A DNA stretch of 64,000 nt from Bryobacterales bacterium F-183 (lineage in GTDB: Bacteria; Acidobacteriota; Terriglobia; Bryobacterales; Bryobacteraceae): positions 124,001 to 188,000 of the forward strand of contig AP025252.1 of assembly GCA_016865505.2 (NCBI GenBank), given 5' to 3'. The position numbers and the translations under genes were made by a program. A model generated the notes under the pieces. The model searched no databases. It was not told the DNA's origin and saw only the letters and a list, made by a program, of their open reading frames with translations. Shown here piece after piece: positions 1 through 64,000 of the stretch. The first letter of the stretch is position 1. Every line of letters starts with the position of its first letter.

Positions 1-389
1 GCGCACAAACGATCCTTGGCCTGCGCATTCTCGGCAAACACCAGCACCGGCCGGATCTTCCGCAGCGTCTCGGCCTGCTCCTCCATCGGAATCGACGTAT
101 ACAAGCCAGCGGAAATCGCACCAATGCTGAAGATCCCGAAATCCGCCAGATAAAACTCTGCGCGAGTTTCCGAAAACGTCGCCACGATGTCCCCATGTGC
201 GACGCCCAACGACAAAAGCCCCGCGCCAATCTCGCGCGAGGCCGTCGCAAACTCATTCCATGTGTAGGTCTGATACTTCTCTTCGAGGCGCACCTGCTTC
301 TTCAATCCGGGTACCGGCTGAAACAGGCCCTTACGGTCGCCGTACTTCGCGGCGGTCTCTTCGAGAACGGTGAAGAGGGTGCGTGACAT
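1..389 (-). CDS. AMP-dependent acyl-CoA synthetase/ligase, N-terminal part (runs off window)
   Basis: Translating the minus strand from the ATG at 389 gives 129 codons open to the window edge, beginning MSRTLFTVLEETAAKYGDR. The pattern TYTWNEF, then GAGLLSLGVAHGD, then a stretch on GAISAGLYTSIPMEEQ is the usual N-terminal part of ANL-superfamily acyl-CoA synthetases (long-chain fatty acid type), which activate a carboxylate to an acyl-adenylate and then load CoA. The P-loop and adenylation-core motifs would lie beyond position 1 and are not visible. The substrate cannot be told from this fragment. It is the last gene on the minus strand here and is separated from the next minus gene by 35 bases. 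Confidence 0.85.
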   Translation of the reverse strand, partial: MSRTLFTVLEETAAKYGDRKGLFQPVPGLKKQVRLEEKYQTYTWNEFATASREIGAGLLSLGVAHGDIVATFSETRAEFYLADFGIFSIGAISAGLYTSIPMEEQAETLRKIRPVLVFAENAQAKDRLC

Positions 390-424
390 GGTTTTTCCGC
401 ACCCTCTAGCGTACCTTTGTTTGT

Positions 425-1498
425 TTACAGTGCGGCTAGAACTTCCTTGTAGAGATACTTTGCGCCTTCTACCCCGTCCCAAGGGCCGTCTTCGTACTCC
501 AGTGCGAACACCCCGCGGAACCCGCCGTTCGTCATAATGCGGACACTCCGCTGCACATCGTTATCCTTCCACCGATTCCAGTACTTGGCATGCACCGTCG
601 TCTTCGCATACGGCACCAGTGCTGCAAGCCCGTGATACAGGTGGAACTCGTGCTCCCAGTTGCAGAAGTCCGGTGACGCTTCGCAGAACGGGCTGTTCAC
701 CTCATCCACGATGATCCGGATGTTCTGCGGATTCGCAGTGAGCCCCCAGTGGTTCTCCAAGGTGACCTTCACGCCCACCTTCGCCCCATGGTCCGCCATG
801 ACCTTAAAGGACTCGATGCACCACCGCAGATGCTGCGCCAGTTCATCGTTCTTCGGGTAATCCGTCGTCACCTGCGCATTCGGCGAAATGCGAGGTCCGC
901 CGCTATTCACGCGCATCGTCTTGGCGCCCAGAATCGCCGCGCCGTCCAGCCACTTCTTCGCCACCTCGATACCCGCCGCCCGCTTCGCCGGATCCGCATC
1001 GCTGATGTCGCGAGGCGCGTTATTCGAAATGTGATGGCACTTCGTACCCGTGGCCGCCTGCTTCGCCGCCATCTTGTCCAGCCACTTCCGCCCGCTCGCG
1101 GACGAAGGGTCGAACTCATACGCCGTACGCGTCTGCCCGTTGAACGTCATCTCGGACTTCACGTACATGGACTCATCGTCGACATCGCCAAACAGACCGG
1201 AGAACAAGTCCATGTGGTACACGCCCGGGAACGTATCTTTGGTGAACTGCGGAAAGTCCAGCATGGTCAACGTGCCGTACTTCTTCTTCATCGCATCCGC
1301 ATTGGGATTGGGACGCGCTGTACTGCGGCTTTTGAACAGTGTCCGGCACGGCCAGCAGTTCGACGCGATATGGTTCAGCTTCTCTTTTTCGGTCAGTGGG
1401 CGCTGATTGCTGCCTGAAGTGCTTGCTTCGGCAGCAGAACCCGCAGCCAGTAACGCGGCGCCGCTCTTCAGCAGCATCCGGCGATCTTGATTTGCCAT
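425..1498 (-). CDS. exported sugar-phosphate isomerase/epimerase-like TIM-barrel protein
   Basis: A 357-residue protein opens with DRRMLLKSG followed by an Ala-rich hydrophobic run, a twin-arginine-like export signal. The body resembles the xylose-isomerase-like TIM barrel superfamily: VTLENHWG near the middle and ALEYEDGPW near the end supply acidic residues where this superfamily binds a divalent metal. It is longer than its two paralogues at 1557 and 4147 and carries an extra N-terminal segment with Cys and Arg (NCWPCRTL). It is divergent from the fucosidase operon with only 58 bases between start codons, so a shared regulatory region is likely. The reaction is unknown; aldose/ketose isomerisation or epimerisation is inferred from the family only. 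Confidence 0.75.
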   Translation of the reverse strand: MANQDRRMLLKSGAALLAAGSAAEASTSGSNQRPLTEKEKLNHIASNCWPCRTLFKSRSTARPNPNADAMKKKYGTLTMLDFPQFTKDTFPGVYHMDLFSGLFGDVDDESMYVKSEMTFNGQTRTAYEFDPSSASGRKWLDKMAAKQAATGTKCHHISNNAPRDISDADPAKRAAGIEVAKKWLDGAAILGAKTMRVNSGGPRISPNAQVTTDYPKNDELAQHLRWCIESFKVMADHGAKVGVKVTLENHWGLTANPQNIRIIVDEVNSPFCEASPDFCNWEHEFHLYHGLAALVPYAKTTVHAKYWNRWKDNDVQRSVRIMTNGGFRGVFALEYEDGPWDGVEGAKYLYKEVLAAL

Positions 1499-1556
1499 TG
1501 TCCTGATTAAACGTCGCTACCCACCGATCTGGTTACGTCTCTGATATCGTGCTTAC

Positions 1557-2405
1557 ATGCTCACCATCTCCCGTCGCTCGCTTCTGTCCGCGGCAGCCCT
1601 GGCAGCAGCCCCGCTCGTCCGCGCGGCGAATTCCAAAATCCCCGTCGGATTGGAACTCTTCTCCGTCCGCAAAGAACTGGCTGAGGATCTGAACGGCACC
1701 CTCAAAGCAGTGGCCAAGATGGGCTACCAGGGAGTCGAATTCTTCTCCCCCTACTTCGCCTGGGCCCCCGACAAAGCCAAAGAAGTACGCAAACTCATCG
1801 ACGACCTCGGCCTCAAATGCCTCTCCACGCACAACGGCCGCAACGCCTTCACCGCAGAAGGCATGGATAAAGCCGTCGAACTCAACACCATCCTCGGCAG
1901 CCGCTTTATCGTCATGGCCAGCGCCGGACGCATGGACCAGACCGAAGCCGCCTGGAAGGGCGTCGCCGATGCTCTGCAAGGCGCCGTGGACAAGTTCAAA
2001 GCCGCCAAAATGCAGCCCGGCTTCCACAACCATCAGTTGGAATTCAAGCCCCTCGCCGAAGGCGGCAAGCGCCCCATCGAAATCATCGCGTCCAACACCA
2101 GCAAGGATGTCGTACTCCAACTCGACGTCGGCACCTGCGTCGAAGTCGGCTATGACCCCATCGCCTGGATCAAGCAGAACCCCGGCCGCATCAAGAGCAT
2201 CCATTGCAAGGAATGGTCCAAGGAAAAGGGCTACCAGGCTCTGTTTGCCGAAGGCGCCGCACCCTGGGCAGAAATCTTCAAGACGGCAGCAAAGGTCGGC
2301 GGCGTCGAACACCACCTGATCGAACAGGAAGGCTCGCCCTTCACGCCGTTTGAAACCGCACAGAAGTGCCTGGACAACTACAAATCACTCATCAAGAAGG
2401 TATGA
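1557..2405 (+). CDS. exported sugar-phosphate isomerase/epimerase-like TIM-barrel protein
   Basis: The 282-residue product starts MLTISRRSLLSAAALAAAP, a clear twin-arginine-type signal (SRRSLL) with an Ala-rich hydrophobic stretch. The mature part reads as a xylose-isomerase-like TIM barrel: LELFSVRKEL at strand 1, GVEFFSPY, GFHNHQLEF, VLQLDVGTCVEVG, HCKEWS and LIEQEG, which supply the His, Asp and Glu residues expected at the metal site. It is the first gene of a coupled operon; its TGA overlaps the ATG of the GH29 gene (ATGA). The gene at 4147 is a close paralogue with nearly the same strand motifs, so this looks like an in-operon duplication around the fucosidase. Confidence 0.82.
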   Translation: MLTISRRSLLSAAALAAAPLVRAANSKIPVGLELFSVRKELAEDLNGTLKAVAKMGYQGVEFFSPYFAWAPDKAKEVRKLIDDLGLKCLSTHNGRNAFTAEGMDKAVELNTILGSRFIVMASAGRMDQTEAAWKGVADALQGAVDKFKAAKMQPGFHNHQLEFKPLAEGGKRPIEIIASNTSKDVVLQLDVGTCVEVGYDPIAWIKQNPGRIKSIHCKEWSKEKGYQALFAEGAAPWAEIFKTAAKVGGVEHHLIEQEGSPFTPFETAQKCLDNYKSLIKKV

Positions 2406-4147
2406 AACGCCTAGCGTTCCTCAGCTGGATGGCCGTAGCGGGTCTGTTTGCGCAAAACATCCGCTACGCCCCCGGCTCGGGCGACACCCAACAACAGCAG
2501 CGAACCGAATGGTTCCGCGATGCCAAGTTCGGCATCTTCATCCACTGGGGTCCGTACTCCGTCCTCGGCCGCCACGAATGGGCGCGTGAGTTCTACCGCA
2601 TCCCGCAAGCCGAGTACGACACCTACGCCAAAGCCTTCAACCCCACCAAATTCAACGCCGACGAATGGGTCCGCATCATTCAGGACTCCGGCGCCAAGTA
2701 CATGGTGATCACTTCCAAGCACCATGACGGCTTCTCGATTTATCGCTCACAGGTCAGCAACTACGACATGGAGATCACGCCGTACCCCGGCGACCCCATG
2801 AAGATGCTGTCCCTCGCCGCCCAAAAGCGAGGTCTCCGCTTCGGCTTCTACCACTCCATCATGGATTGGCACCATCCGGACTACATTCCCAAGCGATCCT
2901 GGGAAGTCCCAAATCAGAAGCGCGGCGGCAATCTCGACAAGTTCCTGCCGTACCTCAAAGAGCAACTCCGCGAACTCCTCACCGGATACGGCCCCATCGC
3001 CACCGTCTGGTTCGATGGCGAGTGGGAACACACCAACGCCGAACTCCGCTCCGACGAACTCCTCGCCTACATCCGCTCCATTCAGCCGAACGCGCTAGTC
3101 AACGACCGGCTTTACAACCGCCAACCCGGCAACCCCGCCGACTACGGCACCCCCGAACAGTTTGTGCCCGCCACCGGCGTCCGCGGCAAAGACGGCAAGC
3201 CCATCCTCTGGGAATCCTGCGTGACGATCAACACCGACGGCTGGGGCTACAACAAGTACGAGACGGACTTCAAAACCAGTCGCGACCTCATCCGTATGCT
3301 GGTCGAAGTGGTCAGCAAGGGCGGCAACCTGCTGCTGAACATCGGCCCCAGAGCCGACGGCGAAATCCCCGTAGAGTTCACCTCACGCCTCGCTGCCATC
3401 GGCGACTGGATGCGCGTCAATGGCGACGCGATCTACGGCACCACCGCCAGTCCCTTTGAGCGCATGCCATTCTTCGGCCGAGCCACGACCAAAGGCAACA
3501 AGCTGTACCTGCACATCTTCCACTGGCCTTCTGACGGCCGCCTCCGCGTACCCGGGCTCAAGAACATCATCCATTCCGCGACCCTCCTCGCGGACCCGAT
3601 GAAGCAACTCGACCGCCGCCGCGAAGGCGACGACGTCATCCTGCTGCTTCCCAAAACCGCCCCCGATGAAGTCGCCTCGGTCATCGAACTCCAACTCGAT
3701 GGCCAACCCGTCGTCGTACCCTACGCCGTACGCGCCGACAACAAGGACGTCCTCCGCCTTGGCGTCGAGTCCGCCGAAATCGAAACCGAATTCGAACAGC
3801 GCGCCAAGAAAGAAAACTTCCGCGATCACGTGTACCTCACCCGCTGGACCCGTTCCAAAGACGTGCCCTACTGGGTGGCCGACATCCCCAAAGATGGCCG
3901 CTACAAAGTGGAACTCATCTACGGCGCCGCAGCCGCAGGGGAAGGTACGCCGTACACCGTCGAAATCGGCAAGCAAAGCATCTCGGGCACCGTCACACGA
4001 ACCGCAAATCCGCTGGTATTCCGCAACTTCATCGTCGGCAACCTGCCCTTGAAAGCAGGCCGCCAGACCATCAAGGTCAAGGCCAACATGCGCGACGGTG
4101 TCGACGCCATGAACCTCGCCTCTGTCGTGCTCACGAAAGTAGATTGA
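2402..4147 (+). CDS. alpha-L-fucosidase, glycoside hydrolase family 29
   Basis: The start ATG at 2402 overlaps the upstream stop and is followed directly by a signal peptide (MKRLAFLSWMAVAGLFAQ), so an upstream in-frame start at 2366 is not needed. The 581-residue protein shows the GH29 hallmarks: FGIFIHWGPYSV, SKHHDGFSIY, and ATVWFDGEWE. In GH29 the Asp of the WFDG motif is the retaining nucleophile; here it is Asp205. A C-terminal beta-rich region from about residue 430 on may be an accessory domain. The enzyme would release alpha-L-fucose (or a related sugar) from glycans outside the cytoplasm. The flanking TIM-barrel isomerase-like proteins and the enolase-superfamily enzyme suggest a dedicated deoxysugar route. 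Confidence 0.92.
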   Translation: MKRLAFLSWMAVAGLFAQNIRYAPGSGDTQQQQRTEWFRDAKFGIFIHWGPYSVLGRHEWAREFYRIPQAEYDTYAKAFNPTKFNADEWVRIIQDSGAKYMVITSKHHDGFSIYRSQVSNYDMEITPYPGDPMKMLSLAAQKRGLRFGFYHSIMDWHHPDYIPKRSWEVPNQKRGGNLDKFLPYLKEQLRELLTGYGPIATVWFDGEWEHTNAELRSDELLAYIRSIQPNALVNDRLYNRQPGNPADYGTPEQFVPATGVRGKDGKPILWESCVTINTDGWGYNKYETDFKTSRDLIRMLVEVVSKGGNLLLNIGPRADGEIPVEFTSRLAAIGDWMRVNGDAIYGTTASPFERMPFFGRATTKGNKLYLHIFHWPSDGRLRVPGLKNIIHSATLLADPMKQLDRRREGDDVILLLPKTAPDEVASVIELQLDGQPVVVPYAVRADNKDVLRLGVESAEIETEFEQRAKKENFRDHVYLTRWTRSKDVPYWVADIPKDGRYKVELIYGAAAAGEGTPYTVEIGKQSISGTVTRTANPLVFRNFIVGNLPLKAGRQTIKVKANMRDGVDAMNLASVVLTKVD

Positions 4148-4980
4148 TGACCTCAACCCTCACGCGCCGCACGCTGCTCACCGCAGCCACAGCCGCAGCC
4201 GCGCTGGCAGTCGCCAAATCCAAAGTCCCCATGGGACTCGAACTCTACTCGGTCCGCAAGGAACTCGCCGCGGACCCAGCCAGCACCATAAAAGCCGTAG
4301 CAAAGATGGGCTACAAAGGCGTCGAGTTCTCCTTCGCCTATTACGACTGGACCGAAGCCCAAACCAAAGACATCCGCAAGATGCTCGACGATTCCGGCCT
4401 CACCTGCTGGGGCACTCACAACGGAGCCATCGTCTTCAACCCCACCGAAACCCAAAAGGCCATCGACCGTAACCGTATCCTCGGCGGCCAGTTCCTCATC
4501 ATGGCCAGCGCCGGCAAAGCGGAAGGCGCGGACGGCTGGAAGAAAGTCGCCGAGTCTCTCGAAGCCTCGTTACCCAAGCTCAAAGCAGCCAACATGGTGC
4601 CCGGCTTCCATAACCACGCTATGGAGTTCCGCCCGCTACCCGCCAACGGACCCCGCCCCATCGACATCATCGCCAACAACACCAGCAAGGATGTCGTCCT
4701 GCAACTCGACGTCGGCACCTGCGTGGAAGTCGGCGTCGACCCCGTAGCCTGGATCCGCAAGCATCCCGGCCGTACCCGCAGCATGCACTGCAAGGACTGG
4801 TCGAAGGCTCAAGGCTTCAAAGCCGTCTTTGGCGAGGGCGACTCGCCATGGGTGGAGATCTTCAAAGCCGCAGAACAGGTCGGAGGCGCGCACCATTACC
4901 TGATCGAACAGGAAGGCTCCGCCTACACACCCATGGAAACCGCCCAGCGCTGCATCGACAACTACCGGAAGCTGAAATGA
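4147..4980 (+). CDS. exported sugar-phosphate isomerase/epimerase-like TIM-barrel protein (paralogue)
   Basis: The ATG at 4147 overlaps the last base of the fucosidase stop (TGATG); a TTG three bases earlier is a poorer choice. The 277-residue product has a twin-arginine-like signal (TRRTLLTAATAAAALAV). Motifs LELYSVRKEL, GVEFSFAYYD, GFHNHAMEF, LQLDVGTCVEVG, HCKDWS and LIEQEG match, strand for strand, those of the protein at 1557, so the two are recent paralogues. Family knowledge suggests a metal-dependent isomerase or epimerase. The two copies on each side of a GH29 gene may act on the same sugar at successive steps or on different anomers; that is inference. Confidence 0.82.
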   Translation: MTSTLTRRTLLTAATAAAALAVAKSKVPMGLELYSVRKELAADPASTIKAVAKMGYKGVEFSFAYYDWTEAQTKDIRKMLDDSGLTCWGTHNGAIVFNPTETQKAIDRNRILGGQFLIMASAGKAEGADGWKKVAESLEASLPKLKAANMVPGFHNHAMEFRPLPANGPRPIDIIANNTSKDVVLQLDVGTCVEVGVDPVAWIRKHPGRTRSMHCKDWSKAQGFKAVFGEGDSPWVEIFKAAEQVGGAHHYLIEQEGSAYTPMETAQRCIDNYRKLK

Positions 4981-6149
4981 GCACCATCAACCGCATCGAG
5001 GTACACACCTTCACCTTCGACACGCCGAACCTCGGCTCTGCCGGAGGCGCAGCCATCGGCGCGCTCGGCTGCAAGAAGGGCGCCACCACCACCCTCACCA
5101 AGTACGCCGTCGTCATCCAGACCTCCAACGGACTCCGCGGCGAGTACGTCACCCATTGGGTCGGCTCCGCCGCAGCGCTCGGCTCCACCTTGATGCTCGC
5201 GCCGTACCTTATTGGACGCGAAGCCGAACATCGCGAACAGATCTACGACGACCTCAAGCGCGAGGCCCGCCAGTTCGACCACATGGGCCACGGCCCGCTC
5301 GACATCGCCCTTTGGGACCTCGCCGGCAAAAAGTACAACGCCTCGGTCTCCGAACTCCTCGGCGGCTATCGCAAGCGCCTGCCCGCCTACGCCTCGACGT
5401 ACATGAGTGACCGCAACGGTGTCCTCTCCACCAAAGAGGACCACGCGGACTTCGCCCTCGCCTGTCGCGAACTCGGCTACAAGGCCTACAAGATCCACGG
5501 CTGGAACGAAGGCGACAAGCGCGAAGAAGCCGCCAACGTACTCCACCTCCGCAAAACCGTCGGCGACACCATGGAACTCATGATCGACCCGGCCTGCCAA
5601 CTGCGTACCTTCGCCGACGCCCTCTACGTCGGCAAGGCTTGCGATGAGGCGGACTTCTTTTGGTACGAGGACCCCTTCCGCGATTCCGGCACCTCCGCCT
5701 ACGCACACAAAAAGCTCTGCCAGATGCTCAAAACGCCGCTACTGCAAACCGAGCACGTCCGCGGCGTCGAACCCAAAGCAGACTTCCTGATCGCCGAAGC
5801 CACAGACTTCCTCCGTGCTGACCCCGAGTACGACATGGGCATCACCGGCTGCATGAAGATCGCCCACATCGCGGAAGGCTTTGGCATCGATTGCGAGATC
5901 CACGCCAGCGGACCCGCGCAACGTCACTGTATGTCCGCCATGCGCAACAGCAACTTCTATGAAGTAGCTCTCGTCGGTCCCGGCACCCCGAATGCGGTAC
6001 CCCCGGTATACAAGTGCGGCTACACCGACATGCTCGAAGGCGTCGGCAAGGACGGCTGCTTCCCCGTACCCGAAGGCCCAGGGTTAGGGGTGGAATACGA
6101 CTGGCAGTACATTGCCGCGCACCGTACCGGTCTGCACGTCTTCGACTAA
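4977..6149 (+). CDS. enolase-superfamily dehydratase/racemase (mandelate racemase-like)
   Basis: The ATG at 4977 overlaps the preceding TGA by ATGA; the longer open frame upstream is only read-through. No signal peptide is visible, so this 390-residue enzyme is probably cytoplasmic. It carries the enolase-superfamily layout: a KxH motif (Lys172-Ile-His174, YKIHGWNEG), acidic metal ligands Asp204 (MIDPAC), Glu231 (YEDP) and Glu259 (TEH), and a late His309 (EIHASGP) that could pair with an Asp as the second acid/base. Members of the mandelate racemase branch often dehydrate sugar acids such as fuconate or galactonate. With a fucosidase in the operon a sugar-acid dehydratase is plausible, but the KxH rather than KxK motif makes the substrate uncertain. 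Confidence 0.85.
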   Translation: MSTINRIEVHTFTFDTPNLGSAGGAAIGALGCKKGATTTLTKYAVVIQTSNGLRGEYVTHWVGSAAALGSTLMLAPYLIGREAEHREQIYDDLKREARQFDHMGHGPLDIALWDLAGKKYNASVSELLGGYRKRLPAYASTYMSDRNGVLSTKEDHADFALACRELGYKAYKIHGWNEGDKREEAANVLHLRKTVGDTMELMIDPACQLRTFADALYVGKACDEADFFWYEDPFRDSGTSAYAHKKLCQMLKTPLLQTEHVRGVEPKADFLIAEATDFLRADPEYDMGITGCMKIAHIAEGFGIDCEIHASGPAQRHCMSAMRNSNFYEVALVGPGTPNAVPPVYKCGYTDMLEGVGKDGCFPVPEGPGLGVEYDWQYIAAHRTGLHVFD

Positions 6150-6195
6150 GGTACTTTTCAAGTCACAACAACGCGAGCCATTGCCGATAAGCGCA

Positions 6196-7989
6196 ATGTC
6201 GGAAATGGATAGCCAAGAAGAAGCTCGCCTGCGGTTGCTCGACACGGTGGATGCGTCACCCTGCGAAGGGCTTGACCGGATCACCCGCACCGCCGCGCGC
6301 TTGTTCTCTGCCCCATTGGCGGTCCTTTCTCTATCCTTGCGCGACGAACAGTGGCTGGTCTCCTCCACCGACAGCTCTCTGACCGGACAAAAAGTCCCGA
6401 ATCGCAACGCCCCTTGCGTTGCCATCACGCGAACCGGCCAGCCCTTGGTCATCCCCAACCTGTCTGACCATCCTCAGTTCTCCGAGTGCATGCTTCGCGA
6501 CATGGGCGTCCGTTTCTATGCGGGCGCGCCCGTCACCACCAGCGACGGGCTGGTGCTCGGCTCCCTTTCCGTCCTCGACATGAACGAACGCCCGGCCGGC
6601 TCCATGGAAGCGCTCGCCGATCTCGCCTCTCTCGCCGTAGCCCAGATTGAACTCCGCCGTGGCATGGGCCGTGTCGATCCCTTCAGCGGCCTCCCCAATC
6701 GCGGACAGCTTCTTGAGGACATCTCCAACGTCCGGGCCACCATTGCCGTCGAACTCATCAACACCCGCCAGGTCGGCGAACTGGTGTCCGTGCTCGGCTC
6801 CGCCTACCTCGACGATTTTGTACGCACCACCAGCCGTCTGCTCCGCGACCTCACAGAATCGACAGACTGCCGCCTGTATCACATCGGTGCCGTCACTTTC
6901 GCAATCCTGATGGAAACGGGAGGTACGGACGCCGCGCGCGATCTCGTCGTTCAGATCGCCCCCGCGCTGCAGGAGCCTGTGCTCTGCAAAGGTGTGGAGA
7001 TCCCCACCTCTCCGGCGTTTGGTATATCCCCCGCGGGTTACCCTCATCGCACCGGCCACGACGCTCTTCGCGCGGCCATCAACTCGGCGCAGCAGGCCCG
7101 CGAAACCGCAGCGCCCTATGTCATCTACACCAAAGATGGCGATGTGGCCAGCAACCGCCGTTTTCGCTACCTCGTCGACATCCAGGAAGCGCTCCACCGG
7201 CAGGACCAGCTCTCGCTCGTCTACCAACCCCGCATCGACCTGAAGCATCCCGACATCGCTTCTGCAGAAGCCCTGTTGCGCTGGAAGCATCCCGAGTTCG
7301 GCGATATCGCGCCCGGCGAATTCATCCCTCTCGTCGAGCAAACCGCGATGTTTCCGGAAGTCACCCGCTGGGTGATGCGCACCGCGATCCGTCAAATGGC
7401 AGAATGGCGTCCGCAGGACCTCAAGGCGCGCATCTCCATCAACGTCTCCGCCATCGACCTGGAATCCCCCAACTTCGCCCTCTGCCTGAGCCGCTACCTC
7501 GAAGAACAGAACGTCTCGCCGTCCGACATTGAGCTGGAGTTCACCGAAAGCGCCGTCATCGGCAATTTCGCCCGCGTCATCGGCCAGCTAAAGGACGTCC
7601 GCTCGCTCGGCGTCCAACTCGCCATTGATGACTTTGGCACTGGCTACAGCACCTTCTCGTACCTGCAACGCCTCCCTGCCGACGTCATGAAGATCGACCG
7701 TAGCTTTATGCGCCGCCTTGAAGATAATCTGCGAGACCGTAAGCTCGTCATCAGCATGATCGGCATGGCGCACGATCTCGGCTATCGCGTCGTCGCCGAG
7801 GGTGTAGAAACCCGTGGCGCCTACGACCTTCTCGCCGAAGCCGGCTGCGATGAGATCCAGGGCTACATCGTCTCCCGTCCCCTCACGGTAGACCGCTTCA
7901 CCCAGTGGATGCGCGACGCCCAACAAAAACACAGGGAGATCGCCAGATACAAAGATCTGGTCGGCCTCCCTGTACTTCGTTCCTACTAA
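6196..7989 (+). CDS. GAF - degenerate GGDEF - EAL cyclic-di-GMP phosphodiesterase
   Basis: The start at ATG 6196 (MSEMDSQEEARLRLL) is preferred because the upstream in-frame extension overlaps the 3' end of the previous gene. The 597-residue protein has a GAF domain at about 20-155, a GGDEF-type fold at about 165-325 opening with DPFSGLPNR, and an EAL domain at about 335-580. The GGDEF signature is replaced by GAVTF (231-235), so cyclase activity is unlikely. The EAL domain looks intact: LVYQPRID, EAL at 358-360, ISINVSA, ELEFTES, IDDFGTG with Asp478/479, MKIDRSF, VAEGVET and DEIQGY. It should hydrolyse c-di-GMP, tuned by the GAF and dead GGDEF domains. No membrane segment is evident. Confidence 0.9.
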   Translation: MSEMDSQEEARLRLLDTVDASPCEGLDRITRTAARLFSAPLAVLSLSLRDEQWLVSSTDSSLTGQKVPNRNAPCVAITRTGQPLVIPNLSDHPQFSECMLRDMGVRFYAGAPVTTSDGLVLGSLSVLDMNERPAGSMEALADLASLAVAQIELRRGMGRVDPFSGLPNRGQLLEDISNVRATIAVELINTRQVGELVSVLGSAYLDDFVRTTSRLLRDLTESTDCRLYHIGAVTFAILMETGGTDAARDLVVQIAPALQEPVLCKGVEIPTSPAFGISPAGYPHRTGHDALRAAINSAQQARETAAPYVIYTKDGDVASNRRFRYLVDIQEALHRQDQLSLVYQPRIDLKHPDIASAEALLRWKHPEFGDIAPGEFIPLVEQTAMFPEVTRWVMRTAIRQMAEWRPQDLKARISINVSAIDLESPNFALCLSRYLEEQNVSPSDIELEFTESAVIGNFARVIGQLKDVRSLGVQLAIDDFGTGYSTFSYLQRLPADVMKIDRSFMRRLEDNLRDRKLVISMIGMAHDLGYRVVAEGVETRGAYDLLAEAGCDEIQGYIVSRPLTVDRFTQWMRDAQQKHREIARYKDLVGLPVLRSY

Positions 7990-8001
7990 CTGTCGCCGGG
8001 C

Positions 8002-8871
8002 CTAGTTGGACCAGTTCAAGCGCCCATTCCGGCCGTTATTGTTCAGGTTGATGCGCCGTACGCGATCGCGCCCGTTCATCTCCACTTCCACCAGACCCCG
8101 GATGTTCCCGTCATTCACACGGATGAAGACAGACCGGTTGTCCCGGCGATCCACATTGCCGTTCAGCGACATGATCCCGCGATCCGTCTGGAAGGCCAGC
8201 GTCGCGTACCCGTTCTGCTGAATCGACACGTTCACATCGTTCAACCGGCTGCGGTACCCGTTCCGATCTTCAAACTCGCCATTCCCACGACCCTGAAAGT
8301 TAAAGGCACCCCATTCGTTGCCCCAGCCGTTGCCATTGCCCCAGCCATTCCAGTTGCCGCCATTATTGCCATTGCCAAAGCCCGGGCGATTGAACCCGCC
8401 GCCATTCCCTGGCCGGTATCCACCACCACCTTGGCCAAATCCACCGCCCCCAAAGCCGGCATCCGTACCGCCGCGCCACTCGAGGTCAAATGTGTACCCT
8501 TCGTTTCCGCCCTTCGAATCCTGAATGCGAATCACGGCAAACCCGCGTTGATCCGGCGTCGCTACCAGATCCTGCCGGCCACGTCCGTCAATCCCGCGGA
8601 ACCGGAAGTCATAAGGCATGGTCGGCATCGCCTGATTGCACTGAAAGCGCCGGAATGTCGATGGCGCGCCAGCAATCGTGCGAATGACGGCCTGTGTACC
8701 GCGTACTTCCACTTCAGCCGTATCATCCACCAAAACTTCAATGGTGCATTTGCCATCCCCACCGCCCCCGCGGATTTCCGCAGTACGGCGATCAGTAACT
8801 CGTTGTGCAAAGGCGGCGGCGCTGCAGGCCATCCCCGCAATGCAGGCAAAAGCGAGAGTGGAGGTTTTCAT
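8002..8871 (-). CDS. exported Gly/Asn-rich protein of unknown function
   Basis: Start chosen at 8871, where MKTSTLAFACIAGMACSAAA forms a typical signal peptide; the longer frame upstream has none. The mature protein (289 residues with signal) has a beta-rich first half with two Cys (KCTIEV and RFQCNQ), a low-complexity Gly/Asn/Trp-rich linker from about 165 to 215 and a second beta-rich part containing several Arg/Asp-rich turns. I do not recognise a named domain. Its likely location is periplasm or cell surface. It is convergent with the EAL gene and shares a 202-base upstream region with the divergent TonB receptor. Confidence 0.7.
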   Translation of the reverse strand: MKTSTLAFACIAGMACSAAAFAQRVTDRRTAEIRGGGGDGKCTIEVLVDDTAEVEVRGTQAVIRTIAGAPSTFRRFQCNQAMPTMPYDFRFRGIDGRGRQDLVATPDQRGFAVIRIQDSKGGNEGYTFDLEWRGGTDAGFGGGGFGQGGGGYRPGNGGGFNRPGFGNGNNGGNWNGWGNGNGWGNEWGAFNFQGRGNGEFEDRNGYRSRLNDVNVSIQQNGYATLAFQTDRGIMSLNGNVDRRDNRSVFIRVNDGNIRGLVEVEMNGRDRVRRINLNNNGRNGRLNWSN

Positions 8872-9073
8872 AGTTCTCGTTCCGTTTCCTTGCCCAGTGT
8901 AGAGCAAATTGCGTGCCATTGCAGATTGCACGCTGGCGGCCATTCCCGGAGCCGAAAGGCATGACTTTTTGTATCTTTCGACGCGTCCCGGCCCTACCTT
9001 TTTGTGTCACAATCGGCTTGTTACATAGGTGCAATCGAACTGAAAGAAACGATTGCTAGTCTGCGACCAAGTT
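8872..9073. promoter_or_regulatory. divergent intergenic region between exported protein and TonB receptor
   Basis: This 202-base gap holds the promoters of both flanking genes. The only element I can point to is an 11-bp palindrome TTGTGTCACAA at 9002-9012, which could be an operator. I cannot assign -35/-10 boxes with confidence. Confidence 0.35.
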
Positions 9074-12000
9074 ATGTTGCGACATATATTCTTGCTTTGC
9101 GTGTTAGCGGCAACCGCGGCCGCTCAGGTGGACACCGCGGCGATCCTTGGCACCGTCCGCGACCCCAACGGCGCGGTGGTCACCGGCGCGAAGGTCACGG
9201 TCCGAAATAACGACACTGGCATAACCGCCAATGCCGAAACCGATTCCAACGGCGATTTCCTCTTCCCCACCCTGCGCATCGGCAGCTACCGCGTCTCGGT
9301 GGAAAAACAGGGCTTCTCCACAGCCGTAGCCGAAAGCGTCAACCTCACCGTCAACGCCCGCCAGCGCGTGGACCTCTCTCTCAAGATTGGCCAGGTGGCC
9401 GAAACCGTCCAGGTTACGGAAGTCACGCCGCTGCTCGAAACCGACAACAGCTCCAAAGGCCAGGTCGTACAGTTCAAGCAGCTCACCGAACTCCCGGTGC
9501 TCGGCCGTACCTACGCGAGCTTCGCTCTCCTGAGCCCCGGCGTACGCGAATCTCAATCTTCGAGCCAAGGTTCGGTCGCCTTCCGCCGCGAAGGCGCCTA
9601 CAACGTAAACGGACTCCGCTCCGTCTTCAATAACTTTGTCCTCGACGGTGTCGACAACAACTTCTACGGCACCACCAACCAGGGCTTCTCCAACCAGGCC
9701 ATTCAGCCCTCGCCGGACTCCGTCGCCGAGTTCCGCATGATCGTCAACGCCTACTCCGCCGAGTTCGGACGCTCGGGCGGCGCGGTCATGAGCGTCGTAT
9801 CGCGCTCCGGCTCCAACCGCTTCCACGGCAGCGCCTGGAACTTCTTCCAGAACACCAAGCTCAACGCCACCGGCTTCTTCAAGCCCACCGAAAACAAGAA
9901 GCCCCAAACCAACCGCAACCAGTTCGGCTTCACCTTCGGCGGACCCGTCATCAAAGACCGCACCTTCTTCTTTGCCGACTTTGAAGGCTCCCGCTGGCGC
10001 ATCAATCCCAACGTCCTGACCTCGGTGCCCAACGCCCAAATGCGTGCCGGTGTACTCCCTGTCGACGTTCGCGTACCGGTCAACTTTACCGACTCCTCAG
10101 GCCGCGCCATCGCCGCCGGCACCATCATTCCTGCCGGCCAGCCCGTCCCCATGACGCGCCTTGCCCGCTACATGATGGACAACCTGCCGCAGCCCAACCG
10201 TACCGCCCCCGCCATCGCCGTCAACAACCTCGGCATCGCCAACAACTACGGCAACGCCGACGTGAACCGCCTCGACGAAAACAAGGGTGCCATCAAGGTA
10301 GACCACCAGTTCTCCAGCAAGCTCATGAGCTTCTTCCGCTACTCCCAACGCGGACAGAGCATCTTTGCCCCCGCTGTGATCCAAGGTCCCGCAGGCGGCA
10401 ACAACCTCGGCTTCCTCGACACCTACAACCAGGGCGGCACCATGGGCCTCACCTGGTCGAAGTCGGCCTCCGAAGTGGTGGAACTCCGCTTCGCCGTCAC
10501 CCGTCTCGGCATGGACCGCCTCCCCGCTTCGGTCGGCGGACCTTCCATGAACGAACTCTTCGGCATCACCGGACTCCCCGAAGGCGACCGCGTCCGCGGC
10601 GGCGTCACCCCGCAGGACATCGTGGGCTTCCCGCGCTACGGCCGCCAGTCCACCAATCCGCAGGCTCAATTCCCGACCACCAACAACCTGCGCCTCAACT
10701 ACGCCAAGTCGCTCGGCCGCCACAACATCAAGACCGGCTACGAATGGCTCAACCTCCGCATCACCGTGGACGACACCAACCCGCTGTACGGCATCGATGC
10801 CTTTGGCGGCGCCTTCTCGCGTCCCACCACCGGCGTACCGACGGGCGTCAACAACAGCTGGTATCACCTGGCGGACTTCTTCTTCGGCGCCCGCAGCTCG
10901 TACCAGTTGGCCACCCAGGTACAAGCCAAGGTCCGCCAGCAGGGCAACTTCTTCTTCGTGCAGGATGACTTCAAGGTCAACAACAAGCTCACGCTCAACA
11001 TGGGCCTCCGCTACGACCTCATGACCCCGGCCCGCGACGCCGACAACCGCCTCGCCAACTTCGACCCGTCGCGCAACGCGCTCGTCCAAGCCACGGATGA
11101 CGATCGTTCCCTGCAGCGCTTCCCCAAAAATAACTTCGCTCCTCGTGCCGGCTTCGCCTATCAGCTCACGCCCAAAACCGTGGTCCGTGGCGGCTATGGC
11201 CTCGGCTGGAACTTCTGGAATCGCATGGCCTCGGCCGAATACCTCAACACCAACGCGCCGTTCGTCACCCGCTTTTCGACGACGAACAGCCCGGCCAACC
11301 TCACCAATCTCTGCACGGGCAACAACTTCTCCGGCTGCTTCCGTACACGTGAAATGGGCTATCCGGCCACCCTTCCCTCGAACGTCATCCTGTACATGCA
11401 GCGCGACGTACCCTGGGGCTACATCCAGAACTGGCACTTCACCCTCCAGCGCACCGTCGGCACCAACACCGTGGTGGAAGCGGCGTATGTCGGCAACAAG
11501 GGCAGCCGCCTTCCGGTACTCGGCGATTTCAACCAGGCTCGCCCCATCACCCAGGCGGAACTCAGCAGTGGACTCACCACCTTGGGAACTCTGCTCGCCC
11601 GCCGTCCGTACCAGGGCTTCAACAACATCACGGCGGTCATCCCCAACGGCTTCTCCAACTACAACGCACTGCAGTTGAAGTTCGAACACCGCGGCCGGGA
11701 TCTGACCTTAATTAGCGCGTTCACGTATTCGAAAGCGATCGACAACGTAGGCCAAGTGCTGGAAAACACAGCCGGTGGCTCGCCCAACCCGCAGGACATC
11801 CGCAACACAGCCAACGACAAGGGTGTGTCAAGCTTCGACCAGCGGTTCAACTCCACGACATCGGCGGTCTACGAAATGCCCTTCGGCCGTGGCCGCCGTT
11901 TCGGCAAAGACATGCACCCGGTGCTCGACGGCATCGCCGGCGGCTGGCAGGTATCCACCATCGTCAGCCTCTTCAGCGGTCAGCCGTTGAACCTCCGCTA

Positions 12001-12418
12001 TCCGGATGCGTCGGGCATTCTTTCGGACGGCCAGGCGGACTTCCTCGGCAACGTCGCGTTGCGGCCCAACTACCTGGGCGGCGCGATCAAGTCGGACGTC
12101 ACGCAGGACCGGCACTTGGCGTACTTCAACCGTTCTTCGCTCGCGATCCCGGCCGTAACCTCGCCGTTCGGCACCTTGGGACGCAACGTGGTGTACGGCT
12201 TCCCGTTCTACCAGACGAACATGGTGGTCGCGAAGAACTTCGGCCTCGGAGCACTGCGCGAAGGAGCCCGCTTGCAGGTCCGTGGTGAGTTCTACAACCT
12301 GTTCAACCAGACGAACTTCACCGCCCCGAACACTGATCTGACCAGCGCCAACTTCGGGCGGGTCGCCTCGACGTTCGACCCGCGGTTTGTGCAGTTGGCT
12401 CTCAAGCTGTCGTTTTAG
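9074..12418 (+). CDS. TonB-dependent receptor, Oar-like, with carboxypeptidase regulatory-like domain
   Basis: The ATG at 9074 begins a signal peptide (MLRHIFLLCVLAATAAAQ). The 1114-residue protein then has a carboxypeptidase-regulatory-like beta-sandwich at about 20-105 (GTVRDPNGAVVTGAKVTV), a plug region at about 115-245 (NGLRSVFNNFVLDGVDNN), and a long outer-membrane barrel to the end, with FGFTFGGPVIKDRTFFF and a terminal beta strand ending in LALKLSF. This arrangement is the common large TonB-type receptor of acidobacteria, related to Oar. It probably imports or binds a large carbohydrate or peptide. No SusD-like partner is next to it, which is usual for this group. A strong terminator follows at 12441. 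Confidence 0.9.
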   Translation: MLRHIFLLCVLAATAAAQVDTAAILGTVRDPNGAVVTGAKVTVRNNDTGITANAETDSNGDFLFPTLRIGSYRVSVEKQGFSTAVAESVNLTVNARQRVDLSLKIGQVAETVQVTEVTPLLETDNSSKGQVVQFKQLTELPVLGRTYASFALLSPGVRESQSSSQGSVAFRREGAYNVNGLRSVFNNFVLDGVDNNFYGTTNQGFSNQAIQPSPDSVAEFRMIVNAYSAEFGRSGGAVMSVVSRSGSNRFHGSAWNFFQNTKLNATGFFKPTENKKPQTNRNQFGFTFGGPVIKDRTFFFADFEGSRWRINPNVLTSVPNAQMRAGVLPVDVRVPVNFTDSSGRAIAAGTIIPAGQPVPMTRLARYMMDNLPQPNRTAPAIAVNNLGIANNYGNADVNRLDENKGAIKVDHQFSSKLMSFFRYSQRGQSIFAPAVIQGPAGGNNLGFLDTYNQGGTMGLTWSKSASEVVELRFAVTRLGMDRLPASVGGPSMNELFGITGLPEGDRVRGGVTPQDIVGFPRYGRQSTNPQAQFPTTNNLRLNYAKSLGRHNIKTGYEWLNLRITVDDTNPLYGIDAFGGAFSRPTTGVPTGVNNSWYHLADFFFGARSSYQLATQVQAKVRQQGNFFFVQDDFKVNNKLTLNMGLRYDLMTPARDADNRLANFDPSRNALVQATDDDRSLQRFPKNNFAPRAGFAYQLTPKTVVRGGYGLGWNFWNRMASAEYLNTNAPFVTRFSTTNSPANLTNLCTGNNFSGCFRTREMGYPATLPSNVILYMQRDVPWGYIQNWHFTLQRTVGTNTVVEAAYVGNKGSRLPVLGDFNQARPITQAELSSGLTTLGTLLARRPYQGFNNITAVIPNGFSNYNALQLKFEHRGRDLTLISAFTYSKAIDNVGQVLENTAGGSPNPQDIRNTANDKGVSSFDQRFNSTTSAVYEMPFGRGRRFGKDMHPVLDGIAGGWQVSTIVSLFSGQPLNLRYPDASGILSDGQADFLGNVALRPNYLGGAIKSDVTQDRHLAYFNRSSLAIPAVTSPFGTLGRNVVYGFPFYQTNMVVAKNFGLGALREGARLQVRGEFYNLFNQTNFTAPNTDLTSANFGRVASTFDPRFVQLALKLSF

Positions 12419-12440
12419 GCGTTAGCTGCAATAGCAACTC

Positions 12441-12480
12441 GAGCGGAGGGATAGGGCGCTAAGCCCGGCCCTCCGCTTTT
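12441..12480 (+). terminator. rho-independent terminator after TonB receptor
   Basis: A perfect 9-bp stem AGCGGAGGG (12442-12450) pairs with CCCTCCGCT (12469-12477), with an inner GGGC/GCCC-like part and TTTT immediately after. It lies 23 bases past the receptor stop codon and is oriented with it. Confidence 0.85.
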
Positions 12481-12531
12481 GCGTTTAAGGGATACCCAAG
12501 CCTCCGGAATCTCCCACCAGATTTTCCTGTG

Positions 12532-12591
12532 GGTGCCTGGCACCGTGTCTGGCACCGTGCCGCTTCCGGTGCCAGGCACCGTCACTGGCAC
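12532..12591. repeat. GGTGCC(T/A)GGCACC palindromic repeat cluster
   Basis: Two 13-bp palindromes, GGTGCCTGGCACC at 12532-12544 and GGTGCCAGGCACC at 12568-12580, are interleaved with partial copies (TCTGGCACCGTG around 12548 and CACTGGCAC around 12584). The family of short phrases built on CTGGCACCGT looks like a dispersed intergenic palindromic repeat. Whether it recurs elsewhere in the genome cannot be seen here. Confidence 0.7.
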
Positions 12592-12685
12592 AACCAGCGA
12601 TACTCACGTCGAAATCGATGTCGTCTCCGGACGGCTCGTTCGAATAAGGGCCTACTTTACAGCGACTTGCGATTTTCCACAATCG

Positions 12686-12721
12686 TACCCATTTTGGGTA
12701 TCTGAGTACCCATTATGGGTA
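12686..12721. promoter_or_regulatory. two tandem 15-bp palindromes, TACCCATTnTGGGTA
   Basis: TACCCATTTTGGGTA at 12686-12700 and TACCCATTATGGGTA at 12707-12721 are both perfect palindromes around a central base and differ only at one central position. Their centres lie 21 bp apart, two turns of the helix, so two dimers could bind the same face. They lie about 170 bp upstream of the NHL-repeat gene. They look like a double operator; the binding protein is unknown. Confidence 0.6.
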
Positions 12722-12891
12722 TTAGACCGCTCGAAGCGATTTCCCGAGGGAAGAAAATCCGTCCCCCACCAAACGGGCACTAATTCGTGGCCGCCGCCAT
12801 TATTTCCTCACCGTTTCAACAGCGCAAACCTAGCTAAACAAGCATATTCCTCTTTTCACCACCTTTGGACTCTGGTATCATTTGCGCAGGC

Positions 12892-15800
12892 ATGAAACAT
12901 TTAGCTGCTGTTTTGTTTTTCTGCGCCGCCGCTACGCTCCCCGCGCAGTTCCGCGTTGCAACCGTCGCCGGGGCGGATCATCTGGTGGAAGGCGGACCCG
13001 CTACTTCAGCTATGTTTCGCAATCCGCGGGCCTTGGCCGTGGATCGCCAGGGCAACATTTATGTCGCCGATACCGAGGACAGCCGCATCCGCCGCATCGA
13101 TGCGTTAACCGGCACCATTCGTACCGTTGTTGGTACTGGCCAACCCGGATTTTCCGGCGATAACGGAGCCGCCATTCGCGCCCGTATCAGCCGGCCCGAA
13201 GGCATTGCCATCGATCAGAACAACAACCTCTACATCGCCGACACCGGCAACAACCGCATCCGTGAAGTGAACCTTGCCAGCGGCATCATCCGTACCATCG
13301 CAGGCAACGGCAACCCCACCTGGATCGCCGACACGCTCACCGGCGCCGATGCCCAGTTTACGCCTGTTGCCATCGCCATCGGCAACGACGGCGACCTGTT
13401 CTTTGCCGACAAGCAGACCCCGCCCGCTCCGGCCCGCGCATACTGGCATGTACGCCGCATCAATATCTTTGGCCGCATCACCAGCGTCGGCGGTCCGCTC
13501 ACGCAGTATGAAACGTTCACCGGCATGTACAGCCTGTCGGTGGATTCGCAGAACACCGTGTACATCGCTGCCGGACCCGAACTGCTGGCCCTCCGCACCA
13601 ACAACATCAACTTTCTGCGCATCACCGGCGGCAACTCCAACCAGCGCATCGTATCCGCGCTCGTGGATCGCAACGGCGCGGTCTACTTCGGTGACTACAA
13701 CGACCCTCGTCTGATCCGCATCGATCCGGAAACACAGATCAGCACCGCCATTGCCGGCGTAGGCCGCAGCGGATTCCAGGGTGACGGTGGACGCGCGTTT
13801 GGTTCCTGGATCTCCCGCGCGTTGTCGATGGCCTTTGACGGCGCAGGCAACCTCTACTTCATCGACGGCGGTGCCATCGGCGACCCTCGATTGAACCCCG
13901 CTACCGGCAACAAGCGAATCCGTAAGATCGACACCGCCGGCAACATCAGCACCGTGGCTGGTTCGGCGGACGCCGCTACTGAGAACCGCCCGCTGGCCGT
14001 CCGCTTGAGCTCTCCTCGCGGCTTGACCATCGACAAAGAAGGCAACCTCGTTTTCGCGGACTCCCGCAACGATCGGGTCCGCCGCCTCAACATCGCCACC
14101 AACACGCTCACCACGATCGCCGACGCGAACACGCCGGCCTTTGTGTTTGACACCGATGGTGGCGCAGGTATCTTTGAACCGACTTCGGTAGCCGTCGATC
14201 CCATCGGCAACATTCTCGTGTCCGAAGGTCCCAACCGCCATCGGGTCAAGCGCATTGTCGGCAACTCGCTGGTGACTGTCGCCGGTTCGCAGTTAGGCTG
14301 CTGCGCTGACGGCATCGCCGCGGTGAATGCGCCGCTTACGAATCCGACGGGCCTGTTCGTCGATCCTCGCGGCAACATCTTTATTGCCGATCGTGGCAAC
14401 CCCGACCAGTTGGGCTTTGGCGTGGTCTACCGCATCAACACCAACCTCTTCATCAACACGCTGACGTTTACCAACAGGTCCGAGATTCCAGATCTCGCCC
14501 GCGCGATTGATCCGCACGAGATGGCGATGGATGCCGACGGCAACCTGATCGTCGCAGGCGGGGCGTTCCACAAGATTCTGAAGATCGCTCCCGATGGCTT
14601 GGTGACGACCTTCGCCGGTACCGGCGTTGCGGGCTACAGCGGCGACGACGGCGCTCGTGCGGTGAACGCGCAGTTCAACAACCCCACCAGCCTGGCGTTC
14701 GATTCGCGCGGCAACTTGTTTGTGGCCGACTCGGGCAACGGCGTGATCCGCCGCATTGATCAGTTCGGCTTTATCACCACCGTGGCCGGTACGCGCAACA
14801 GCACTGGCACATACGCCGAACTCGCCCGCGCTACCGAAGTGCCGCTTGCGCCAATCCGCCTGACCGTGGATCGCAACGACAACATCTACTTCTCCGACCA
14901 GTTCGACAGCCGCGTGAAGATGCTGTTCACCACCCAGAGCGTACCGCTCTCGACGAGCGTTGTCGTCACTGGCGGCGTACCTCGCGTGGTGGTTCGCGTC
15001 AGCACCAGTTCGGGTCTTGCGATCCAGGGCGTACCGGTGGAGTTCGCGGTCGTCAGCGGCGATGGCACCATCACTGTGCAGCGCGCGGTGACGGGCGTCG
15101 ACGGTACGGCATCCACCGAAGTTCGCTTCGGTCCCACCCGCGATGTGGTTCGCGTCTCGGCGTCGATTGCCGGCGGCTCGGCGGTGATCACCAACGTCAC
15201 GCCCACCGTACTTTCGGCCGATGCTCCGGTGATCACATCGGTGATCGGCGGCGGCCAGAGCGCGACGCCGGTGCAGGCAGTTTCTACCGGCGCGGCCATC
15301 ATCATTACGGGCACCAACCTCGCTGCGGCCCCCCGCGGCTTGACGCCTCCCGATCTCGCCCAGGGCGTACTGCCCACCAACCTCGGCGGCACCTGCGTCA
15401 AGATCAACAACAACTTTGCGTACCTCTTCAGCGTGGCTCCCACCCGGTTGAGCGTGCAGGTTCCGGTGGTTCCGGCGACGGGCACGACCAGCCTGGAAGT
15501 GCTCACCAACTGCGGCACCGCTGATGAATTGAGCAGCGGCACCAGCACGGTGGAATCGCGCGGCGTGACGCCCGAAATGTACTACTACTTCGGCAACAAC
15601 GTCGCGGCGGTGAACACGGGCGGCGAACTCATCGGACCTCCGATTACCTTCTTCGGATCGCGGTTCGTTCCGGCCAAGCCGGGCGACAGCATCACGGTGT
15701 ACGGCACCGGTTGGGGTACGCCTCTGCCGAACGTCGCGCCGGGTACGATTCCGGTGGCGAACACGTCGCTTGTCGCAACCGCTCGCGTGATCCTCAACGG

Positions 15801-15966
15801 TCGCGCGCTGCCGGTGACGGGCGCAGGTTTGGTAGCGGGTACGGCAGGTCTGTACTCGGCGACCTTCCGGGTACCGGACGATGCGGGCGACGGCGACCTG
15901 CCGATCGTCGTGGAAGTCTTCGGTGTCCTGTCGCCGGAAGGCGTACTGCGGGTGGCGCGGCCCTAG
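12892..15966 (+). CDS. secreted NHL-repeat beta-propeller protein with Solibacter-type C-terminal domain
   Basis: ATG 12892 opens a signal peptide (MKHLAAVLFFCAAATLPAQ). Residues of about 25-690 carry repeated NHL units, recognisable by GNIYVADTEDSRIRRID, NNLYIADTGNNRIREV and later GNLFVADSGNGVIRRID, each followed by I-x-T-V/I-A-G. This should fold into one or two beta-propellers. A short Ig-like segment (VEFAVVSGDGTITV) follows at about 700-780. The last 230 residues show IIITGTNLAA, TCVKINNNFAYLFSV, LSVQVP, DSITVYGTGWG and GLYSATFRVPD, the layout of the domain known as the Solibacter C-terminal domain. Total 1024 residues. Function is unknown; a surface adhesive or binding role is plausible. 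The rlmH start lies four bases after its stop. Confidence 0.88.
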   Translation: MKHLAAVLFFCAAATLPAQFRVATVAGADHLVEGGPATSAMFRNPRALAVDRQGNIYVADTEDSRIRRIDALTGTIRTVVGTGQPGFSGDNGAAIRARISRPEGIAIDQNNNLYIADTGNNRIREVNLASGIIRTIAGNGNPTWIADTLTGADAQFTPVAIAIGNDGDLFFADKQTPPAPARAYWHVRRINIFGRITSVGGPLTQYETFTGMYSLSVDSQNTVYIAAGPELLALRTNNINFLRITGGNSNQRIVSALVDRNGAVYFGDYNDPRLIRIDPETQISTAIAGVGRSGFQGDGGRAFGSWISRALSMAFDGAGNLYFIDGGAIGDPRLNPATGNKRIRKIDTAGNISTVAGSADAATENRPLAVRLSSPRGLTIDKEGNLVFADSRNDRVRRLNIATNTLTTIADANTPAFVFDTDGGAGIFEPTSVAVDPIGNILVSEGPNRHRVKRIVGNSLVTVAGSQLGCCADGIAAVNAPLTNPTGLFVDPRGNIFIADRGNPDQLGFGVVYRINTNLFINTLTFTNRSEIPDLARAIDPHEMAMDADGNLIVAGGAFHKILKIAPDGLVTTFAGTGVAGYSGDDGARAVNAQFNNPTSLAFDSRGNLFVADSGNGVIRRIDQFGFITTVAGTRNSTGTYAELARATEVPLAPIRLTVDRNDNIYFSDQFDSRVKMLFTTQSVPLSTSVVVTGGVPRVVVRVSTSSGLAIQGVPVEFAVVSGDGTITVQRAVTGVDGTASTEVRFGPTRDVVRVSASIAGGSAVITNVTPTVLSADAPVITSVIGGGQSATPVQAVSTGAAIIITGTNLAAAPRGLTPPDLAQGVLPTNLGGTCVKINNNFAYLFSVAPTRLSVQVPVVPATGTTSLEVLTNCGTADELSSGTSTVESRGVTPEMYYYFGNNVAAVNTGGELIGPPITFFGSRFVPAKPGDSITVYGTGWGTPLPNVAPGTIPVANTSLVATARVILNGRALPVTGAGLVAGTAGLYSATFRVPDDAGDGDLPIVVEVFGVLSPEGVLRVARP

Positions 15967-15970
15967 CGCG

Positions 15971-16396
15971 TTGAAAGTCTATCTTTATTACGAGGGCAAG
16001 CCGAAGGACGCGGGCGCCAATGCCATCGCGGCCGAGTTCCTGAAGCGGGCCACGCGTTATATCCCCTGTGAAACCAGAGAGATCCGTTCTGCAAAGACGG
16101 ATCTCTTTGCTTTGCATCCGACAGCGTACAAAGTGCTGCTCGATCCGGCGGGACAACTGCTGGATTCCGAAGCCTTTGCAAAAAAAGTGGTGGATGCGCA
16201 AAGAAAATCAGCTCGAGACCTAATGTTTTTTGTGGGAGGAGCCGATGGATTACCGATAGTGTGGAAACCCAAAGCCGATTTGCTGCTTTCGCTTTCCCCC
16301 ATGACCTTCCCTCATGAACTTGCCAGAGCCGTTTTGGCCGAGCAGATTTACCGGGCAATGGCGATCCTGAACAACCATCCGTACGCTGGCCATTAG
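15971..16396 (+). CDS. rlmH: RlmH-like 23S rRNA (pseudouridine1915-N3)-methyltransferase, short form
   Basis: The frame starts with TTG at 15971, giving LKVYLYYEGKPKD as the first strand; no ATG precedes the conserved part. The C-terminal half is diagnostic of RlmH: FFVGGADGLP, LLLSLSPMTFPHELAR and LAEQIYRAMAILNNHPY, the SPOUT-class knot that binds S-adenosylmethionine, and HPY near the end. RlmH methylates pseudouridine 1915 in helix 69 of 23S rRNA. At 141 residues the protein is about 15 shorter than usual RlmH, and the missing part falls at residues about 36-50, where the DNA holds a perfect 10-bp inverted repeat (16078-16106). It is placed four bases after the NHL gene. Confidence 0.85.
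   Translation: MKVYLYYEGKPKDAGANAIAAEFLKRATRYIPCETREIRSAKTDLFALHPTAYKVLLDPAGQLLDSEAFAKKVVDAQRKSARDLMFFVGGADGLPIVWKPKADLLLSLSPMTFPHELARAVLAEQIYRAMAILNNHPYAGH
16078..16106 (+). repeat. intragenic 10-bp inverted repeat with T-rich tail inside rlmH
   Basis: AGAGATCCGT (16078-16087) pairs perfectly with ACGGATCTCT (16097-16106) around a 9-base loop and is followed by TTGCTTTG. It resembles a weak terminator hairpin although it lies in the coding region. Confidence 0.6.
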
Positions 16397-16446
16397 ATTT
16401 CATTGACTACAGCAACTTAACAGTGATAAGTTCGAGAAAGGTGGAC

Positions 16447-16791
16447 ATGAAAGCGCTTCTCCCTTTCACCTTTCTTGGATTGGCATCGGTCTTTGGTTTG
16501 GCCGCCGCCGAGTCTCACACGGTCACTATCTACCAGGCAACGCAGATCAACGGCAAAACCTTCAAGCCCGGCGACGTCAAGTTGGAACTCAACGACAATG
16601 GGCAGGTTACTTTGAAGCAGGGCAAGAACATGACGGAGCTGAAGGCGAAAGTGGAAGAGGGCTCCGAGAAGTTTCTGCGTACGACGGTTGGGATCGATGG
16701 AGAGAGCAAGTCCATCAAAGAGATCCGGCTGGGTGGCACCACCAAGACGCTTTGGTTCCGCACGTCAGACAGCGCGACACCGGCGAACTAA
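16447..16791 (+). CDS. small exported protein of unknown function
   Basis: ATG 16447, preceded by GAAAGG about nine bases upstream, gives 114 residues with a signal peptide (MKALLPFTFLGLASVFGLAAAE). The mature part is beta-rich: HTVTIYQATQINGKTFKPG, KLELNDNGQVTL and IKEIRLGGTTKTLWF. There is no cysteine in the mature chain. I do not recognise the family, although small exported proteins of this look are common in acidobacteria. It has its own terminator at 16818, so it is probably a single-gene unit. Confidence 0.7.
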   Translation: MKALLPFTFLGLASVFGLAAAESHTVTIYQATQINGKTFKPGDVKLELNDNGQVTLKQGKNMTELKAKVEEGSEKFLRTTVGIDGESKSIKEIRLGGTTKTLWFRTSDSATPAN

Positions 16792-16817
16792 ACGCCGTCC
16801 AAACTTGAAATTTAATG

Positions 16818-16843
16818 AAGCGGCCTCTCTGGGGCCGCTTTTG
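16818..16843 (+). terminator. rho-independent terminator
   Basis: AAGCGGCC (16818-16825) pairs with GGCCGCTT (16833-16840), a perfect 8-bp stem with a 7-base loop, followed by TT. It ends the unit at 16447-16791. Confidence 0.8.
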
Positions 16844-16853
16844 CGCTTTTATG

Positions 16854-16894
16854 GTAGACCCCTGGCCCACACACGTGTGGAACTGCGGGTCTAC
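16854..16894. promoter_or_regulatory. nested dyad upstream of the ECF sigma factor
   Basis: GTAGACCC (16854-16861) and GGGTCTAC (16887-16894) are perfect inverted arms. Concentric with them, CACACGTGTG at 16870-16879 is a perfect 10-bp palindrome. The structure sits 44 bases upstream of the sigma-factor ATG and could be an operator or a leader hairpin. Confidence 0.5.
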
Positions 16895-16937
16895 AATAGT
16901 TTTTACCCGGACCTGTCTACGACCGCCATTTACTTCG

Positions 16938-17531
16938 ATGCCTGCCGAGAACCGCGACGAACTTACACAACTCCTTCACAGCTGGAAGGAACAGGACCCC
17001 GAGCAGCTCGATAAGCTGGTGCCGGTGTTGTATCAGGAGCTGCGGATTCTGGCGTCGAGCCACCTGCGGCGCGAGCGCGTGGACCATACGCTGCAACGTA
17101 CAGCATTAGTGAACGAGGTCTTCATCAAGTTGATGGGACAGCGTGTGGACTGGGAAAATCGCAGCCACTTTTTTGGTGTCGCATCGCGGATGATGCGGCG
17201 CATTCTGGTGGATTATGCGCGCAAGAGCCAGGCCGAGAAGCGCGGCGGCGGGGCGCAGCGTGTCGACATGGAAAAGCTGGATTCGCTGCTCGAGATGACG
17301 GCCGAGAGCAAGCATCCGCTGACGTTGACCATTCACCAGTCGCTCGAGAAATTGGAAGCACTCGATCCAAGACAGGCCCAACTGGTTGAACTTCGCTTTT
17401 TCGGTGGGCACTCTATAGAAGAAGCCGCCGATTTGATGAACATATCCACTTCCACCGCCAAGCGCGAGTGGAAGTTTGTTCGCGCCTGGCTGAAGGGCGA
17501 AATACTCAAGCAACATGACATCGCCTCCTGA
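16938..17531 (+). CDS. ECF-type RNA polymerase sigma factor
   Basis: Start ATG 16938 (MPAENRDELTQLLHSWKEQD) is preferred because the extended frame runs through the terminator and dyad. The 197-residue protein has sigma region 2 at about 15-90, with LVNEVFIKLM and FFGVASRMMRRILVDYAR, and region 4 at about 130-190 with an HTH (FFGGHSIEEAADLMNISTST). This pattern fits the ECF subfamily often found beside serine/threonine kinases in acidobacteria and planctomycetes. No anti-sigma factor is adjacent; instead the gene overlaps the kinase by 17 bases, so the kinase is the likely partner or regulator. Confidence 0.9.
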   Translation: MPAENRDELTQLLHSWKEQDPEQLDKLVPVLYQELRILASSHLRRERVDHTLQRTALVNEVFIKLMGQRVDWENRSHFFGVASRMMRRILVDYARKSQAEKRGGGAQRVDMEKLDSLLEMTAESKHPLTLTIHQSLEKLEALDPRQAQLVELRFFGGHSIEEAADLMNISTSTAKREWKFVRAWLKGEILKQHDIAS

Positions 17532-20500
17532 GGGCTCGAAGACCGCGACCACGACATCACCGGAACAACACCGGCGGCTCAAGCTGCTGGTAGAGTCGGC
17601 GCTGGAGTTGCCGCAGTCTGAGCGCGAGGCATTTCTGAACCGCGAATGCGCGGGCGATTCCCACCTCAAAGAACAAGCACTGGAACTGCTGGAGCTGTAC
17701 CGTGACGAAGACGAAGCACCGATGGACGTGCCGTCTGAGCCCGAGCAGATCGGCCCGTATCATCTGATTACCGAGCTTGGTGCGGGCGGCATGGGCGTGG
17801 TGTACCTGGCCCAACGCGAGGATGGATTTTCGCGCACCGTTGCGCTGAAGATTATCCGCAAGGGCATGGACACGGATTTCTTCCTGTCCCGCTTCCAGCA
17901 GGAGCGCGAGATTCTGGGGTCACTCGACCATCCGGGGATCGTGCGCATTGTGGACGCTGGGTCCACCGAGGATGGACGTCCGTACCTGGTGATGGACTTT
18001 GTCGATGGTGTGCGCATCGACACGTTCTGCGAGGGCAGGTCGCTGCGGGAGCGAGTGGCGCTATTTATTCGCGTTTGCGCAGCGGTGCAACACGCGCATC
18101 GGAACCTGATTGTCCATCGCGATCTGAAGCCGGGCAATATTCTGGTGACGCCGGACGGCCAGCCGAAGCTGCTCGATTTCGGGATCGCGAAGGTTTTAGA
18201 TCAGGACGATAACGAAGCGACGAGCGCGACGATTCCGATTATGACCCGGCAGTACGCGAGCCCGGAACAGGTTCGCGGACAGCGCGTGAATACGTCGAGC
18301 GATGTGTACACGCTGGGGCTGATTCTGTACGAGTTGGTGGCAGAGGCGCGTCCTTACGATTTGAAGGACATGCCGGTGGGGCAGGCCGAGCAGGTGGTGT
18401 GCGAACTCGATCCACCAGAGGCGTCGAGTGTGGCACCGAAGTCGATTGCGCCGCAATTGCGCGGGGATCTGGATCGCATTCTGTTGATGGCTCTGCGCAA
18501 GGAACCGGAGCGGCGGTACCCGTCTGTCGAAGCGCTGGCAGCGGACCTGGAGAAGTATCTGGAAGGCCGCCCGGTGAGCGCGCAGCGCGACACGTTTGCG
18601 TATCGCGCGTCGAAGTTTATCCAACGCAATCGCACCAGTGTTTTTGCGGCTGGCGTGATGGCGCTGCTGGTGGCAATGGGAGCGTCGAGTACGCTGTGGC
18701 AGGCGCGGATCGCGGCGAAGGAGTGGGCTCGTGCGGAACGCGAAGCGGCGCTGGCCAAGGCCAATGAAGCAGAAGCGAAACGGCAGCAGGAACTCGCGAA
18801 GCAAGCGGCGGCCGAGGCCGTTGTAGAACGCGATCGTGCGGAGCAGAAGGCCGACGAAGCGAGCCGTCAGCGCGCGCTGGCCGAGGCGAGATTCCGCGAT
18901 GTGCGCACCATGGCGAACTCGCTGCTGTTTGAGATCCACGCGGTGATTCGCAATCTGCCGGGTGCGACGGAAGCTCGCAAGGTGCTGATTACAAGGTCGC
19001 TCGATACGCTACGGGATTTGCAGCGCGAGGCTGGCAACGATCCAGGGTTGCAGGCGGAGATCGCGGCTGGGTATGAACAGTTGGGGCAGTTGCAGGGCGC
19101 CGCGGGCGATGCGGCGTTGGGCGATACCAAAGGTGCGTTTGAAAGCCAGACCAGAGCCCTGGAGATCCGGCGGAAGCTGGCAGCAGCGAACCCGGCAAGT
19201 GTGGCGCTGCAGCGGGATCTGGCAGCGTCGCAACTGCGGATGGCGGAAGTACAGTTGGCGATGCGGCAGCCGCTACAGGCGCTTGAAAGCGCGCAGCAGG
19301 CGATGCGGACGTATGAGGGATTGACGCAGAAGTCGCAGGAGGATGTCCTGTCGCTGCTGGGGTTGGCGGCATCGCAACAGCTGGCTGGACAAGCGCTGGA
19401 ATCCGCCGGGAAGTTGCAGGGTGCGATACAGGCGTACGCCGAGCATACGAAGACGAGGCAGCGCATACAGGCGACGTCGCCGGGGGATTTGGAGCTAGAG
19501 GCGCAGGTAGCTGAGGCGCGCGACTTGGAAGCTCGTGCCTTGCAGATTGAAGGGCGCTTCAGTGAGGCGTTGCAGATTGTGCAGCGCAACGGCGAGGTGT
19601 ACCGGCGGGCGTACGCGGCGAATGCCAATAGCATGCGGGCGGCGCAGAACGTGATTCAGAATCACCGTACGGTGGCGGAGTTGGCCGAGCGCGTCGGGGA
19701 TTTGCAGAGAGCGCGGGAGAACTATCAACAGTCTTTGTCGCGGCTACAGGCGCTGGTGAAGACCGACGCGCAGAATAGCCGGCTGCTGGAAGAGTTGTCG
19801 TCAGTTCGGAATCAGTACGCGAGTTTGCTGGTGCGGACGGGACAAGGTACGCAGGCGATCGCGGAGTTTCGGGCAGCGGTCTCTTCAGCGAGTGAGTTAT
19901 CCAGCAAAGATCCAGCGAATCGTGCGGTGCGCGCGACCTTGGCGGCGGCGTACAGAGGGCTGGGGCAGGCGCTGTACGACAGCCATCGCACCGAGGAGGC
20001 GCAGAGCGCATACGAATCTGCGGGGAAGCTGTACGACGCGCTGGCAGAGCAGGCTCCGCGCGACATCAACATCCAGATGAATCGAGCGCTGGTGTCGTTG
20101 GGGACGGGGCGGATCCTGCGGGATCAGGAGAGGTACGGCGAGGCGGAGCGGCAGATTCAACAGGCGATCGCGACGTTGGAGAAGATCCTGCCGGGGAGCC
20201 GGGATCACCGGGTGCTGTCGAATCTGGGGATCGCGTATAACCGGCTGGCGGATGTGTACCGGCTACAGGGGAAGAATGCATTGGCGCTGGCGACGTACAG
20301 CCGTACGGGTCCGATCGCGTCGATGCTGTTGAATATGGACCCGCGGAATACGGCAGTGTTTGCGTTGCGCGCGGAGGCTTTGAATCGTACAGGGCGGATA
20401 CAAGAAGACTTGAAGAACTGGCCGGCTGCGTTGCGTGCGTACCGCGAGGCGCTCGAGTTGGACGAGCGCAATGAAAAGCTCGATCCGAACGATTTGCGCA

Positions 20501-20808
20501 TCAAAATAAATGCGGCTGAATCGAGCTTTCGTATTTGCGAAGTGCACTTCCGGCTGTTGCAGTACGGGGCAGCGTATACGGCGTGCCAGCAAGCCAATGC
20601 ACGATGGAGATCGGCAAGGGATGGCGCGCTGCTGACGGGTTTGACACGGGCGGGCGATATTCGCATGGCGCAGGCTGAGGAAGAGGGCAAGGCGCAGTTC
20701 CGCGAGGATGCGTGCAAGCTGTACTCGGAGGCTTTGACGGTAGCGAATTCGCCTGAGGTGGCAGAGCGGTTGGCTCGCTGCCGGCAAGGTTTGGAAGCGA
20801 AGAAATAA
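17515..20808 (+). CDS. membrane serine/threonine protein kinase with TPR-rich C-terminal region
   Basis: The 1097-residue product starts at ATG 17515 inside the sigma-factor gene. A Hanks-type kinase domain spans about 82-350: G-loop GAGGMG (89-94), VALK with Lys112, HRDLKPGN with Asp203, and DFG at 221-223, all intact, with YASPEQ in the activation segment. A single membrane helix lies at about 375-396, followed by an Ala/Glu/Arg-rich coiled coil (400-460) and a long helical region to the end with repeated TPR-like units, such as AALRAYREALELDERN. The N-terminal 80 residues are the small helical domain common before such kinases. It probably phosphorylates Ser/Thr of the co-encoded sigma factor or other targets. 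Confidence 0.92.
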   Translation: MTSPPEGSKTATTTSPEQHRRLKLLVESALELPQSEREAFLNRECAGDSHLKEQALELLELYRDEDEAPMDVPSEPEQIGPYHLITELGAGGMGVVYLAQREDGFSRTVALKIIRKGMDTDFFLSRFQQEREILGSLDHPGIVRIVDAGSTEDGRPYLVMDFVDGVRIDTFCEGRSLRERVALFIRVCAAVQHAHRNLIVHRDLKPGNILVTPDGQPKLLDFGIAKVLDQDDNEATSATIPIMTRQYASPEQVRGQRVNTSSDVYTLGLILYELVAEARPYDLKDMPVGQAEQVVCELDPPEASSVAPKSIAPQLRGDLDRILLMALRKEPERRYPSVEALAADLEKYLEGRPVSAQRDTFAYRASKFIQRNRTSVFAAGVMALLVAMGASSTLWQARIAAKEWARAEREAALAKANEAEAKRQQELAKQAAAEAVVERDRAEQKADEASRQRALAEARFRDVRTMANSLLFEIHAVIRNLPGATEARKVLITRSLDTLRDLQREAGNDPGLQAEIAAGYEQLGQLQGAAGDAALGDTKGAFESQTRALEIRRKLAAANPASVALQRDLAASQLRMAEVQLAMRQPLQALESAQQAMRTYEGLTQKSQEDVLSLLGLAASQQLAGQALESAGKLQGAIQAYAEHTKTRQRIQATSPGDLELEAQVAEARDLEARALQIEGRFSEALQIVQRNGEVYRRAYAANANSMRAAQNVIQNHRTVAELAERVGDLQRARENYQQSLSRLQALVKTDAQNSRLLEELSSVRNQYASLLVRTGQGTQAIAEFRAAVSSASELSSKDPANRAVRATLAAAYRGLGQALYDSHRTEEAQSAYESAGKLYDALAEQAPRDINIQMNRALVSLGTGRILRDQERYGEAERQIQQAIATLEKILPGSRDHRVLSNLGIAYNRLADVYRLQGKNALALATYSRTGPIASMLLNMDPRNTAVFALRAEALNRTGRIQEDLKNWPAALRAYREALELDERNEKLDPNDLRIKINAAESSFRICEVHFRLLQYGAAYTACQQANARWRSARDGALLTGLTRAGDIRMAQAEEEGKAQFREDACKLYSEALTVANSPEVAERLARCRQGLEAKK

Positions 20809-20810
20809 GC

Positions 20811-21731
20811 GTGTCTGCGCAGCGCCTTTACTATTGCGATCACTACGAGATCCCTTTGCCGGAGGGGCACAAGTTCCCGATGTCGAAGTACCGGATGACG
20901 CGGGATCTTTTGGCTACCGATGGCGTCTTTCGGTTTCACTGTGCGCCGCTGGCTCCGCGTGAGTTGGTGGAGTTGGCGCATGATCCGGAGTACGTCGAGC
21001 AGTTTTTGACGGGGACCCTGCCGCCACAGGCCGTGCGGCGGATTGGGTTTCCGTGGTCTGACGCTTTGGTGAAGCGTACGCTAGCGTCGGTGGGCGGTAC
21101 GATTGCGGCGGCGGAGCAGGCGTTGATGACGGGGTGGTGCGGGAACCTGGCGGGCGGTACGCATCATGCGTTTCGCGGCGAGGGATCGGGCTTTTGCGTA
21201 TTCAACGACATTGCGGTAGCGATCCTGTATTTGCGGCATCATCGGGGGATCGCCAAGGCCGCGGTGATTGATTTGGATGTCCACCAGGGCGACGGTACGG
21301 CGGCGATCTTTGAGAACGATCCGCTGGTATACACGCTGTCGTTCCATGGGCGGCATAACTTTCCGTTTCGTAAGCAGCGGAGCCGCGTGGATATTGAGCT
21401 GGATAACGGTGTGGGCGACGATGAGTATCTCGCACTTGTCGAGCAGTGGCTGCCGCAGGTGTTTGCGTTTGAGCCGGGTGTGATCTTTTATCAGTCCGGT
21501 GTGGATGCGCTAGTTACGGACCGTCTGGGCAAGTTGGGGATGACACCGGAGGGGATCGCGCGGCGGAATGAGACGGTGATTCGCGCGTGCCGGGCGTACG
21601 GCGCGCCGTTGATTGTTACGATGGGCGGCGGTTACTCGGAGCCGGTACAATTGACTGCCGAGGCGCACGCCAACGTGTATCGCACGGCATATCGAGTTTA
21701 TGGAAACACTTCCTATCGGGCCGCTGGTTGA
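20811..21731 (+). CDS. histone-deacetylase-superfamily protein (acetoin utilisation/acetylpolyamine amidohydrolase-like)
   Basis: GTG 20811, two bases after the kinase stop, starts a 306-residue enzyme. The HDAC-fold motifs are complete: GGTHHAFRGEGSGFCVFND with His118 and His119, VIDLDVHQGDGT with zinc ligands Asp156 and His158, and QSGVDAL with zinc ligand Asp232, then MGGGYS. The family removes acetyl groups from lysine side chains or small acetylated amines, using zinc. No signal peptide is present, so it is cytoplasmic. Its last 32 bases overlap the GNAT acetyltransferase gene, which suggests that an acetylating and a deacetylating enzyme are co-expressed. The substrate is unknown. Confidence 0.9.
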   Translation: MSAQRLYYCDHYEIPLPEGHKFPMSKYRMTRDLLATDGVFRFHCAPLAPRELVELAHDPEYVEQFLTGTLPPQAVRRIGFPWSDALVKRTLASVGGTIAAAEQALMTGWCGNLAGGTHHAFRGEGSGFCVFNDIAVAILYLRHHRGIAKAAVIDLDVHQGDGTAAIFENDPLVYTLSFHGRHNFPFRKQRSRVDIELDNGVGDDEYLALVEQWLPQVFAFEPGVIFYQSGVDALVTDRLGKLGMTPEGIARRNETVIRACRAYGAPLIVTMGGGYSEPVQLTAEAHANVYRTAYRVYGNTSYRAAG

Positions 21732-22368
21732 GTCCACGGCCGCTGCGCCGAGGCCTTCGCGCGTCACGTTGACAGGCCGCTATGTGACCCTTGAGCCTTT
21801 GGACGCCGCCAAGCACGCGGATAGCATTTTTGAGCTGCAGAACGGGCTACCTGATCTGTGGTTGTACCTGGCGGATGAGCCGTATACGGATCGCGGGGTT
21901 TTTCGGGCCGCTATCGAGAAGAAGGCTGCGTCGGAAGATCCGCTGTTCTACGCTGTGGTCCTGGACGGGCGTGCGGTGGGCTACTGTTCGCTGATGCGGA
22001 TCGACCCGGCCAATCGTGTGATTGAGATTGGCAACATCCTCTATACGCCGGCGCTGCAGCGTACTTGTGCCGCGACTGAGGCGATGTACCTGATGGCGAA
22101 GTACGCGTTTGATGAGCTGGGGTACAGGCGGTACGAGTGGAAGTGCAACTCGCATAACGCACCGTCGCACCGGGCCGCGCGGCGGTACGGGTTTGTGTAC
22201 GAGGGTACGTTCCGGCAGCACCTGATTATCAAGGGGCGGAACCGGGATACGGCATGGTATTCGATGCTCGATAGCGAGTGGCCTGCGCGTAAGGCTGCGT
22301 TTGAGCGGTGGCTCGATCCTGCCAACTTCGACGGGCAGGGCCGGCAGATTACGCCGCTTTCGATCTAG
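21700..22368 (+). CDS. GNAT acetyltransferase, RimJ/RimL-type
   Basis: Starting METLPIGPLVES within the HDAC gene, the 222-residue product shows a GNAT fold: GRYVTLEPLDAAKHADSIF at the front, AVGYCSLMRIDPANRVIEIG, then YRRYEWKCNSHNAPSHRAAR and YGFVYEGTFRQHLIIKGRN, which is the RimJ/RimL-like signature for acetyl-CoA binding and acceptor contact. Such enzymes acetylate protein N-termini or small amines. The overlap with the deacetylase points to a common substrate or at least common regulation. The 3' end overlaps the convergent MFS gene by 20 bases. Confidence 0.88.
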   Translation: METLPIGPLVESTAAAPRPSRVTLTGRYVTLEPLDAAKHADSIFELQNGLPDLWLYLADEPYTDRGVFRAAIEKKAASEDPLFYAVVLDGRAVGYCSLMRIDPANRVIEIGNILYTPALQRTCAATEAMYLMAKYAFDELGYRRYEWKCNSHNAPSHRAARRYGFVYEGTFRQHLIIKGRNRDTAWYSMLDSEWPARKAAFERWLDPANFDGQGRQITPLSI

Positions 22369-23605
22369 CTCGCAGAGCGAACGCAATCACGATGCCTACA
22401 ACGGCGAGGGCGGCAAGGCTGTAGAACATCTCGTTGTAGCCTTGCGCGACGTTGCCTGTCGCTTTGCGGGCTTCGATCACCGATGCCATGTAGCGGGGTA
22501 CGACAAAGCCGGCGGCTCCCCAAGCGGTAAAGAGGATGCCGTAGTTGGCTCCGATGCGGCGGGAGCCGAAGTATTCCGCACAGAGCGACGGCATCAGGGC
22601 GAGGTAGCCGCCGTAGCAGAAGCCAACGATGCAGATGCCTGCGAGTACGCGCCAGAAGTCCCGCGTGTTGGGCAGGAGCAGCGCGCAGGTGAGCGCCGAC
22701 GTCAGGAACATGGCGAGGACGACGGTACGCTTGCCCATACGGTCTGAGAGGGTGCCCCAGATGAGGCGGCCGACGCCGTTGAAAAGGGACATGACGCCGA
22801 GGGCTACGCCACCGGTCATGGCGGCGGCAGTGCCTGCGAGTTCGCGTACGAGGGGGGCGGATTCCCCGATGGCGGTGAGTCCGACGGAGCTGCCAAGGAA
22901 GTACACGAGCCAGAGCACGTAGAAGGCTGGGGTTCGCACCATGGTGCCGGGTTCCATGTCGACGGCGGGTCCGGCAGCGGCGGGCGGGGTCCAGCCTGCG
23001 GGTTTGTAGCCTGCGGGCGGCACCTGGTAGAACTGGGCGCAGCCGGTGACGAGGACGAAGAAGAGTCCGGAGAGGATGAGAAAGGTGCGCGGGAGGGTTT
23101 CCGCGTAGCGGGCGGGGTCGTTGCCGAGCAGGGCTTCGAGCAGCGGGGCGAAGATCAGGGAGCCGAGGCCGAAGCCCATCACGGCGAGTCCTACGACGAA
23201 GCCTCGCTTGTCGGGGAACCACTTCACGCAGGTGGCGATGGGGGTGACGTAGGCAAAGCCGACGCCGAGTCCTGCCACGACGCCGTAGGAGAAGTTGAGG
23301 CCTTCTGGCGTATTGCCGATGAACGCGGCAAGGAGGCAGCCGAGCCCCAAGAGTACGCCACCGACGGAGCCGACCATGCGGGGACCTTTGCGATCCTGCC
23401 AGAAGCCGGCGACGATCATGGCGAGGGTGAAGAAGAGGATCGACCAGCGGTACGGCGCGATGGACACGCTTTTGGACCAGCCGTAGTGTTGCTCCAAGGG
23501 TCCGCGAAAGACGCTCCAGGCATAGATGATGCCGAGGCAAACCTGCATGGTAACGGCGGCGCCGGCGATGAGCCAGCGGTTGGGGAGAGGGCTGGAAGGG
23601 GTCAT
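22349..23605 (-). CDS. MFS transporter, oxalate/formate antiporter (OFA) family
   Basis: The 418-residue protein has about 12 hydrophobic segments and the OFA pattern: LGIIYAWSVFRGPLEQHYGWS after helix 1, KGPRMVGSVGG between helices 2 and 3, YVTPIATCVKWFPDKRGFVVG with the MFS loop, and WGTLSDRMGKR in the second half. OFA members exchange small carboxylates such as oxalate/formate, or monocarboxylates. The substrate cannot be assigned from sequence alone. The gene is divergent from the BrkB-like gene with only 45 bases between starts. Confidence 0.88.
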   Translation of the reverse strand: MTPSSPLPNRWLIAGAAVTMQVCLGIIYAWSVFRGPLEQHYGWSKSVSIAPYRWSILFFTLAMIVAGFWQDRKGPRMVGSVGGVLLGLGCLLAAFIGNTPEGLNFSYGVVAGLGVGFAYVTPIATCVKWFPDKRGFVVGLAVMGFGLGSLIFAPLLEALLGNDPARYAETLPRTFLILSGLFFVLVTGCAQFYQVPPAGYKPAGWTPPAAAGPAVDMEPGTMVRTPAFYVLWLVYFLGSSVGLTAIGESAPLVRELAGTAAAMTGGVALGVMSLFNGVGRLIWGTLSDRMGKRTVVLAMFLTSALTCALLLPNTRDFWRVLAGICIVGFCYGGYLALMPSLCAEYFGSRRIGANYGILFTAWGAAGFVVPRYMASVIEARKATGNVAQGYNEMFYSLAALAVVGIVIAFALRARSKAA

Positions 23606-23650
23606 GTAAGGGGGAGAGGTCGTGTTCGTTCAGTTTACAATCTGGAAAGA

Positions 23651-24565
23651 GTGAACGCGGCAACCAGAACGCAAGCGGCGATTTACGTACACGAGCCCGG
23701 CTGGTTTGCCAAGCAACGCTGGCTACTGTGGCAGGCGTTGGTAAATACGCATAACGACAACGGATTCGGCATCGCCAAAGGCGCGGCTTACTCCAGCCTC
23801 CTCTCTTTCTTTCCGGTGATGACCGCGACGACCACCATCCTGGTGCAGTCGCGGGCTGAGGAAGTTTCGAACCAGATCACACAGTTTGTCTTTGAAGTCG
23901 TCCCGCCGGGCTCGCAAAAGCTGGTGGAGCGATTCTTTGCCGTGCGCGGGAATGAACCAGTGTACCTGCTAGTGCTCGCTGTACTGCTGGCGATTTGGGC
24001 GGCGTCCGGCGCGATGATGAGCCTGATTGAGGGGTTTAATGCGGCGTACCATGTGCCGCGCGGCAGAGGTCCGGTACGGGAGCGGCTGATGGCGGCGCTG
24101 CTGGTGTTGTGCGTCACTTTGCCGGGAGTGGGAGCGTCCGCATTGATCCTGTCGGGCCAGCGGGCAGAGGCTGCGGTGCTGAGCGCGATCGGCTTGTACG
24201 GCACGGGTACGGATTTGGCGCCTTGGATTGTGATGCTGGGCAAGGCCCTGCGATTCCTGCTGGCGTTTGGGGCGTCGATTTTGAGCACGGGGCTGCTGTA
24301 CTATCTGGGGCCGAATCGCCGGGTACGGATGCGTACGGTGTGGCCGGGCGCGTTTGTGGCTGCTGTTCTGTGGATGCTGGTGACGGGTGGATTCAGCTGG
24401 TACGTGCGGAATATCGCGAATTACAACGTACTGTATGGGTCCATTGCGGCAGTGATCGCGCTGCTGGTTTGGATGTACCTGCTGAGCATCATCGCGTTTG
24501 TGGGCTGTGAGTTCAATGTGGCTCGAGAACGGCTGCGTCAGGCAGGCAACGTCGCGCTAGATTGA
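23651..24565 (+). CDS. YihY/BrkB-family inner membrane protein
   Basis: GTG 23651, preceded by GGAAAGA, is the best start; the longer frame overlaps the MFS promoter. The 304-residue protein has six hydrophobic segments and family motifs KGAAYSSLLSFFPVM near helix 1, IWAASGAMMSLIEGFNAAY and a C-terminal YGSIAAVIALLVWMYL. This family was once linked to ribonuclease BN, a link later withdrawn, and its role remains unclear; a membrane transport or lipid role is only inferred. Confidence 0.88.
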   Translation: MNAATRTQAAIYVHEPGWFAKQRWLLWQALVNTHNDNGFGIAKGAAYSSLLSFFPVMTATTTILVQSRAEEVSNQITQFVFEVVPPGSQKLVERFFAVRGNEPVYLLVLAVLLAIWAASGAMMSLIEGFNAAYHVPRGRGPVRERLMAALLVLCVTLPGVGASALILSGQRAEAAVLSAIGLYGTGTDLAPWIVMLGKALRFLLAFGASILSTGLLYYLGPNRRVRMRTVWPGAFVAAVLWMLVTGGFSWYVRNIANYNVLYGSIAAVIALLVWMYLLSIIAFVGCEFNVARERLRQAGNVALD

Positions 24566-24635
24566 ATAGATTTTAATGACAGACTTTCTTGGGTTTTGAC
24601 GCCCCACTTTCGTAACGTGCTGCGCATGGATGTTT

Positions 24636-24640
24636 GGAGG
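24636..24640 (+). promoter_or_regulatory. GGAGG ribosome-binding site that sets the calpain start
   Basis: A full GGAGG stands seven bases before GTG 24648. The alternative ATG at 24630 lies upstream of this site and has no such sequence before it, so GTG 24648 is chosen. Confidence 0.75.
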
Positions 24641-24647
24641 CTCAACA

Positions 24648-25694
24648 GTGGTAACTATCTCCGCATCCGTAGGGCAAGGCGGCGTTAACAAGAAGGCAGA
24701 TGTACTGGCGATTCAAAAAGCTTTGAATCAGATTCCGCCGCACAAAGGCGGGCCAAATCCGAAGCTGGTAGAAGACGGGTTGGTGGGTCCGAAGACGATT
24801 GGTGCGATTCGCACCTTTCAACAGTCGGACATTGCATTGGCAAAGGATGGCAGGGTGGATCCCAATGGACCTACGCTGGCGCGGATCAATGCTCAGTTGG
24901 GATACGGCACGAGCACGAAGCCGAAGTTCCACGGCGATAATTTGTACGGGCCAAATGGGCCGAGCCAGAACGACATCAAACAGGATGCGTTTGGAGATTG
25001 TTATTTTGTTGCGACGCTTGGGGCGGTTGCGATGCAGAATCCCAAGGGGATCAAGGACGCAATTTATTACGACGAGTCGACACAACAGTTTCGCGTACGT
25101 CTCTATAAAACAAATGGCCAGGTGAAGTACATCTGGGTGACGCAGGCGGAACTGGAAGACAACGTCAATCGCCAGGGCGGCAGCTACATCGACAACACCG
25201 GTTTATATGAGCGGGTGTGGCCGGCAGTGATTGAAACGGCATACGCGAAGATGTTCGATTCGAATCCCAACGATGGGTTGGGCGAAGGCTACCAGAAGAT
25301 CATCAACGGCGGCTGGCCGTCGGACGCGATGATGGCAATTACGGGCAATGCCGGATCGCAGGTGTCGTATACGTACTATCTGAAGCTTGGTGTGGATGGG
25401 TCCGTCGCTGTGCTGGGCGGCAAGGTGGCGACCGCGCTGCAGCAACACAAGAGCGTTACGCTATGGTCGGTGCCGGAGAACGGAGCGACGCAGGACGGGC
25501 TGGTGGACGATCACGTGTACACGGTGATTTCCATGCTGCAGCAGGGCACAGATTGGCGAGTGACTGTACGCAACCCGTGGGGTACGAACATGGGCGTGGG
25601 CGAAGGCAAGGATCAGACATCGCCGATTATGACGCTGTCGCTGCGGACGCTGGTGACCACTGGTGGCTTGCAGTCCTTTCGCGTGAGCAACTAA
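24648..25694 (+). CDS. bacterial calpain-type cysteine protease with N-terminal peptidoglycan-binding-like domain
   Basis: The 348-residue product has no export signal. Residues about 5-80 resemble a peptidoglycan-binding-like helical domain (ADVLAIQKALNQIPP, DGLVGPKTIGAIRTFQ). From about 100 the papain-like calpain core follows: DAFGDCYFVATLGAVA with Cys118, VDDHVYTVI with His289, and VRNPWGTNMG with Asn309. These are the three calpain catalytic residues in the right order and spacing, and RNPWG is the calpain signature. Calcium-binding EF hands are absent. The next gene, 14 bases downstream, encodes a small exported protein. Bacterial calpains are known but little studied; the target here is unknown. 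Confidence 0.88.
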   Translation: MVTISASVGQGGVNKKADVLAIQKALNQIPPHKGGPNPKLVEDGLVGPKTIGAIRTFQQSDIALAKDGRVDPNGPTLARINAQLGYGTSTKPKFHGDNLYGPNGPSQNDIKQDAFGDCYFVATLGAVAMQNPKGIKDAIYYDESTQQFRVRLYKTNGQVKYIWVTQAELEDNVNRQGGSYIDNTGLYERVWPAVIETAYAKMFDSNPNDGLGEGYQKIINGGWPSDAMMAITGNAGSQVSYTYYLKLGVDGSVAVLGGKVATALQQHKSVTLWSVPENGATQDGLVDDHVYTVISMLQQGTDWRVTVRNPWGTNMGVGEGKDQTSPIMTLSLRTLVTTGGLQSFRVSN

Positions 25695-25708
25695 GCAAGA
25701 GGGAGAAA

Positions 25709-26137
25709 ATGACGAAATGGAAAAGCGCGAAAACCGTATTGGGACTGGCCGTGTTGGCCTGGGGGTGCAGCATGGCTGAGGCAGCCTTGTTTGAACCGAA
25801 GCCTCTCGATGGTGCAAAGGCGACCGAGGCAAGCGAAGCGACAAAGAAACTGGATGCTGAGGTAACGGCCTTCCTGCGGGACAAATATTCGATTGCATCG
25901 GCCCGGTATTACACCGTGGCGGGTGAAATTCCGTGGATTGCGGTGTCGAAGAACGTCCAGAATCAGATGGCCGAGAAGGGCATCAAGAAAGTGATGTTCG
26001 AGTGGTATGAGCCGGGGTTGGACTTTGTCGAGGTGTACCCGCAAGGCAAGCAGGGATTTGCTCTGGCGATGCCGAAGGGCAGAAAGTCTGACAGCGAGAA
26101 GCTGATTGGGTTCTATACGCTGACTGCCAAGAAGTAA
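25709..26137 (+). CDS. small exported protein following the calpain
   Basis: ATG 25709 has AGAGGGAG upstream. The 142-residue product has a signal peptide (AKTVLGLAVLAWGCSMAEAA) with a Cys in it, then a charged helical region (GAKATEASEATKKLDAEVT) and a beta-rich C-terminal half (EIPWIAVSKNVQN, KKVMFEWYEPGLDFVEVYP). No known domain is recognised. The position 14 bases after the protease, under the same promoter and before a shared terminator, suggests a functional partner such as a substrate or inhibitor; this is inference. The signal is atypical for a partner of a cytoplasmic enzyme unless the protease is also exported by other means. Confidence 0.7.
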   Translation: MTKWKSAKTVLGLAVLAWGCSMAEAALFEPKPLDGAKATEASEATKKLDAEVTAFLRDKYSIASARYYTVAGEIPWIAVSKNVQNQMAEKGIKKVMFEWYEPGLDFVEVYPQGKQGFALAMPKGRKSDSEKLIGFYTLTAKK

Positions 26138-26149
26138 TTTGACTGTAAC

Positions 26150-26182
26150 GGGAGGCGCCGGGTGTCCGGTTGCCTCCCTCTT
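26150..26182 (+). terminator. rho-independent terminator of the calpain operon
   Basis: GGGAGGC (26150-26156) pairs with GCCTCCC (26172-26178), followed by TCTT. It lies 13 bases after the stop of the small exported protein. Confidence 0.75.
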
Positions 26183-26211
26183 CATAGCCCTGCGATAATC
26201 GGTTACTTCAG

Positions 26212-27885
26212 ATGCAACCGCAGCAGGGCCCCCCGGCATCACTCACTATTCGTACGCCCGACGGCAAGAATTCGAACGTACCGCTGGACCGGACGTCGTT
26301 TGTCTTGGGGCGATCGAGTTCATCCGACCTATGTTTTGCTGACGACACCGGGTTGTCGCGCAGCCACATGCAATTTGAACTAACGCCCAGCGGCTGGGTG
26401 GTTCGTGACATGGGCAGCAAGAACGGCACTGTCCTGAACGGCCACAAGCTAGGCGCGGACGCGGTGCTGCTGAATGGCGGCGATCGTGTATCGGCCGGGC
26501 ACCTGATCATCGAGTTCAATGCAGCGGCGCGTGTGAGCAAAACCACCAACACCGTTGTATTTGTGGAGCGGAATTCCGAGCCCATCACGGCTGCCACGAC
26601 TGTACAGGCGAGCCTTGAAGGCTTCATGGGGCAAGAGAAGATCGACCCCACGAAGACGCACGTAATGCAGGGCAACCCGCAGTTGCGCGCACTGGTTCGC
26701 GCGGCGCGAGAGTTGACGAGCCATCGTCCGCTGGCCGAAGTCTTCGAAGTGATCATGGATCTTTCGATGGAGGCTGTGGCGGCGGGGCGCGGCGTGCTGA
26801 TGTCGCAAGAAGACGGCGAGTTGCAGGTGCGGGCGATTCGCGGCGAGGGCTTTCAGATCAGTTCGGCCGTGCGCGATCAGGTGCTGCGGAACCGGGAGTC
26901 GATCCTGGTTCGGGATACGTCGCTTGAAGAGGCGTTTCGTGAGCGGAAGAGCATTGTCGCGCAGCAGGTGAAGAGCATGCTGGCGGTGCCGCTGCAGACG
27001 AACGATCGCGTGATCGGGCTGATTTATCTGGATTCGCCGAACATGGTGCGGCAGTTTACGCGCGAGGATTTGAACCTGCTGACGGTTATGGCAAACGTCG
27101 CGGCGATTCGAATCGAGCATGCGCGACTCGCTGAGGTAGAAGAGAACGAGCGCTTTTACGCCAAAGAACTTTCGCAGGCGGCGACGATTCAGCAGGGGCT
27201 GCTGCCGTCAGGTCCGCCAAATGTGGAAGGGTACAGCATCTGCGGGTACAACGCGCCTTGCCGTACGGTGGGCGGCGATTACTACGACTTTCTATCGTTC
27301 CCGGATGGCAACATCGGATTGATTGTCGCGGACGTGTCCGGCAAGGGATTGCCGGCGTCGCTGATGATGACGAGCTTGCAGGCGAGCGTACAGGTGCTGT
27401 TTGAAGACGGGCGCAATCTGGCAGGCAAGGTCACGAAGCTGAACTCGGCGGTGTCGCGCAATTGCCCGGCGGGCAAGTTCATTACGTTCTTCATGGGCGT
27501 ACTGAATCCGCATACGGGGCAGTTTACGTACTGCAATGCTGGCCATAATCCGCCGTTGATTGTGCGCGCCGATGGTCGCGTCGAGAAGTTGGATGCGGGC
27601 GGGATCGTGCTGGGTATTCTGCCGTTTTCGGACTTTGATCAGCGTACGGTGGAGATCGAGCCGGGCGACATCATCGTGATGTATTCGGATGGTGTGACCG
27701 AGCAATTTGCGCCCGATCAGGACGAGGAGTTTGGCGAGGATCGCATTGGCGAGGTGGTGCTGCGGCATCGCAATGCCAAGGTGTCCGACCTGGTGGGGAT
27801 CATCAAAGAGTCCGTAGCCGCGTTTACACATAACGCTCCGGCGGCGGACGACTTTACGCTGCTGATTGCGCGACGCGACGCTTAG
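26212..27885 (+). CDS. FHA - GAF - SpoIIE (PP2C-type) phosphatase
   Basis: A 557-residue cytoplasmic protein. The FHA domain at about 10-105 shows GRSSSSDLCFADDTGLSRSH and DMGSKNGTVLNG, the phosphothreonine-binding loops. A GAF domain spans about 165-310. The SpoIIE/RsbU-type phosphatase domain spans about 335-555, with VGGDYYDF, LIVADVSGKGLPAS, NAGHNPP and VMYSDGVTEQ supplying the metal-binding Asp and Gly residues. Such proteins read Ser/Thr-kinase signals through FHA and dephosphorylate anti-anti-sigma proteins. No anti-sigma pair is adjacent. It converges with the histidine kinase gene, their stop codons overlapping by four bases (TTAG). Confidence 0.9.
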   Translation: MQPQQGPPASLTIRTPDGKNSNVPLDRTSFVLGRSSSSDLCFADDTGLSRSHMQFELTPSGWVVRDMGSKNGTVLNGHKLGADAVLLNGGDRVSAGHLIIEFNAAARVSKTTNTVVFVERNSEPITAATTVQASLEGFMGQEKIDPTKTHVMQGNPQLRALVRAARELTSHRPLAEVFEVIMDLSMEAVAAGRGVLMSQEDGELQVRAIRGEGFQISSAVRDQVLRNRESILVRDTSLEEAFRERKSIVAQQVKSMLAVPLQTNDRVIGLIYLDSPNMVRQFTREDLNLLTVMANVAAIRIEHARLAEVEENERFYAKELSQAATIQQGLLPSGPPNVEGYSICGYNAPCRTVGGDYYDFLSFPDGNIGLIVADVSGKGLPASLMMTSLQASVQVLFEDGRNLAGKVTKLNSAVSRNCPAGKFITFFMGVLNPHTGQFTYCNAGHNPPLIVRADGRVEKLDAGGIVLGILPFSDFDQRTVEIEPGDIIVMYSDGVTEQFAPDQDEEFGEDRIGEVVLRHRNAKVSDLVGIIKESVAAFTHNAPAADDFTLLIARRDA

Positions 27886-29297
27886 GCTACGCTGAGCGGG
27901 ATGCGGACCTGAAACACGGTCCGGCCGGGCGCGGATTCGAGGCGGATCTGCGCTTTGTGATTCTGCAGGATGCGGCGTACGATGTCGAGGCCGAGACCTG
28001 TGCCTTCTCCCACTTTCTTGGTGGTGAAGAAGGGTTCAAAGATACGGCCTTGCAGCTCTGCGGGGATGCCGGGGCCGTTGTCCGCTACTTCTACCAATAC
28101 ATAGCCCGGTTCGAGACTGGTGCGTACTTCGATGCGCTGCGGCTTGCCTGGAGTGGGATGCTCTTTGAGCGCGGAGATCGCGTTGTCGATGAGGTTGGTC
28201 CACACCTGGTTGAGTTCGCTGCCATTGCCGGGGATCTTGGGGAGGTTGCCGGCGAAGTGTTTTTCGAGTTGAATCTTGGCGTCCTTCAGCTTGTGCTGGA
28301 AGAGACGTAATGTCACTTCGATGCCGGGTTCGATTTCCACCTCAGTGAGCGCGCCGCGATCCATGTAGGAGTACGACTTCATGGCTTTGACGAGTTCTGA
28401 GATGCGGCGGAGGCCGTCCTCAATTTCGCTGGTGAGGCAGTGGATCTGACGGTCTGCCGCGAGGATGCGGAGGACCCGGGCGAAGTTTTCGCGATCGAGT
28501 TTCCCGGCGAGCGGCTTGAGGTCGTCCATGGTGATGCCGGCGTCGATGAGGTCGCCGGCGTACTCGCTGGTGGAGCCGTACTGGTCAAGCCAGTCTCCGA
28601 AGTCGCTTTCGAGATCGGCGCGATCGAGGGCGTCCATTTCGGGCGGAGGGTCGCAGCCGGCGATGCGGTCGGCGAGATCGGTGATGTCGCGGCCGGTCTG
28701 GGGATCGAGGGGCTGGGAGCGGAGTTCGATGCCGATGGTGCGGCGAATGTCGAGAGCCTCGCGCAGGAGCGCGGCGGAGCGTACGGCAGCGGAGGCGGGG
28801 TTGTTTATTTCGTGGGCGAGGCCGGCGGCCATCTTGCCCAGGGCCTGGAGCTTGGACGAACGCTCGCCGAGACGTGCGAAGTCCCGGGTACGGTCGATCA
28901 TTTCCTGCACGAGGCGTTCGGCAAACAGCGGGGCGCGATAGACGAGTTCGCGAAGTTCAGAGTCCGGCATCGCGGCGAGACGCGTGGGTTGTACGGCGGT
29001 ACCGCGGGCAAGAACGTTCTTGATGCGGGAGAACGGGAGCTTGCCGGTAGCCTGGCCCTTGGTGCGAATGAAGAGCGCTGCGTAGGGATCTTCGGGGACG
29101 CGGAAGTGGACCTCGCCATCGAGGACGAGCCAGAGTTCATCGGCGGCGGAGTTCATTTCCGCGATGATGTCGCCGGTTTCGAAGCAGTGGATCTGGAAGC
29201 GCTCGGCGAGCCAGGCGATGGCCGCGGGGTCTTCTCCTTCCATGATGGGAAGGCTGGCGAGTTCTTCCGCGGTGGGGCGCGTGCAGGGCTGTTCCAT
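27882..29297 (-). CDS. soluble histidine kinase with N-terminal cyclic-nucleotide-binding-like domain
   Basis: Start at 29297, eight bases after the preceding gene's stop. The 471-residue protein has a CRP-like beta-roll at about 35-140 ([24 protein letters not shown]). HisKA follows with [18 protein letters not shown], phosphoacceptor His162, then a long helical segment and a HATPase_c domain at about 350-470 ([39 protein letters not shown]). There is no membrane segment. The kinase should phosphorylate the REC domain of the flavoprotein encoded just upstream. Classic cAMP-contacting Arg and Ser residues of the beta-roll are not obvious, so the bound ligand may differ. Confidence 0.9.
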
Positions 29298-29305
29298 GTG
29301 GGTGC

Positions 29306-30967
29306 TTATCGATTGAGCATGTACTGGTTGATGAAGTAGAGCACGATGGAGCCTTCTCCGACGCTGTTGGCGACACGGCGTACGGCACCGTCGCGAACGT
29401 CGCCTACGGCGAAGACGCCGGGGATGTTGGTTTCGAGAAGCGCGGGGTCGCGATCGAGGTTCCAGCCTGGCGGTCGGCGGCCACCTTCGCCGAGGAGGTT
29501 GCGACCGGTGACGAGGAAGCCTCGCGAGTCGCGCATGAGGACGCCGTCGAGCCACTCGGTTTGGGGTTCCGCACCGATGAAGACGAATAAGGCGGCGGCT
29601 TCGCGATCCTGCTTGACGCCGGTACGGTGGTTGAGGACGGTGATGGATTCGAGGCGGTCCGCACCGCGTACTTCGGTGACCTCGGTGTGGGTTTCCACGT
29701 GGATGTTGGGGATGGTGCGGATGCGCTCGACGAGATAGTGCGACATCGACTTGGAGAGCGATTCAGCACGAACGAGCATGGTGACCGAACGAGCGAGTTC
29801 GGCGAAGTGTACGGCAGCCTGGCCCGCGGAGTTGGCGCCACCGATGATGTAGACGTCTTCGTCCTTGCAGGACGAGGCTTCTGTGATGGCGGCGCCGTAG
29901 TAGACGCCAGCCCCGGTGAGTTGATCCATACCCGGAATGTCGAGACGGCGCCACTGTACGCCTGCGGCGATGACAACGGCGTGGGCGACGAGTTCTTGGC
30001 CGTTCGAGAGCTTGACCTTCTTGTATCCTTCGTCGATTTGGAGACTGATGGCTCGGGCAGGGGCGATGATTTCCGTACCGAACCGCTTGACCTGGGAGAC
30101 GCCGCGACGGGCGAGGTCCGAACCGCTGAGGCCGGAGGGGAAGCCGAGGTAGTTTTCGATGCGTGAGCTGAGGCCTGCCTGGCCGCCCGGAGCTTCACTT
30201 TCGACGAGGATGGTCTTGCGGCCCTCGGTGCTGCAGTAAAGAGCGGCCGCGAGGCCGGCGGGTCCGCCACCGATGATGATGACGTCGTAGAGGTCGCGAG
30301 CGGGGGTCGCGGCGAGGCCGAGTTTGTTGGCGACATCGGCGACCTGCGGTTTTTCCAATACTGTACCGTCGGGGAAGATGACGGCGGGTAGAGCATCGGC
30401 TTTATCGCCGATGGCGGCGTCGATGCGAGGGTCCGAGGTGGAGCCGGGTTCAATCCAACGGTACGGAATCTGGCTTTTGGCGAGGAAATTCTTGAGGTCG
30501 TGGGTGGCGGGGGCCCAACGGGTGCCGACCACGTAGATGCCGTCAAACGATTCCTGGCTGGTGGCGGCCCAATCTTCCAGAAGGTCCGCAAGCACGGGGA
30601 AGAGGCCCTGTTCCGGCGGTTCCCAGGGCTTCATCAAATAGTGATTGAGGCGGACTTTGTTGATGGCGTCGATGGCGGCGTCGGAATCCGCGTAGGCCGT
30701 CAAAAGGACGCGCCGGGCATCGGGCTGCATGATCAGGGCTTGTTCGAGAAACTCGGTGCCACTGATGTTAGGCATGCGCTGGTCGACGAGAAAGAGCGCG
30801 ATGCGGTCTCCACGAGCCGTCATTTGCTTGACGAGGTCGAGGGCTTTTTCCGGGGTGTTGGCGGCAAGGATGCGATAGGTCGACGCGAACTTGGCTTTCA
30901 GGTCGCGTTCGACGGCGCGGAGGACCGTCGTGTCGTCATCCACGGCCAGAATATATGGCTTTTTCAT
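29306..30967 (-). CDS. response regulator fused to a thioredoxin-reductase-like flavoprotein
   Basis: The 553-residue chain has three parts. Residues 1-125 are a REC domain with Asp11/12, phosphoacceptor Asp62 (FLVDQRMP), Thr90 and Lys113 (MKPW). Residues about 143-220 resemble a glutaredoxin-like fold (IYVVGTRWAPATHDLKNFL), but the CxxC is absent. Residues 228-553 are a two-domain FAD/NAD(P)H oxidoreductase with GGGPAG (233-238), GGQAGLSS, and IIGGANSAGQAA for the second nucleotide. The thioredoxin-reductase CxxC is also lost: YYGAAITEASSC stands in its place (about 356-367). So it is a phosphorylation-controlled flavoenzyme or redox sensor rather than a thioredoxin reductase. Spacing of eight bases to both neighbours makes an operon. 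Confidence 0.9.
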   Translation of the reverse strand: MKKPYILAVDDDTTVLRAVERDLKAKFASTYRILAANTPEKALDLVKQMTARGDRIALFLVDQRMPNISGTEFLEQALIMQPDARRVLLTAYADSDAAIDAINKVRLNHYLMKPWEPPEQGLFPVLADLLEDWAATSQESFDGIYVVGTRWAPATHDLKNFLAKSQIPYRWIEPGSTSDPRIDAAIGDKADALPAVIFPDGTVLEKPQVADVANKLGLAATPARDLYDVIIIGGGPAGLAAALYCSTEGRKTILVESEAPGGQAGLSSRIENYLGFPSGLSGSDLARRGVSQVKRFGTEIIAPARAISLQIDEGYKKVKLSNGQELVAHAVVIAAGVQWRRLDIPGMDQLTGAGVYYGAAITEASSCKDEDVYIIGGANSAGQAAVHFAELARSVTMLVRAESLSKSMSHYLVERIRTIPNIHVETHTEVTEVRGADRLESITVLNHRTGVKQDREAAALFVFIGAEPQTEWLDGVLMRDSRGFLVTGRNLLGEGGRRPPGWNLDRDPALLETNIPGVFAVGDVRDGAVRRVANSVGEGSIVLYFINQYMLNR

Positions 30968-30975
30968 TCGAGAAT

Positions 30976-31887
30976 TTACTTGGCGAACTGGTCTAGTGCG
31001 GCGCGCAACTCCGCGTCCCGCATGATGCCGGGATGGTAGACGCGAACAAGGCCTGCGCGATCGATCAGGACGACGGTCGGGGTCGTAGATGAACCGTAAT
31101 TGCGGAACGTCTCTTCGTCGAGAGGCACCGGCATATCAAGTAAAGCAGAATAGGAGCGATTTCGGACCTGGTCAATATAACTGGTTTCTGTCTTTTCGTC
31201 GGCGTCTTCACCGCCTGCGACGTAGCCGTAGTGCTGGGTGGGTCCGATGATGACGAGGTCTTTGTAGCTCTTGCGGACTTCTGCGAGGACGGGGCCCTGG
31301 TACTTGCAGTCTCCACACCAGTGGGCCCAGAAGAAGAGGACGACGGGCTTGCCCTTGTAGGCGGATAGCGGCTGCGGCTTGGGGCCGAGGTACTTGGTGA
31401 TGCCGAGGGCGGGAGCGGGCTTGCCTTCGAGACTCAGCAAGTTAATGTTCTTTTGGATGCGCGTGCGGATGGAGGTGTTGCGGTAGAGCTTGAGCTGCTG
31501 TTCGAGATACTGCACGGCCTGGTCGCGCTGGCCTTGGGCGGCGAGCACCTGCCCTCGTACTTCAATCGCGGCGCCGAGGGCAATGGGAAGGTGCTGTTCT
31601 TCGTCGAGGTTGCCTTTTTGGCGCTTCAACTGTTTCTGGGCGAGGTCGTAGGTTTGACGGGCGAACTCGTCGGCTTTGTCGTAGTTCTTCTGCTTGAGTT
31701 GGCCGCGGGCCATCCAACTGACGGCGGCGATCATTTCGGGGTTCTCGCCTTTGGCCTTGCGGTGAGCCTCGATGAGGGACGCACCTTTTGCGAAGTCTTT
31801 GGCGTCGATGGCTTCGCGGACTTCATTGATCAGCGCGGCGGCGCACGTTGCCGCGGAAATCACAAAAGCGAGGGTGAGCACACGCAT
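30976..31887 (-). CDS. exported thioredoxin-fold (TlpA/AhpC-like) protein with N-terminal helical repeats
   Basis: Start at 31887, where a signal peptide begins (MRVLTLAFVISAATCAAAL). The 303-residue product has a helical, TPR-like region at about 20-150 and a thioredoxin-fold domain at about 160-303. The active site CxxC is WCGDC, with Cys191 and Cys194. STTPTVVLID follows with the cis-Pro. It should act on disulfides in the periplasm. It is the first gene of the three-gene operon with the REC-flavoprotein and histidine kinase, which links extracytoplasmic thiol chemistry to that signalling pair by position. Confidence 0.88.
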   Translation of the reverse strand: MRVLTLAFVISAATCAAALINEVREAIDAKDFAKGASLIEAHRKAKGENPEMIAAVSWMARGQLKQKNYDKADEFARQTYDLAQKQLKRQKGNLDEEQHLPIALGAAIEVRGQVLAAQGQRDQAVQYLEQQLKLYRNTSIRTRIQKNINLLSLEGKPAPALGITKYLGPKPQPLSAYKGKPVVLFFWAHWCGDCKYQGPVLAEVRKSYKDLVIIGPTQHYGYVAGGEDADEKTETSYIDQVRNRSYSALLDMPVPLDEETFRNYGSSTTPTVVLIDRAGLVRVYHPGIMRDAELRAALDQFAK

Positions 31888-31933
31888 GGTAAGAGCAGGA
31901 TATCGCGAGTACACTTGAGGGATGGAGTTGTTC

Positions 31934-32218
31934 ATGGCCGACGACCAGGATTCGCTGGCAAGCCTAGAGGATCGGATTACACGCGCCGTACAGTTGGTGC
32001 GGTCTCTGCGCGAGCAGAATGAAGGATTGCAGAAGCGGTTGGATGCCGCGCATGCGGAGTTGGAGTCGATTAAGGCGGAGCGTGACGCCGCCAATCAGGC
32101 CAATGTCGAGGCGGATAAGTTCCGCGTGGAGTTGGAGCAGTTGAAGAGCGAGCGCAAGCAAGTGAAGACCCGCATCGAGAAGCTGCTGGGTCAGATGGAT
32201 TTGCTGTCCAACCAGTAG
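31934..32218 (+). CDS. small coiled-coil protein (ZapB-like in appearance)
   Basis: ATG 31934 is preferred over ATG 31922 because GGAG (31924-31927) lies six bases before it. The 94-residue product is almost all charged helix with heptads: LASLEDRITRAVQLVRSLRE and a later ELEQLKSERKQVKTRIEKLL. Such short coiled coils include division-associated ZapB-type proteins, but the sequence is too simple to assign. It is divergent from the thioredoxin operon, and the next gene starts nine bases after its stop. Confidence 0.65.
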   Translation: MADDQDSLASLEDRITRAVQLVRSLREQNEGLQKRLDAAHAELESIKAERDAANQANVEADKFRVELEQLKSERKQVKTRIEKLLGQMDLLSNQ

Positions 32219-32227
32219 AATAGCTGC

Positions 32228-33397
32228 GTGACACGGCGTAGCCTTCTTTTTGTTTCTGCGAGCGCCGCTTGTGCGCAGTCGACGGGCAATCTCGATCCGC
32301 TGATCGAGTCCCTGGCGGTGCGAGATCCTCGCTTGTCGTGGATGCAGCCGCGGTTCCGAAATCTCAAAAGCTGGAAGAAGACCGCGCAGGCACGGTATCT
32401 GGAGTTGTTGCAGTACCGGCCGGCGGCGGTGGATCCAAAGCCTGAAGTGCTAGGTACGGTAGAGCGGGATGGGCTGAAGATTGAGCGCATCACGTTTGCG
32501 ACGACGCCTGCGATTCGGGTTCCTGCCTATGTGTTGAAGCCCGCGGGCGCGACCGGGAAACTGCCGGCGGTGGTGGCACTGCATGATCACGGCGGGTTCT
32601 ATCTTTGGGGCAAAGAGAAGCTGGTGCGCGCGGAAGGGCCAGAGCATCCGGTGCTGACGGCGTTCAAGCAACGGTACTACGCGGGTCGCAACATCGCTGA
32701 GGATCTGGCTCGCGACGGGTATCTGGTGATCGTCATCGATATGTTTTATTGGGGCGAGCGGCGGATGCTGTTGCCCAATGATGCGGCCGATTGGCGGGAT
32801 CGTCCTGCGGAAATGCCGAAGGAGCGGATTGACGCGTTCCACGCGCGGGCGAGCGCCAACGAGCAGTTGGTGGGGCGTTCTGTGATGTCGACTGGCGCGA
32901 CCTGGGCGGGCATCATGACCTGGGACGATGTTCGTACGGTGGATTATCTGGTCAGCCGTCCCGATGTGGACGCCAAGCGGATAGGCTGTGTCGGGCTTTC
33001 CGTCGGTGCGGTACGCGCGGCGTATCTGGCGGCGGCGGATACGCGGATCAAGGTCTCCATGCCGATTTGCTGGATGACATCGTTCCCCGAGCAGCTGCGC
33101 GACAAGGTGGTGCATACGATCGGGCATACGAAGCTCATTCCAGGCCTTTACGGGGAGTTGGACTATCCGGACGTCGCGTCGCTGGCGATGCCTGCGGCGA
33201 TGCTGGTGATCAACGGTGGCAAGGATGGGCTGTTCACGCCCAAGGGCATGGAACTGTCGCACAACAAGCTACGCGAGTGTTACCGGAAGGCGGGGATCGC
33301 GAATCGCGTGGAGTGCACGATGTACCCGGATGCGCCGCACGAGTTCAACGCCGAGATGCAGAAGCAGGCATGGGCTTTCCTTCGCAAGTGGATTTAA
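32228..33397 (+). CDS. exported alpha/beta hydrolase (acetyl-xylan/dienelactone hydrolase-like)
   Basis: GTG 32228 begins a 389-residue protein with an N-terminal signal (MTRRSLLFVSASAACAQS). The alpha/beta hydrolase core has the nucleophile elbow GLSVGA with Ser258 after VDAKRIGCV, an Asp in NGGKDGLFTP and a His in DAPHEFN, completing a catalytic triad. An oxyanion-type HDHGG motif lies at the front of the domain. This layout resembles large carbohydrate esterases. An ester substrate from plant or microbial polysaccharide is inferred. Confidence 0.85.
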   Translation: MTRRSLLFVSASAACAQSTGNLDPLIESLAVRDPRLSWMQPRFRNLKSWKKTAQARYLELLQYRPAAVDPKPEVLGTVERDGLKIERITFATTPAIRVPAYVLKPAGATGKLPAVVALHDHGGFYLWGKEKLVRAEGPEHPVLTAFKQRYYAGRNIAEDLARDGYLVIVIDMFYWGERRMLLPNDAADWRDRPAEMPKERIDAFHARASANEQLVGRSVMSTGATWAGIMTWDDVRTVDYLVSRPDVDAKRIGCVGLSVGAVRAAYLAAADTRIKVSMPICWMTSFPEQLRDKVVHTIGHTKLIPGLYGELDYPDVASLAMPAAMLVINGGKDGLFTPKGMELSHNKLRECYRKAGIANRVECTMYPDAPHEFNAEMQKQAWAFLRKWI

Positions 33398-33416
33398 CGC
33401 TAGTCTGAAGGGACGG

Positions 33417-33857
33417 ATGACAACTCCCGCTACATACGATGACGCGAACCTGATTCTGCGGCTGTACGAGATGCGCCGCGAAACGAAGATGCGCGAAGCC
33501 CGCGCCTGGTTCGTAAAGAATTTTTACTGCAAGACGGTGGAAGAGTATCAGCACGTGGCTCCGCCGGGCACCGATGAGAATGCGTACATGCGCCAGGTGA
33601 TTACGTACTGGGAAATGGTGGCGTCGCTGATTACGAGCGGTGTACTGAATGAGCATTTGTTCTTTCAGAGCGGCCAGGAACTGTTGCTGGTGTGGACGCG
33701 CATCGAAAAGGTGTGCCCGACACTGCGGAGTGCGTTTGGGAATCCGGGCATGTGGCGCAATATCGAAGAGGTGGCAGGCCGGTACATCGCGTACATGAAT
33801 CAGAATGCGGCGGGTGCGTACGAGGCGTTTGCCGCGCGCGTGTCGCCGCACCGGTAG
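33417..33857 (+). CDS. hypothetical protein (146 aa, DUF4760-like helical)
   Basis: ATG 33417 starts a 146-residue soluble, helix-rich protein with many aromatic and charged residues (ILRLYEMRRETKMREARAW, YMRQVITYWEMVASL, WTRIEKVCPTLRSAFGNP). It has the look of small uncharacterised acidobacterial proteins; I recall similar helical families but cannot name it safely. It belongs to a run of three small genes on the plus strand (33417-34501), the last two overlapping. Confidence 0.65.
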   Translation: MTTPATYDDANLILRLYEMRRETKMREARAWFVKNFYCKTVEEYQHVAPPGTDENAYMRQVITYWEMVASLITSGVLNEHLFFQSGQELLLVWTRIEKVCPTLRSAFGNPGMWRNIEEVAGRYIAYMNQNAAGAYEAFAARVSPHR

Positions 33858-33872
33858 GTCTAGTTTTTCATC

Positions 33873-34160
33873 ATGCAGCGAGATCCTGAGTTTTTTGGCG
33901 ATGCCGAGTTGGAGCTGATTTACATCGCCAAAAGGCTCAAAGAAGCCCTGAAGCTGGAAGAGCAGTTGACAGCGGCGGGCATCGATTATCTAGTGGAGGC
34001 CGACCGGTATCGCGGCGGCCTCATCTTTCAGACCGAGCGCGTGGGCGCGTTCTTTTATGTGGCACCGGAGCGGGGCGAGACTGCGCGCGGGTTTCTGCGG
34101 CAGAATGGGTACAAGCCGTACGATTTGCCTGTTGAAAGGCCTGCTTCGGAGAACCCTTGA
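33873..34160 (+). CDS. small hypothetical protein (95 aa)
   Basis: The 95-residue product begins MQRDPEFFGDAELELIYIAK and continues with a segment KRLKEALKLEEQLTAAGIDY followed by beta strands (GGLIFQTERVGAFFYVAPE). That arrangement, a helix that compares two ends and then strands, resembles small 'signal-transducing' proteins of the DUF2007 type, but the match is loose. It is translated in an operon with the next gene, whose TTG start overlaps this stop. Confidence 0.6.
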   Translation: MQRDPEFFGDAELELIYIAKRLKEALKLEEQLTAAGIDYLVEADRYRGGLIFQTERVGAFFYVAPERGETARGFLRQNGYKPYDLPVERPASENP

Positions 34161-34501
34161 AAGCACTGACTCAATTCCCTGCTGACTATCGCGCCTTAGG
34201 CGGAGATCCCGCACCTGTACTGAAGGCATTTGCACCTGTTTGGGGCTGGATTGCCGAAGTATCGTCGCATGAGCCAGCGTTGGAGCCGATGATCGCGGCG
34301 AAGTCCTTTGAGAAGTTTCTGGAAGAGAACACAGAGACGCTGGGCGATATGGGGATCAAGATTGAGATCGTGTCGCGGGTGATTCAACTGTCTGCGCACG
34401 GGGTCCACATGACGGTGGATTTTTCGCAGAAGCCTTGGATTACGACGGTGACGGAGCCGGATATGGGGAAGTACTCGGGTCCGCCGGAAGATCCGGCTTA
34501 A
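34157..34501 (+). CDS. small hypothetical protein (114 aa)
   Basis: TTG 34157 overlaps the previous TGA (TTGA). The product has 114 residues, mixed alpha/beta, starting MKALTQFPADYRALGGDPAP. It contains ETLGDMGIKIEIVSRVIQLS and ends with a Pro-rich tail. No domain is recognised. The coupled start is the strongest evidence that it is real. Confidence 0.55.
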   Translation: MKALTQFPADYRALGGDPAPVLKAFAPVWGWIAEVSSHEPALEPMIAAKSFEKFLEENTETLGDMGIKIEIVSRVIQLSAHGVHMTVDFSQKPWITTVTEPDMGKYSGPPEDPA

Positions 34502-34516
34502 CACGGTCGGCCATGG

Positions 34517-35653
34517 CTACACCTTGACCTTTAGAATCCGCGCCGCGTTGGCGTGGTAGACCTTCTTCAGTACTTTGTCGGGTAGGCCGATGCCGTAGAT
34601 TCTCCAGCGGCCTTGCGGGGGAATGTTGGCCGGGGCGTAGTCGAAATACTCGTCTTCGGTCTCTAAGAACCGGAAGTAAATCTCATACAATTTGTCGCCG
34701 TAGAGTTGCTGCGGGTACTCGAAGCCGTTGGGTGTGGCGTCGGTGCCGAAGAGGATGCGGTCCTGGTATTTGTCGAAGAATTTGCGGGCTGTGCGAGGCT
34801 GGCGGCCTAGTTCTCCGACTCGGGCTCCGATGTCCACGTTCATGTTCGGGTACTTGTCGAGGGCGCGGCCGACGTGTGCCAGATTCTCTGCAAAATTTCC
34901 TACGTGCAAAACGATGAAGGTTGTTTTGGGATGGCGCGCCAGGACACGGTCGCGGGCGGCGAGGAGCTCTTCGTTCGAAGGGAAGTCCTGTCCGTAGAAG
35001 GACCAGTCCGGGTGGTTGTTGAGTTCTTCGAAACGCTCATTGAAACGGTCGATGGGCTTGAAGAAGGCTGCGGGGTCTGAGACGTGGATCGCAACGGGGA
35101 TGCCCAGTTGGCCGCAAGCGTCCCACATGGGGTCGAAGCGCGGATCGTCGACTTTGACGAGCTTTTTGTTGTTGTCGCGCAGGAAGAGGCCGAGGGTCTT
35201 GAGGACCTTGAGTCCGCTGGCTCCGTCCTTTTTGGCTTGGGCGATGAGGTCGGCTTGGAGCTTGTCGTAGCCGGGTTCGTTGGCACGGTTCCAGGAGGGC
35301 TCGGTGAAGGTCAAGAAGCGGCCGGGGTGGGCTTTGTCGAACCGGCCTACGGTGTCGCGGAGCTTGGCGCCGACGCCTCCGGTGAGGTTGACGAGCGTCT
35401 TCAAGTTGCGGCGGTCCATCACCTGGATGAGCTCTTCGGGTTTTTGCGCGTTGGCCCAGCTGAGGTGCGTGTGGATGTCGATGACCGGATATCGCGCGCG
35501 TTCGACCTTGTGTTCTTCGACTTCCAGCGAGCTGCGGGGTTCGAACTGAGTGAGGTCGAGCGGGGTGGCCTTCTTTTCCGTTTGCGAGGTCTGGGCGATC
35601 AGCTTGCCAGTGGCGCCGATCAAGGCTGCGGATGAGAAGGTTCTGCGGGTCAT
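34517..35653 (-). CDS. exported amidohydrolase (metal-dependent hydrolase, amidohydrolase_2-like)
   Basis: The 378-residue protein has a twin-arginine-like start (MTRRTFSSAALIGATGK). The TIM-barrel metal-dependent hydrolase motifs are IDIHTHLSW (HxH at strand 1), VAIHVSDP, FIVLHVGNF and LFGTDATP, where the Asp is the late metal ligand or general base. Members decarboxylate or hydrolyse small cyclic or aromatic acids. The gene ends 16 bases from the convergent small gene at 34501. The start codon abuts the stop of the Nramp-type gene, which is transcribed in the same direction. Confidence 0.85.
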   Translation of the reverse strand: MTRRTFSSAALIGATGKLIAQTSQTEKKATPLDLTQFEPRSSLEVEEHKVERARYPVIDIHTHLSWANAQKPEELIQVMDRRNLKTLVNLTGGVGAKLRDTVGRFDKAHPGRFLTFTEPSWNRANEPGYDKLQADLIAQAKKDGASGLKVLKTLGLFLRDNNKKLVKVDDPRFDPMWDACGQLGIPVAIHVSDPAAFFKPIDRFNERFEELNNHPDWSFYGQDFPSNEELLAARDRVLARHPKTTFIVLHVGNFAENLAHVGRALDKYPNMNVDIGARVGELGRQPRTARKFFDKYQDRILFGTDATPNGFEYPQQLYGDKLYEIYFRFLETEDEYFDYAPANIPPQGRWRIYGIGLPDKVLKKVYHANAARILKVKV

Positions 35654-36898
35654 TTAGGACATCATATCTTTGATCGAGATCCCCACCAGCGCGAGTGTGA
35701 GGCCGATCATCAATGCGACGGATGTCCAGGCGACGAGGTTGTAGAGACGGGAGTTGGTCCACTCTTTCATGACTCGTTTTTTGTTGATCAGGATGGTCAT
35801 GAAGATGAGGATGAAGGGGAGCAGGATGCCGTTGATGACCTGCGAGAACAGGATCATTTTGACGAGGGGGAAAGACGGCAGAAGGATGACGCCTCCGCCG
35901 ATGACGATCAAGCCGGTGAAGAGCCAGTAGAAGATGGGCGCTTCGCGGAAGGTACGGTTGACGCCGGATTCAAAGCCGAAGGCCTCGCAGACAGTGTAGG
36001 CCGTGGAGAGCGGGAGGATGCAGGCGGCGAAGATCGAGGCGTTGAGGAGTCCGATGGCGAAGAGAAGGTACGCGTAGGGGCCGAAGGGTTGGAGTCCGAG
36101 GGCGGCGTCCGCGGCGGAGTTGATGTCGCGCGGGCCACTCTTCTGCCAGATGCCACCGGCGCAGGCCACGATAATGAAGAACGCGATGACGGACATCACG
36201 ATGCAGCCTACGATGACTTCAATGCGCGATTCCGTGTACTCTTTGGCGGAGATGCCTTTTTCGACGATGGCGGCCTGCAGGTAGAACTGCATCCACGGGG
36301 CGATGGACGTGCCGACCATGCCGATGAGCATCGAGATGTAGCCGGTGTCGAGCATGAGGCGCGGGCGTACAGAATCGATGGCGGCCTGCTTCCAGTTGGG
36401 TTCGACGAGGAAGCCGGAGATGATGTAGCCGATGTAGACGACGCAGGCGCTGAGGAAGATTTTTTCGACTGTTGAGTAGTTGGCTTTGACGATCAACATC
36501 CAAACGGCGATGCCTGCGATGGGTACTGAGATGAGCCGTGAGACGTGGAAGAGTTCGAGGGATGTGGCGATACCGGCGAAGTTCGCCATGACATTGGTGA
36601 GGTTGGCGACGACGAGGATGGCCATGAGCACGAAGGTGGTGCGGAGGCCGAACTCTTCACGGATGAGGTCGGACAGGCCTTTGCCCGTCACGGCGCCCAT
36701 GCGGGAGCACATTTCCTGCGTGACGATGAGCAGCAGGGTGATGGGGATGAGAGTCCAGAGGGGCAGGTAGCCGTACTTAGAGCCGGCCTGCGAGTAGGTG
36801 AGGATGCCGCCCGCGTCGTTGTCCACGACGGCTGTAATAAATCCGGGACCGATGACCGAGAAGAATACAGCGATGTGGTAACGGAATCGCTTCAGCAA
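35654..36898 (-). CDS. Nramp-related divalent metal transporter (Mg-type motif variant)
   Basis: The 414-residue membrane protein shows the Nramp fold: GPGFITAVVDNDAGGILTYS at helix 1, and a helix 6 motif GTSIAPWMQFY. In classic Nramp proteins helix 1 has DPGN and helix 6 has a Met-Pro-His type motif; here the helix 1 site is DAGG, keeping the Asp and losing the Asn, and the helix 6 Met is Ala. Loss of that Met is characteristic of Nramp-related magnesium transporters described in other bacteria. I therefore infer Mg2+ or Mn2+ rather than Fe2+ uptake. The amidohydrolase gene begins directly after its stop and is probably cotranscribed. Confidence 0.85.
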   Translation of the reverse strand: MLKRFRYHIAVFFSVIGPGFITAVVDNDAGGILTYSQAGSKYGYLPLWTLIPITLLLIVTQEMCSRMGAVTGKGLSDLIREEFGLRTTFVLMAILVVANLTNVMANFAGIATSLELFHVSRLISVPIAGIAVWMLIVKANYSTVEKIFLSACVVYIGYIISGFLVEPNWKQAAIDSVRPRLMLDTGYISMLIGMVGTSIAPWMQFYLQAAIVEKGISAKEYTESRIEVIVGCIVMSVIAFFIIVACAGGIWQKSGPRDINSAADAALGLQPFGPYAYLLFAIGLLNASIFAACILPLSTAYTVCEAFGFESGVNRTFREAPIFYWLFTGLIVIGGGVILLPSFPLVKMILFSQVINGILLPFILIFMTILINKKRVMKEWTNSRLYNLVAWTSVALMIGLTLALVGISIKDMMS

Positions 36899-36944
36899 CC
36901 TTCACTATCGAACATCGGTCCGGGAGTTGGCAAGTTTTAACGGG

Positions 36945-38045
36945 CTAGTAACCCTTCTGTTTATCGACGACGTTGACGAGGGGCATACCGGCGGCGTAGC
37001 GGCGGACGTTGTCGGCGAAGAGGTCGATCAAGCGTACCTGACGGTTGGTGCTCCAGCCCGAGGTGTGGGCCGACATGACGACATTGGGGCAGTCGAAGAT
37101 CGGGTGCGAGGACGGAGGCGGCTCCTGCGGGAAGACGTCGAGTCCCGCGCCGGCGATCCAGCCTTCTTTGAGGGCTTTGACGAGGGCCATGTCGTCGAAG
37201 AGGTCGCCGCGGGACATGGCGAGGAAGTACGCGGTCTTCTTCATGGAGCGGAAGACTTTTTCGTTGAACATACGGCGGGTTTGCGGCGTGGAGGGGGCGG
37301 CGCAAACGAGGACGTCCACCATGGGGACCATGCTTTCGAACCAGGAGGGGTCGTGGAGTTCGTCGACGTATTCGGGTTTGGGGATGGGCTTGGGATCGGT
37401 GGCGACGATGCGCATGTCGAAGCCGTATTTGGCGCGGCGGGCGATCATGCTGCCGATGCCTCCCATGCCGACGATGCCCATGGTGAGTCCGACGAGTTCG
37501 ACGTGGTGGGGCGACTTGGCGGAACCCACGGGGTTCATGGTGCGCTTGGCGAACTGGGGGATGTAGTAGGTCGCGAGGCCGCGGGTGAGGCTGAGGAGGA
37601 GTCCCATGGCGGTTTCTGAGATGCCGTGGGCGAAGATACGGGCGTAGTTGGTGACGACGGCGGAGTGGCCTTTGACGGCGTCATCCATGCCTTCAATGCC
37701 GGCGGAGCCCCACTGGATCCACTTGAGCTTGGGGGCGTAGTCGAGGTCGGTGCCGTTGACGTTGCCGTAGACGACTTCGGCGTCGCGCAGGAGTTTGCGG
37801 AACTCGTCGCGGTTGGGGGCGATGACGAGATCGACGGGGACGGGCGAGGCTTTCTTGATCTTTTCGACCTCAGCCGGTTCGAACTTGTACATCGTGACGA
37901 TGCGGAGAGGATTGGTGCCTTGGGCCTTGAGGGAAGTGGTCGGGTAGGCTTCCTGTACGACGGGCTTGCGTTGTTCCTGGGCGTTGGCAGCCTGGAGCGC
38001 TGAGGCTGCCGCGATCAGAGTGCGCCGGGAGAGATGCTGAGGCAT
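36945..38045 (-). CDS. D-2-hydroxyacid dehydrogenase family protein with export signal
   Basis: The 366-residue protein begins MPQHLSRRTLIAAASALQA, a twin-arginine-like signal. The Rossmann domain has GIVGMGGIGSMIARRA for NAD(P). Catalytic residues of the D-2-hydroxyacid dehydrogenase family can be placed: Arg in MSRGDLF, Glu in LDVFPQEPPP and His in MSAHTSGW. Exported enzymes of this family are unusual; a Tat signal would allow folding with cofactor in the cytoplasm first. The substrate is unknown. It is a single gene with the convergent-looking Nramp gene 46 bases downstream on the same strand. Confidence 0.85.
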   Translation of the reverse strand: MPQHLSRRTLIAAASALQAANAQEQRKPVVQEAYPTTSLKAQGTNPLRIVTMYKFEPAEVEKIKKASPVPVDLVIAPNRDEFRKLLRDAEVVYGNVNGTDLDYAPKLKWIQWGSAGIEGMDDAVKGHSAVVTNYARIFAHGISETAMGLLLSLTRGLATYYIPQFAKRTMNPVGSAKSPHHVELVGLTMGIVGMGGIGSMIARRAKYGFDMRIVATDPKPIPKPEYVDELHDPSWFESMVPMVDVLVCAAPSTPQTRRMFNEKVFRSMKKTAYFLAMSRGDLFDDMALVKALKEGWIAGAGLDVFPQEPPPSSHPIFDCPNVVMSAHTSGWSTNRQVRLIDLFADNVRRYAAGMPLVNVVDKQKGY

Positions 38046-38067
38046 CTCAAGATTCTATATCCAGAAA

Positions 38068-39060
38068 TCAGCGGTTGTCGGAGTTGCCGAGGGCGCCGGG
38101 CGTGAGTGCTCCGGGGGCGTAGTAGCCGCGGCGGGCTCTGACTACGAGGTCTTTGCGGTTGCGGACTTTGACGTCCACCTGGTGGTAGAGGCCGTCGGCG
38201 CGGAGGGGTTCCGGACGGTACAGGATGTTGTACTGGCTGCGGAGTTCGTTGGCGATGTTGGTGAAGGACTGTTCGAGGTCTTCAACTTTGAAGGGGAAGA
38301 AAGCCATGCCGCCGGTTTCCTTGGCCAGGTAGCGGAGGAGTTTGTCGCCGTCGTTTTCAATCTTGGTGGTGTTCGTCGAGATCGCGTAGATGACGACGTC
38401 CGACTTCTGGGCCATTTCGAGGGCTTGCTCGCGGGTGTAGCGGCTTTGGTTGTCGTCACCGTCACTGAGGATGACCAGGGCGCGGCGGAACTTGTGACGG
38501 GGCTGATCGAGGATCAGTTTGTCGCGGCAGGCGTAGTAGATGGCGTCGTAGAGGGCGGTGCCGCCGCCGGGGCGGAGGTTGCGGACGCCTTTTTCGAGCT
38601 TTTCGATGTCGCCGGTGAGGTCCGAGATCATCTGGGCCGAGGTGTCGAAGCTGACGAGCACGGCGCGGTCCTGTTCGGGGCGCATGACGGACTTGAGGAA
38701 TTCGCTGGCGGCGTCCTGGATGAAGCGGAAACGGTCACGGATGGAGTTGCTGGTATCGATCAGGATGCCGAGGCGTAGCGGCAGGTTGGTTTCCGCCGTG
38801 AACTCGAGGATGCTCTGTTCTTTTTTGCTTTCGAAGACTTCGAAATCTTCTTTGGCAAGGTTGGTGACGAAGCGGCCTTTGCGGTCGGAGACCGAGAACA
38901 GAATGTTGACGCGGGTTACGTCGAGGATGATGCGGTCGTCTTCTGGTTCCTGTTGTTGCTGTTGCGGCTTGGCCGGCGCCGCGGACTTCTTGGACGCAGG
39001 GGGCTGCTGCGCTGATGAGGCGAGAGCGATGACGAGGAAGAGTGCAGTAAACAGCCGCAT
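38068..39060 (-). CDS. secreted acidobacterial VWFA-domain protein
   Basis: Start at 39060 gives a signal peptide (MRLFTALFLVIALASSAQQ) and 330 residues; the frame further upstream is antisense to the next gene. After a Gln-rich linker comes the domain ILFSVSDRKGRFVTNLAKED, an Ig-like front, and a VWA fold with the MIDAS DxSxS (Asp102 in LIDTSNS), and LSDGDDN as the later Asp motif. This VWFA family is largely restricted to acidobacteria. It probably binds partners at the cell surface through a divalent metal. The divergent PIG-L gene starts 33 bases away. Confidence 0.87.
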   Translation of the reverse strand: MRLFTALFLVIALASSAQQPPASKKSAAPAKPQQQQQEPEDDRIILDVTRVNILFSVSDRKGRFVTNLAKEDFEVFESKKEQSILEFTAETNLPLRLGILIDTSNSIRDRFRFIQDAASEFLKSVMRPEQDRAVLVSFDTSAQMISDLTGDIEKLEKGVRNLRPGGGTALYDAIYYACRDKLILDQPRHKFRRALVILSDGDDNQSRYTREQALEMAQKSDVVIYAISTNTTKIENDGDKLLRYLAKETGGMAFFPFKVEDLEQSFTNIANELRSQYNILYRPEPLRADGLYHQVDVKVRNRKDLVVRARRGYYAPGALTPGALGNSDNR

Positions 39061-39093
39061 ATAAAGAAGACTACTTGCTAGTATTCTACCGTC

Positions 39094-41487
39094 ATGCGTC
39101 TGCTGGTTCTGTTGTGGGCTGTTTTTGCGATGGTTTTGCCGGGTGCGGAGGTGCTGCCGGAGGATCGCGGCGCGGCTGCGGTGTGGCAGGCGATCCGGAA
39201 GGTGGAGACGAATGCGCGGGTGCTGTACATCGTGGCGCATCCGGATGACGAAGATGCGGCGCTGCTGACGTATCTGGCTCGCGGCAAGGGTTACGACGTG
39301 ACGCTGTTGTCGCTGACGAGGGGCGAGTCCGGGGCGAATTTGATTACGGGCGATACGTTCGACAACCTGGGCGTGCTGCGGACGTTGGAGTTGGAGAAAG
39401 CCTGCAAGTACTACGGGGTGCGGCTGCGGTTCGGTGGGTTTGCGGATTACGGGTACTCGAAGAACATCGAAGAGGCGCTGCGGAAGTGGCCGGTGGAGCA
39501 GGGTGTGGCCGTGGTGTCGAAGGCGATTCAGGAGGTCCGGCCGCAGGTGGTGATTACGCGGTTCAGCGGTACGGCGCGAGATGGGCATGGACAGCATCAG
39601 TATTCCGGGAACGAGGCGGTGCGGAAGGCTGTGGCGGCGAATCGCATGATTGTCGCGAAGTTTTATCAGGGTGGGACCTTGACGGAGCATACGCTGCGGA
39701 TCGATTCCGGCGGGTACGACGCGATGCTGGGGCGGAGTTACGCGGAGATTGGTCGCGAAGGGTACCGCTGGCACAGGTCGCAGGCGATGGGGGCGGTGCT
39801 CGCGAAGCCGGGTCCTGTGTATTCGTATTTGCATCTGGCTTCGGGCTCTGGCGGGCCAGAGTTGTTTGACGGGGTCGATGTAGCGGTTGCGGGTCCGGTG
39901 GCGGCGGAGGTCGCGAAGGCGAAAGCGGCGTTCCGGGCGGAGGCACCGTCGGCTGTGGCTCCGCATTTAGCTCGGGCGTTGGCGGCGGCGAAGGATGCGG
40001 GGATCGCGGGACGGTTGCGGGAGGCTTTGAATCTGGCACTCGGGGTGGAGTTGGAGGCGCTGGTGCTGCCGGAGGTCAGGCCGACGGGGATGGCGGCGCA
40101 GTTCCGGCCTTGGACGACGTTTGCTGTGGCGACGCCGGGGCAGAAGTTCCAGGTGTCGGCGGATTTTCGGGTACGGTCCGGGGTGGCGGTGGAACGGGTG
40201 CGGAAGCAGGTGCTTTGGGGTTCGGAGGGGTCTGAGGGGGAGTTCACGGTGAGCGTCCCGGAGAATGCGCGGGCGTCGAGCGTGAACTGGACTCGCGGGT
40301 CGATTCAGGAGGCGGCGTATCAGTGGCTGCCTGCGGCGGAGGTGCCTCGGGTACAGGCGAGCTATGTGTACCAGGGTGTGGAGAGCTTTATCGAGAGCGA
40401 CGTCGAGACCAGCAGTATTGATTCGATTGGGCTGCAGGTACGGCGGAAGTTGGCGGTGGGTCCGGCGTTGTCGGTACGGTTTGTGGCGGCGAATGGTGTA
40501 GCGCCGATGGGTACGACGTCGCAGTATCGGGTGGATGTGGTGGTGACCAATGTTGGCGCGGGGGCGAGGTCCGGCGAGGTGCGGTTGGAACTTCCTGCTG
40601 GGGTGACGGCGTCGCCTGAGGTGCAGAAGTTTGCGTTTCAGAAAGAAGGGGAAGAGGCGCGGTTCACTTTTGCGTTGGCGTTGCCCGGTGGTGCGCGAGA
40701 TTACAACTTGCGGGCATTGGCTTTGAGTGGCGGCAAGGCGTACGATGCGAGCTTTTTGCCGGTGACGTTTGCGGGACTCGACACTTTGTATGTCTCGAAG
40801 CCTGCGGTGCACGTGGCGCGGGTGATTGACGTGCAAGTGTCCAAAGGCTTGCGCGTCGGTTACGTGATGGGGAGCGGCGATGGAGTTCCTGAGGCGCTGC
40901 GGCAGTTGGGTGTGCCATACGATTTGCTGAGTGCGGCCGATGTCGCGGGTGCGGACTTGAGCAAGTACACGACGTTGCTGTTGGGGATTCGGGCGTACGC
41001 GGTGCGGCCGGAACTGAAGGTACACAATGCGCGGTTGCTGGAGTTTGTGAATAACGGCGGCACGGTGATTGTGCAATACAACACGCAGGAGTATGACGGA
41101 AATTACGGTCCGTACCCGTATACGATGACGGCTCGCGCGGAAGAGATCAGCGAGGAGGATTCGCCGGTGCGGATCCTGACGCCGGCGCATCCGGTGTTTG
41201 TAGGTCCGAATCGGATTACGGGTCGCGATTTTGAGGGATGGGTGGAGCAGCGTGGTTCGAAATTTTGGATGACTTGGGCGCCAGAGTATACGGCGTTGCT
41301 GGAAACGCAGGATACGGGGCAGGCTCCGCAGCGTGGGGGATGGCTTGAGGCGAAGTACGGAAAGGGGCGCTATGTGTATTGTGCTTATGCCTGGTACCGG
41401 CAATTGCCTTATGCCGTGCCTGGGGCTTTTCGGTTGTTTGCCAATTTGATTTCACTGGGCGCGGGGGGCGAATTGGGCCGCCCGTGA
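39094..41487 (+). CDS. secreted PIG-L/LmbE-type deacetylase with C-terminal beta and Rossmann-like region
   Basis: The 797-residue product begins with a signal peptide (MRLLVLLWAVFAMVLPGAE). Residues about 40-230 form a PIG-L domain with AHPDDE (His49-Glu53) and HGQH (His165, His168), the zinc site of N-acetylglucosaminyl deacetylases. A beta-sandwich region around 400-560 (VVVTNVGAGARSGEVRLELP) and a last region around 600-790 with LRVGYVMGSGDGVPEALRQL and NNGGTVIVQYN follow. This long architecture recurs in acidobacteria and bacteroidetes. It likely deacetylates an N-acetylated sugar outside the cytoplasm. Confidence 0.88.
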   Translation: MRLLVLLWAVFAMVLPGAEVLPEDRGAAAVWQAIRKVETNARVLYIVAHPDDEDAALLTYLARGKGYDVTLLSLTRGESGANLITGDTFDNLGVLRTLELEKACKYYGVRLRFGGFADYGYSKNIEEALRKWPVEQGVAVVSKAIQEVRPQVVITRFSGTARDGHGQHQYSGNEAVRKAVAANRMIVAKFYQGGTLTEHTLRIDSGGYDAMLGRSYAEIGREGYRWHRSQAMGAVLAKPGPVYSYLHLASGSGGPELFDGVDVAVAGPVAAEVAKAKAAFRAEAPSAVAPHLARALAAAKDAGIAGRLREALNLALGVELEALVLPEVRPTGMAAQFRPWTTFAVATPGQKFQVSADFRVRSGVAVERVRKQVLWGSEGSEGEFTVSVPENARASSVNWTRGSIQEAAYQWLPAAEVPRVQASYVYQGVESFIESDVETSSIDSIGLQVRRKLAVGPALSVRFVAANGVAPMGTTSQYRVDVVVTNVGAGARSGEVRLELPAGVTASPEVQKFAFQKEGEEARFTFALALPGGARDYNLRALALSGGKAYDASFLPVTFAGLDTLYVSKPAVHVARVIDVQVSKGLRVGYVMGSGDGVPEALRQLGVPYDLLSAADVAGADLSKYTTLLLGIRAYAVRPELKVHNARLLEFVNNGGTVIVQYNTQEYDGNYGPYPYTMTARAEEISEEDSPVRILTPAHPVFVGPNRITGRDFEGWVEQRGSKFWMTWAPEYTALLETQDTGQAPQRGGWLEAKYGKGRYVYCAYAWYRQLPYAVPGAFRLFANLISLGAGGELGRP

Positions 41488-41515
41488 TATCCTCCATTAA
41501 GCGCGCACGAGCTTC

Positions 41516-43063
41516 ATGTCCCAGCGAAACGCACTCCCTAAGTTCTGTATCGCCCTTGGTTTGCCGGATGTCGGCCAACTGTTAGCGCACGCGCGCCGGG
41601 AGGCGGAGGCGGGCGAGCGATTCCTGGAGTTCCGGCTGGATTATTTGAGCAAGCCGGGGGACGGAGTTCGCGCGATTGCGCAGTTTTTGGAAGAGTATCC
41701 GGATGCGACGCTTTTGGCGACGTGCCGCCGGCATCAGAACGGCGGACGGTTCAATGGAAGCATTGAAGAAGAGATCCGGATTTTAAGCGCTTGTCTGGAC
41801 GCCGGGGCAAAGGCGGTGGACGTCGAGATCGAGTCCGCAGAGCATGTGTCGGCAAAGCTCGAGGGACTGCGGAGCCGGGCTTGGCTGATCGTTTCGTATC
41901 ACAACTTTAGTGGTACGCCGGCGATGGAGCCGGTGCTGCGGCGGATGCAGAAGGTGACGGCCGATGCGTACAAGATCGTTACGACGGCGCGGAAACCGTC
42001 TGACAATCATCGGGTGCTGGCGCTGGGCAAGGCGCATCCCAAGGTCAATCTGATTTTGCTCGCGATGGGCGAGACGGGGTTTGCGACTCGTGTTCTGTCT
42101 CCGGCGTTTGGCGGCGTGTACACGTATGCGGCTCCGAGCGCGGTAGAGGGTACGGCATCGGGGCAAGTGTCAGCCAAGATGCTGCGGAACATGTTCCGCG
42201 TGGAGAAGGTGACGAAGTCGGCCAAGATTTATGGCGTGATCGCCGATCCGGTACGGCATTCGATTTCGCCGACGGTGCATAACCGGGCGTTTCAGGCGCG
42301 GCGGCTGGATGCGGTGTACTTGCCGTTTTTGGTGAAGCCGATTCAGTTGAAGGACTTCTTTGCGCTGGCTGAGAAGCTGCCGCTTTCGGGCTTTAGCGTG
42401 ACGATTCCGCATAAGCAGAAGGTGCTGCGGTATCTGGACGCGGTGGATCCGCTGGCGAAGCGGATTGGCGCGGTAAATACGGTTTGGAAGAAGGCCGGAC
42501 GCTGGCGCGGTACGAATACCGATGCCGAGGGTGTGACGGTTCCGCTGGGGAAGAAGATCCGGCTGTCGAAGTCCTCTGTGTTGCTGGTGGGCAATGGCGG
42601 CGCGGCTCGCGGGGCGGCGTTTGCACTGGCTGAAGCCGGTGCGAAGTTGACTGTCACCGGGCGCAATATCGACCGGGTACGTGCGCTGGCGAAGATCTGC
42701 GGTGGCGAGCCGATGACGCGCGAGCAGGCTGTAGCGCGCGGGTTTGACGCGGTGGTGCATGCTACGCCGCTGGGGATGCATCCGCATACCAATGAGTGCT
42801 TCTTTGACGGCGTGATTCCGGCCGAGGTTGTGTTCGATATGGTGTACAACCCGTTTGAGACGCAACTGCTGCAGCGGGCCAAGGATCAAGGCAAAGAGGT
42901 CATCCCGGGGTTCCAGATGTTTATGGAACAGGCCGTACGGCAGTTTGAGATCTGGACCGGGGAGACGGCGCCTCGCGCAGCGATGGAGCGGGCGGCACTG
43001 GAAGCGCTGGAGTCCCCGGGTACTTCCGGTACGTCAGCAAACGGCGCGACAAACGGCAAATAA
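41516..43063 (+). CDS. aroDE: bifunctional type I 3-dehydroquinate dehydratase / shikimate dehydrogenase
   Basis: The 515-residue fused enzyme does two consecutive steps of the shikimate pathway. The AroD part (1-225) has the catalytic His129 (VSYHNFSG) and the Schiff-base Lys153 (ADAYKIV), typical of type I. The AroE part (235-500) has HSISPTVHN for substrate binding, Lys300 (IPHKQK), Asp336 (GTNTDAEG), and GNGGAARGAAFALAEAGA for NADP(H). The C-terminal 15 residues are Ser/Thr/Asn-rich. Fusion of these two domains is usual in plants and occurs in some bacteria. Confidence 0.94.
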   Translation: MSQRNALPKFCIALGLPDVGQLLAHARREAEAGERFLEFRLDYLSKPGDGVRAIAQFLEEYPDATLLATCRRHQNGGRFNGSIEEEIRILSACLDAGAKAVDVEIESAEHVSAKLEGLRSRAWLIVSYHNFSGTPAMEPVLRRMQKVTADAYKIVTTARKPSDNHRVLALGKAHPKVNLILLAMGETGFATRVLSPAFGGVYTYAAPSAVEGTASGQVSAKMLRNMFRVEKVTKSAKIYGVIADPVRHSISPTVHNRAFQARRLDAVYLPFLVKPIQLKDFFALAEKLPLSGFSVTIPHKQKVLRYLDAVDPLAKRIGAVNTVWKKAGRWRGTNTDAEGVTVPLGKKIRLSKSSVLLVGNGGAARGAAFALAEAGAKLTVTGRNIDRVRALAKICGGEPMTREQAVARGFDAVVHATPLGMHPHTNECFFDGVIPAEVVFDMVYNPFETQLLQRAKDQGKEVIPGFQMFMEQAVRQFEIWTGETAPRAAMERAALEALESPGTSGTSANGATNGK

Positions 43064-43069
43064 TAGGAC

Positions 43070-43288
43070 ATGCGCAAGCTTTCCAGACGCGGCGTGTTCG
43101 CAAGAGCCGTCGCGGCGGCGGTTGTTCCTCAGGTAGTCACCCTTTCCTCCGCGCAGACTCCTGCGAGTTCTACCAAAGAAGAAGACATGGCTTCGGCCCG
43201 GGCGGCGATTGCATCGAGTAGCGCTGCGCTGGCCAAGGTAAAGGTCCCGATTGCGACAGAGCCGGCGTTTGCGTTTAAGGCTTACTGA
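43070..43288 (+). CDS. small exported protein preceding the amidase
   Basis: ATG 43070 follows the AroDE stop by six bases. The 72-residue product starts MRKLSRRGVFARAVAAAVVP, a twin-arginine-like signal with RRGVF, and the remaining 45 residues are Ser/Ala-rich with the phrase KEEDMASARAAIASSSAALA, helical in look. The amidase start lies two bases after its stop. It may be a short subunit or leader for the amidase, which itself lacks a signal; that is inference. The family is unknown to me. Confidence 0.55.
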   Translation: MRKLSRRGVFARAVAAAVVPQVVTLSSAQTPASSTKEEDMASARAAIASSSAALAKVKVPIATEPAFAFKAY

Positions 43289-43290
43289 TC

Positions 43291-44736
43291 ATGATCGGTG
43301 ACGATGTCTTTTACGCGTCCGCAGCGGACTTGAACCGGCGGCTGAAGGCCAAAGAGTTTTCCTGCGTTGAGCTGACTCGGGCGTACTGCGACCGGTTGGA
43401 GAAGCTGGGTCCGAAGTACAACGCACTGGCGCTTTCGCTGCGGAAGACGGCGCTGAGCAAGGCCAAAGATATTGACGGCGAGATCAAGCGGGAGCGGTTC
43501 CGCGGTGGACTGCAGGGTGTACCGTTTGCGGTGAAGGATCTGCTGTCGGTGGCGAAGTTCCCGACGACTTGGGGTGCGAAGCCCTATGCCACGCAGGTGT
43601 TCGATTACGATGCCACGGTGGTGAAAAAGCTGGTGAAGTCCGGCGGCGTGCTGATTGGCAAGCTGGCGATGGTGGAACTGGCTGGCGGCGGTGGATACCG
43701 GTATCCGGCGGCGTCGCTGCATGGGCCGGGGTTGAATCCGTGGGATACGGGGCGATGGTCCGGCGGGTCGTCATCGGGTTCAGGATCGGCGGTGGCGGCG
43801 GGATTGACAGGGTACGCGATCGGGTCTGAGACTAACGGATCGATTCTGACGCCGTCGGCATTTTGCGGGGTTACGGGGTTGCGGCCGACGTACGGGCTGG
43901 TGAGCCGGTACGGTGCGATGGCGCTGTCGTGGACGATGGATAAGCTGGGTCCGATGTGCCGGAGCGCTGAGGATTGCGGGTTGGTGCTGAACGCGATTGC
44001 GGGCGGCGATGACCAGGATCCGGGGTCGGCGGGCAAGTCGTTTTATTACACGCCGCAGTACATGAGGCCGGCGAAAGAGATCCGGATCGGGTACGCGCCT
44101 TCGGATTTTGCGGGGGCTCCGGAAGGGGCTGTGCGGAGCGCGTTTCAGGCGGCGTTCCAGGTGTTTCAAGGGATGGGATTCGCGCCGTTCAAAGAGGTCG
44201 CGCTGCCGGAGGAGTATCCGTACGGGGCGGTGGGGTCGACGATTGTGAACTCAGAGGCCGGGTCGATCTTTGAAGAGCTGATTGCGAGTGGCAAGGTGGA
44301 TGAACTTGCGGATCAGCGACAGGCACAAGGGTTGAAGGCTGGGCTGGAGATTCCGGCCAAGGATTACTTGAAGGCGATGCGGATTCGCGGGTTGATCCAG
44401 CAGGCTTTCCGGGAGATGTTCGCGAATGTGGACATATTGCTGGCGCCAGCTCGGAACAATGTCGCGCCTGTGGTGACGGAGCCTTTGGATCGCATGCGTG
44501 CGGCTGCTGCGGGTACTGCGGGGCCTGGGCGTCCTGCGGGTTTGGGGGCGTTGACGACTGCTGGAAATTTAGCAGGTCTGCCGGCGTTGTGCTTGCCGTG
44601 CGGGTTCGCGGATGGGTTGCCGTTGGCGGTGCAGTTAGTGGGGCGGCCGTTTTCTGAGAATCTGCTGCTGAAGGTGGGCGTGGACTTTCAGGCTCGCACG
44701 GACTTTCATAAGCGGCGTCCTCCGGTGGTTGGCTAA
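43291..44736 (+). CDS. amidase signature-family enzyme
   Basis: The 481-residue protein carries the amidase signature triad: Lys82 (FAVKDLL), the cis-Ser within SGGSSSGSGSA (157-167), and the nucleophile Ser184 in GSETNGSILTPS. The C-terminal part ends with LPALCLPCGFADGLPLAVQL, which is typical of GatA-like enzymes. It lacks an N-terminal signal. The gene lies between the small exported protein and MiaE, overlapping the latter by one base (TAATG). GatA itself is less likely, since GatB and GatC are not present. Confidence 0.88.
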   Translation: MIGDDVFYASAADLNRRLKAKEFSCVELTRAYCDRLEKLGPKYNALALSLRKTALSKAKDIDGEIKRERFRGGLQGVPFAVKDLLSVAKFPTTWGAKPYATQVFDYDATVVKKLVKSGGVLIGKLAMVELAGGGGYRYPAASLHGPGLNPWDTGRWSGGSSSGSGSAVAAGLTGYAIGSETNGSILTPSAFCGVTGLRPTYGLVSRYGAMALSWTMDKLGPMCRSAEDCGLVLNAIAGGDDQDPGSAGKSFYYTPQYMRPAKEIRIGYAPSDFAGAPEGAVRSAFQAAFQVFQGMGFAPFKEVALPEEYPYGAVGSTIVNSEAGSIFEELIASGKVDELADQRQAQGLKAGLEIPAKDYLKAMRIRGLIQQAFREMFANVDILLAPARNNVAPVVTEPLDRMRAAAAGTAGPGRPAGLGALTTAGNLAGLPALCLPCGFADGLPLAVQLVGRPFSENLLLKVGVDFQARTDFHKRRPPVVG

Positions 44737-45314
44737 TGTTGCCTTTGTTGTCGCAAACTCCTGCATCTTGGGCTCAGAGCGTTTTGGCGGATCCCGTTGA
44801 GTTGCTGAACGACCATGCCTTTTTGGAAAAGAAGGCTGCCAATAACGCCATGGATCTGATGACTCGCTGGCCTGGGGAGTGGGTTGCGGGTTGGGTGGAG
44901 ACCATGACGAGCGTGGCTCGCGATGAGGCGGCGCATCTGGCTCAAGTCACACGGTTGCTGATGCGGCGGGGCGGGAAGTTGAGCCGGGTGCACAAGAATC
45001 CGTATGCCAATGATCTGCGGATGCTGGTGCGGCGGGGCGAGGCCGGAGAGATTGTCGACCGGCTGTTTGTATCCGCGCTGATCGAGGCGAGGTCCTGCGA
45101 GCGGTTTTCGGTGTTGGCGGAAGTGGCGGAGCCGGAGTTAGCGGCGTTCTATAAGGCCTTGCATTCGTCCGAGCTTGGACATTACAAGGTGTTTTTGAAG
45201 CTGGCGAAGAAGATCGACCCCAAGTGCGAGGCGCGGTGGGAGACGATGCTGGCTCGTGAGGCGGAGATCCTGGCGGCACAGCCTCCAGGGCCGCGGATTC
45301 ATTCGGGTTGCTGA
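44736..45314 (+). CDS. miaE: tRNA-(ms2io6A)-hydroxylase MiaE
   Basis: The ATG at 44736 overlaps the amidase stop (TAATG). The 192-residue non-haem diiron protein has the ligand set of MiaE: DHAFLEKKAA, RDEAAHLAQV, IEARSCERF and SSELGHYKVF, giving Glu and His pairs on a four-helix bundle. MiaE hydroxylates the isopentenyl group of 2-methylthio-N6-isopentenyladenosine at position 37 of tRNA in the presence of oxygen. The 3' end overlaps the convergent CPBP gene by 16 bases. Confidence 0.9.
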   Translation: MLPLLSQTPASWAQSVLADPVELLNDHAFLEKKAANNAMDLMTRWPGEWVAGWVETMTSVARDEAAHLAQVTRLLMRRGGKLSRVHKNPYANDLRMLVRRGEAGEIVDRLFVSALIEARSCERFSVLAEVAEPELAAFYKALHSSELGHYKVFLKLAKKIDPKCEARWETMLAREAEILAAQPPGPRIHSGC

Positions 45315-46129
45315 TCGTAGAGCGGCGAAGGCTGCGTGACGATTGGGGCGCGTTTGAGGAACCAGACGACGGCTGCGAGTACGGCTGTGGTGAGGATGCT
45401 GCCTTCGGGTCCATAGGCGCCGCCTCCGAATAAGGCCGTGGGGTCTACTTTGAGCTGGATGCCCGTTACCTGCATTTCAAATCCAGAGAGATTGGCGCCG
45501 AGCATGGGGAGGGTCCAGTTCCAGCCGAAGTGGATGCCCATGGGGAGCCAGAGGTCGTGACTGCGGAGGAAGGCGTAGCCGAGGACGATGCCCCAGGCGG
45601 CGGTGTTGACCACGGCGAGCAAGGTCGCGTTCTGGTTGCCCATGTGGGCGAAGCCGAAGAGGATGCCGAGGGGGAGTACGGTGGCCCATTCGCCGATGCG
45701 CGGGGCGAGGTACTGGAAGCCGTAGCCTCGGAACATGAGTTCTTCGCCGGCGACTCCGGCGGCGAGCAGGATGGTGACGAAGACCAGGCTGCCCGCGTCG
45801 AACTTGCCTGCCTTTACGAACTGCGCCGAGCCAGTGATGAGGAGACCGATTAAGACCAGTAACGCTGCGCCTGCTCCGGCGGCGAGGCCGTACAGCAGGT
45901 TGCGAGTGGACGCATGGTTCCAGCGGAGGCCGGCGTCGGCCAGGGTCATGTTTTCGTAGATGCGGAGGGTGAAGAGATTGGCGACGAGTCCGGTGAGGAA
46001 CGTGCCAAGGGCGGCTGCTCCAAAGTAGCCGAAGAGGCCGTGGAGCAGCCAGGAAAAGAGGCTAAGCCCCAGCAGCACGAGCAGGACATAGAGGCCTGCC
46101 CGGAGGATGATGGCCTGCCACTTGTTCAT
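45299..46129 (-). CDS. CPBP family intramembrane metalloprotease
   Basis: Start at 46129 (MNKWQAIILRAGLYVLLVLL); the longer frame runs into the GHMP kinase gene. The 276-residue protein has seven or eight hydrophobic segments and the CPBP motifs: GVAGEELMFRGYGFQYL (EExxxR), GILFGFAHMGN (FxxxH) and MGIHFGWNW (HxxxN/B). These Glu and His residues ligate zinc in Rce1-type proteases. Biological targets in bacteria are generally unknown; protection from bacteriocins is one role. It converges with miaE. Confidence 0.88.
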   Translation of the reverse strand: MNKWQAIILRAGLYVLLVLLGLSLFSWLLHGLFGYFGAAALGTFLTGLVANLFTLRIYENMTLADAGLRWNHASTRNLLYGLAAGAGAALLVLIGLLITGSAQFVKAGKFDAGSLVFVTILLAAGVAGEELMFRGYGFQYLAPRIGEWATVLPLGILFGFAHMGNQNATLLAVVNTAAWGIVLGYAFLRSHDLWLPMGIHFGWNWTLPMLGANLSGFEMQVTGIQLKVDPTALFGGGAYGPEGSILTTAVLAAVVWFLKRAPIVTQPSPLYDQQPE

Positions 46130-46130
46130 C

Positions 46131-47141
46131 CTATTTCGAGGTCTTGATTTCGACGCCTTTGGGGGCCACTTTGACCGGGAGTACGGAGACGCCGGGTTGG
46201 GAGGCGATGAGGTCCGACACGCGCTGCTTGGCATCGGGTTCGACGAGGAAGAGGACGCAGCCTCCGCCACCGGCGCCGCATACTTTGGCGGCGGTGGAGC
46301 CTGCCTTGCGGGTGATGGTGATCAGATGGTCAATCGTTTCCGTGGAGATGCCGGGGGCGTTGGTACGGCGGTGTTCCCATTCCGTACGCAGGAGCTTTGA
46401 GACTTCCTTCCAGTCACTCTTTTCGAGCGCGGCGCGCATGGCGTTGGCGATGGCGGCGATTTTGGCGAAGTTCTTTTGGACGTTCTTGTCACCGTCGATG
46501 TGGAGCTTGGTGACTTCCCAGTTGTTGACGCCGGAGTTGCGAGGCTCGCCGGTGTAGGCGAGGACGACGCGGCTTTCGAGGTCCTCAATGGCGACGGGGA
46601 TCGCTTTGCGGATGAGGCCGGCGGGGGTCATCTCAATGGCGCTGACGCCGCCATACATGGCGGGGTAGTAGTCCTGGCAGCCGGTGGGGACCTTGATGAT
46701 GCGGGCTTCGATGTTCTGGGCGATTTCGCGAACGGTTTCGATCTTGTAGCCGGTGTTGCAGAGCTTGTTGAAGGCGCTGACGGTGGAGATCAAGAGCGAA
46801 GACGAGCCGGAGATACCGGCGCCGGCGGGGGCCTCAGAGTTCGTGGTGATGTTGAGGCCGGTTTCCGGGGTGAAGAACTTCAGAACTTCCGCGACGAGGC
46901 CGAGCTTGTGCTTTTTGGCGGTGCGGAGGGCTTCTAGGGAGGCGTAGGTGTCGGTGGCCTTGAGGTCCTGCGAGGCGATGTGGATTTCCGAGTCCGCACG
47001 GGGCTCCAGGATGCAGGACGTGTAGCGGTCAACGGCGAAGTTGACGACGACCGAGTTCGAGTGGAAGAGGTACAGCGGCCAGATGTCGAGCGTGCCGCCC
47101 GCCATGTCGACGCGGCAGGGGGCTTTGGTGGCGATTTTCAT
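46131..47141 (-). CDS. GHMP-superfamily sugar kinase (heptose-kinase-like)
   Basis: The 336-residue protein has the three GHMP motifs: APCRVDMAGGTLDIWP at the start, APAGAGISGSSSLLIS as the ATP-binding loop, and VCGAGGGGCVLFLV near the C-terminus. The front motif with DMAGGTLD is like D-glycero-D-manno-heptose 7-phosphate kinases and fucokinases. The product probably phosphorylates the anomeric carbon of a sugar. The CPBP gene starts two bases after its stop, so the two are cotranscribed. A SPOR gene precedes it on the same strand by 21 bases. Confidence 0.85.
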   Translation of the reverse strand: MKIATKAPCRVDMAGGTLDIWPLYLFHSNSVVVNFAVDRYTSCILEPRADSEIHIASQDLKATDTYASLEALRTAKKHKLGLVAEVLKFFTPETGLNITTNSEAPAGAGISGSSSLLISTVSAFNKLCNTGYKIETVREIAQNIEARIIKVPTGCQDYYPAMYGGVSAIEMTPAGLIRKAIPVAIEDLESRVVLAYTGEPRNSGVNNWEVTKLHIDGDKNVQKNFAKIAAIANAMRAALEKSDWKEVSKLLRTEWEHRRTNAPGISTETIDHLITITRKAGSTAAKVCGAGGGGCVLFLVEPDAKQRVSDLIASQPGVSVLPVKVAPKGVEIKTSK

Positions 47142-47162
47142 GGTTCAGATGCGCAGAAACTG

Positions 47163-47852
47163 TTATCGTCGCACATCTGGGCTGGGTGTAGCTGCTGTTT
47201 GCGCGGGCGGTTCGACGAGGTCGGACGCCTCGAACTTACGCGCGAAGGGCTGAAAACCCATTTCTTTCAACTGTTTTTCTGTGGCTTGGAGTTGTGCTGG
47301 GTCATCAAACGGTCCAGCAACGATGCGGCTGACCAGCGGGGTGACGCCCGGGGATACGAAGGCGGGGATGCCTTTGATGCGTAAGCCCTGGGACATGATG
47401 TCCGCCACGCGCTTTTCGAGGGAGCCGACTTGCAGGTACCAACGGCCAGGCTCGATGGTGAGCGGGGCCTCTACGGCCGCAGGCTTGGGCGGTTCGACGG
47501 GTTGTACGGGCGGTGCCGTTGCTGGGGTGGTGGGCTCGGGCACGGGCTGCGGTGGCGGTTGCGGCTTGGGGGTTTCGACGGGGGCTGGAGCAGCGGCCTG
47601 CACGGCGGGTTGAACGGCGGGTTGAACGGTGGCTTGAGCAGGGGGCGCGGAGGTGCTGCGGCGCGAGGCCAGGTACAGCACGGCAGAGCCTAGGATTGCG
47701 ACAAAGATGGCGATGAAGGCAAAGAGCGCAAACTGTTTGGAACCACGGGTTTCCGGAGGCACGCCCTCTGGAATTTCCATCGACTCCGATTGGTCAGTCG
47801 GCGGGGCCGCGGTCTTGCTTTCGGGTGAATCTTCGTTCTGGAGATTGCCCAT
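47163..47852 (-). CDS. membrane-anchored SPOR-domain protein
   Basis: The 229-residue product has a cytoplasmic N-terminus of about 38 residues, one membrane helix (FALFAFIAIFVAILGSAVLY, about 41-62), a Pro/Ala/Gln-rich periplasmic linker, and a SPOR domain at about 133-205 (GRWYLQVGSLEKRVADIM, SRIVAGPFDDPAQLQATE). SPOR domains bind denuded septal peptidoglycan, so it is a likely cell-division or envelope protein. It is divergent from the FmdE-like gene. Confidence 0.88.
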   Translation of the reverse strand: MGNLQNEDSPESKTAAPPTDQSESMEIPEGVPPETRGSKQFALFAFIAIFVAILGSAVLYLASRRSTSAPPAQATVQPAVQPAVQAAAPAPVETPKPQPPPQPVPEPTTPATAPPVQPVEPPKPAAVEAPLTIEPGRWYLQVGSLEKRVADIMSQGLRIKGIPAFVSPGVTPLVSRIVAGPFDDPAQLQATEKQLKEMGFQPFARKFEASDLVEPPAQTAATPSPDVRR

Positions 47853-47917
47853 CAGGATGCTTATCGTCCGTCTCAGGCGAATACATTAGGGAAAAGGTGC
47901 GGGCCTTAAAATAAAGA

Positions 47918-48406
47918 ATGATGAACGCAAGCCGACGGAAGATGGCGGGGATAGCGCTGGCTGCGATGTTGCCAGCGGTGGCGCACGACGATGAGCAGGA
48001 GCCTCCGATTTCGCGGACGGCGATGGTGAACGGGATGGCGCTGCCGTTTGGGGTGGCCGGGTACCTGATGGGTGAGCGGGCGTTGAAAACGCTGGGACTG
48101 ACGCGGTGCCATGCGGATCTGGAGGTCGCACATTATTGTCCGGCGGGGAGTGAAATGGGCGCGGTGATCGATGGGCTGCAGGCGTCGACGGGCGCGAGCT
48201 TGGGCAAGGGGAATTTGCGACGGGCGGAGTCCAAGGACGTGTATAGCGTGGTGGGGAACCGGCGCACGGGCAAGAAGCTGAAGTTTGTGCTGACGGAGGG
48301 GTTTGTGAAGAAGCATGCGGGGATGTCGACCAAGGACGCATACGCAGCGGGATTGAAGGTAGCGGAGACGAGCGACGGGGAGGTGTTCCGTGTTGTTGCC
48401 GGTTAG
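47918..48406 (+). CDS. exported FmdE-like protein
   Basis: The 162-residue product starts with MMNASRRKMAGIALAAML, a twin-arginine-like signal; ATG 47921 is an equal alternative. The core MALPFGVAGYLMGERALKTL, HYCPAGSEMGAVIDGL and QASTGASLGKGNLRR resembles subunit E of formylmethanofuran dehydrogenase and related proteins, in which HGHxCPG and a later Cys bind metal. Here the first Cys motif is not present, while CHADLEVAHYC holds two later Cys. An exported metal or small-ligand binding role fits. The DUF4198-like gene starts inside its 3' end. Confidence 0.72.
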   Translation: MMNASRRKMAGIALAAMLPAVAHDDEQEPPISRTAMVNGMALPFGVAGYLMGERALKTLGLTRCHADLEVAHYCPAGSEMGAVIDGLQASTGASLGKGNLRRAESKDVYSVVGNRRTGKKLKFVLTEGFVKKHAGMSTKDAYAAGLKVAETSDGEVFRVVAG

Positions 48407-49169
48407 CTTGATGGTGGCGGCGTTGACGTCGCACGATTTGTATCTGAAGTTGATTCCGTACAATCCGGCGCCTGGGGATATGGTGCGGGTGGAGTACCAC
48501 AACGGGGACTCGTTTCCGAATAGCCAGGTGAGTACGAAGGTGGAGCGGCTGAAGGATGCGCGGATTGAGGGCGGGAAGGACTTCTTCCAGTTCCGTATTG
48601 AGGGTACGGCCACGGTGGCGGATGCAAAGGCTCCGGTGAATGCGGGGAACTTTGTGGCAGTGTCGCGCACTGTGCCGAACTTTATCCAACTGGATGCGGC
48701 GAAGTTTGAAGAGTACTTGAAGCATGAGGGGCTCGACGAGATCGTCGCGTGGCGGAAGCAGAACGGGGAGTCCGCCAAGCCGGGGCGGGAGATCTATTCG
48801 AAGTACGCGAAGGCGATTGGGGTGACGAGCATCACGAGCGATGCGTATGCGAAGCCGGTGGGGTTTCCGATTGAGTTTGTGCCGATGCTGAATCCGTATG
48901 AGGTACGGCCGGGGTTCGCGCTGCCGGTGCAGGTGTGGTTCCGGGGGAAGCCCGCGGCGGGCCTGACGGTGGAGGCGTCGAATGCATCACCAAGTGGCGA
49001 GGTTTCGAAGACGGTAGTGGGGAAGACGGATGCGAGCGGGCAGATTCTGATTCCGATTTCGAAGAATGGGCTGTGGAAGCTGCATACGATCAAGATGGAG
49101 CGGCGGCAGGATACGAAGGAAGCGGATTGGGAGAGTTTTTGGTGCAGCCTGACGTTTGAGGTGCAGTAG
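48390..49169 (+). CDS. exported DUF4198-like protein
   Basis: GTG 48390 is chosen because GGGGAGG (48377-48383) sits six bases upstream; the gene overlaps the preceding one by 17 bases. The 259-residue product has an N-terminal signal (MLLPVSLMVAALTSHD). A first beta-rich part begins DLYLKLIPYNPAPGD, then VEFVP-type segment FPIEFVPMLNPYEVRPG, and VEASNASPSGEVSKTVVGKT is an Ig-like second half. DUF4198 proteins are often found with metal uptake systems. The pairing with an FmdE-like protein supports a metal or cofactor role, but no transporter is adjacent. Confidence 0.75.
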   Translation: MLLPVSLMVAALTSHDLYLKLIPYNPAPGDMVRVEYHNGDSFPNSQVSTKVERLKDARIEGGKDFFQFRIEGTATVADAKAPVNAGNFVAVSRTVPNFIQLDAAKFEEYLKHEGLDEIVAWRKQNGESAKPGREIYSKYAKAIGVTSITSDAYAKPVGFPIEFVPMLNPYEVRPGFALPVQVWFRGKPAAGLTVEASNASPSGEVSKTVVGKTDASGQILIPISKNGLWKLHTIKMERRQDTKEADWESFWCSLTFEVQ

Positions 49170-49173
49170 CGTC

Positions 49174-50184
49174 TTAGTTGCCGACGTAGCGGCTGTAGAG
49201 GCTGCGGGCGAGGCCGGGGTCTGTGGTGCCTTTGATGATCGCGCGGCCGTCTGGGAAGACTGTGATCTCGTGGGGTGGGACCTGCAGGCGCAGCGCGAAC
49301 TCGTTGGCGCGTACGGTACCGGCGGTGCTGAGGCGAGCGGCGAGTTCGGCGAGGTCGACGGGGCGCTGGCGTTCGTGAATTTGTACCGCGTTGCGGCCGC
49401 AGAGGCTGATGGGGGCGCGGCGCTTGCCGTCCAAATAACGGAACTCGCGATTGGCGCAGACTCGACATTGCGGGTCCGGGTCGGGCTGGGCGATTTGGCG
49501 AGTGGTTCCTTGCCAGGGATCGAACATGGTGAGTTTGCGAGCGGGGTCGCCGCCGGCGAGGATTTTTAGTGCGAGCGCCGCTTGCCAGGAGGCGACCATC
49601 AGAGTGACCGGGGCGATGACTCCTGCGGTTTCGCAAGTGGGTTGGGCGCCTTGCGGAGGGTCCGGGTAGACGCAGGCGAAACAGGCGGTCTTGTTGGGGA
49701 CTACGGGCATGGCGAGGCCGTAGCTTCCGACGGCGGCGCCGTAGATCCAGGGGATGTTGTTGCTTACCGCCCAGTCGTTGATGAGGTAGCGGGTCTCGAA
49801 GTTGTCCGTCGCGTCGAGGATGAGATGGGTGTCCTCAAAGGCATCCTCGATGGAGGCTGGTGTGAGGTCCTCGACTCGGGGTTCGACGGTGATGCTGGAG
49901 TTGATCTGTGCGAGGCGGCGTGCGGCGGCCTGAGCCTTGGGCATCGCTTCAGCGGCGTCGGCTTCTGTGAACAGCAACTGGCGTTGCAGGTTGCTTTCCT
50001 CGACGTAATCGCGATCAATGATGCGGAGGCGTCCCACACCGGCGCGGACGAGGACTTCGGCGTGTACAGTACCGAGGGCCCCACAGCCTACGAGAGTGAC
50101 GTGGGAGGCGGCGAGTTTTGCCTGCCCCTCTTCACCGATGCCCGAAAAGCGTGTCTGCCGCGAGTAACGGTCCGGACTGGCCAT
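49174..50184 (-). CDS. ThiF/MoeB/HesA family adenylyltransferase
   Basis: Start at ATG 50184 (MASPDRYSRQTRFSGIGEEG) rather than the TTG 18 bases upstream. The 336-residue protein has GCGALGTVHAEVLVRAGVGR for ATP, RDYVEESNLQRQ with the Arg and Asp of the active site, ILDATDNFETRYLIN, and two CxxC pairs (CFAC and CRVC) for zinc. These E1-like enzymes adenylate the C-terminus of a ThiS- or MoaD-like sulfur carrier. About 70 extra C-terminal residues (RNAVQIHERQRPVDLAEL) may be a small partner-binding or sulfur-carrier-like domain. The partner gene is not in this window. Confidence 0.88.
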   Translation of the reverse strand: MASPDRYSRQTRFSGIGEEGQAKLAASHVTLVGCGALGTVHAEVLVRAGVGRLRIIDRDYVEESNLQRQLLFTEADAAEAMPKAQAAARRLAQINSSITVEPRVEDLTPASIEDAFEDTHLILDATDNFETRYLINDWAVSNNIPWIYGAAVGSYGLAMPVVPNKTACFACVYPDPPQGAQPTCETAGVIAPVTLMVASWQAALALKILAGGDPARKLTMFDPWQGTTRQIAQPDPDPQCRVCANREFRYLDGKRRAPISLCGRNAVQIHERQRPVDLAELAARLSTAGTVRANEFALRLQVPPHEITVFPDGRAIIKGTTDPGLARSLYSRYVGN

Positions 50185-50231
50185 ATGCTTTGAGGCTAGC
50201 AACTGCGGGAGGGCTTGTTAAAATCAACGCA

Positions 50232-53216
50232 GTGCGCGAGCGAGATACGACGACATCGTGGCTCGCCGCGGGTTTTGTTCCTTTGCTGCTGTTGTTGTTC
50301 TTGAGTACGGTTTTAGCAGGGGGCATCGCCCACGGCGCGATTCCAGAAGGCCGCGCCATCCGCTTTGTGGGTTTTCAACCCACTGCACAGCCGTTTACCG
50401 AAGAAGAATTGGCGACGATTACCGGGATCAAGCCCGGGGCAGCGTATTCGCTACGCAATGTGCGTACGGCGATCCAACAGCTGTTTGCCACGGGCCGCTA
50501 TACGGATGTAATTGTCGATGCTCGCGAGGATAGCGAAGGGATCGATCTGACGTTCCAGACGGAACTGGCGTTCTTTGTGTCGCGGGTGACCGTGACCGGT
50601 GCGAAGGATCCGCCGAATGAGGGTCAGCTATCGGGCGCTACGAAGCTGCAGTTGGGCTTGCCGTTTACCGATGCCGATATGCAACCGGCGCTCGACAACA
50701 TGCAGGAGCGGCTGCGGGCCAACGGATTTTATCAGGCCACGATTACGCATCAGGTGGTTCGCGATCCATTGAAGCAGGGCGCGCAGATTGCGTTCTCTGT
50801 GGACCCGGGCAAGCGGGCGCATTTTGACAGCATCAACGTCGCGGGGTCGACGAACGAGCTTTCGTACAACGCGTTGCTGCGGGCTACAGGTTGGAAGCGA
50901 TTCTTTGGACTGCTGGGATGGCGGACGGCGACCGAGTCCAGGGTGCGCAATGGCCTCGACCATGTACAGGAGTACTTTCAGGAGCAGGATTTGTTGCTGT
51001 CGCGGGTGTCGCTGCGGCGGTTGGAGTACCACGATCAGACGAATACGGTGACGCCGCATTTGTACATCGAGCCGGGTCCCAAGGTGGAGTTGCGGTCGAG
51101 CGGCGAGAAGATGTCGCGCGGGAAGTTGCGACAGTTTGTACCCATCTTTCAGGAACGGTCTGTGGATCGGGATCTGTTGGTGGAGGGGCGGCGGAATCTG
51201 CTCGAGTACTACCAATCGCAGGGGTTCTTTGATGCGCAGGTGGGATTCGAGTTGCTGCCGAAGCAGGGCGAGAAACAGATTGTCGAGTATGTCCTGGCAC
51301 GTGGGGTACGGCGGCGGCTGGCGAATCTGGACATCACCGGCAATCAGTACTTCGACGATAAGACCATACGCGAGCGACTGGCGATTACGCCGGCGACGTT
51401 GATCCGGTACCGGAGGGGGCGGTTCAGCCAGAAGATGCTGGATCGGGATATCGAGTCGATTCAGGCGCTGTACCGGTCCAACGGGTTTCGGGAAGTGGAA
51501 GTGAAGAGCGTCATCGAGGATGGATTTGGTGGGAAGCCGAATGATCTTGGGGTGACGCTGCAAATTGCTGAAGGTCGGCAGTGGTTCATCGAGAAGATGG
51601 AGTTTGAGGGCCCTTCGGCGGAGGATATGGAGTACTTTCAGACGGCACTGAGTTCGCTGGAGGGGCAGCCGTATAGCGAGGTGAATGTACTGGCGGATCG
51701 CGACACGGTGCTGAGTTACTACTTCAACCTCGGGTATCCGGATACGGTGTTTGAGTGGAATGCCGTCGAACAAGACCAGCAGGTACGGCTGCGGTTTGCG
51801 GTACGGCCGGGCAAGCGGCAGTACGTGAAGGACGTTGTGGTGAGCGGGTTGAATGTGACGCGGCCGAAGCTGGTGGATGATCGCATCCGGTTTGCGCCGG
51901 GCGATCCGCTGTCGGATTCGAGCCTGGCCGATACGCAACGGCGGCTGTATGACCTGGGGATCTTTGCGAAGGTTCAGGTGGCGGTGCAGAATCCGGACGG
52001 CGAGGAAGACCGCAAGACGGTGCTGTACCAATTGGACGAAGCGCGGCGGTATTCGGTGAATGCCGGTATTGGTGCGGAAATCGCGAGGATTGGCGGGGGT
52101 ACGAGCTTTAACGCTCCGGCCGGTGGAGCGGGGTTTGCGCCTCGTGTGTTGCTTGGTGTGAGCCGGCTGAACTTTTTGGGCTTGGGGCACACGGTGAGCT
52201 TGCAGACTCGCGCATCGAGCATCCAGCAGAGGGCGTTGTTGTCGTATTTTGCGCCGCAGTTTCAGAATTCGGAAAACCTGAACCTGACGTTCATCGGGCT
52301 GTTTGATAACTCGCGCGATGTGCGTACGTTTACGGCACGGCGGCTCGAAGGTTCCATTCAGTTGGGGCAGCGGCTGAGCCGGGCCAATACGCTGCAATAC
52401 CGGTACGCATTCCGGCGTGTGACGGTGGACGAGAATACGCTGAACATCAATGCACAGTTGATTCCGCTGTTTACGCAACCAGTGCGGACGGGGATCTTTT
52501 CGACGACGTTTATTCAGGACCGCCGCGATGATCCGCTGGATGCGAAGCGCGGGATTTACAACACGCTGGACTTTGGATTTGCGGCGCGAGCTTACGGGTC
52601 GAGCACGTCGTTTTTGCGGCTGGTGGCTCGTAACGCAACCTACCACCGAATCAATCAGAATCTGACGTTTGCGCGCAGCTTCAACTTTGGCGTGTTGAGC
52701 CGTACGGGCGGCGAGGCGGGGATCCCGCTGCCGGAACGTTTCTTTTCCGGCGGTTCGTTTTCGCATCGCGGATTTCCGAACAACCAGGCTGGACCTCGCG
52801 ACGATGTGACGGGGTTCCCGCTGGGTGGAAATACGCTGCTGATGAATTCGCTGGAGCTACGTTTTCCGCTGATTGGCGACAATCTGGGCGGGGTCTTGTT
52901 TCACGATGCGGGCAACGTGTATTCGCGGGTGGGAGCGATCTCGTTCCGGTACCGGCAGCGGAATTCGCAGGATTTCGACTATATGGCGCATGCCGCGGGG
53001 TTCGGCGTACGGTACAAAACGCCGATTGGTCCGCTGCGTGTGGACTTCGGGTACGGGCCGAATTCGGCGCGATTCAACGGATTTGTGGGGACCCGCGAAG
53101 AGTTGCTGCGTTGCGCGGGTCCGGGTACGGTGGATCCCACCAGACCGGTGTGCGCTACGGTACCGCAGCGCATCAACCAGTTCCAGTTTCACTTCTCTTT
53201 GGGACAGGCGTTTTAG
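50232..53216 (+). CDS. BamA/TamA-family outer-membrane assembly protein with about seven POTRA units
   Basis: GTG 50232 begins a 994-residue protein with a hydrophobic signal at about 10-30 (AGFVPLLLLLFLSTVLAGG). The periplasmic part splits, by repeated strand-helix-helix-strand-strand units each with a GYY/FF-type turn, into about seven POTRA-like segments: 42-112, 113-195, 196-284, 285-360, 361-449, 450-529 and 530-604. The C-terminal barrel (605-994) has FFSGGSFSHRGFPNNQAGP, the surface loop with the conserved RGF motif, and ends in SLGQAF, a terminal Phe. It inserts or exports outer-membrane proteins. Known BamA proteins usually have five POTRA domains; seven is unusual. It is divergent from the ThiF-type gene. 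Confidence 0.9.
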   Translation: MRERDTTTSWLAAGFVPLLLLLFLSTVLAGGIAHGAIPEGRAIRFVGFQPTAQPFTEEELATITGIKPGAAYSLRNVRTAIQQLFATGRYTDVIVDAREDSEGIDLTFQTELAFFVSRVTVTGAKDPPNEGQLSGATKLQLGLPFTDADMQPALDNMQERLRANGFYQATITHQVVRDPLKQGAQIAFSVDPGKRAHFDSINVAGSTNELSYNALLRATGWKRFFGLLGWRTATESRVRNGLDHVQEYFQEQDLLLSRVSLRRLEYHDQTNTVTPHLYIEPGPKVELRSSGEKMSRGKLRQFVPIFQERSVDRDLLVEGRRNLLEYYQSQGFFDAQVGFELLPKQGEKQIVEYVLARGVRRRLANLDITGNQYFDDKTIRERLAITPATLIRYRRGRFSQKMLDRDIESIQALYRSNGFREVEVKSVIEDGFGGKPNDLGVTLQIAEGRQWFIEKMEFEGPSAEDMEYFQTALSSLEGQPYSEVNVLADRDTVLSYYFNLGYPDTVFEWNAVEQDQQVRLRFAVRPGKRQYVKDVVVSGLNVTRPKLVDDRIRFAPGDPLSDSSLADTQRRLYDLGIFAKVQVAVQNPDGEEDRKTVLYQLDEARRYSVNAGIGAEIARIGGGTSFNAPAGGAGFAPRVLLGVSRLNFLGLGHTVSLQTRASSIQQRALLSYFAPQFQNSENLNLTFIGLFDNSRDVRTFTARRLEGSIQLGQRLSRANTLQYRYAFRRVTVDENTLNINAQLIPLFTQPVRTGIFSTTFIQDRRDDPLDAKRGIYNTLDFGFAARAYGSSTSFLRLVARNATYHRINQNLTFARSFNFGVLSRTGGEAGIPLPERFFSGGSFSHRGFPNNQAGPRDDVTGFPLGGNTLLMNSLELRFPLIGDNLGGVLFHDAGNVYSRVGAISFRYRQRNSQDFDYMAHAAGFGVRYKTPIGPLRVDFGYGPNSARFNGFVGTREELLRCAGPGTVDPTRPVCATVPQRINQFQFHFSLGQAF

Positions 53217-53773
53217 GGCTTGGCCGGCGCGGGCTTGTTGGGCAGCGCGCGGAAATCCGCTTGCGAGATGTCGCGGCCGGGCCAGGCCACCTTTTGGAAG
53301 GGCCAGGACTTGGCGACCCACGCTTTCATGTCCTTGTAGAGCTTGTCCTCAAAACCTTTGTCGAAGGCTTCTTTGGTGGTCCACATGGTGGCCACTGCGT
53401 CGTAGCCTTCCTTGCGGCTGGGGCGGAGGTAGAAGCAGCCGAGTTCTTTGGAGCCGTCCTTGGTGAGTACCGCGTAGGGAAACGACTTGCGGCCTTCCCA
53501 CTGGGCTTTTTCACCTGCCATGTCCTTAGCCTGATCGTCCATGGTGAGACCTGGGCGGGGCCACTTGCCTCCCATGCGGCTTTGGATGTGCTCGATGGAG
53601 CTCATGTAGGCGTCGTAGTCGAGCTTGGCGACATCGGGGCCAAGGGGTACGAGCTTATAGTCGGCGGCAGTGTAGGTGGTGGGTACCTGAAACGACTCGG
53701 GTACGAGTTGGGCAAAGGCTGCGACGGGGAGACTTGCCAGCACTGCGAGTACGGTAGCGGCTGGACGAATCAT
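53213..53773 (-). CDS. exported GNAT-like protein
   Basis: The 186-residue product has a signal peptide (MIRPAATVLAVLASLPVAAFAQ). The mature part has the features of a GNAT family variant: EHIQSRMGGKWPRPGLTMDD, SFPYAVLTKDGSKELGCFYLRPS, EGYDAVATMWTTKEAF and the C-terminal SWPFQKVAWPGRDIS. That last block, WPF-x-PGRD, is found in a branch of acetyltransferases that contacts acetyl-CoA. A GNAT-like protein with a signal peptide is unusual because acetyl-CoA is absent from the periplasm. The stop overlaps the BamA-like gene by four bases (TTAG). Confidence 0.75.
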   Translation of the reverse strand: MIRPAATVLAVLASLPVAAFAQLVPESFQVPTTYTAADYKLVPLGPDVAKLDYDAYMSSIEHIQSRMGGKWPRPGLTMDDQAKDMAGEKAQWEGRKSFPYAVLTKDGSKELGCFYLRPSRKEGYDAVATMWTTKEAFDKGFEDKLYKDMKAWVAKSWPFQKVAWPGRDISQADFRALPNKPAPAKP

Positions 53774-53785
53774 TTCTATAGTGTC

Positions 53786-54679
53786 CTACAGCTTGCGGAG
53801 GGATTCGATTTCGGCACGGCTGAGAAAGTCGCCAGGGTTGGTTGACGCTGGGCTTTCTTTGCCCCACATCAGAATGTCGCGGCGCGAATGCGCGGTGGCG
53901 GCGTGGTTGAGCTTGCGGGCGTGGGCGAATTCGTGAGCGACGGTACGGCCGAGAGCGGTTAGGGGTACGCCAGGACGGTCCTTGATGACCATCACGCCTC
54001 GGGTAATGATGGCGGGGTCGTAGAAGCCGTTGATCTGGCCGGTTTGGGAACTGCCGAGAATGATGTCCCTCACAAAGAAGACGTGGAAGTATTGCGGGTA
54101 CTTGAGGACGTCGTAAAGGAGCCAAGCCATTTGATGGTCGGAGGTTCGCTTCTCTTTGTCGGTGTCTTTGTCGACAGCACTGAGGACTGGCTTGCCGTAG
54201 CCGAGGCGTCGCATGGTGCCGCCGTCGACGGGTAGGAGCGACACATTGGCCTGGCTCCTGAGGATGTCGTTCGCTTCGGCGAAGATGATGCTGGCTGTGG
54301 ATGAGGTTTGCTCGGTGCCCTTGGTGAGCCCTTTGACAAAGTGGTACTGCACGGGGATTTCGATTTCGAAGCCGACTTCGATGGTCCAGGTCTGGAGGAG
54401 GATGCCGGCGGGTCCTCCCTGGGAGGGGAGGATGACGTCGATGGTGGTGGTGCCTTCGGCGAGACCTTTGAGGACGACGGTACGGAAGTTGCCGCCCCAT
54501 TTTGGGGTTTGGACGTCCACGTTGAGGATCGACGGGTTGGCGACTTTGAGGGTGAGCGCCGGGTTGTCGAGGCGGAGGGTACGGAGGTCGTCAGGGGTGC
54601 GGAAGTACGGGACGAACTGCCAGAGCGCATCGGTGTCGCAGCCTTGAAAGTTGGCTTGCGGGGTCAGGAAGGGCGGCAT
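53786..54679 (-). CDS. metzincin-like putative metalloprotease
   Basis: The 297-residue protein has the zinc motif HEFAHARKLNH at 249-259, fitting HExxHxxxxxH with the third His in the metzincin position, and ILMWG with Met271, a possible Met-turn. The residue normally Gly in the motif is Lys. The N-terminal half is beta-rich (LKVANPSILNVDVQTPK, GFEIEIPVQYHFVKGL), like a calcium- or substrate-binding front domain. No export signal is obvious (MPPFLTPQANFQG), yet the gene lies 13 bases downstream on the same strand of no other gene; the exported GNAT-like gene follows after it. Catalytic activity is inferred from the motif alone. Confidence 0.72.
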   Translation of the reverse strand: MPPFLTPQANFQGCDTDALWQFVPYFRTPDDLRTLRLDNPALTLKVANPSILNVDVQTPKWGGNFRTVVLKGLAEGTTTIDVILPSQGGPAGILLQTWTIEVGFEIEIPVQYHFVKGLTKGTEQTSSTASIIFAEANDILRSQANVSLLPVDGGTMRRLGYGKPVLSAVDKDTDKEKRTSDHQMAWLLYDVLKYPQYFHVFFVRDIILGSSQTGQINGFYDPAIITRGVMVIKDRPGVPLTALGRTVAHEFAHARKLNHAATAHSRRDILMWGKESPASTNPGDFLSRAEIESLRKL

Positions 54680-54747
54680 GGTTCCACGGTAGGGTGGAAG
54701 CGATCAAGGAATCCTGAAGGCGGGGTCAAAGATTTCTCAATCGGCGG

Positions 54748-54780
54748 TGGGGACAGTGGGGTCGCGCCAGACTGTCCCCA
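54748..54780. repeat. 10-bp perfect inverted repeat with 13-base loop
   Basis: TGGGGACAGT (54748-54757) and ACTGTCCCCA (54771-54780) are perfect arms around a GC-rich loop. It lies between the GntR-type gene and the metzincin-like gene. There is no T-tract, so it is not a typical terminator and may be a dispersed palindrome. Confidence 0.65.
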
Positions 54781-54797
54781 ACTTTGAGGAGCAAAGT

Positions 54798-55892
54798 TTA
54801 GGAGGAAGAGCGGATGATTAGGGCGCTGTCGAGGAGGATTTCGCGGGGTGGGAGTCCGGGGTTGGCGACGCGTTCGAGCATGGCGGAGATGGCGGCCTCG
54901 CCGACTTCGCGGCAGGGTTGGCGTACGGTGGTGAGCGGGACGGGTAGCAGGGCGGCGTAGCCGGTGTCGTCGAAACCGGTGACGCGGATGTGGGCGGGTA
55001 TGCGGTGGCCGAGGTTGAGAAGGGTGTGCATCAGATGACCTGCCGTACGGTCGTTGGCGGCGAGGATGCCATCTGCCGGGAAAGCTTGCAGGGACTGTTG
55101 TACGGCGTTGGCGTCGCGGGGGTCGAGGGTCCAGACCTGGTGGGGGGCGATGGCGGCGTTACGGCGGAGGAGAGCCTCATGGAAGCCGGCGATGCGAGCG
55201 TCGACGGTGGCCGCGGAGTGCGGAAGGGCAACGAATGCTAGATTTTTCGCACCTTGATTGAGGAGATGGTCCGCGGCGAGGAAGCCGGCGCGGCGGTTAT
55301 CGATGCCGACGAGGTCAACGGCGCTGCGGCGAGGGTATGGCAGGGCGTCACGATCGAGGAGGATGACGCGGATGCGTGCGCCGTCGAAGATTTCGAGGAT
55401 CTGCTGGTTGACGCGGTCGCGATCGGGTCCCCATTCGAAGGGGGCGAAGAAGACGCCGGTGACGCGGCGGTTCACGAATTGACGGCACATCTGCAGGGCG
55501 TTTTCCTGTGGGCTGGCGGAGGGTGCGGAGTGGCCCCAGAGCAGGACGTGGTCCGTCATGCGGGTGGATTGGGACATGCCCTGGCAGATGGGTTCGAAGA
55601 TTTCGGTTTGGCCGAGTTCGGGGATGAGGAGGCCGAAGGTGTAGCCGGCGGAATCGCCGGTGGCGGCGGGAGCTTTGTTGGCGCGGACGTAGGTGCCGGA
55701 GCCGGCGCGGCGTTCGACGAAACCTTTAGACTGGAGGTCGCGAAGGGCGCGGCCAATGGTGATGCGGGAGGCGCCGAACTGACGCACAAGCATCGCCTCG
55801 CTGGGGAGTTTGTGGCCGGGTTCGTACTTGCCGGTGAGGATCGCCTGGCGGAGGGATTCGAAAACCTGCTGGTGACGGGGGATCGAGGTCAC
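54798..55892 (-). CDS. GntR-type transcription regulator with LacI-like effector domain
   Basis: The 364-residue protein has an N-terminal winged helix at about 1-75 (VFESLRQAILTGKYEPGHKL, LVRQFGASRITIGRALRDLQ) and a C-terminal periplasmic-binding-protein fold at about 80-364 with GLLIPELGQ, VVLIGIDNRR-like DLVGIDNRRAGFLAADHLL, and GFDDTGYAALLPVPLTTVRQ. This AraR-like layout is a sugar-responsive repressor. The sensed sugar is not known; sugar genes of this window lie far away. A partial palindrome at 55903-55922 right before its start may be its own operator. Confidence 0.9.
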   Translation of the reverse strand: MTSIPRHQQVFESLRQAILTGKYEPGHKLPSEAMLVRQFGASRITIGRALRDLQSKGFVERRAGSGTYVRANKAPAATGDSAGYTFGLLIPELGQTEIFEPICQGMSQSTRMTDHVLLWGHSAPSASPQENALQMCRQFVNRRVTGVFFAPFEWGPDRDRVNQQILEIFDGARIRVILLDRDALPYPRRSAVDLVGIDNRRAGFLAADHLLNQGAKNLAFVALPHSAATVDARIAGFHEALLRRNAAIAPHQVWTLDPRDANAVQQSLQAFPADGILAANDRTAGHLMHTLLNLGHRIPAHIRVTGFDDTGYAALLPVPLTTVRQPCREVGEAAISAMLERVANPGLPPREILLDSALIIRSSS

Positions 55893-55902
55893 AACTTGAT
55901 AT

Positions 55903-55922
55903 TACAACTTTGACAAGCTGTA
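55903..55922. promoter_or_regulatory. imperfect palindrome before the GntR-type gene
   Basis: TACAACTTTGACAAGCTGTA reads as TACAnCTTnnnnAAGnTGTA, seven matching pairs in ten. It lies 10 bases upstream of the regulator start and so is a candidate for autoregulation. Confidence 0.4.
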
Positions 55923-56022
55923 TTTCCAGCAGGTTGGCGAGGTTTTCAGGGCGTTTGGGAGTGGCACGCGGCGGAAATCGGGCGAAATCGGGCTAAACTG
56001 GAGGTGTGGTTGACCATGTTGT

Positions 56023-56040
56023 TATGACACATTTGTCATA
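56023..56040. promoter_or_regulatory. 18-bp perfect dyad TATGACA-N4-TGTCATA before the HAD gene
   Basis: TATGACA at 56023-56029 and TGTCATA at 56034-56040 are perfect arms with a 4-base spacer, 20 bases upstream of the preferred HAD start. It looks like a dimer operator. An in-frame GTG at 56006 would put it inside the coding region, one reason to prefer the later start. Confidence 0.5.
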
Positions 56041-56059
56041 TTCGGAGCAAACCATAGGC

Positions 56060-56872
56060 ATGACCAAATCTTATTTAGTAGCAAGTGATTTTGACCAGAC
56101 CTTGAGCTTCAACGATTCCGGGTTCGTCCTGGCGGAGATGCTGGGTGTGTCGAACTTTGAAGAGAAGGTGCACGGGTTGTCGCGCATCGGACTGGTGCAG
56201 CAGGGTGCGGAGTTGACGTACCTGCTGCGGCACGACCCGGAGTTCCGGCGGGTGCGGCGTGAGCATCTGGTGGAGACCGGCAAGCGGATCCGCCTGAAGA
56301 AAAATGTCTCGCGGCTGGTAGAAGCGCTGAGCGGCGAAATTGGTGGCAACCAATATACGTTCTATGTGATTTCGGCCGCGCCGAAGGAAGTGGTGGTGTC
56401 GGCACTGGAAGGGATTGTCCCGGCCGATCACATTTTCGGTACGGAACTGGGCTGGGAGCCGGGGAGCGGTGAGATTTCGTCGATCCGGCGTACGCCTGCA
56501 GGGTACGGCAAGGTGCTGGTGTTGAACGAATTGCAGAGCCGGTTGCAGATGCGGCCGGATCATACGGTGTACATCGGGGATGGGAGTTCGGACCTGTACG
56601 TGATGAACCATGTGAACAGCTGCGATGGGTTCACGATTGCGGTGTCCGAAGCCAAGTACATTACGCGGATTGCCAAGCGTACGGTGTTGAGCGACAACGC
56701 GCTGAGCGTGTTTGTGCCGATTCTCGAGGACATCGAGGGTTGGAGCGCGGGGCGGATTCGCGAATGGTTCGGCGCCCTGGGGCTGACGGTGCAGGAGTGG
56801 GACAAGGTCCGTACAGATTGGCTGACCTTGCGCGAGTCCCCGGAGCCTGCGGTTGTGGTTCCACACGTATGA
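56060..56872 (+). CDS. HAD-superfamily phosphatase (phosphoserine phosphatase-like)
   Basis: Start ATG 56060 ([19 protein letters not shown]) is preferred, since the HAD motif begins at once. The 270-residue product has motif I with Asp10 and Asp12 (DFDQT), motif II in VISAAPKE, and motif [13 protein letters not shown], with a cap domain between. HAD phosphatases of this subtype dephosphorylate small phosphates such as phosphoserine or sugar phosphates. The TGA overlaps the next ATG (ATGA), so the small membrane protein is coupled. Confidence 0.85.
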
Positions 56873-57087
56873 ACGTAGAGATCCTGGGGTGGATTGCGAC
56901 GGCGGCGTTTGCGTCGTCGTACATCTTCAAAGATCCGGCAACGCTGCGGCGCATCCAGGCGGGCGCGGCGTTGTTGTGGATTGTGTACGGGATACAGATG
57001 CGGGCGATGCCGGTTGTGGCGTCGAACGTGCTGGTTGCGGCAGTGGCTCTGGCCTCTACGTTACGGCGAGAGCGCGCAGAACCATAG
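56869..57087 (+). CDS. small membrane protein (YgjV/CBU_0592-like)
   Basis: The 72-residue product has three short hydrophobic segments: [34 protein letters not shown] and [17 protein letters not shown]. This triple-helix layout and the gap with PATLRRIQ resemble the YgjV-type half-transporter-like proteins, distantly like SemiSWEET. It is coupled to the HAD gene by ATGA. Its role is unknown; a lipid or sugar-phosphate link to the phosphatase is only suggested by position. Confidence 0.68.
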
Positions 57088-57119
57088 ATTTGCCCGATGC
57101 GTGATAGTATCGAGGTCGC

Positions 57120-59648
57120 ATGGCGTCGGCCGGGCAGATGCAGCATCCGGTGGGGAGTGACCAGTTTCGTCCCCTCTATCATCTGCTGTCCGCGCTGAGT
57201 CGCTCTTCCACACTCAAAGAAGTAATCGATACGGGGTTGTCCACGCTGCTGGAGGCTATGCCTGCCGATGGCGCGGCGATTTACCTGGAAGAGAATCGAC
57301 GGCTGCAGTTGTATGCCGCGAGGTCGGCACCCTGCCGCTGGGTGAACTGGGCGTCGCAAGAGGGTCCCTTTGCGGCTGGCGAGACGCTGGCAGGTCCGAT
57401 GGTACGGCTGTGCGATGGCCGTAGCGCAGGTGACCTGGAAGGCTTGGCGCGGGCTGTATTTCTCCCCTTAGAGCTGGATCATGGCGTGTTTGGGCAGTGT
57501 GTCCTGTTCTTTCGTCATGCGCAGAAGGTAGCGAACGAAGAAAGCGGCATTGGACTGGTGATGGCGGTGTGCGCCCACCTGGCCCTGGCGATTGAGCATC
57601 AGAGGGCCGAGGCGGAGCGCCAACGGGTAGAACACCGGCTGCAGGCCATCCTCGAAAACTCGACCGCAGTGATCTTTATGAAGGATCGGGGCGGGCGGTA
57701 TCTGATGGCGAACCGGCGATTCGAGCAACTGTTCGGGGTGGGCCCGGAGCAGGTGGTCGGGCTGACGGACCACGACATCTTTCCTCAAGAATTGGCAGAT
57801 ACGCTGCGGCAGAACGACCTGATGGTCCTTGAGCAGGGGAAGTCTCTGGCGATCGAAGAGACGGTGCCGGACGACGACGGCGGCAAGACGTATCTGTCGG
57901 TGAAGTTTCCTTTGCGAGATCCCGACGGCACGATTTCGGCCGTGTGTGGGATTGCCACCGACATCACCGAACGCAAGCAGTTGGAACTGGCACAACGCCG
58001 GCTGGCGGCGATTGTGGCGGATTCGGCCGATGCGGTGATCAGCAAAGACCTGAACGGTATCGTGACGAGTTGGAACGCGGCGGCAGAGCGGCTGTTCGGG
58101 TACACGGCGGAAGAGATGGTCGGAAACCCGATCGGGGTGTTGAGTCCACCGGATCGCCCGGATGAGATGCCGGGAATTCTTCGCAAGATTCAGACGGGGG
58201 AACGGCTTTCCGCATTCCGGACGCAGAGGCGGCGGAAGGACGGAACGCTGGCGGATATTTCGCTCTCGGTATCGCCGCTGCGCGATGCGAGCGGGCGGAT
58301 TATCGGAGCGTCGAAGATCGCGCGGGACATCAGCCGGGAAAGGGCTGTAGAACGCGAGCGCGAAGAGTTGCTGAAGCGCGAGCAGGAAGCGCGCAAGACC
58401 GCGGAGTTGCTGAATAGCATCGCGCCCGTGCTGGCGAAAGAACTGGACGAAGAAAAGCTGGTGCAGGCGGCGACGGACATCGCGACCCAGTTGATTGGCG
58501 CGGAGTTTGGGGCGTTCTTCCGGAATACCAAAGGCAAAGACGGCGAGGCGCTGCTGCTGTACACGCTGTCGGGCGTGGACAAGAAGCTGTTTGAAGGGTT
58601 CCCGATGCCAAGGTCGACGAAGCTGTTTGGGCCGATCTTTCGCGGAGAGCCGCCGATTCGCAGCGACGATATCACCAAAGACATCCGGCATGCGAAGAAT
58701 CCGCCGTACAACGGTACGCCGCCGGGGCATCTGCCGGTGCGGAGCTACCTGGCGGTGCCTGTCGTAACACGGCAGGGAGAATCGCTGGGCGGACTGTTGT
58801 TTGCTCACTCCGAGACGGGGCGCTTTACGGAAGCGCACGAAACCATCATTAGCGGGATTGCGGCGCAGACGGCCAACGCGATGGATAACGCGCGGCTGTT
58901 TGAGCAGGCAAAGCAGGCGCAGGAGGATCTGCGACGGTCCAACGAGGAGTTGCGGCGCGCCAATCGCGACCTGGAGCTGTTTGCGTACTCGGCGTCGCAC
59001 GATTTGCGGGAGCCGATGCGAACGATCGCATTGTCTGCGCAACTGATTGAGCGGGATGCCACGGCGCCATTATCTCCGCGTTCCGCCTCTTTTCTTGCGA
59101 ATATTTTGAACGCTTCCACGCGTATGAATACGTTGGTGGATGATTTGTTGTCGTACCTGAAGGCTTCGAAGCCCGAAGAGGGGACGCTGCCGAGCGTAAA
59201 TGCAGAGGTGGTGCTTGCGGGTGTACTTGAGACCTTGGGAGCGGCGATGCGGGAGTCTGGCGCGACGGTAACCCATGGCGCTCTCCCCGATGCCGTTGCG
59301 ATCCACGAAAGCAGGCTGTCACAAGTTTTCCAGAATCTGATCGCCAACGGCATTAAGTACCGCGGTTCAGCCGCGCCGGTGATTCACGTCACCTGCGAGG
59401 AGGAATCGCCCGGATGGTACACGTTCAGCGTGACCGATAATGGAGTAGGAATCGAACCTCAATATGCGGAGCGGATTTTCGAGCTTTTCAAACGCCTACA
59501 TAGCAGGGAACAGTATCCCGGCAGCGGCATTGGCCTCCCCATCTCCCGCCGCGTTATCGAACAATACGGCGGCCGTTTATGGCTACAGTACTCTGTCCCT
59601 GGCGCAGGATCCACCTTCTGCTTTACCGTCCCGCGGCAAGCGGGCTGA
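57120..59648 (+). CDS. multidomain sensor histidine kinase (GAF-PAS-PAS-GAF-HisKA-HATPase)
   Basis: The 842-residue cytoplasmic protein has a GAF at about 20-165, PAS domains at about 175-300 (GRYLMANRRFEQLFGVGPEQ) and 305-425 (SWNAAAERLFGYTAEEMVG), a second GAF at about 440-605, a HisKA with LFAYSASHDLREPMRTIA, and a HATPase with QNLIANGIKYRG, VTDNGVGIEP and GSGIGLPISRRVIEQ. The SASHDLREP type belongs to bacteriophytochrome-like kinases, but a chromophore Cys is not evident. A response regulator follows in another frame. Confidence 0.9.
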   Translation: MASAGQMQHPVGSDQFRPLYHLLSALSRSSTLKEVIDTGLSTLLEAMPADGAAIYLEENRRLQLYAARSAPCRWVNWASQEGPFAAGETLAGPMVRLCDGRSAGDLEGLARAVFLPLELDHGVFGQCVLFFRHAQKVANEESGIGLVMAVCAHLALAIEHQRAEAERQRVEHRLQAILENSTAVIFMKDRGGRYLMANRRFEQLFGVGPEQVVGLTDHDIFPQELADTLRQNDLMVLEQGKSLAIEETVPDDDGGKTYLSVKFPLRDPDGTISAVCGIATDITERKQLELAQRRLAAIVADSADAVISKDLNGIVTSWNAAAERLFGYTAEEMVGNPIGVLSPPDRPDEMPGILRKIQTGERLSAFRTQRRRKDGTLADISLSVSPLRDASGRIIGASKIARDISRERAVEREREELLKREQEARKTAELLNSIAPVLAKELDEEKLVQAATDIATQLIGAEFGAFFRNTKGKDGEALLLYTLSGVDKKLFEGFPMPRSTKLFGPIFRGEPPIRSDDITKDIRHAKNPPYNGTPPGHLPVRSYLAVPVVTRQGESLGGLLFAHSETGRFTEAHETIISGIAAQTANAMDNARLFEQAKQAQEDLRRSNEELRRANRDLELFAYSASHDLREPMRTIALSAQLIERDATAPLSPRSASFLANILNASTRMNTLVDDLLSYLKASKPEEGTLPSVNAEVVLAGVLETLGAAMRESGATVTHGALPDAVAIHESRLSQVFQNLIANGIKYRGSAAPVIHVTCEEESPGWYTFSVTDNGVGIEPQYAERIFELFKRLHSREQYPGSGIGLPISRRVIEQYGGRLWLQYSVPGAGSTFCFTVPRQAG

Positions 59649-59673
59649 AGGTGAATCAGAACCCGAAGCGGAG

Positions 59674-60114
59674 TTGGAGAATCCGGCACCGCAGTTGGGC
59701 CGTACGCGGCTGAAGGTTCTGATGGTGGAAGACAACGCGACGGATGCGTTTGTCCTGCAGGAAGTGATTACCGAGATGGGGCTCGATGCGGAAGTCGAGA
59801 TCGTGATGAATGGCGACGAGGCGCTGCGCTATATCGATCGCGCGGGCGACTGTCCGGCGTTGATTCTGCTGGACCTGAATCTGCCGAAGGTGTCGGGCTT
59901 TGAGGTGCTGAAGCGTCTGCGGGCGTCCGACAAGTGCGGGCGTACGCCGGTGATTGTGGTGTCGTCATCGGCAGCGAAGTCCGACAAGGATGCGTCCAAA
60001 GAGCTTGGGGCCAACGCGTACTTTCAGAAGCCGATCACACTGTCCGAATTTCTGAACCTGCGACCGGTGATTGAGAAAGTACTCGCTGACCCCAAAACGG
60101 ATTTCAACGACTAG
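59674..60114 (+). CDS. response regulator (Rcp1-like, receiver only)
   Basis: The receiver is clear: LKVLMVEDNATDAFVLQEVI with the acidic pair, ILLDLNLPKVSGFEVLKRL with the phosphoacceptor Asp, VIVVSSSAAKSD with the Ser/Thr, and YFQKPITLSEFL with Lys. The only ATG in frame (59722) would cut off the first strand, so the start is uncertain; TTG 59674 is the best upstream choice and gives 146 residues. The frame is open far into the kinase gene without an obvious start. It should be phosphorylated by that kinase. The stop overlaps the convergent PruA gene by four bases (CTAG). Confidence 0.8.
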   Translation: MENPAPQLGRTRLKVLMVEDNATDAFVLQEVITEMGLDAEVEIVMNGDEALRYIDRAGDCPALILLDLNLPKVSGFEVLKRLRASDKCGRTPVIVVSSSAAKSDKDASKELGANAYFQKPITLSEFLNLRPVIEKVLADPKTDFND

Positions 60115-61667
60115 GCGATACGTTCGGCGATGGACTTGGGCTGCAGGAATTGCAGCAGGTAGTCCGGACCGCCGGCTTTGGAATCCGTACCCGACATGTT
60201 GAAGCCACCGAAGGGGTGAGCTCCCACCATGGCACCGGTACACTTGCGGTTGATGTACAGGTTGCCGACGAAGAACTCCTTTTTGGCCTTTTCGATCTTG
60301 GCCGGATTGTCGGTGTAGACGGCTCCGGTTAGACCGTACTCGGTGTCGTTGGCGAAGGCGATGGCTTCGTCAAAATCCTTGGCCTTGGTGACGGCGAGAA
60401 CGGGGCCAAAGATCTCTTCCTGAAATACGCGATGCTTGGGTTCGATGTCGGCGAGGACCGTCGGCTGGATGTAGTGTCCGTTGCCTTCGGCGGGGCCGCC
60501 ACCGATGAGCAGACGTCCTTCCTTCTTGCCGATTTCGATGTACTCAAGGATCGACTTTTTGGCGCTGGCGCTGACCACGGCACCCATGTAGTTCTCGAAC
60601 TTCTCCGAAGGACCTTGGGTGATGGTGGCTACGCGAGCCTTGAGTTTTTCCAGGAACTCATCGTAGATGGCTGCGTCGACGATGGCGCGGGAGCAGGCCG
60701 AGCACTTCTGTCCCTGATAGCCGAACGCCGACACGAAGACGCCTTCGACAGCTTTGTCGACGTTGGTTTCGCGGTCGACTACGATGGCGTCCTTGCCGCC
60801 CATTTCCGCGACGACGCGCTTGATCCAGATCTGGCCTTTGCGGGGCTTGGCGGCGAGTTCGTTGATGCGGAGGCCCACTTCTTTAGATCCCGTGAAGGAG
60901 ACGAAGCGGGTCTTGGGGTGTTCGACCAGAAGGTCGCCGATGACGTTGCCGGAGCCGGGGCAGAAGGAGAAGGCCTTGAGCGGGAAGCCGGCTTCAATGA
61001 GTACATCGATGAACTTGGCGGCGATGGCCGGGGTTTCGCTGGACGGCTTGATGACCACGGTGTTGCCCGCGACGAGTGCGGCGATGGCCATTCCGGCGAG
61101 GATCGCGAAGGGGAAGTTCCATGGCGGAATGACGATGCCGGCACCGAGGGGCAGGTACACAAGCTGGCCTTTTTCGCCGGGCATCTGGACAAGCGGATCG
61201 GGCTTTGCGAGCTTTAGCATCAGGCGCGCGTAGTACTCGCAGAAGTCGACGGCTTCAGCCACTTCGGGTTCGGCTTCGGGCCAGGTCTTGCCAGCTTCGA
61301 GGACGAGCCAGGCGTTGAAGTCCATCTTGCGTTCGCGGATGATGGCAGCCACTTTCATGGCGAGTTCGGCGCGGTAGACGGGGTCGGTCTGGCTCCACTC
61401 GGTGAAGTACTCATGGGCCGACTCGATGGCTTTGGTCGCGAGTTCCGCGGAGGCCTTGGAGAAGGTACCGACGACTTCCGATACGTTTGAGGGATTGGTG
61501 GAGGTCAGCTTGTCGCTGGTCTTGATCCACTCGCCGCCGATCAGTAGGTCGTAATCCTTGCCGAGTTCGGCGCGGGCTTTGGCAAGAGAAACGGCTGCAG
61601 CGGCCTGTGCTTCGGGCTTTGTAAAGTCTGTGTAGGGTTCGTTGACAAATGGGGGGACGGCGGACAT
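60111..61667 (-). CDS. pruA: L-glutamate gamma-semialdehyde dehydrogenase (delta-1-pyrroline-5-carboxylate dehydrogenase)
   Basis: The 518-residue protein is an aldehyde dehydrogenase of the PruA/RocA branch: PPWNFPFAILAGMAIAALVA, VSFTGSKEVG, VAEMGGKDAIVVD with the catalytic Glu, and GQKCSACS with the nucleophilic Cys. It oxidises glutamate semialdehyde to glutamate with NAD+, the last step of proline breakdown. PutA-type fusion is absent; it is a stand-alone enzyme, and a proline dehydrogenase is not in this window. The YtxH gene ends one base before its start. Confidence 0.92.
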   Translation of the reverse strand: MSAVPPFVNEPYTDFTKPEAQAAAAVSLAKARAELGKDYDLLIGGEWIKTSDKLTSTNPSNVSEVVGTFSKASAELATKAIESAHEYFTEWSQTDPVYRAELAMKVAAIIRERKMDFNAWLVLEAGKTWPEAEPEVAEAVDFCEYYARLMLKLAKPDPLVQMPGEKGQLVYLPLGAGIVIPPWNFPFAILAGMAIAALVAGNTVVIKPSSETPAIAAKFIDVLIEAGFPLKAFSFCPGSGNVIGDLLVEHPKTRFVSFTGSKEVGLRINELAAKPRKGQIWIKRVVAEMGGKDAIVVDRETNVDKAVEGVFVSAFGYQGQKCSACSRAIVDAAIYDEFLEKLKARVATITQGPSEKFENYMGAVVSASAKKSILEYIEIGKKEGRLLIGGGPAEGNGHYIQPTVLADIEPKHRVFQEEIFGPVLAVTKAKDFDEAIAFANDTEYGLTGAVYTDNPAKIEKAKKEFFVGNLYINRKCTGAMVGAHPFGGFNMSGTDSKAGGPDYLLQFLQPKSIAERIA

Positions 61668-61970
61668 TTAAGCGTGCTCCTCCATCTCGTCGTCGGAGTA
61701 CTCGGCGTCGTCGATGAGCTTTTTGCCGCGCTCGAACATGGCGCTGGCGTCGTCGGAGAGCTGGAGCCCGCGTTCGTAGAGCTGACGGCCCATCTCCGCG
61801 ATTTCCTTACCGGATTCGGCGATCTGGTCTGCGCCGCGGCGTGCGGCTTTGCGGATCTTGCGGCGAGTTTCGTCGCCCGATTGCGGAGCGTAGAGCAGCG
61901 CGATGGTAGCGCCGAGGGCGGCCCCGGCGAAAAACCAGAGAGCCTGGTCGCCTTGCGTTTTCTTAGCCAT
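61668..61970 (-). CDS. YtxH-like membrane-anchored small protein
   Basis: The 100-residue product has one hydrophobic segment (ALWFFAGAALGATIALLYAP) followed by GDETRRKIRKAARRGADQ and a long amphipathic helix ending in an acidic tail. This matches the YtxH-like family, found with stress and envelope genes. It ends directly before the start of pruA on the same strand, so cotranscription is likely. Confidence 0.82.
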   Translation of the reverse strand: MAKKTQGDQALWFFAGAALGATIALLYAPQSGDETRRKIRKAARRGADQIAESGKEIAEMGRQLYERGLQLSDDASAMFERGKKLIDDAEYSDDEMEEHA

Positions 61971-61996
61971 ATCTGACTTCGATTGTAGCTGTTACG

Positions 61997-63199
61997 ATGA
62001 AAGTTCACGCCGCTCGCGCGCCGATGCACACCGTTCAGATCAATCGTAAAGGCGCAAATCGCGTACATTCCGGCCATCCCTGGGTATTTGCAAGCGATGT
62101 AGAAGATCGCGGCGAGGCCCAGGCTGGGGATGCTGTGCGCGTGGTCGGTCCACGTCATGAGACGCTGGGGTCCGCCCACTATAGTTCGACATCGCAGATT
62201 ACACTTCGGATGCTTTCGACGGGTGCGCGGGCAGAAGAGGCGTCGCGCGAGTTTTTTGCGGAGCGGTTTGCCAAGGCTGCGGCGTTGCGCGAACTTGTGG
62301 TCCGCGATTCCGATGCGTACCGGCTGATTTCCAGCGAAGGCGATTTGCTGCCTGGGTTGATTGTCGACAAATACGGACCGTACTTTGTCGTTCAAACACT
62401 GAGCCAGGGCATGGATCGTGAACTAGCGACATTTGCACGGATTCTTGTGGATGAGTATGCGGCCGAAGGGATTGTGGCTCGCAACGATGCGGCGGTGCGT
62501 ACACATGAGTCGCTGGCGGTGGAAAAGAAGGTCGTGCATGGCGAGGTTCCGGATCGCGTACCGATGCGGATGAACGGGCTGACGATGTACGCGGACTTGC
62601 TGCATGGGCAGAAGACTGGTGTGTTTCTGGATCAGCGCGAGAACTATCCGGCGGCTGCGCGGTTCGCTAAGCCTGGTGGACGGGCGCTCGACTGCTTTAC
62701 ATCGACGGGCGGGTTCGCGCTGCATTTGTCCCGGATTTGCGAGCACGTGGAAGCCGTGGATTCTTCCGCGCTGGCGCTGGAAGTCGCGGCGGGGAATGCG
62801 AAGGCGAACGGCATCGAGAACATCGAGTGGAAGCAGGCCGATGTGTTTGAACTGCTGTCGGCGTACTCGAAAATGCGGACGAAGTTCGACACGATTGTGC
62901 TGGATCCTCCAGCGTTTGCAAAGTCGCGATCCGCGGTGCAGGGCGCGTTGCGCGGGTACAAGGACATCAACCTGCGGGCGCTGCGGTTGCTGGAGCCCGG
63001 CGGGATTTTGGTGACCTGTTCGTGTTCGCATCACATCAGCGAGGCGGATCTGCTGGGTGTCGCGGCGGAAGCGTCGCTCGATGCGGGGCGTACGCTGCGA
63101 GTGCTGGACCGGCGCATCCAATCGCAGGATCATCCGGTGTTGCTGACGGTTCCTGAGACGTTGTATTTGAAGTGCGTGATCCTGCAGGTGGTGGCATGA
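61997..63199 (+). CDS. class I rRNA methyltransferase with PUA domain (RlmI/RlmK-like)
   Basis: The 400-residue protein has a PUA-like N-terminal domain (about 12-90, with GHPWVFASDVEDRGEAQAG), a middle EEHUD-like region and a class I methyltransferase with LDCFTSTGGFALHLSR for S-adenosylmethionine, and VLDPPAFAKSR as the NPPY-like loop of C5-cytosine type enzymes. A Cys in VTCSCSHH follows. The closest known group methylates C1962 of 23S rRNA. ATG 61997 may be replaced by ATG 62024 (MHTVQINRKG). The next gene overlaps by ATGA. Confidence 0.88.
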   Translation: MKVHAARAPMHTVQINRKGANRVHSGHPWVFASDVEDRGEAQAGDAVRVVGPRHETLGSAHYSSTSQITLRMLSTGARAEEASREFFAERFAKAAALRELVVRDSDAYRLISSEGDLLPGLIVDKYGPYFVVQTLSQGMDRELATFARILVDEYAAEGIVARNDAAVRTHESLAVEKKVVHGEVPDRVPMRMNGLTMYADLLHGQKTGVFLDQRENYPAAARFAKPGGRALDCFTSTGGFALHLSRICEHVEAVDSSALALEVAAGNAKANGIENIEWKQADVFELLSAYSKMRTKFDTIVLDPPAFAKSRSAVQGALRGYKDINLRALRLLEPGGILVTCSCSHHISEADLLGVAAEASLDAGRTLRVLDRRIQSQDHPVLLTVPETLYLKCVILQVVA

Positions 63200-64000
63200 G
63201 GTACCTGCAGCGATACCTGCTGGAAACGATTTTGGTGACGTCGTCGGGGCTGGTGCTGCTGTACGCGTTTATACAACTGGTGCGTAGCGGGCGGTTGCGG
63301 AAGTGGACGGCGGCGCTGTTGCTTTTGGTGTGTAGCGGGCTGCTGGCGTTCGGACTGCTGATCAACGCGCACCGCGTAGAGGTACTGCTGCCTCCGACGT
63401 TCGGAACTGTGTATAAAGCACTGTATCTCGCCGCGATGGTGAATATTCTGGGCATTTTTCTGCTGTCCCGGATTTACGCCATTGGGCTGGGCAAGTGGCA
63501 GGAGCATTCCACCGAGCGGCGGAAGTTCTTGAAGGCGACATACGCGGCACCGGCGGCGGTGCTGGGGTACGGCGCGTTTATCGAGCGTGAACGGTTCCAA
63601 CTGCGCGAAGTGGATCTGCCGGTTGTTGGATTGCCGAAGGGGCTTGAGGGACTGAAGATCGCGCAGGTGACGGATGTCCACATTGGTGAGTTTTTGGACG
63701 AGCGGGACCTGGTTCGGGTGATCGATATGGTGAACGAGACTCGGCCTCACCTGGCGGTGATGACCGGAGATCTTGTGACGAAGTTCGGCGATCCCGTAGA
63801 TGCGTGCCTGCGGCAGTTGGCGCGGATCAAGTCCGATGCCGGGTTGTACGGCTGCATGGGGAACCATGAGATGTACGCGGACCTCGAAGAGTATGTCGAG
63901 TCCGAAGCTGCGCGGATGGGGATGCTGTTCCTGCGGAATCGTGCCAAGACGCTAATGTTTGGCGGTGACCTGCTGCACATCACTGGGGTCGATTATCAGA
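63196..64000 (+). CDS. membrane metallophosphoesterase (runs off window)
   Basis: ATG 63196 overlaps the previous stop (ATGA). Translation gives 268 codons to the edge. Residues 1-100 contain three or four hydrophobic segments (ILVTSSGLVLLYAFIQLV, AALLLLVCSGLLAFGLLI), then a Tat-like ERRKFLKATYAAPAAV, and a calcineurin-like domain with IAQVTDVHIGEF (DxH), MTGDLV and MGNHEMYAD. Such enzymes cleave phosphoester bonds with two metal ions, with the catalytic site facing the periplasm or cytoplasm depending on topology. The C-terminal His motifs lie outside the window. Confidence 0.88.
   Translation, partial: MRYLQRYLLETILVTSSGLVLLYAFIQLVRSGRLRKWTAALLLLVCSGLLAFGLLINAHRVEVLLPPTFGTVYKALYLAAMVNILGIFLLSRIYAIGLGKWQEHSTERRKFLKATYAAPAAVLGYGAFIERERFQLREVDLPVVGLPKGLEGLKIAQVTDVHIGEFLDERDLVRVIDMVNETRPHLAVMTGDLVTKFGDPVDACLRQLARIKSDAGLYGCMGNHEMYADLEEYVESEAARMGMLFLRNRAKTLMFGGDLLHITGVDYQ

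Follow-up and report, generated by a model that had tools for sequence, protein, structure and literature searches.

A kinase-linked response regulator with a thioredoxin-reductase-like flavin domain that lacks the redox cysteines

Genes and proteins of the locus

The locus lies in a window of 64,000 nucleotides from Bryobacterales bacterium F-183 (contig AP025252.1, positions 124,001 to 188,000) and comprises three genes (Table 1). The positions and the 8-base gaps reported in a preliminary description were confirmed from the frames, all on the minus strand, and from both stop-to-ATG spacers, ATTCTCGA and GCACCCAC. Going by this spacing, P0001 is in the same operon as the other two genes. Its product was described as an exported thioredoxin-fold protein, and the CxxC motif, Pfam AhpC-TSA and Redoxin matches above the cut-off and a hydrophobic N-terminus, a putative export signal judged by hydropathy alone, make it TlpA/ResA-like, at scores under all the NCBIfam cut-offs listed. 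Weak TPR matches are also present.

Table 1. Features of the locus, in positions of the window
Feature	Positions	Strand	Details
P0001, TlpA/ResA-like thiol oxidoreductase	30976-31887	minus	303 aa, C191-G-D-C194
P0002, RR-TR (receiver–Trx-fold–TrxR-like protein)	29306-30967	minus	553 aa
P0003, partner histidine kinase	27882-29297	minus	471 aa
Former CxxC site of the RR-TR reductase domain, YYGAAITEASSC	29867-29902	minus	residues 356-367; site of the column counts, position from the frame

RR-TR consists of a receiver (residues ~5-130), a cysteine-free Trx/Grx-like domain (~140-220) and a TrxR-like FAD/NAD(P)H domain (~225-553), and P0002 gives Pfam matches to Response_reg (8.9e-13) and Pyr_redox_2 (7.1e-40). 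Asp62, Thr90 and Lys113 of the receiver are all present, as had been stated, and the protein thus has the trait of the TrxB-class response regulators, a receiver with an intact phosphorylation site fused to Pyr_redox_2. The middle domain, called glutaredoxin-like in the preliminary description, is weak by sequence: the 26 RR-TR rows include 7 with a Pfam Glutaredoxin match at E <= 0.1, the best being 0.0025, and none is listed for P0002 itself. The AlphaFold model has alternating strands and helices at residues 144-216. Full-length relatives with 49-74% identity occur in several phyla, which indicates that the architecture is more than chance. The family is common, with matches at E <= 1e-150 in 47 of 296 Actinomycetota genomes. 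In 98/98 relatives outside the orphan clade described below, D10, D11, D62, T90 and K113 are all conserved, and so are N379, Q383, R400, S409 and Y411 of the second dinucleotide motif and the stretch behind it.

The partner kinase is built from a degenerate cNMP-binding domain (residues ~39-119), DHp helices with H162, an inserted helical segment (199-266) and HATPase_c (359-469; Pfam 1.4e-24). HisKA is under its cut-off (19.5 vs 26.9 bits), and Pfam cNMP_binding is weak (1.1e-3, 19.3 bits vs a cut-off of 27.5); the latter is found in 23/23 related kinases at E <= 0.1, with a best value of 1.2e-21. H162, N372, D406, G408, G410, G434 and G436 are invariant in the 23 kinase rows, so that the histidine and the ATP-binding boxes are in place. 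A clear transmembrane stretch was not seen in P0003, and the protein is well described by the earlier wording, a soluble histidine kinase with a cyclic-nucleotide-binding-like domain. In the region of the phosphate-binding cassette, the cNMP domain has an LPFSRMK-like sequence in kinases of the window's group and a GELSMLTG-like one in three cyanobacterial members (L046, L039, L049); the usual Arg appears to be missing from both.

The former redox sites

The claim that the CxxC is gone at both the glutaredoxin and the reductase site holds in P0002 and in the family alignments. P0002 has two cysteines, C245 and C367, and no CxxC anywhere in the chain. WAPATHDLK begins at residue 151 and YYGAAITEASSC at residue 356; in the latter, A359 and T362 occupy the positions of the two cysteines of TrxB, and E363 that of its Asp. 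A CxxC at the reductase site was found in 5/5 ungapped TrxB rows and in none of the relatives examined (0/98 outside the orphan clade, 0/16 inside, 0/114 overall). The place of the two cysteines is mostly taken by A and T/S in the relatives, and outside the orphan clade the acidic residue is retained as E363 in 93/98 and as D in 3/98. Judging from these alignments, the loss of the cysteines is a rule of the family and no peculiarity of P0002. The AlphaFold model, which goes with a 26-row alignment, is weak precisely at the reductase site, where residues 352-359 have a pLDDT < 50.

Kinase linkage, orphan proteins and cNMP-fused relatives

A partner-type kinase lies on the same strand <=500 bases downstream of RR-TR in 58/69 rows, or in 54/63 when repeated rows and one row without room are removed. 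It is found on either side of RR-TR in 39 of 40 wider stretches, which cover mostly the same loci. A paired kinase gene is a further trait of the TrxB-class regulators, and the linkage, together with the domain matches, supports the proposed fusion of a receiver and a flavin domain with a dedicated kinase. The pair occurs in Acidobacteriota, Cyanobacteria, Actinomycetota, Deinococcus and Burkholderiales. Intact receivers without a kinase in the stretch number 7/98 (L016, L038, L040, L043, L047, L184 and L212); L047 and L212 lack room, and the genomes of L038, L040 and L043 carry a partner-type kinase elsewhere. The core unit is RR-TR and the kinase, a two-gene signalling unit.

The gene order of the locus is shared with other genomes in part: the RR-TR/kinase pair recurs, but within the fetched stretches the thioredoxin-like gene stands alongside only in a same-genus relative. 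Among the fetched loci P0001 is matched in the window and the same-genus genome (L017, L052) and over 35 residues in L029. Its inclusion in the system was not borne out, and the TlpA-like protein was rejected as a core member. No widely recurring neighbour other than the kinase was found among 31 loci; minor recurrent ones are a putative short-chain-dehydrogenase-like gene (5 loci) and LtrA (3 loci).

Sixteen RR-TR proteins for which no nearby kinase was seen form one clade (support 0.982), so that the decay of their receivers counts as one event, not 16. D62 is found in 8/16 of these orphan proteins, T90 in 1/16 and K113 in 11/16, and the flavin domain is intact, with Y357, N379, Q383, Y411, W472 and D523 each in 16/16. 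The set was hand-picked by lack of a visible kinase and by lower scores. Absence of the kinase was judged within the fetched stretches, whose downstream room is < 600 bases at L218 and L225 and 910 bases at L223; L212 (no kinase, 408 bases of room) was counted with the non-orphan set, and L230, the frame of which has an internal stop, was excluded by a filter. One genome with an orphan protein (G458) has a single partner-type kinase at E <= 1e-30, and it adjoins the other, intact RR-TR of that genome.

The nearest relatives of RR-TR in trees are proteins annotated as 'cyclic nucleotide-binding domain-containing thioredoxin-disulfide reductase' (cNMP-TR). They share the Trx-like and TrxR-like domains, both without CxxC, and differ in that a cNMP-binding domain replaces the receiver; P0002 has the receiver, and the cNMP-like domain sits in its partner kinase. 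None of 21 stretches around cNMP-TR contained a partner-type kinase domain scoring > 50 bits. The grouping of the cNMP domains of cNMP-TR with those of the kinases is suggestive only, with modest support. Kinases and cNMP-TR split from the rest in 10/10 FastTree trees, with the same misplaced rows each time (L181 in, kinase L045 out), at a Jaccard index of ~0.975 against <= 0.645 for shuffled labels; local support is 0.35-0.92, and 40 bootstrap replicates give 0.67-0.975. Domains < 85 residues and 26 named loci (repeats, cut sequences and kinases not beside RR-TR, e.g. L092, L094, L095, L101) were removed beforehand. Bit scores with a kinase-cNMP model were rejected as proof because the values overlap: cNMP-TR has a median of 69.9 and a best score of 96.0, other cNMP proteins a median of 55.5 and, L053 apart, a best score of 83.8. 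L053, at 99.3, is a fragment directly behind RR-TR and probably a cut kinase. RR-TR forms a single clade in one tree (support 0.969), including the cut-contig row L050 that a script had labelled cNMP-TR. In a larger tree it is not one clade: eight cNMP-TR rows, the nearest ones, are placed between the orphan proteins and the remaining RR-TR at supports of 0.2-0.3, values too low to fix the order of events.

Proposed mechanism and comparison with known systems

We consider it fairly probable that RR-TR is a phospho-controlled FAD/NAD(P)H oxidoreductase, and no disulfide reductase, switched by the partner kinase. This reading is built on what the sequences give: the domain make-up, the phosphotransfer residues, the kinase linkage and the family-wide absence of CxxC with the acidic residue kept. 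The cNMP-binding-like domain of the soluble kinase would receive an intracellular signal, whereupon the kinase would phosphorylate itself at H162 and pass the phosphate on to D62 of the receiver. The receiver in turn would control the attached flavin domain, which is predicted to hold FAD and, by analogy with TrxB, to use NAD(P)H. The reduced flavin would pass its electrons directly to an acceptor, bypassing a CxxC pair; quinone, oxygen, an electron-carrier protein or a small molecule are candidates. Few response regulators have an enzymatic output, and a redox flavoenzyme in that role would tie signalling directly to electron flow.

The flavin domain might instead be the sensor, its redox state or NAD(P)H occupancy determining how far the receiver is phosphorylated or how active the kinase is as a phosphatase, with the output in another regulator or in a UBP-type zinc-finger protein. 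A gene for the latter lies beside RR-TR in 10/20 actinobacterial stretches and in 3/31 loci labelled cNMP-TR, a second partner-type kinase is near RR-TR at several loci, and no acceptor is known, all of which would suit a sensor. The cNMP-TR proteins, however, carry an input-type domain in the receiver's place and show no partner-type kinase in the stretches around them, which fits the flavin domain as the controlled part, and we regard the sensor arrangement as unlikely.

That RR-TR is still a thiol enzyme, with C367 or the neighbouring TlpA-like CxxC substituting for the lost cysteines, appears quite improbable. C367 is found in 58/64 RR-TR rows and 17/25 rows labelled cNMP-TR, and since it is kept in 86/98 relatives outside the orphan clade, one-cysteine chemistry is conceivable for most members. 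The position nevertheless varies (Y, T, V and F are among the residues in the other 12/98, and C367 is replaced in 15/16 orphan proteins), for which reason C367 was rejected as an essential catalytic residue. The TlpA-like gene, close upstream in the window, is restricted to the genus among the fetched loci, and its signal-like N-terminus would place the protein across the membrane. An ordinary thioredoxin reductase, mislabelled through a sequencing or alignment error, would explain why the best sequence and structure matches of RR-TR are TrxR; P0002 reaches only 219.1 bits against the 343.45-bit cut-off of TIGR01292 (thioredoxin reductase, NCBIfam), and with CxxC missing from every relative this explanation is hardly credible, being refuted as far as sequence allows.

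With RR-TR taken as a controlled oxidoreductase, a cNMP-switched flavoenzyme may, we suggest tentatively, have become a two-component output, the sensing domain passing to the kinase and a receiver taking its place. The response would then lie not in transcription but in altered FAD/NAD(P)H electron flow through an enzyme that has no redox cysteines, and the orphan clade would have been freed from phospho-control again. With the orphan clade and the cNMP-fused sisters at hand, the role of phosphorylation can be put to the test.

TrxR-fold enzymes without CxxC include the TrxR-like ferredoxin-NADP reductases and the YpdA-type reductases. Both match far more weakly than TrxR (YpdA to P0002, 67 vs 219 bits; best FNR match, 73 vs 168 bits). 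AhpF, which has CxxC in both its parts, resembles RR-TR in combining an N-terminal Trx-fold part with a TrxR-like domain; RR-TR has CxxC in neither, P0002 has no Cys at all in the N-terminal Trx-fold part, and it scores 170.1 bits against a cut-off of 502.9 (TIGR03140, AhpF, NCBIfam). Low-Mr thioredoxin reductase (TrxB) shares the fold, the dinucleotide-binding motifs and the acidic residue after the second Cys position, but not the CxxC, and RR-TR is set apart from six TrxB rows by a long branch (2.07 substitutions per site, support 0.85).

The preliminary description knew of no described pathway of this form. No function was found in the literature searched, but the architecture itself is in print, both as a class of response regulators called 'TrxB' and as REC joined to thioredoxin reductase (PMC9739842, PMC9953108, PMC5847659). 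The accessible descriptions of the class mention neither missing cysteines nor a function. Its Streptomyces coelicolor member SCO7298 is paired with the kinase SCO7297 (PMC9739842), and its transcript is reported to rise under polysulfide (PMC9952706) and after acid shock (PMC2631018). By its description, a regulator with TrxB-type output and a kinase gene, SCO7298 resembles RR-TR; a relative on a Streptomyces plasmid (L058) aligns with P0002 end to end at ~50%. The name 'thioredoxin reductase', used in papers on SCO7298 and in the cNMP-fused records, is unsupported by the family's sequences. Beyond the catalogued architecture, the present comparison adds the decay of the receiver around an intact flavin core in the orphan clade, where no kinase was seen nearby, and the cNMP-fused sisters, around which no partner kinase was seen either and whose cNMP domains fall in with those of the kinases at modest support.

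Genes of the window and predicted structures

Genes of the receiver-flavin locus in the window
Gene	Position	Strand	Product
P0001	30976-31887	minus	TlpA/ResA-like protein, C191-G-D-C194
P0002	29306-30967	minus	receiver + alpha/beta domain + thioredoxin reductase (TrxR)-like domain
P0003	27882-29297	minus	kinase

The three genes are arranged head-to-tail with spacers of 8 bases between P0001 and P0002 and between P0002 and P0003. The residues and motifs that the preliminary description had read in them are correct. Its observation, a receiver joined to a reductase-like chain without redox cysteines, is real, and its deduction that the chemistry is not that of thioredoxin reductase is sound. P0002 contains two cysteines only, C245 and C367.

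The AlphaFold model of P0002 has a mean pLDDT of 76.5, with residues 352-359 below 50, and its top Foldseek matches are TrxR and AhpF. The model of P0003 (mean pLDDT 87.7) matches LvrB, HK853 and other kinase cores best. In this model four helices (residues 199-266, window 28500-28703) are predicted to be inserted between the two long DHp helices; the segment is shortened in the kinases of L033-L035. The highest 19-residue hydropathy of P0003 is 0.8, so that there is no clear transmembrane stretch. The cyclic nucleotide (cNMP)-binding match is weak in P0003 itself but clear in related kinases (23 of 23 at E <= 0.1; best 1.2e-21). At window 27882-27885 the P0003 gene and a convergent gene (26212-27885) overlap by two bases of their stop codons; by our reading of its sequence, the convergent gene is probably FHA, GAF and PP2C-phosphatase-like.

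The two-gene unit and its neighbours

The conserved unit is comprised of two genes, encoding the receiver, thioredoxin-fold and TrxR-like protein (RR-TR, such as P0002) and the partner kinase. A kinase of the P0003 type, identified by profile match, is found on the same strand within 500 bases downstream of the RR-TR in 58 of 69 rows. The linkage is 54 of 63 after removal of L047, which has no room downstream, and of repeats (L005, L009 and L062 all represent the window, the proteins of L010/L033 and of L075/L076 are identical, and L096 coincides in place with L042). Among the nine exceptions, the kinase is upstream in L041, L042 and L071 and farther away in L049 and L056; the stretches of L016, L038, L040 and L043 contain no partner-type kinase, and the genomes of the last three encode one elsewhere. 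In stretches of about 8 kb, mostly from the same loci, the kinase lies upstream or downstream in 39 of 40, L275 being the single case where it is absent. The preliminary description had included P0001 in the operon. This part of the gene order, unlike the kinase, was seen only within the genus: among the fetched loci, P0001 was found in the window and in a genome of the same genus (L017, L052), and elsewhere there was no more than a match of 35 residues in L029.

Other genes occur nearby. A second partner-type kinase is close to one RR-TR gene in L237-L241, L276, L054, L057 and L049. The gene of low temperature requirement protein A (LtrA) is near the pair in L054, L060, L049 and L056 (Deinococcus, cyanobacteria). 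A small UBP-type zinc-finger gene, named from the annotation of L058 and L059, adjoins the pair in 10 of 20 actinobacterial stretches (L242, L243, L245, L247, L248, L249, L251, L252, L253, L256), in 1 of 18 acidobacterial ones (L262) and in 0 of 2 from cyanobacteria; it also occurs in L185 and L049, both cyanobacterial, and in 3 of 31 loci (L113, L114, L121) labelled cNMP-TR, the sister flavoenzymes with a cNMP-binding domain in place of the receiver. Its product is a candidate third component of the unit.

Lost cysteines and decayed receivers

In thioredoxin reductase (TrxB) the Asp after the second active-site Cys is the acid catalyst. Among 98 RR-TR, the window's protein included, the column of the first TrxB Cys is occupied by Ala (80), Ser (13) or Gly (5), that of the second by Thr (73), Ser (16), Ala (4), Val (4) or Glu (1), and that of the Asp by Glu (93) or Asp (3); 5 of 8 TrxB rows are ungapped at these reference columns. 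No CxxC was found at the reductase site in any of the 98, P0002 among them, in the 16 further RR-TR described below, or in the 25 rows labelled cNMP-TR, of which L050 is in fact a truncated RR-TR. At other positions in the chain a CxxC is present in 17 of 64 RR-TR (CHVC or CSVC in the 12 with the motif listed) and in 3 of 25 cNMP-TR rows. C367 is common (86 of 98), yet not required.

The 16 actinobacterial RR-TR (L217-L229, L233-L235) form one clade (support 0.982) and have no kinase in the fetched stretches, where downstream room is below 600 bases in L218 and L225 and 910 in L223. Their receivers are decayed, with D62 kept in 8, T90 in 1 and K113 in 11 of 16, whereas each is present in 98 of 98 of the remaining RR-TR. 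The flavin domains of this orphan clade retain Y357, N379, Q383, Y411, W472 and D523 in 16 of 16. The decay is one evolutionary event. Seven of the 98 also lack a kinase in their stretch (L016, L038, L040, L043, L047, L184, L212; L047 and L212 lack room), so an intact receiver need not have a kinase next door. In G458, a genome with both kinds of RR-TR, the single partner-type kinase at E <= 1e-30 adjoins the intact one. We read these patterns of conservation as pointing to selection for phosphotransfer in those receivers that are served by a kinase, and to a flavin function that would be independent of phosphotransfer.

Sister enzymes, distribution and relation to the known class

The nearest flavin domains found belong to proteins annotated as cyclic nucleotide-binding domain-containing thioredoxin-disulfide reductase, the cNMP-TR. 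In a midpoint-rooted tree, with the root among 6 TrxB rows, RR-TR is one clade (0.969) within a cNMP-TR grade. In a larger tree the eight nearest cNMP-TR rows separate the orphan clade from the remaining RR-TR; because its supports are only 0.2-0.3, the change between the two families may have gone either way. No partner-type kinase domain above 50 bits was found around cNMP-TR genes in 21 stretches of 7.5-11 kb (L061, L102-L121), the profile matches there being the cNMP domains of cNMP-TR itself. In 10 of 10 cNMP-domain trees the partner kinases and cNMP-TR fall together, and 52 of the 53 other cNMP proteins lie outside this group; two rows are misplaced (support 0.35-0.92; bootstrap Jaccard 0.67-0.975). 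This suggests that the sensing domains of both share a recent origin.

Searched by tblastn, a set of 72,556 plasmid records contained 10 that reach 80% coverage or more, at 48-53% identity, from Deinococcus, cyanobacteria, Burkholderiales and Actinomycetota. A genome-contig scan gave 25 loci, 12 in Acidobacteriota and 8 in cyanobacteria as assigned by record title. Matches to profile A2 (26 rows) spanning position 1-3 to 550 occur, by our count from the table, in 47 of 396 Acidobacteriota genomes. At E <= 1e-150 A2 matches 8 of 194 genomes in the phylum of L046 (Fischerella) and 47 of 296 in that of L045 (Rubrobacter), the orphan clade counted in.

The preliminary description knew of no pathway of this form. 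The literature searched likewise gave no function; the architecture, however, is already catalogued as the TrxB class of response regulators. SCO7298, with SCO7297 as its paired kinase, is listed among regulators of the TrxB type (PMC9739842), the class has been counted in thermophilic cyanobacteria (PMC9953108), and two Heimdallarchaeota have a Mycobacterium-like combination of receiver and thioredoxin reductase (PMC5847659). The sco7298 gene (trxB3) is induced by polysulfide, and is not one of the four genes overexpressed in that study (PMC9952706); it is upregulated by acid shock (PMC2631018). The portion of PMC8945050 examined holds nothing about a receiver-TrxR fusion. An open-literature search, too narrow to claim that nothing is published, found no functional study of RR-TR. 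The P0002 system belongs to a catalogued class, and no function was found for this class. To it the present analysis adds, above all, the loss of the cysteines across the whole family while the acidic residue stays, the decayed receivers in a single clade that has no kinase nearby, and the sister enzymes fused to a cNMP-binding domain.
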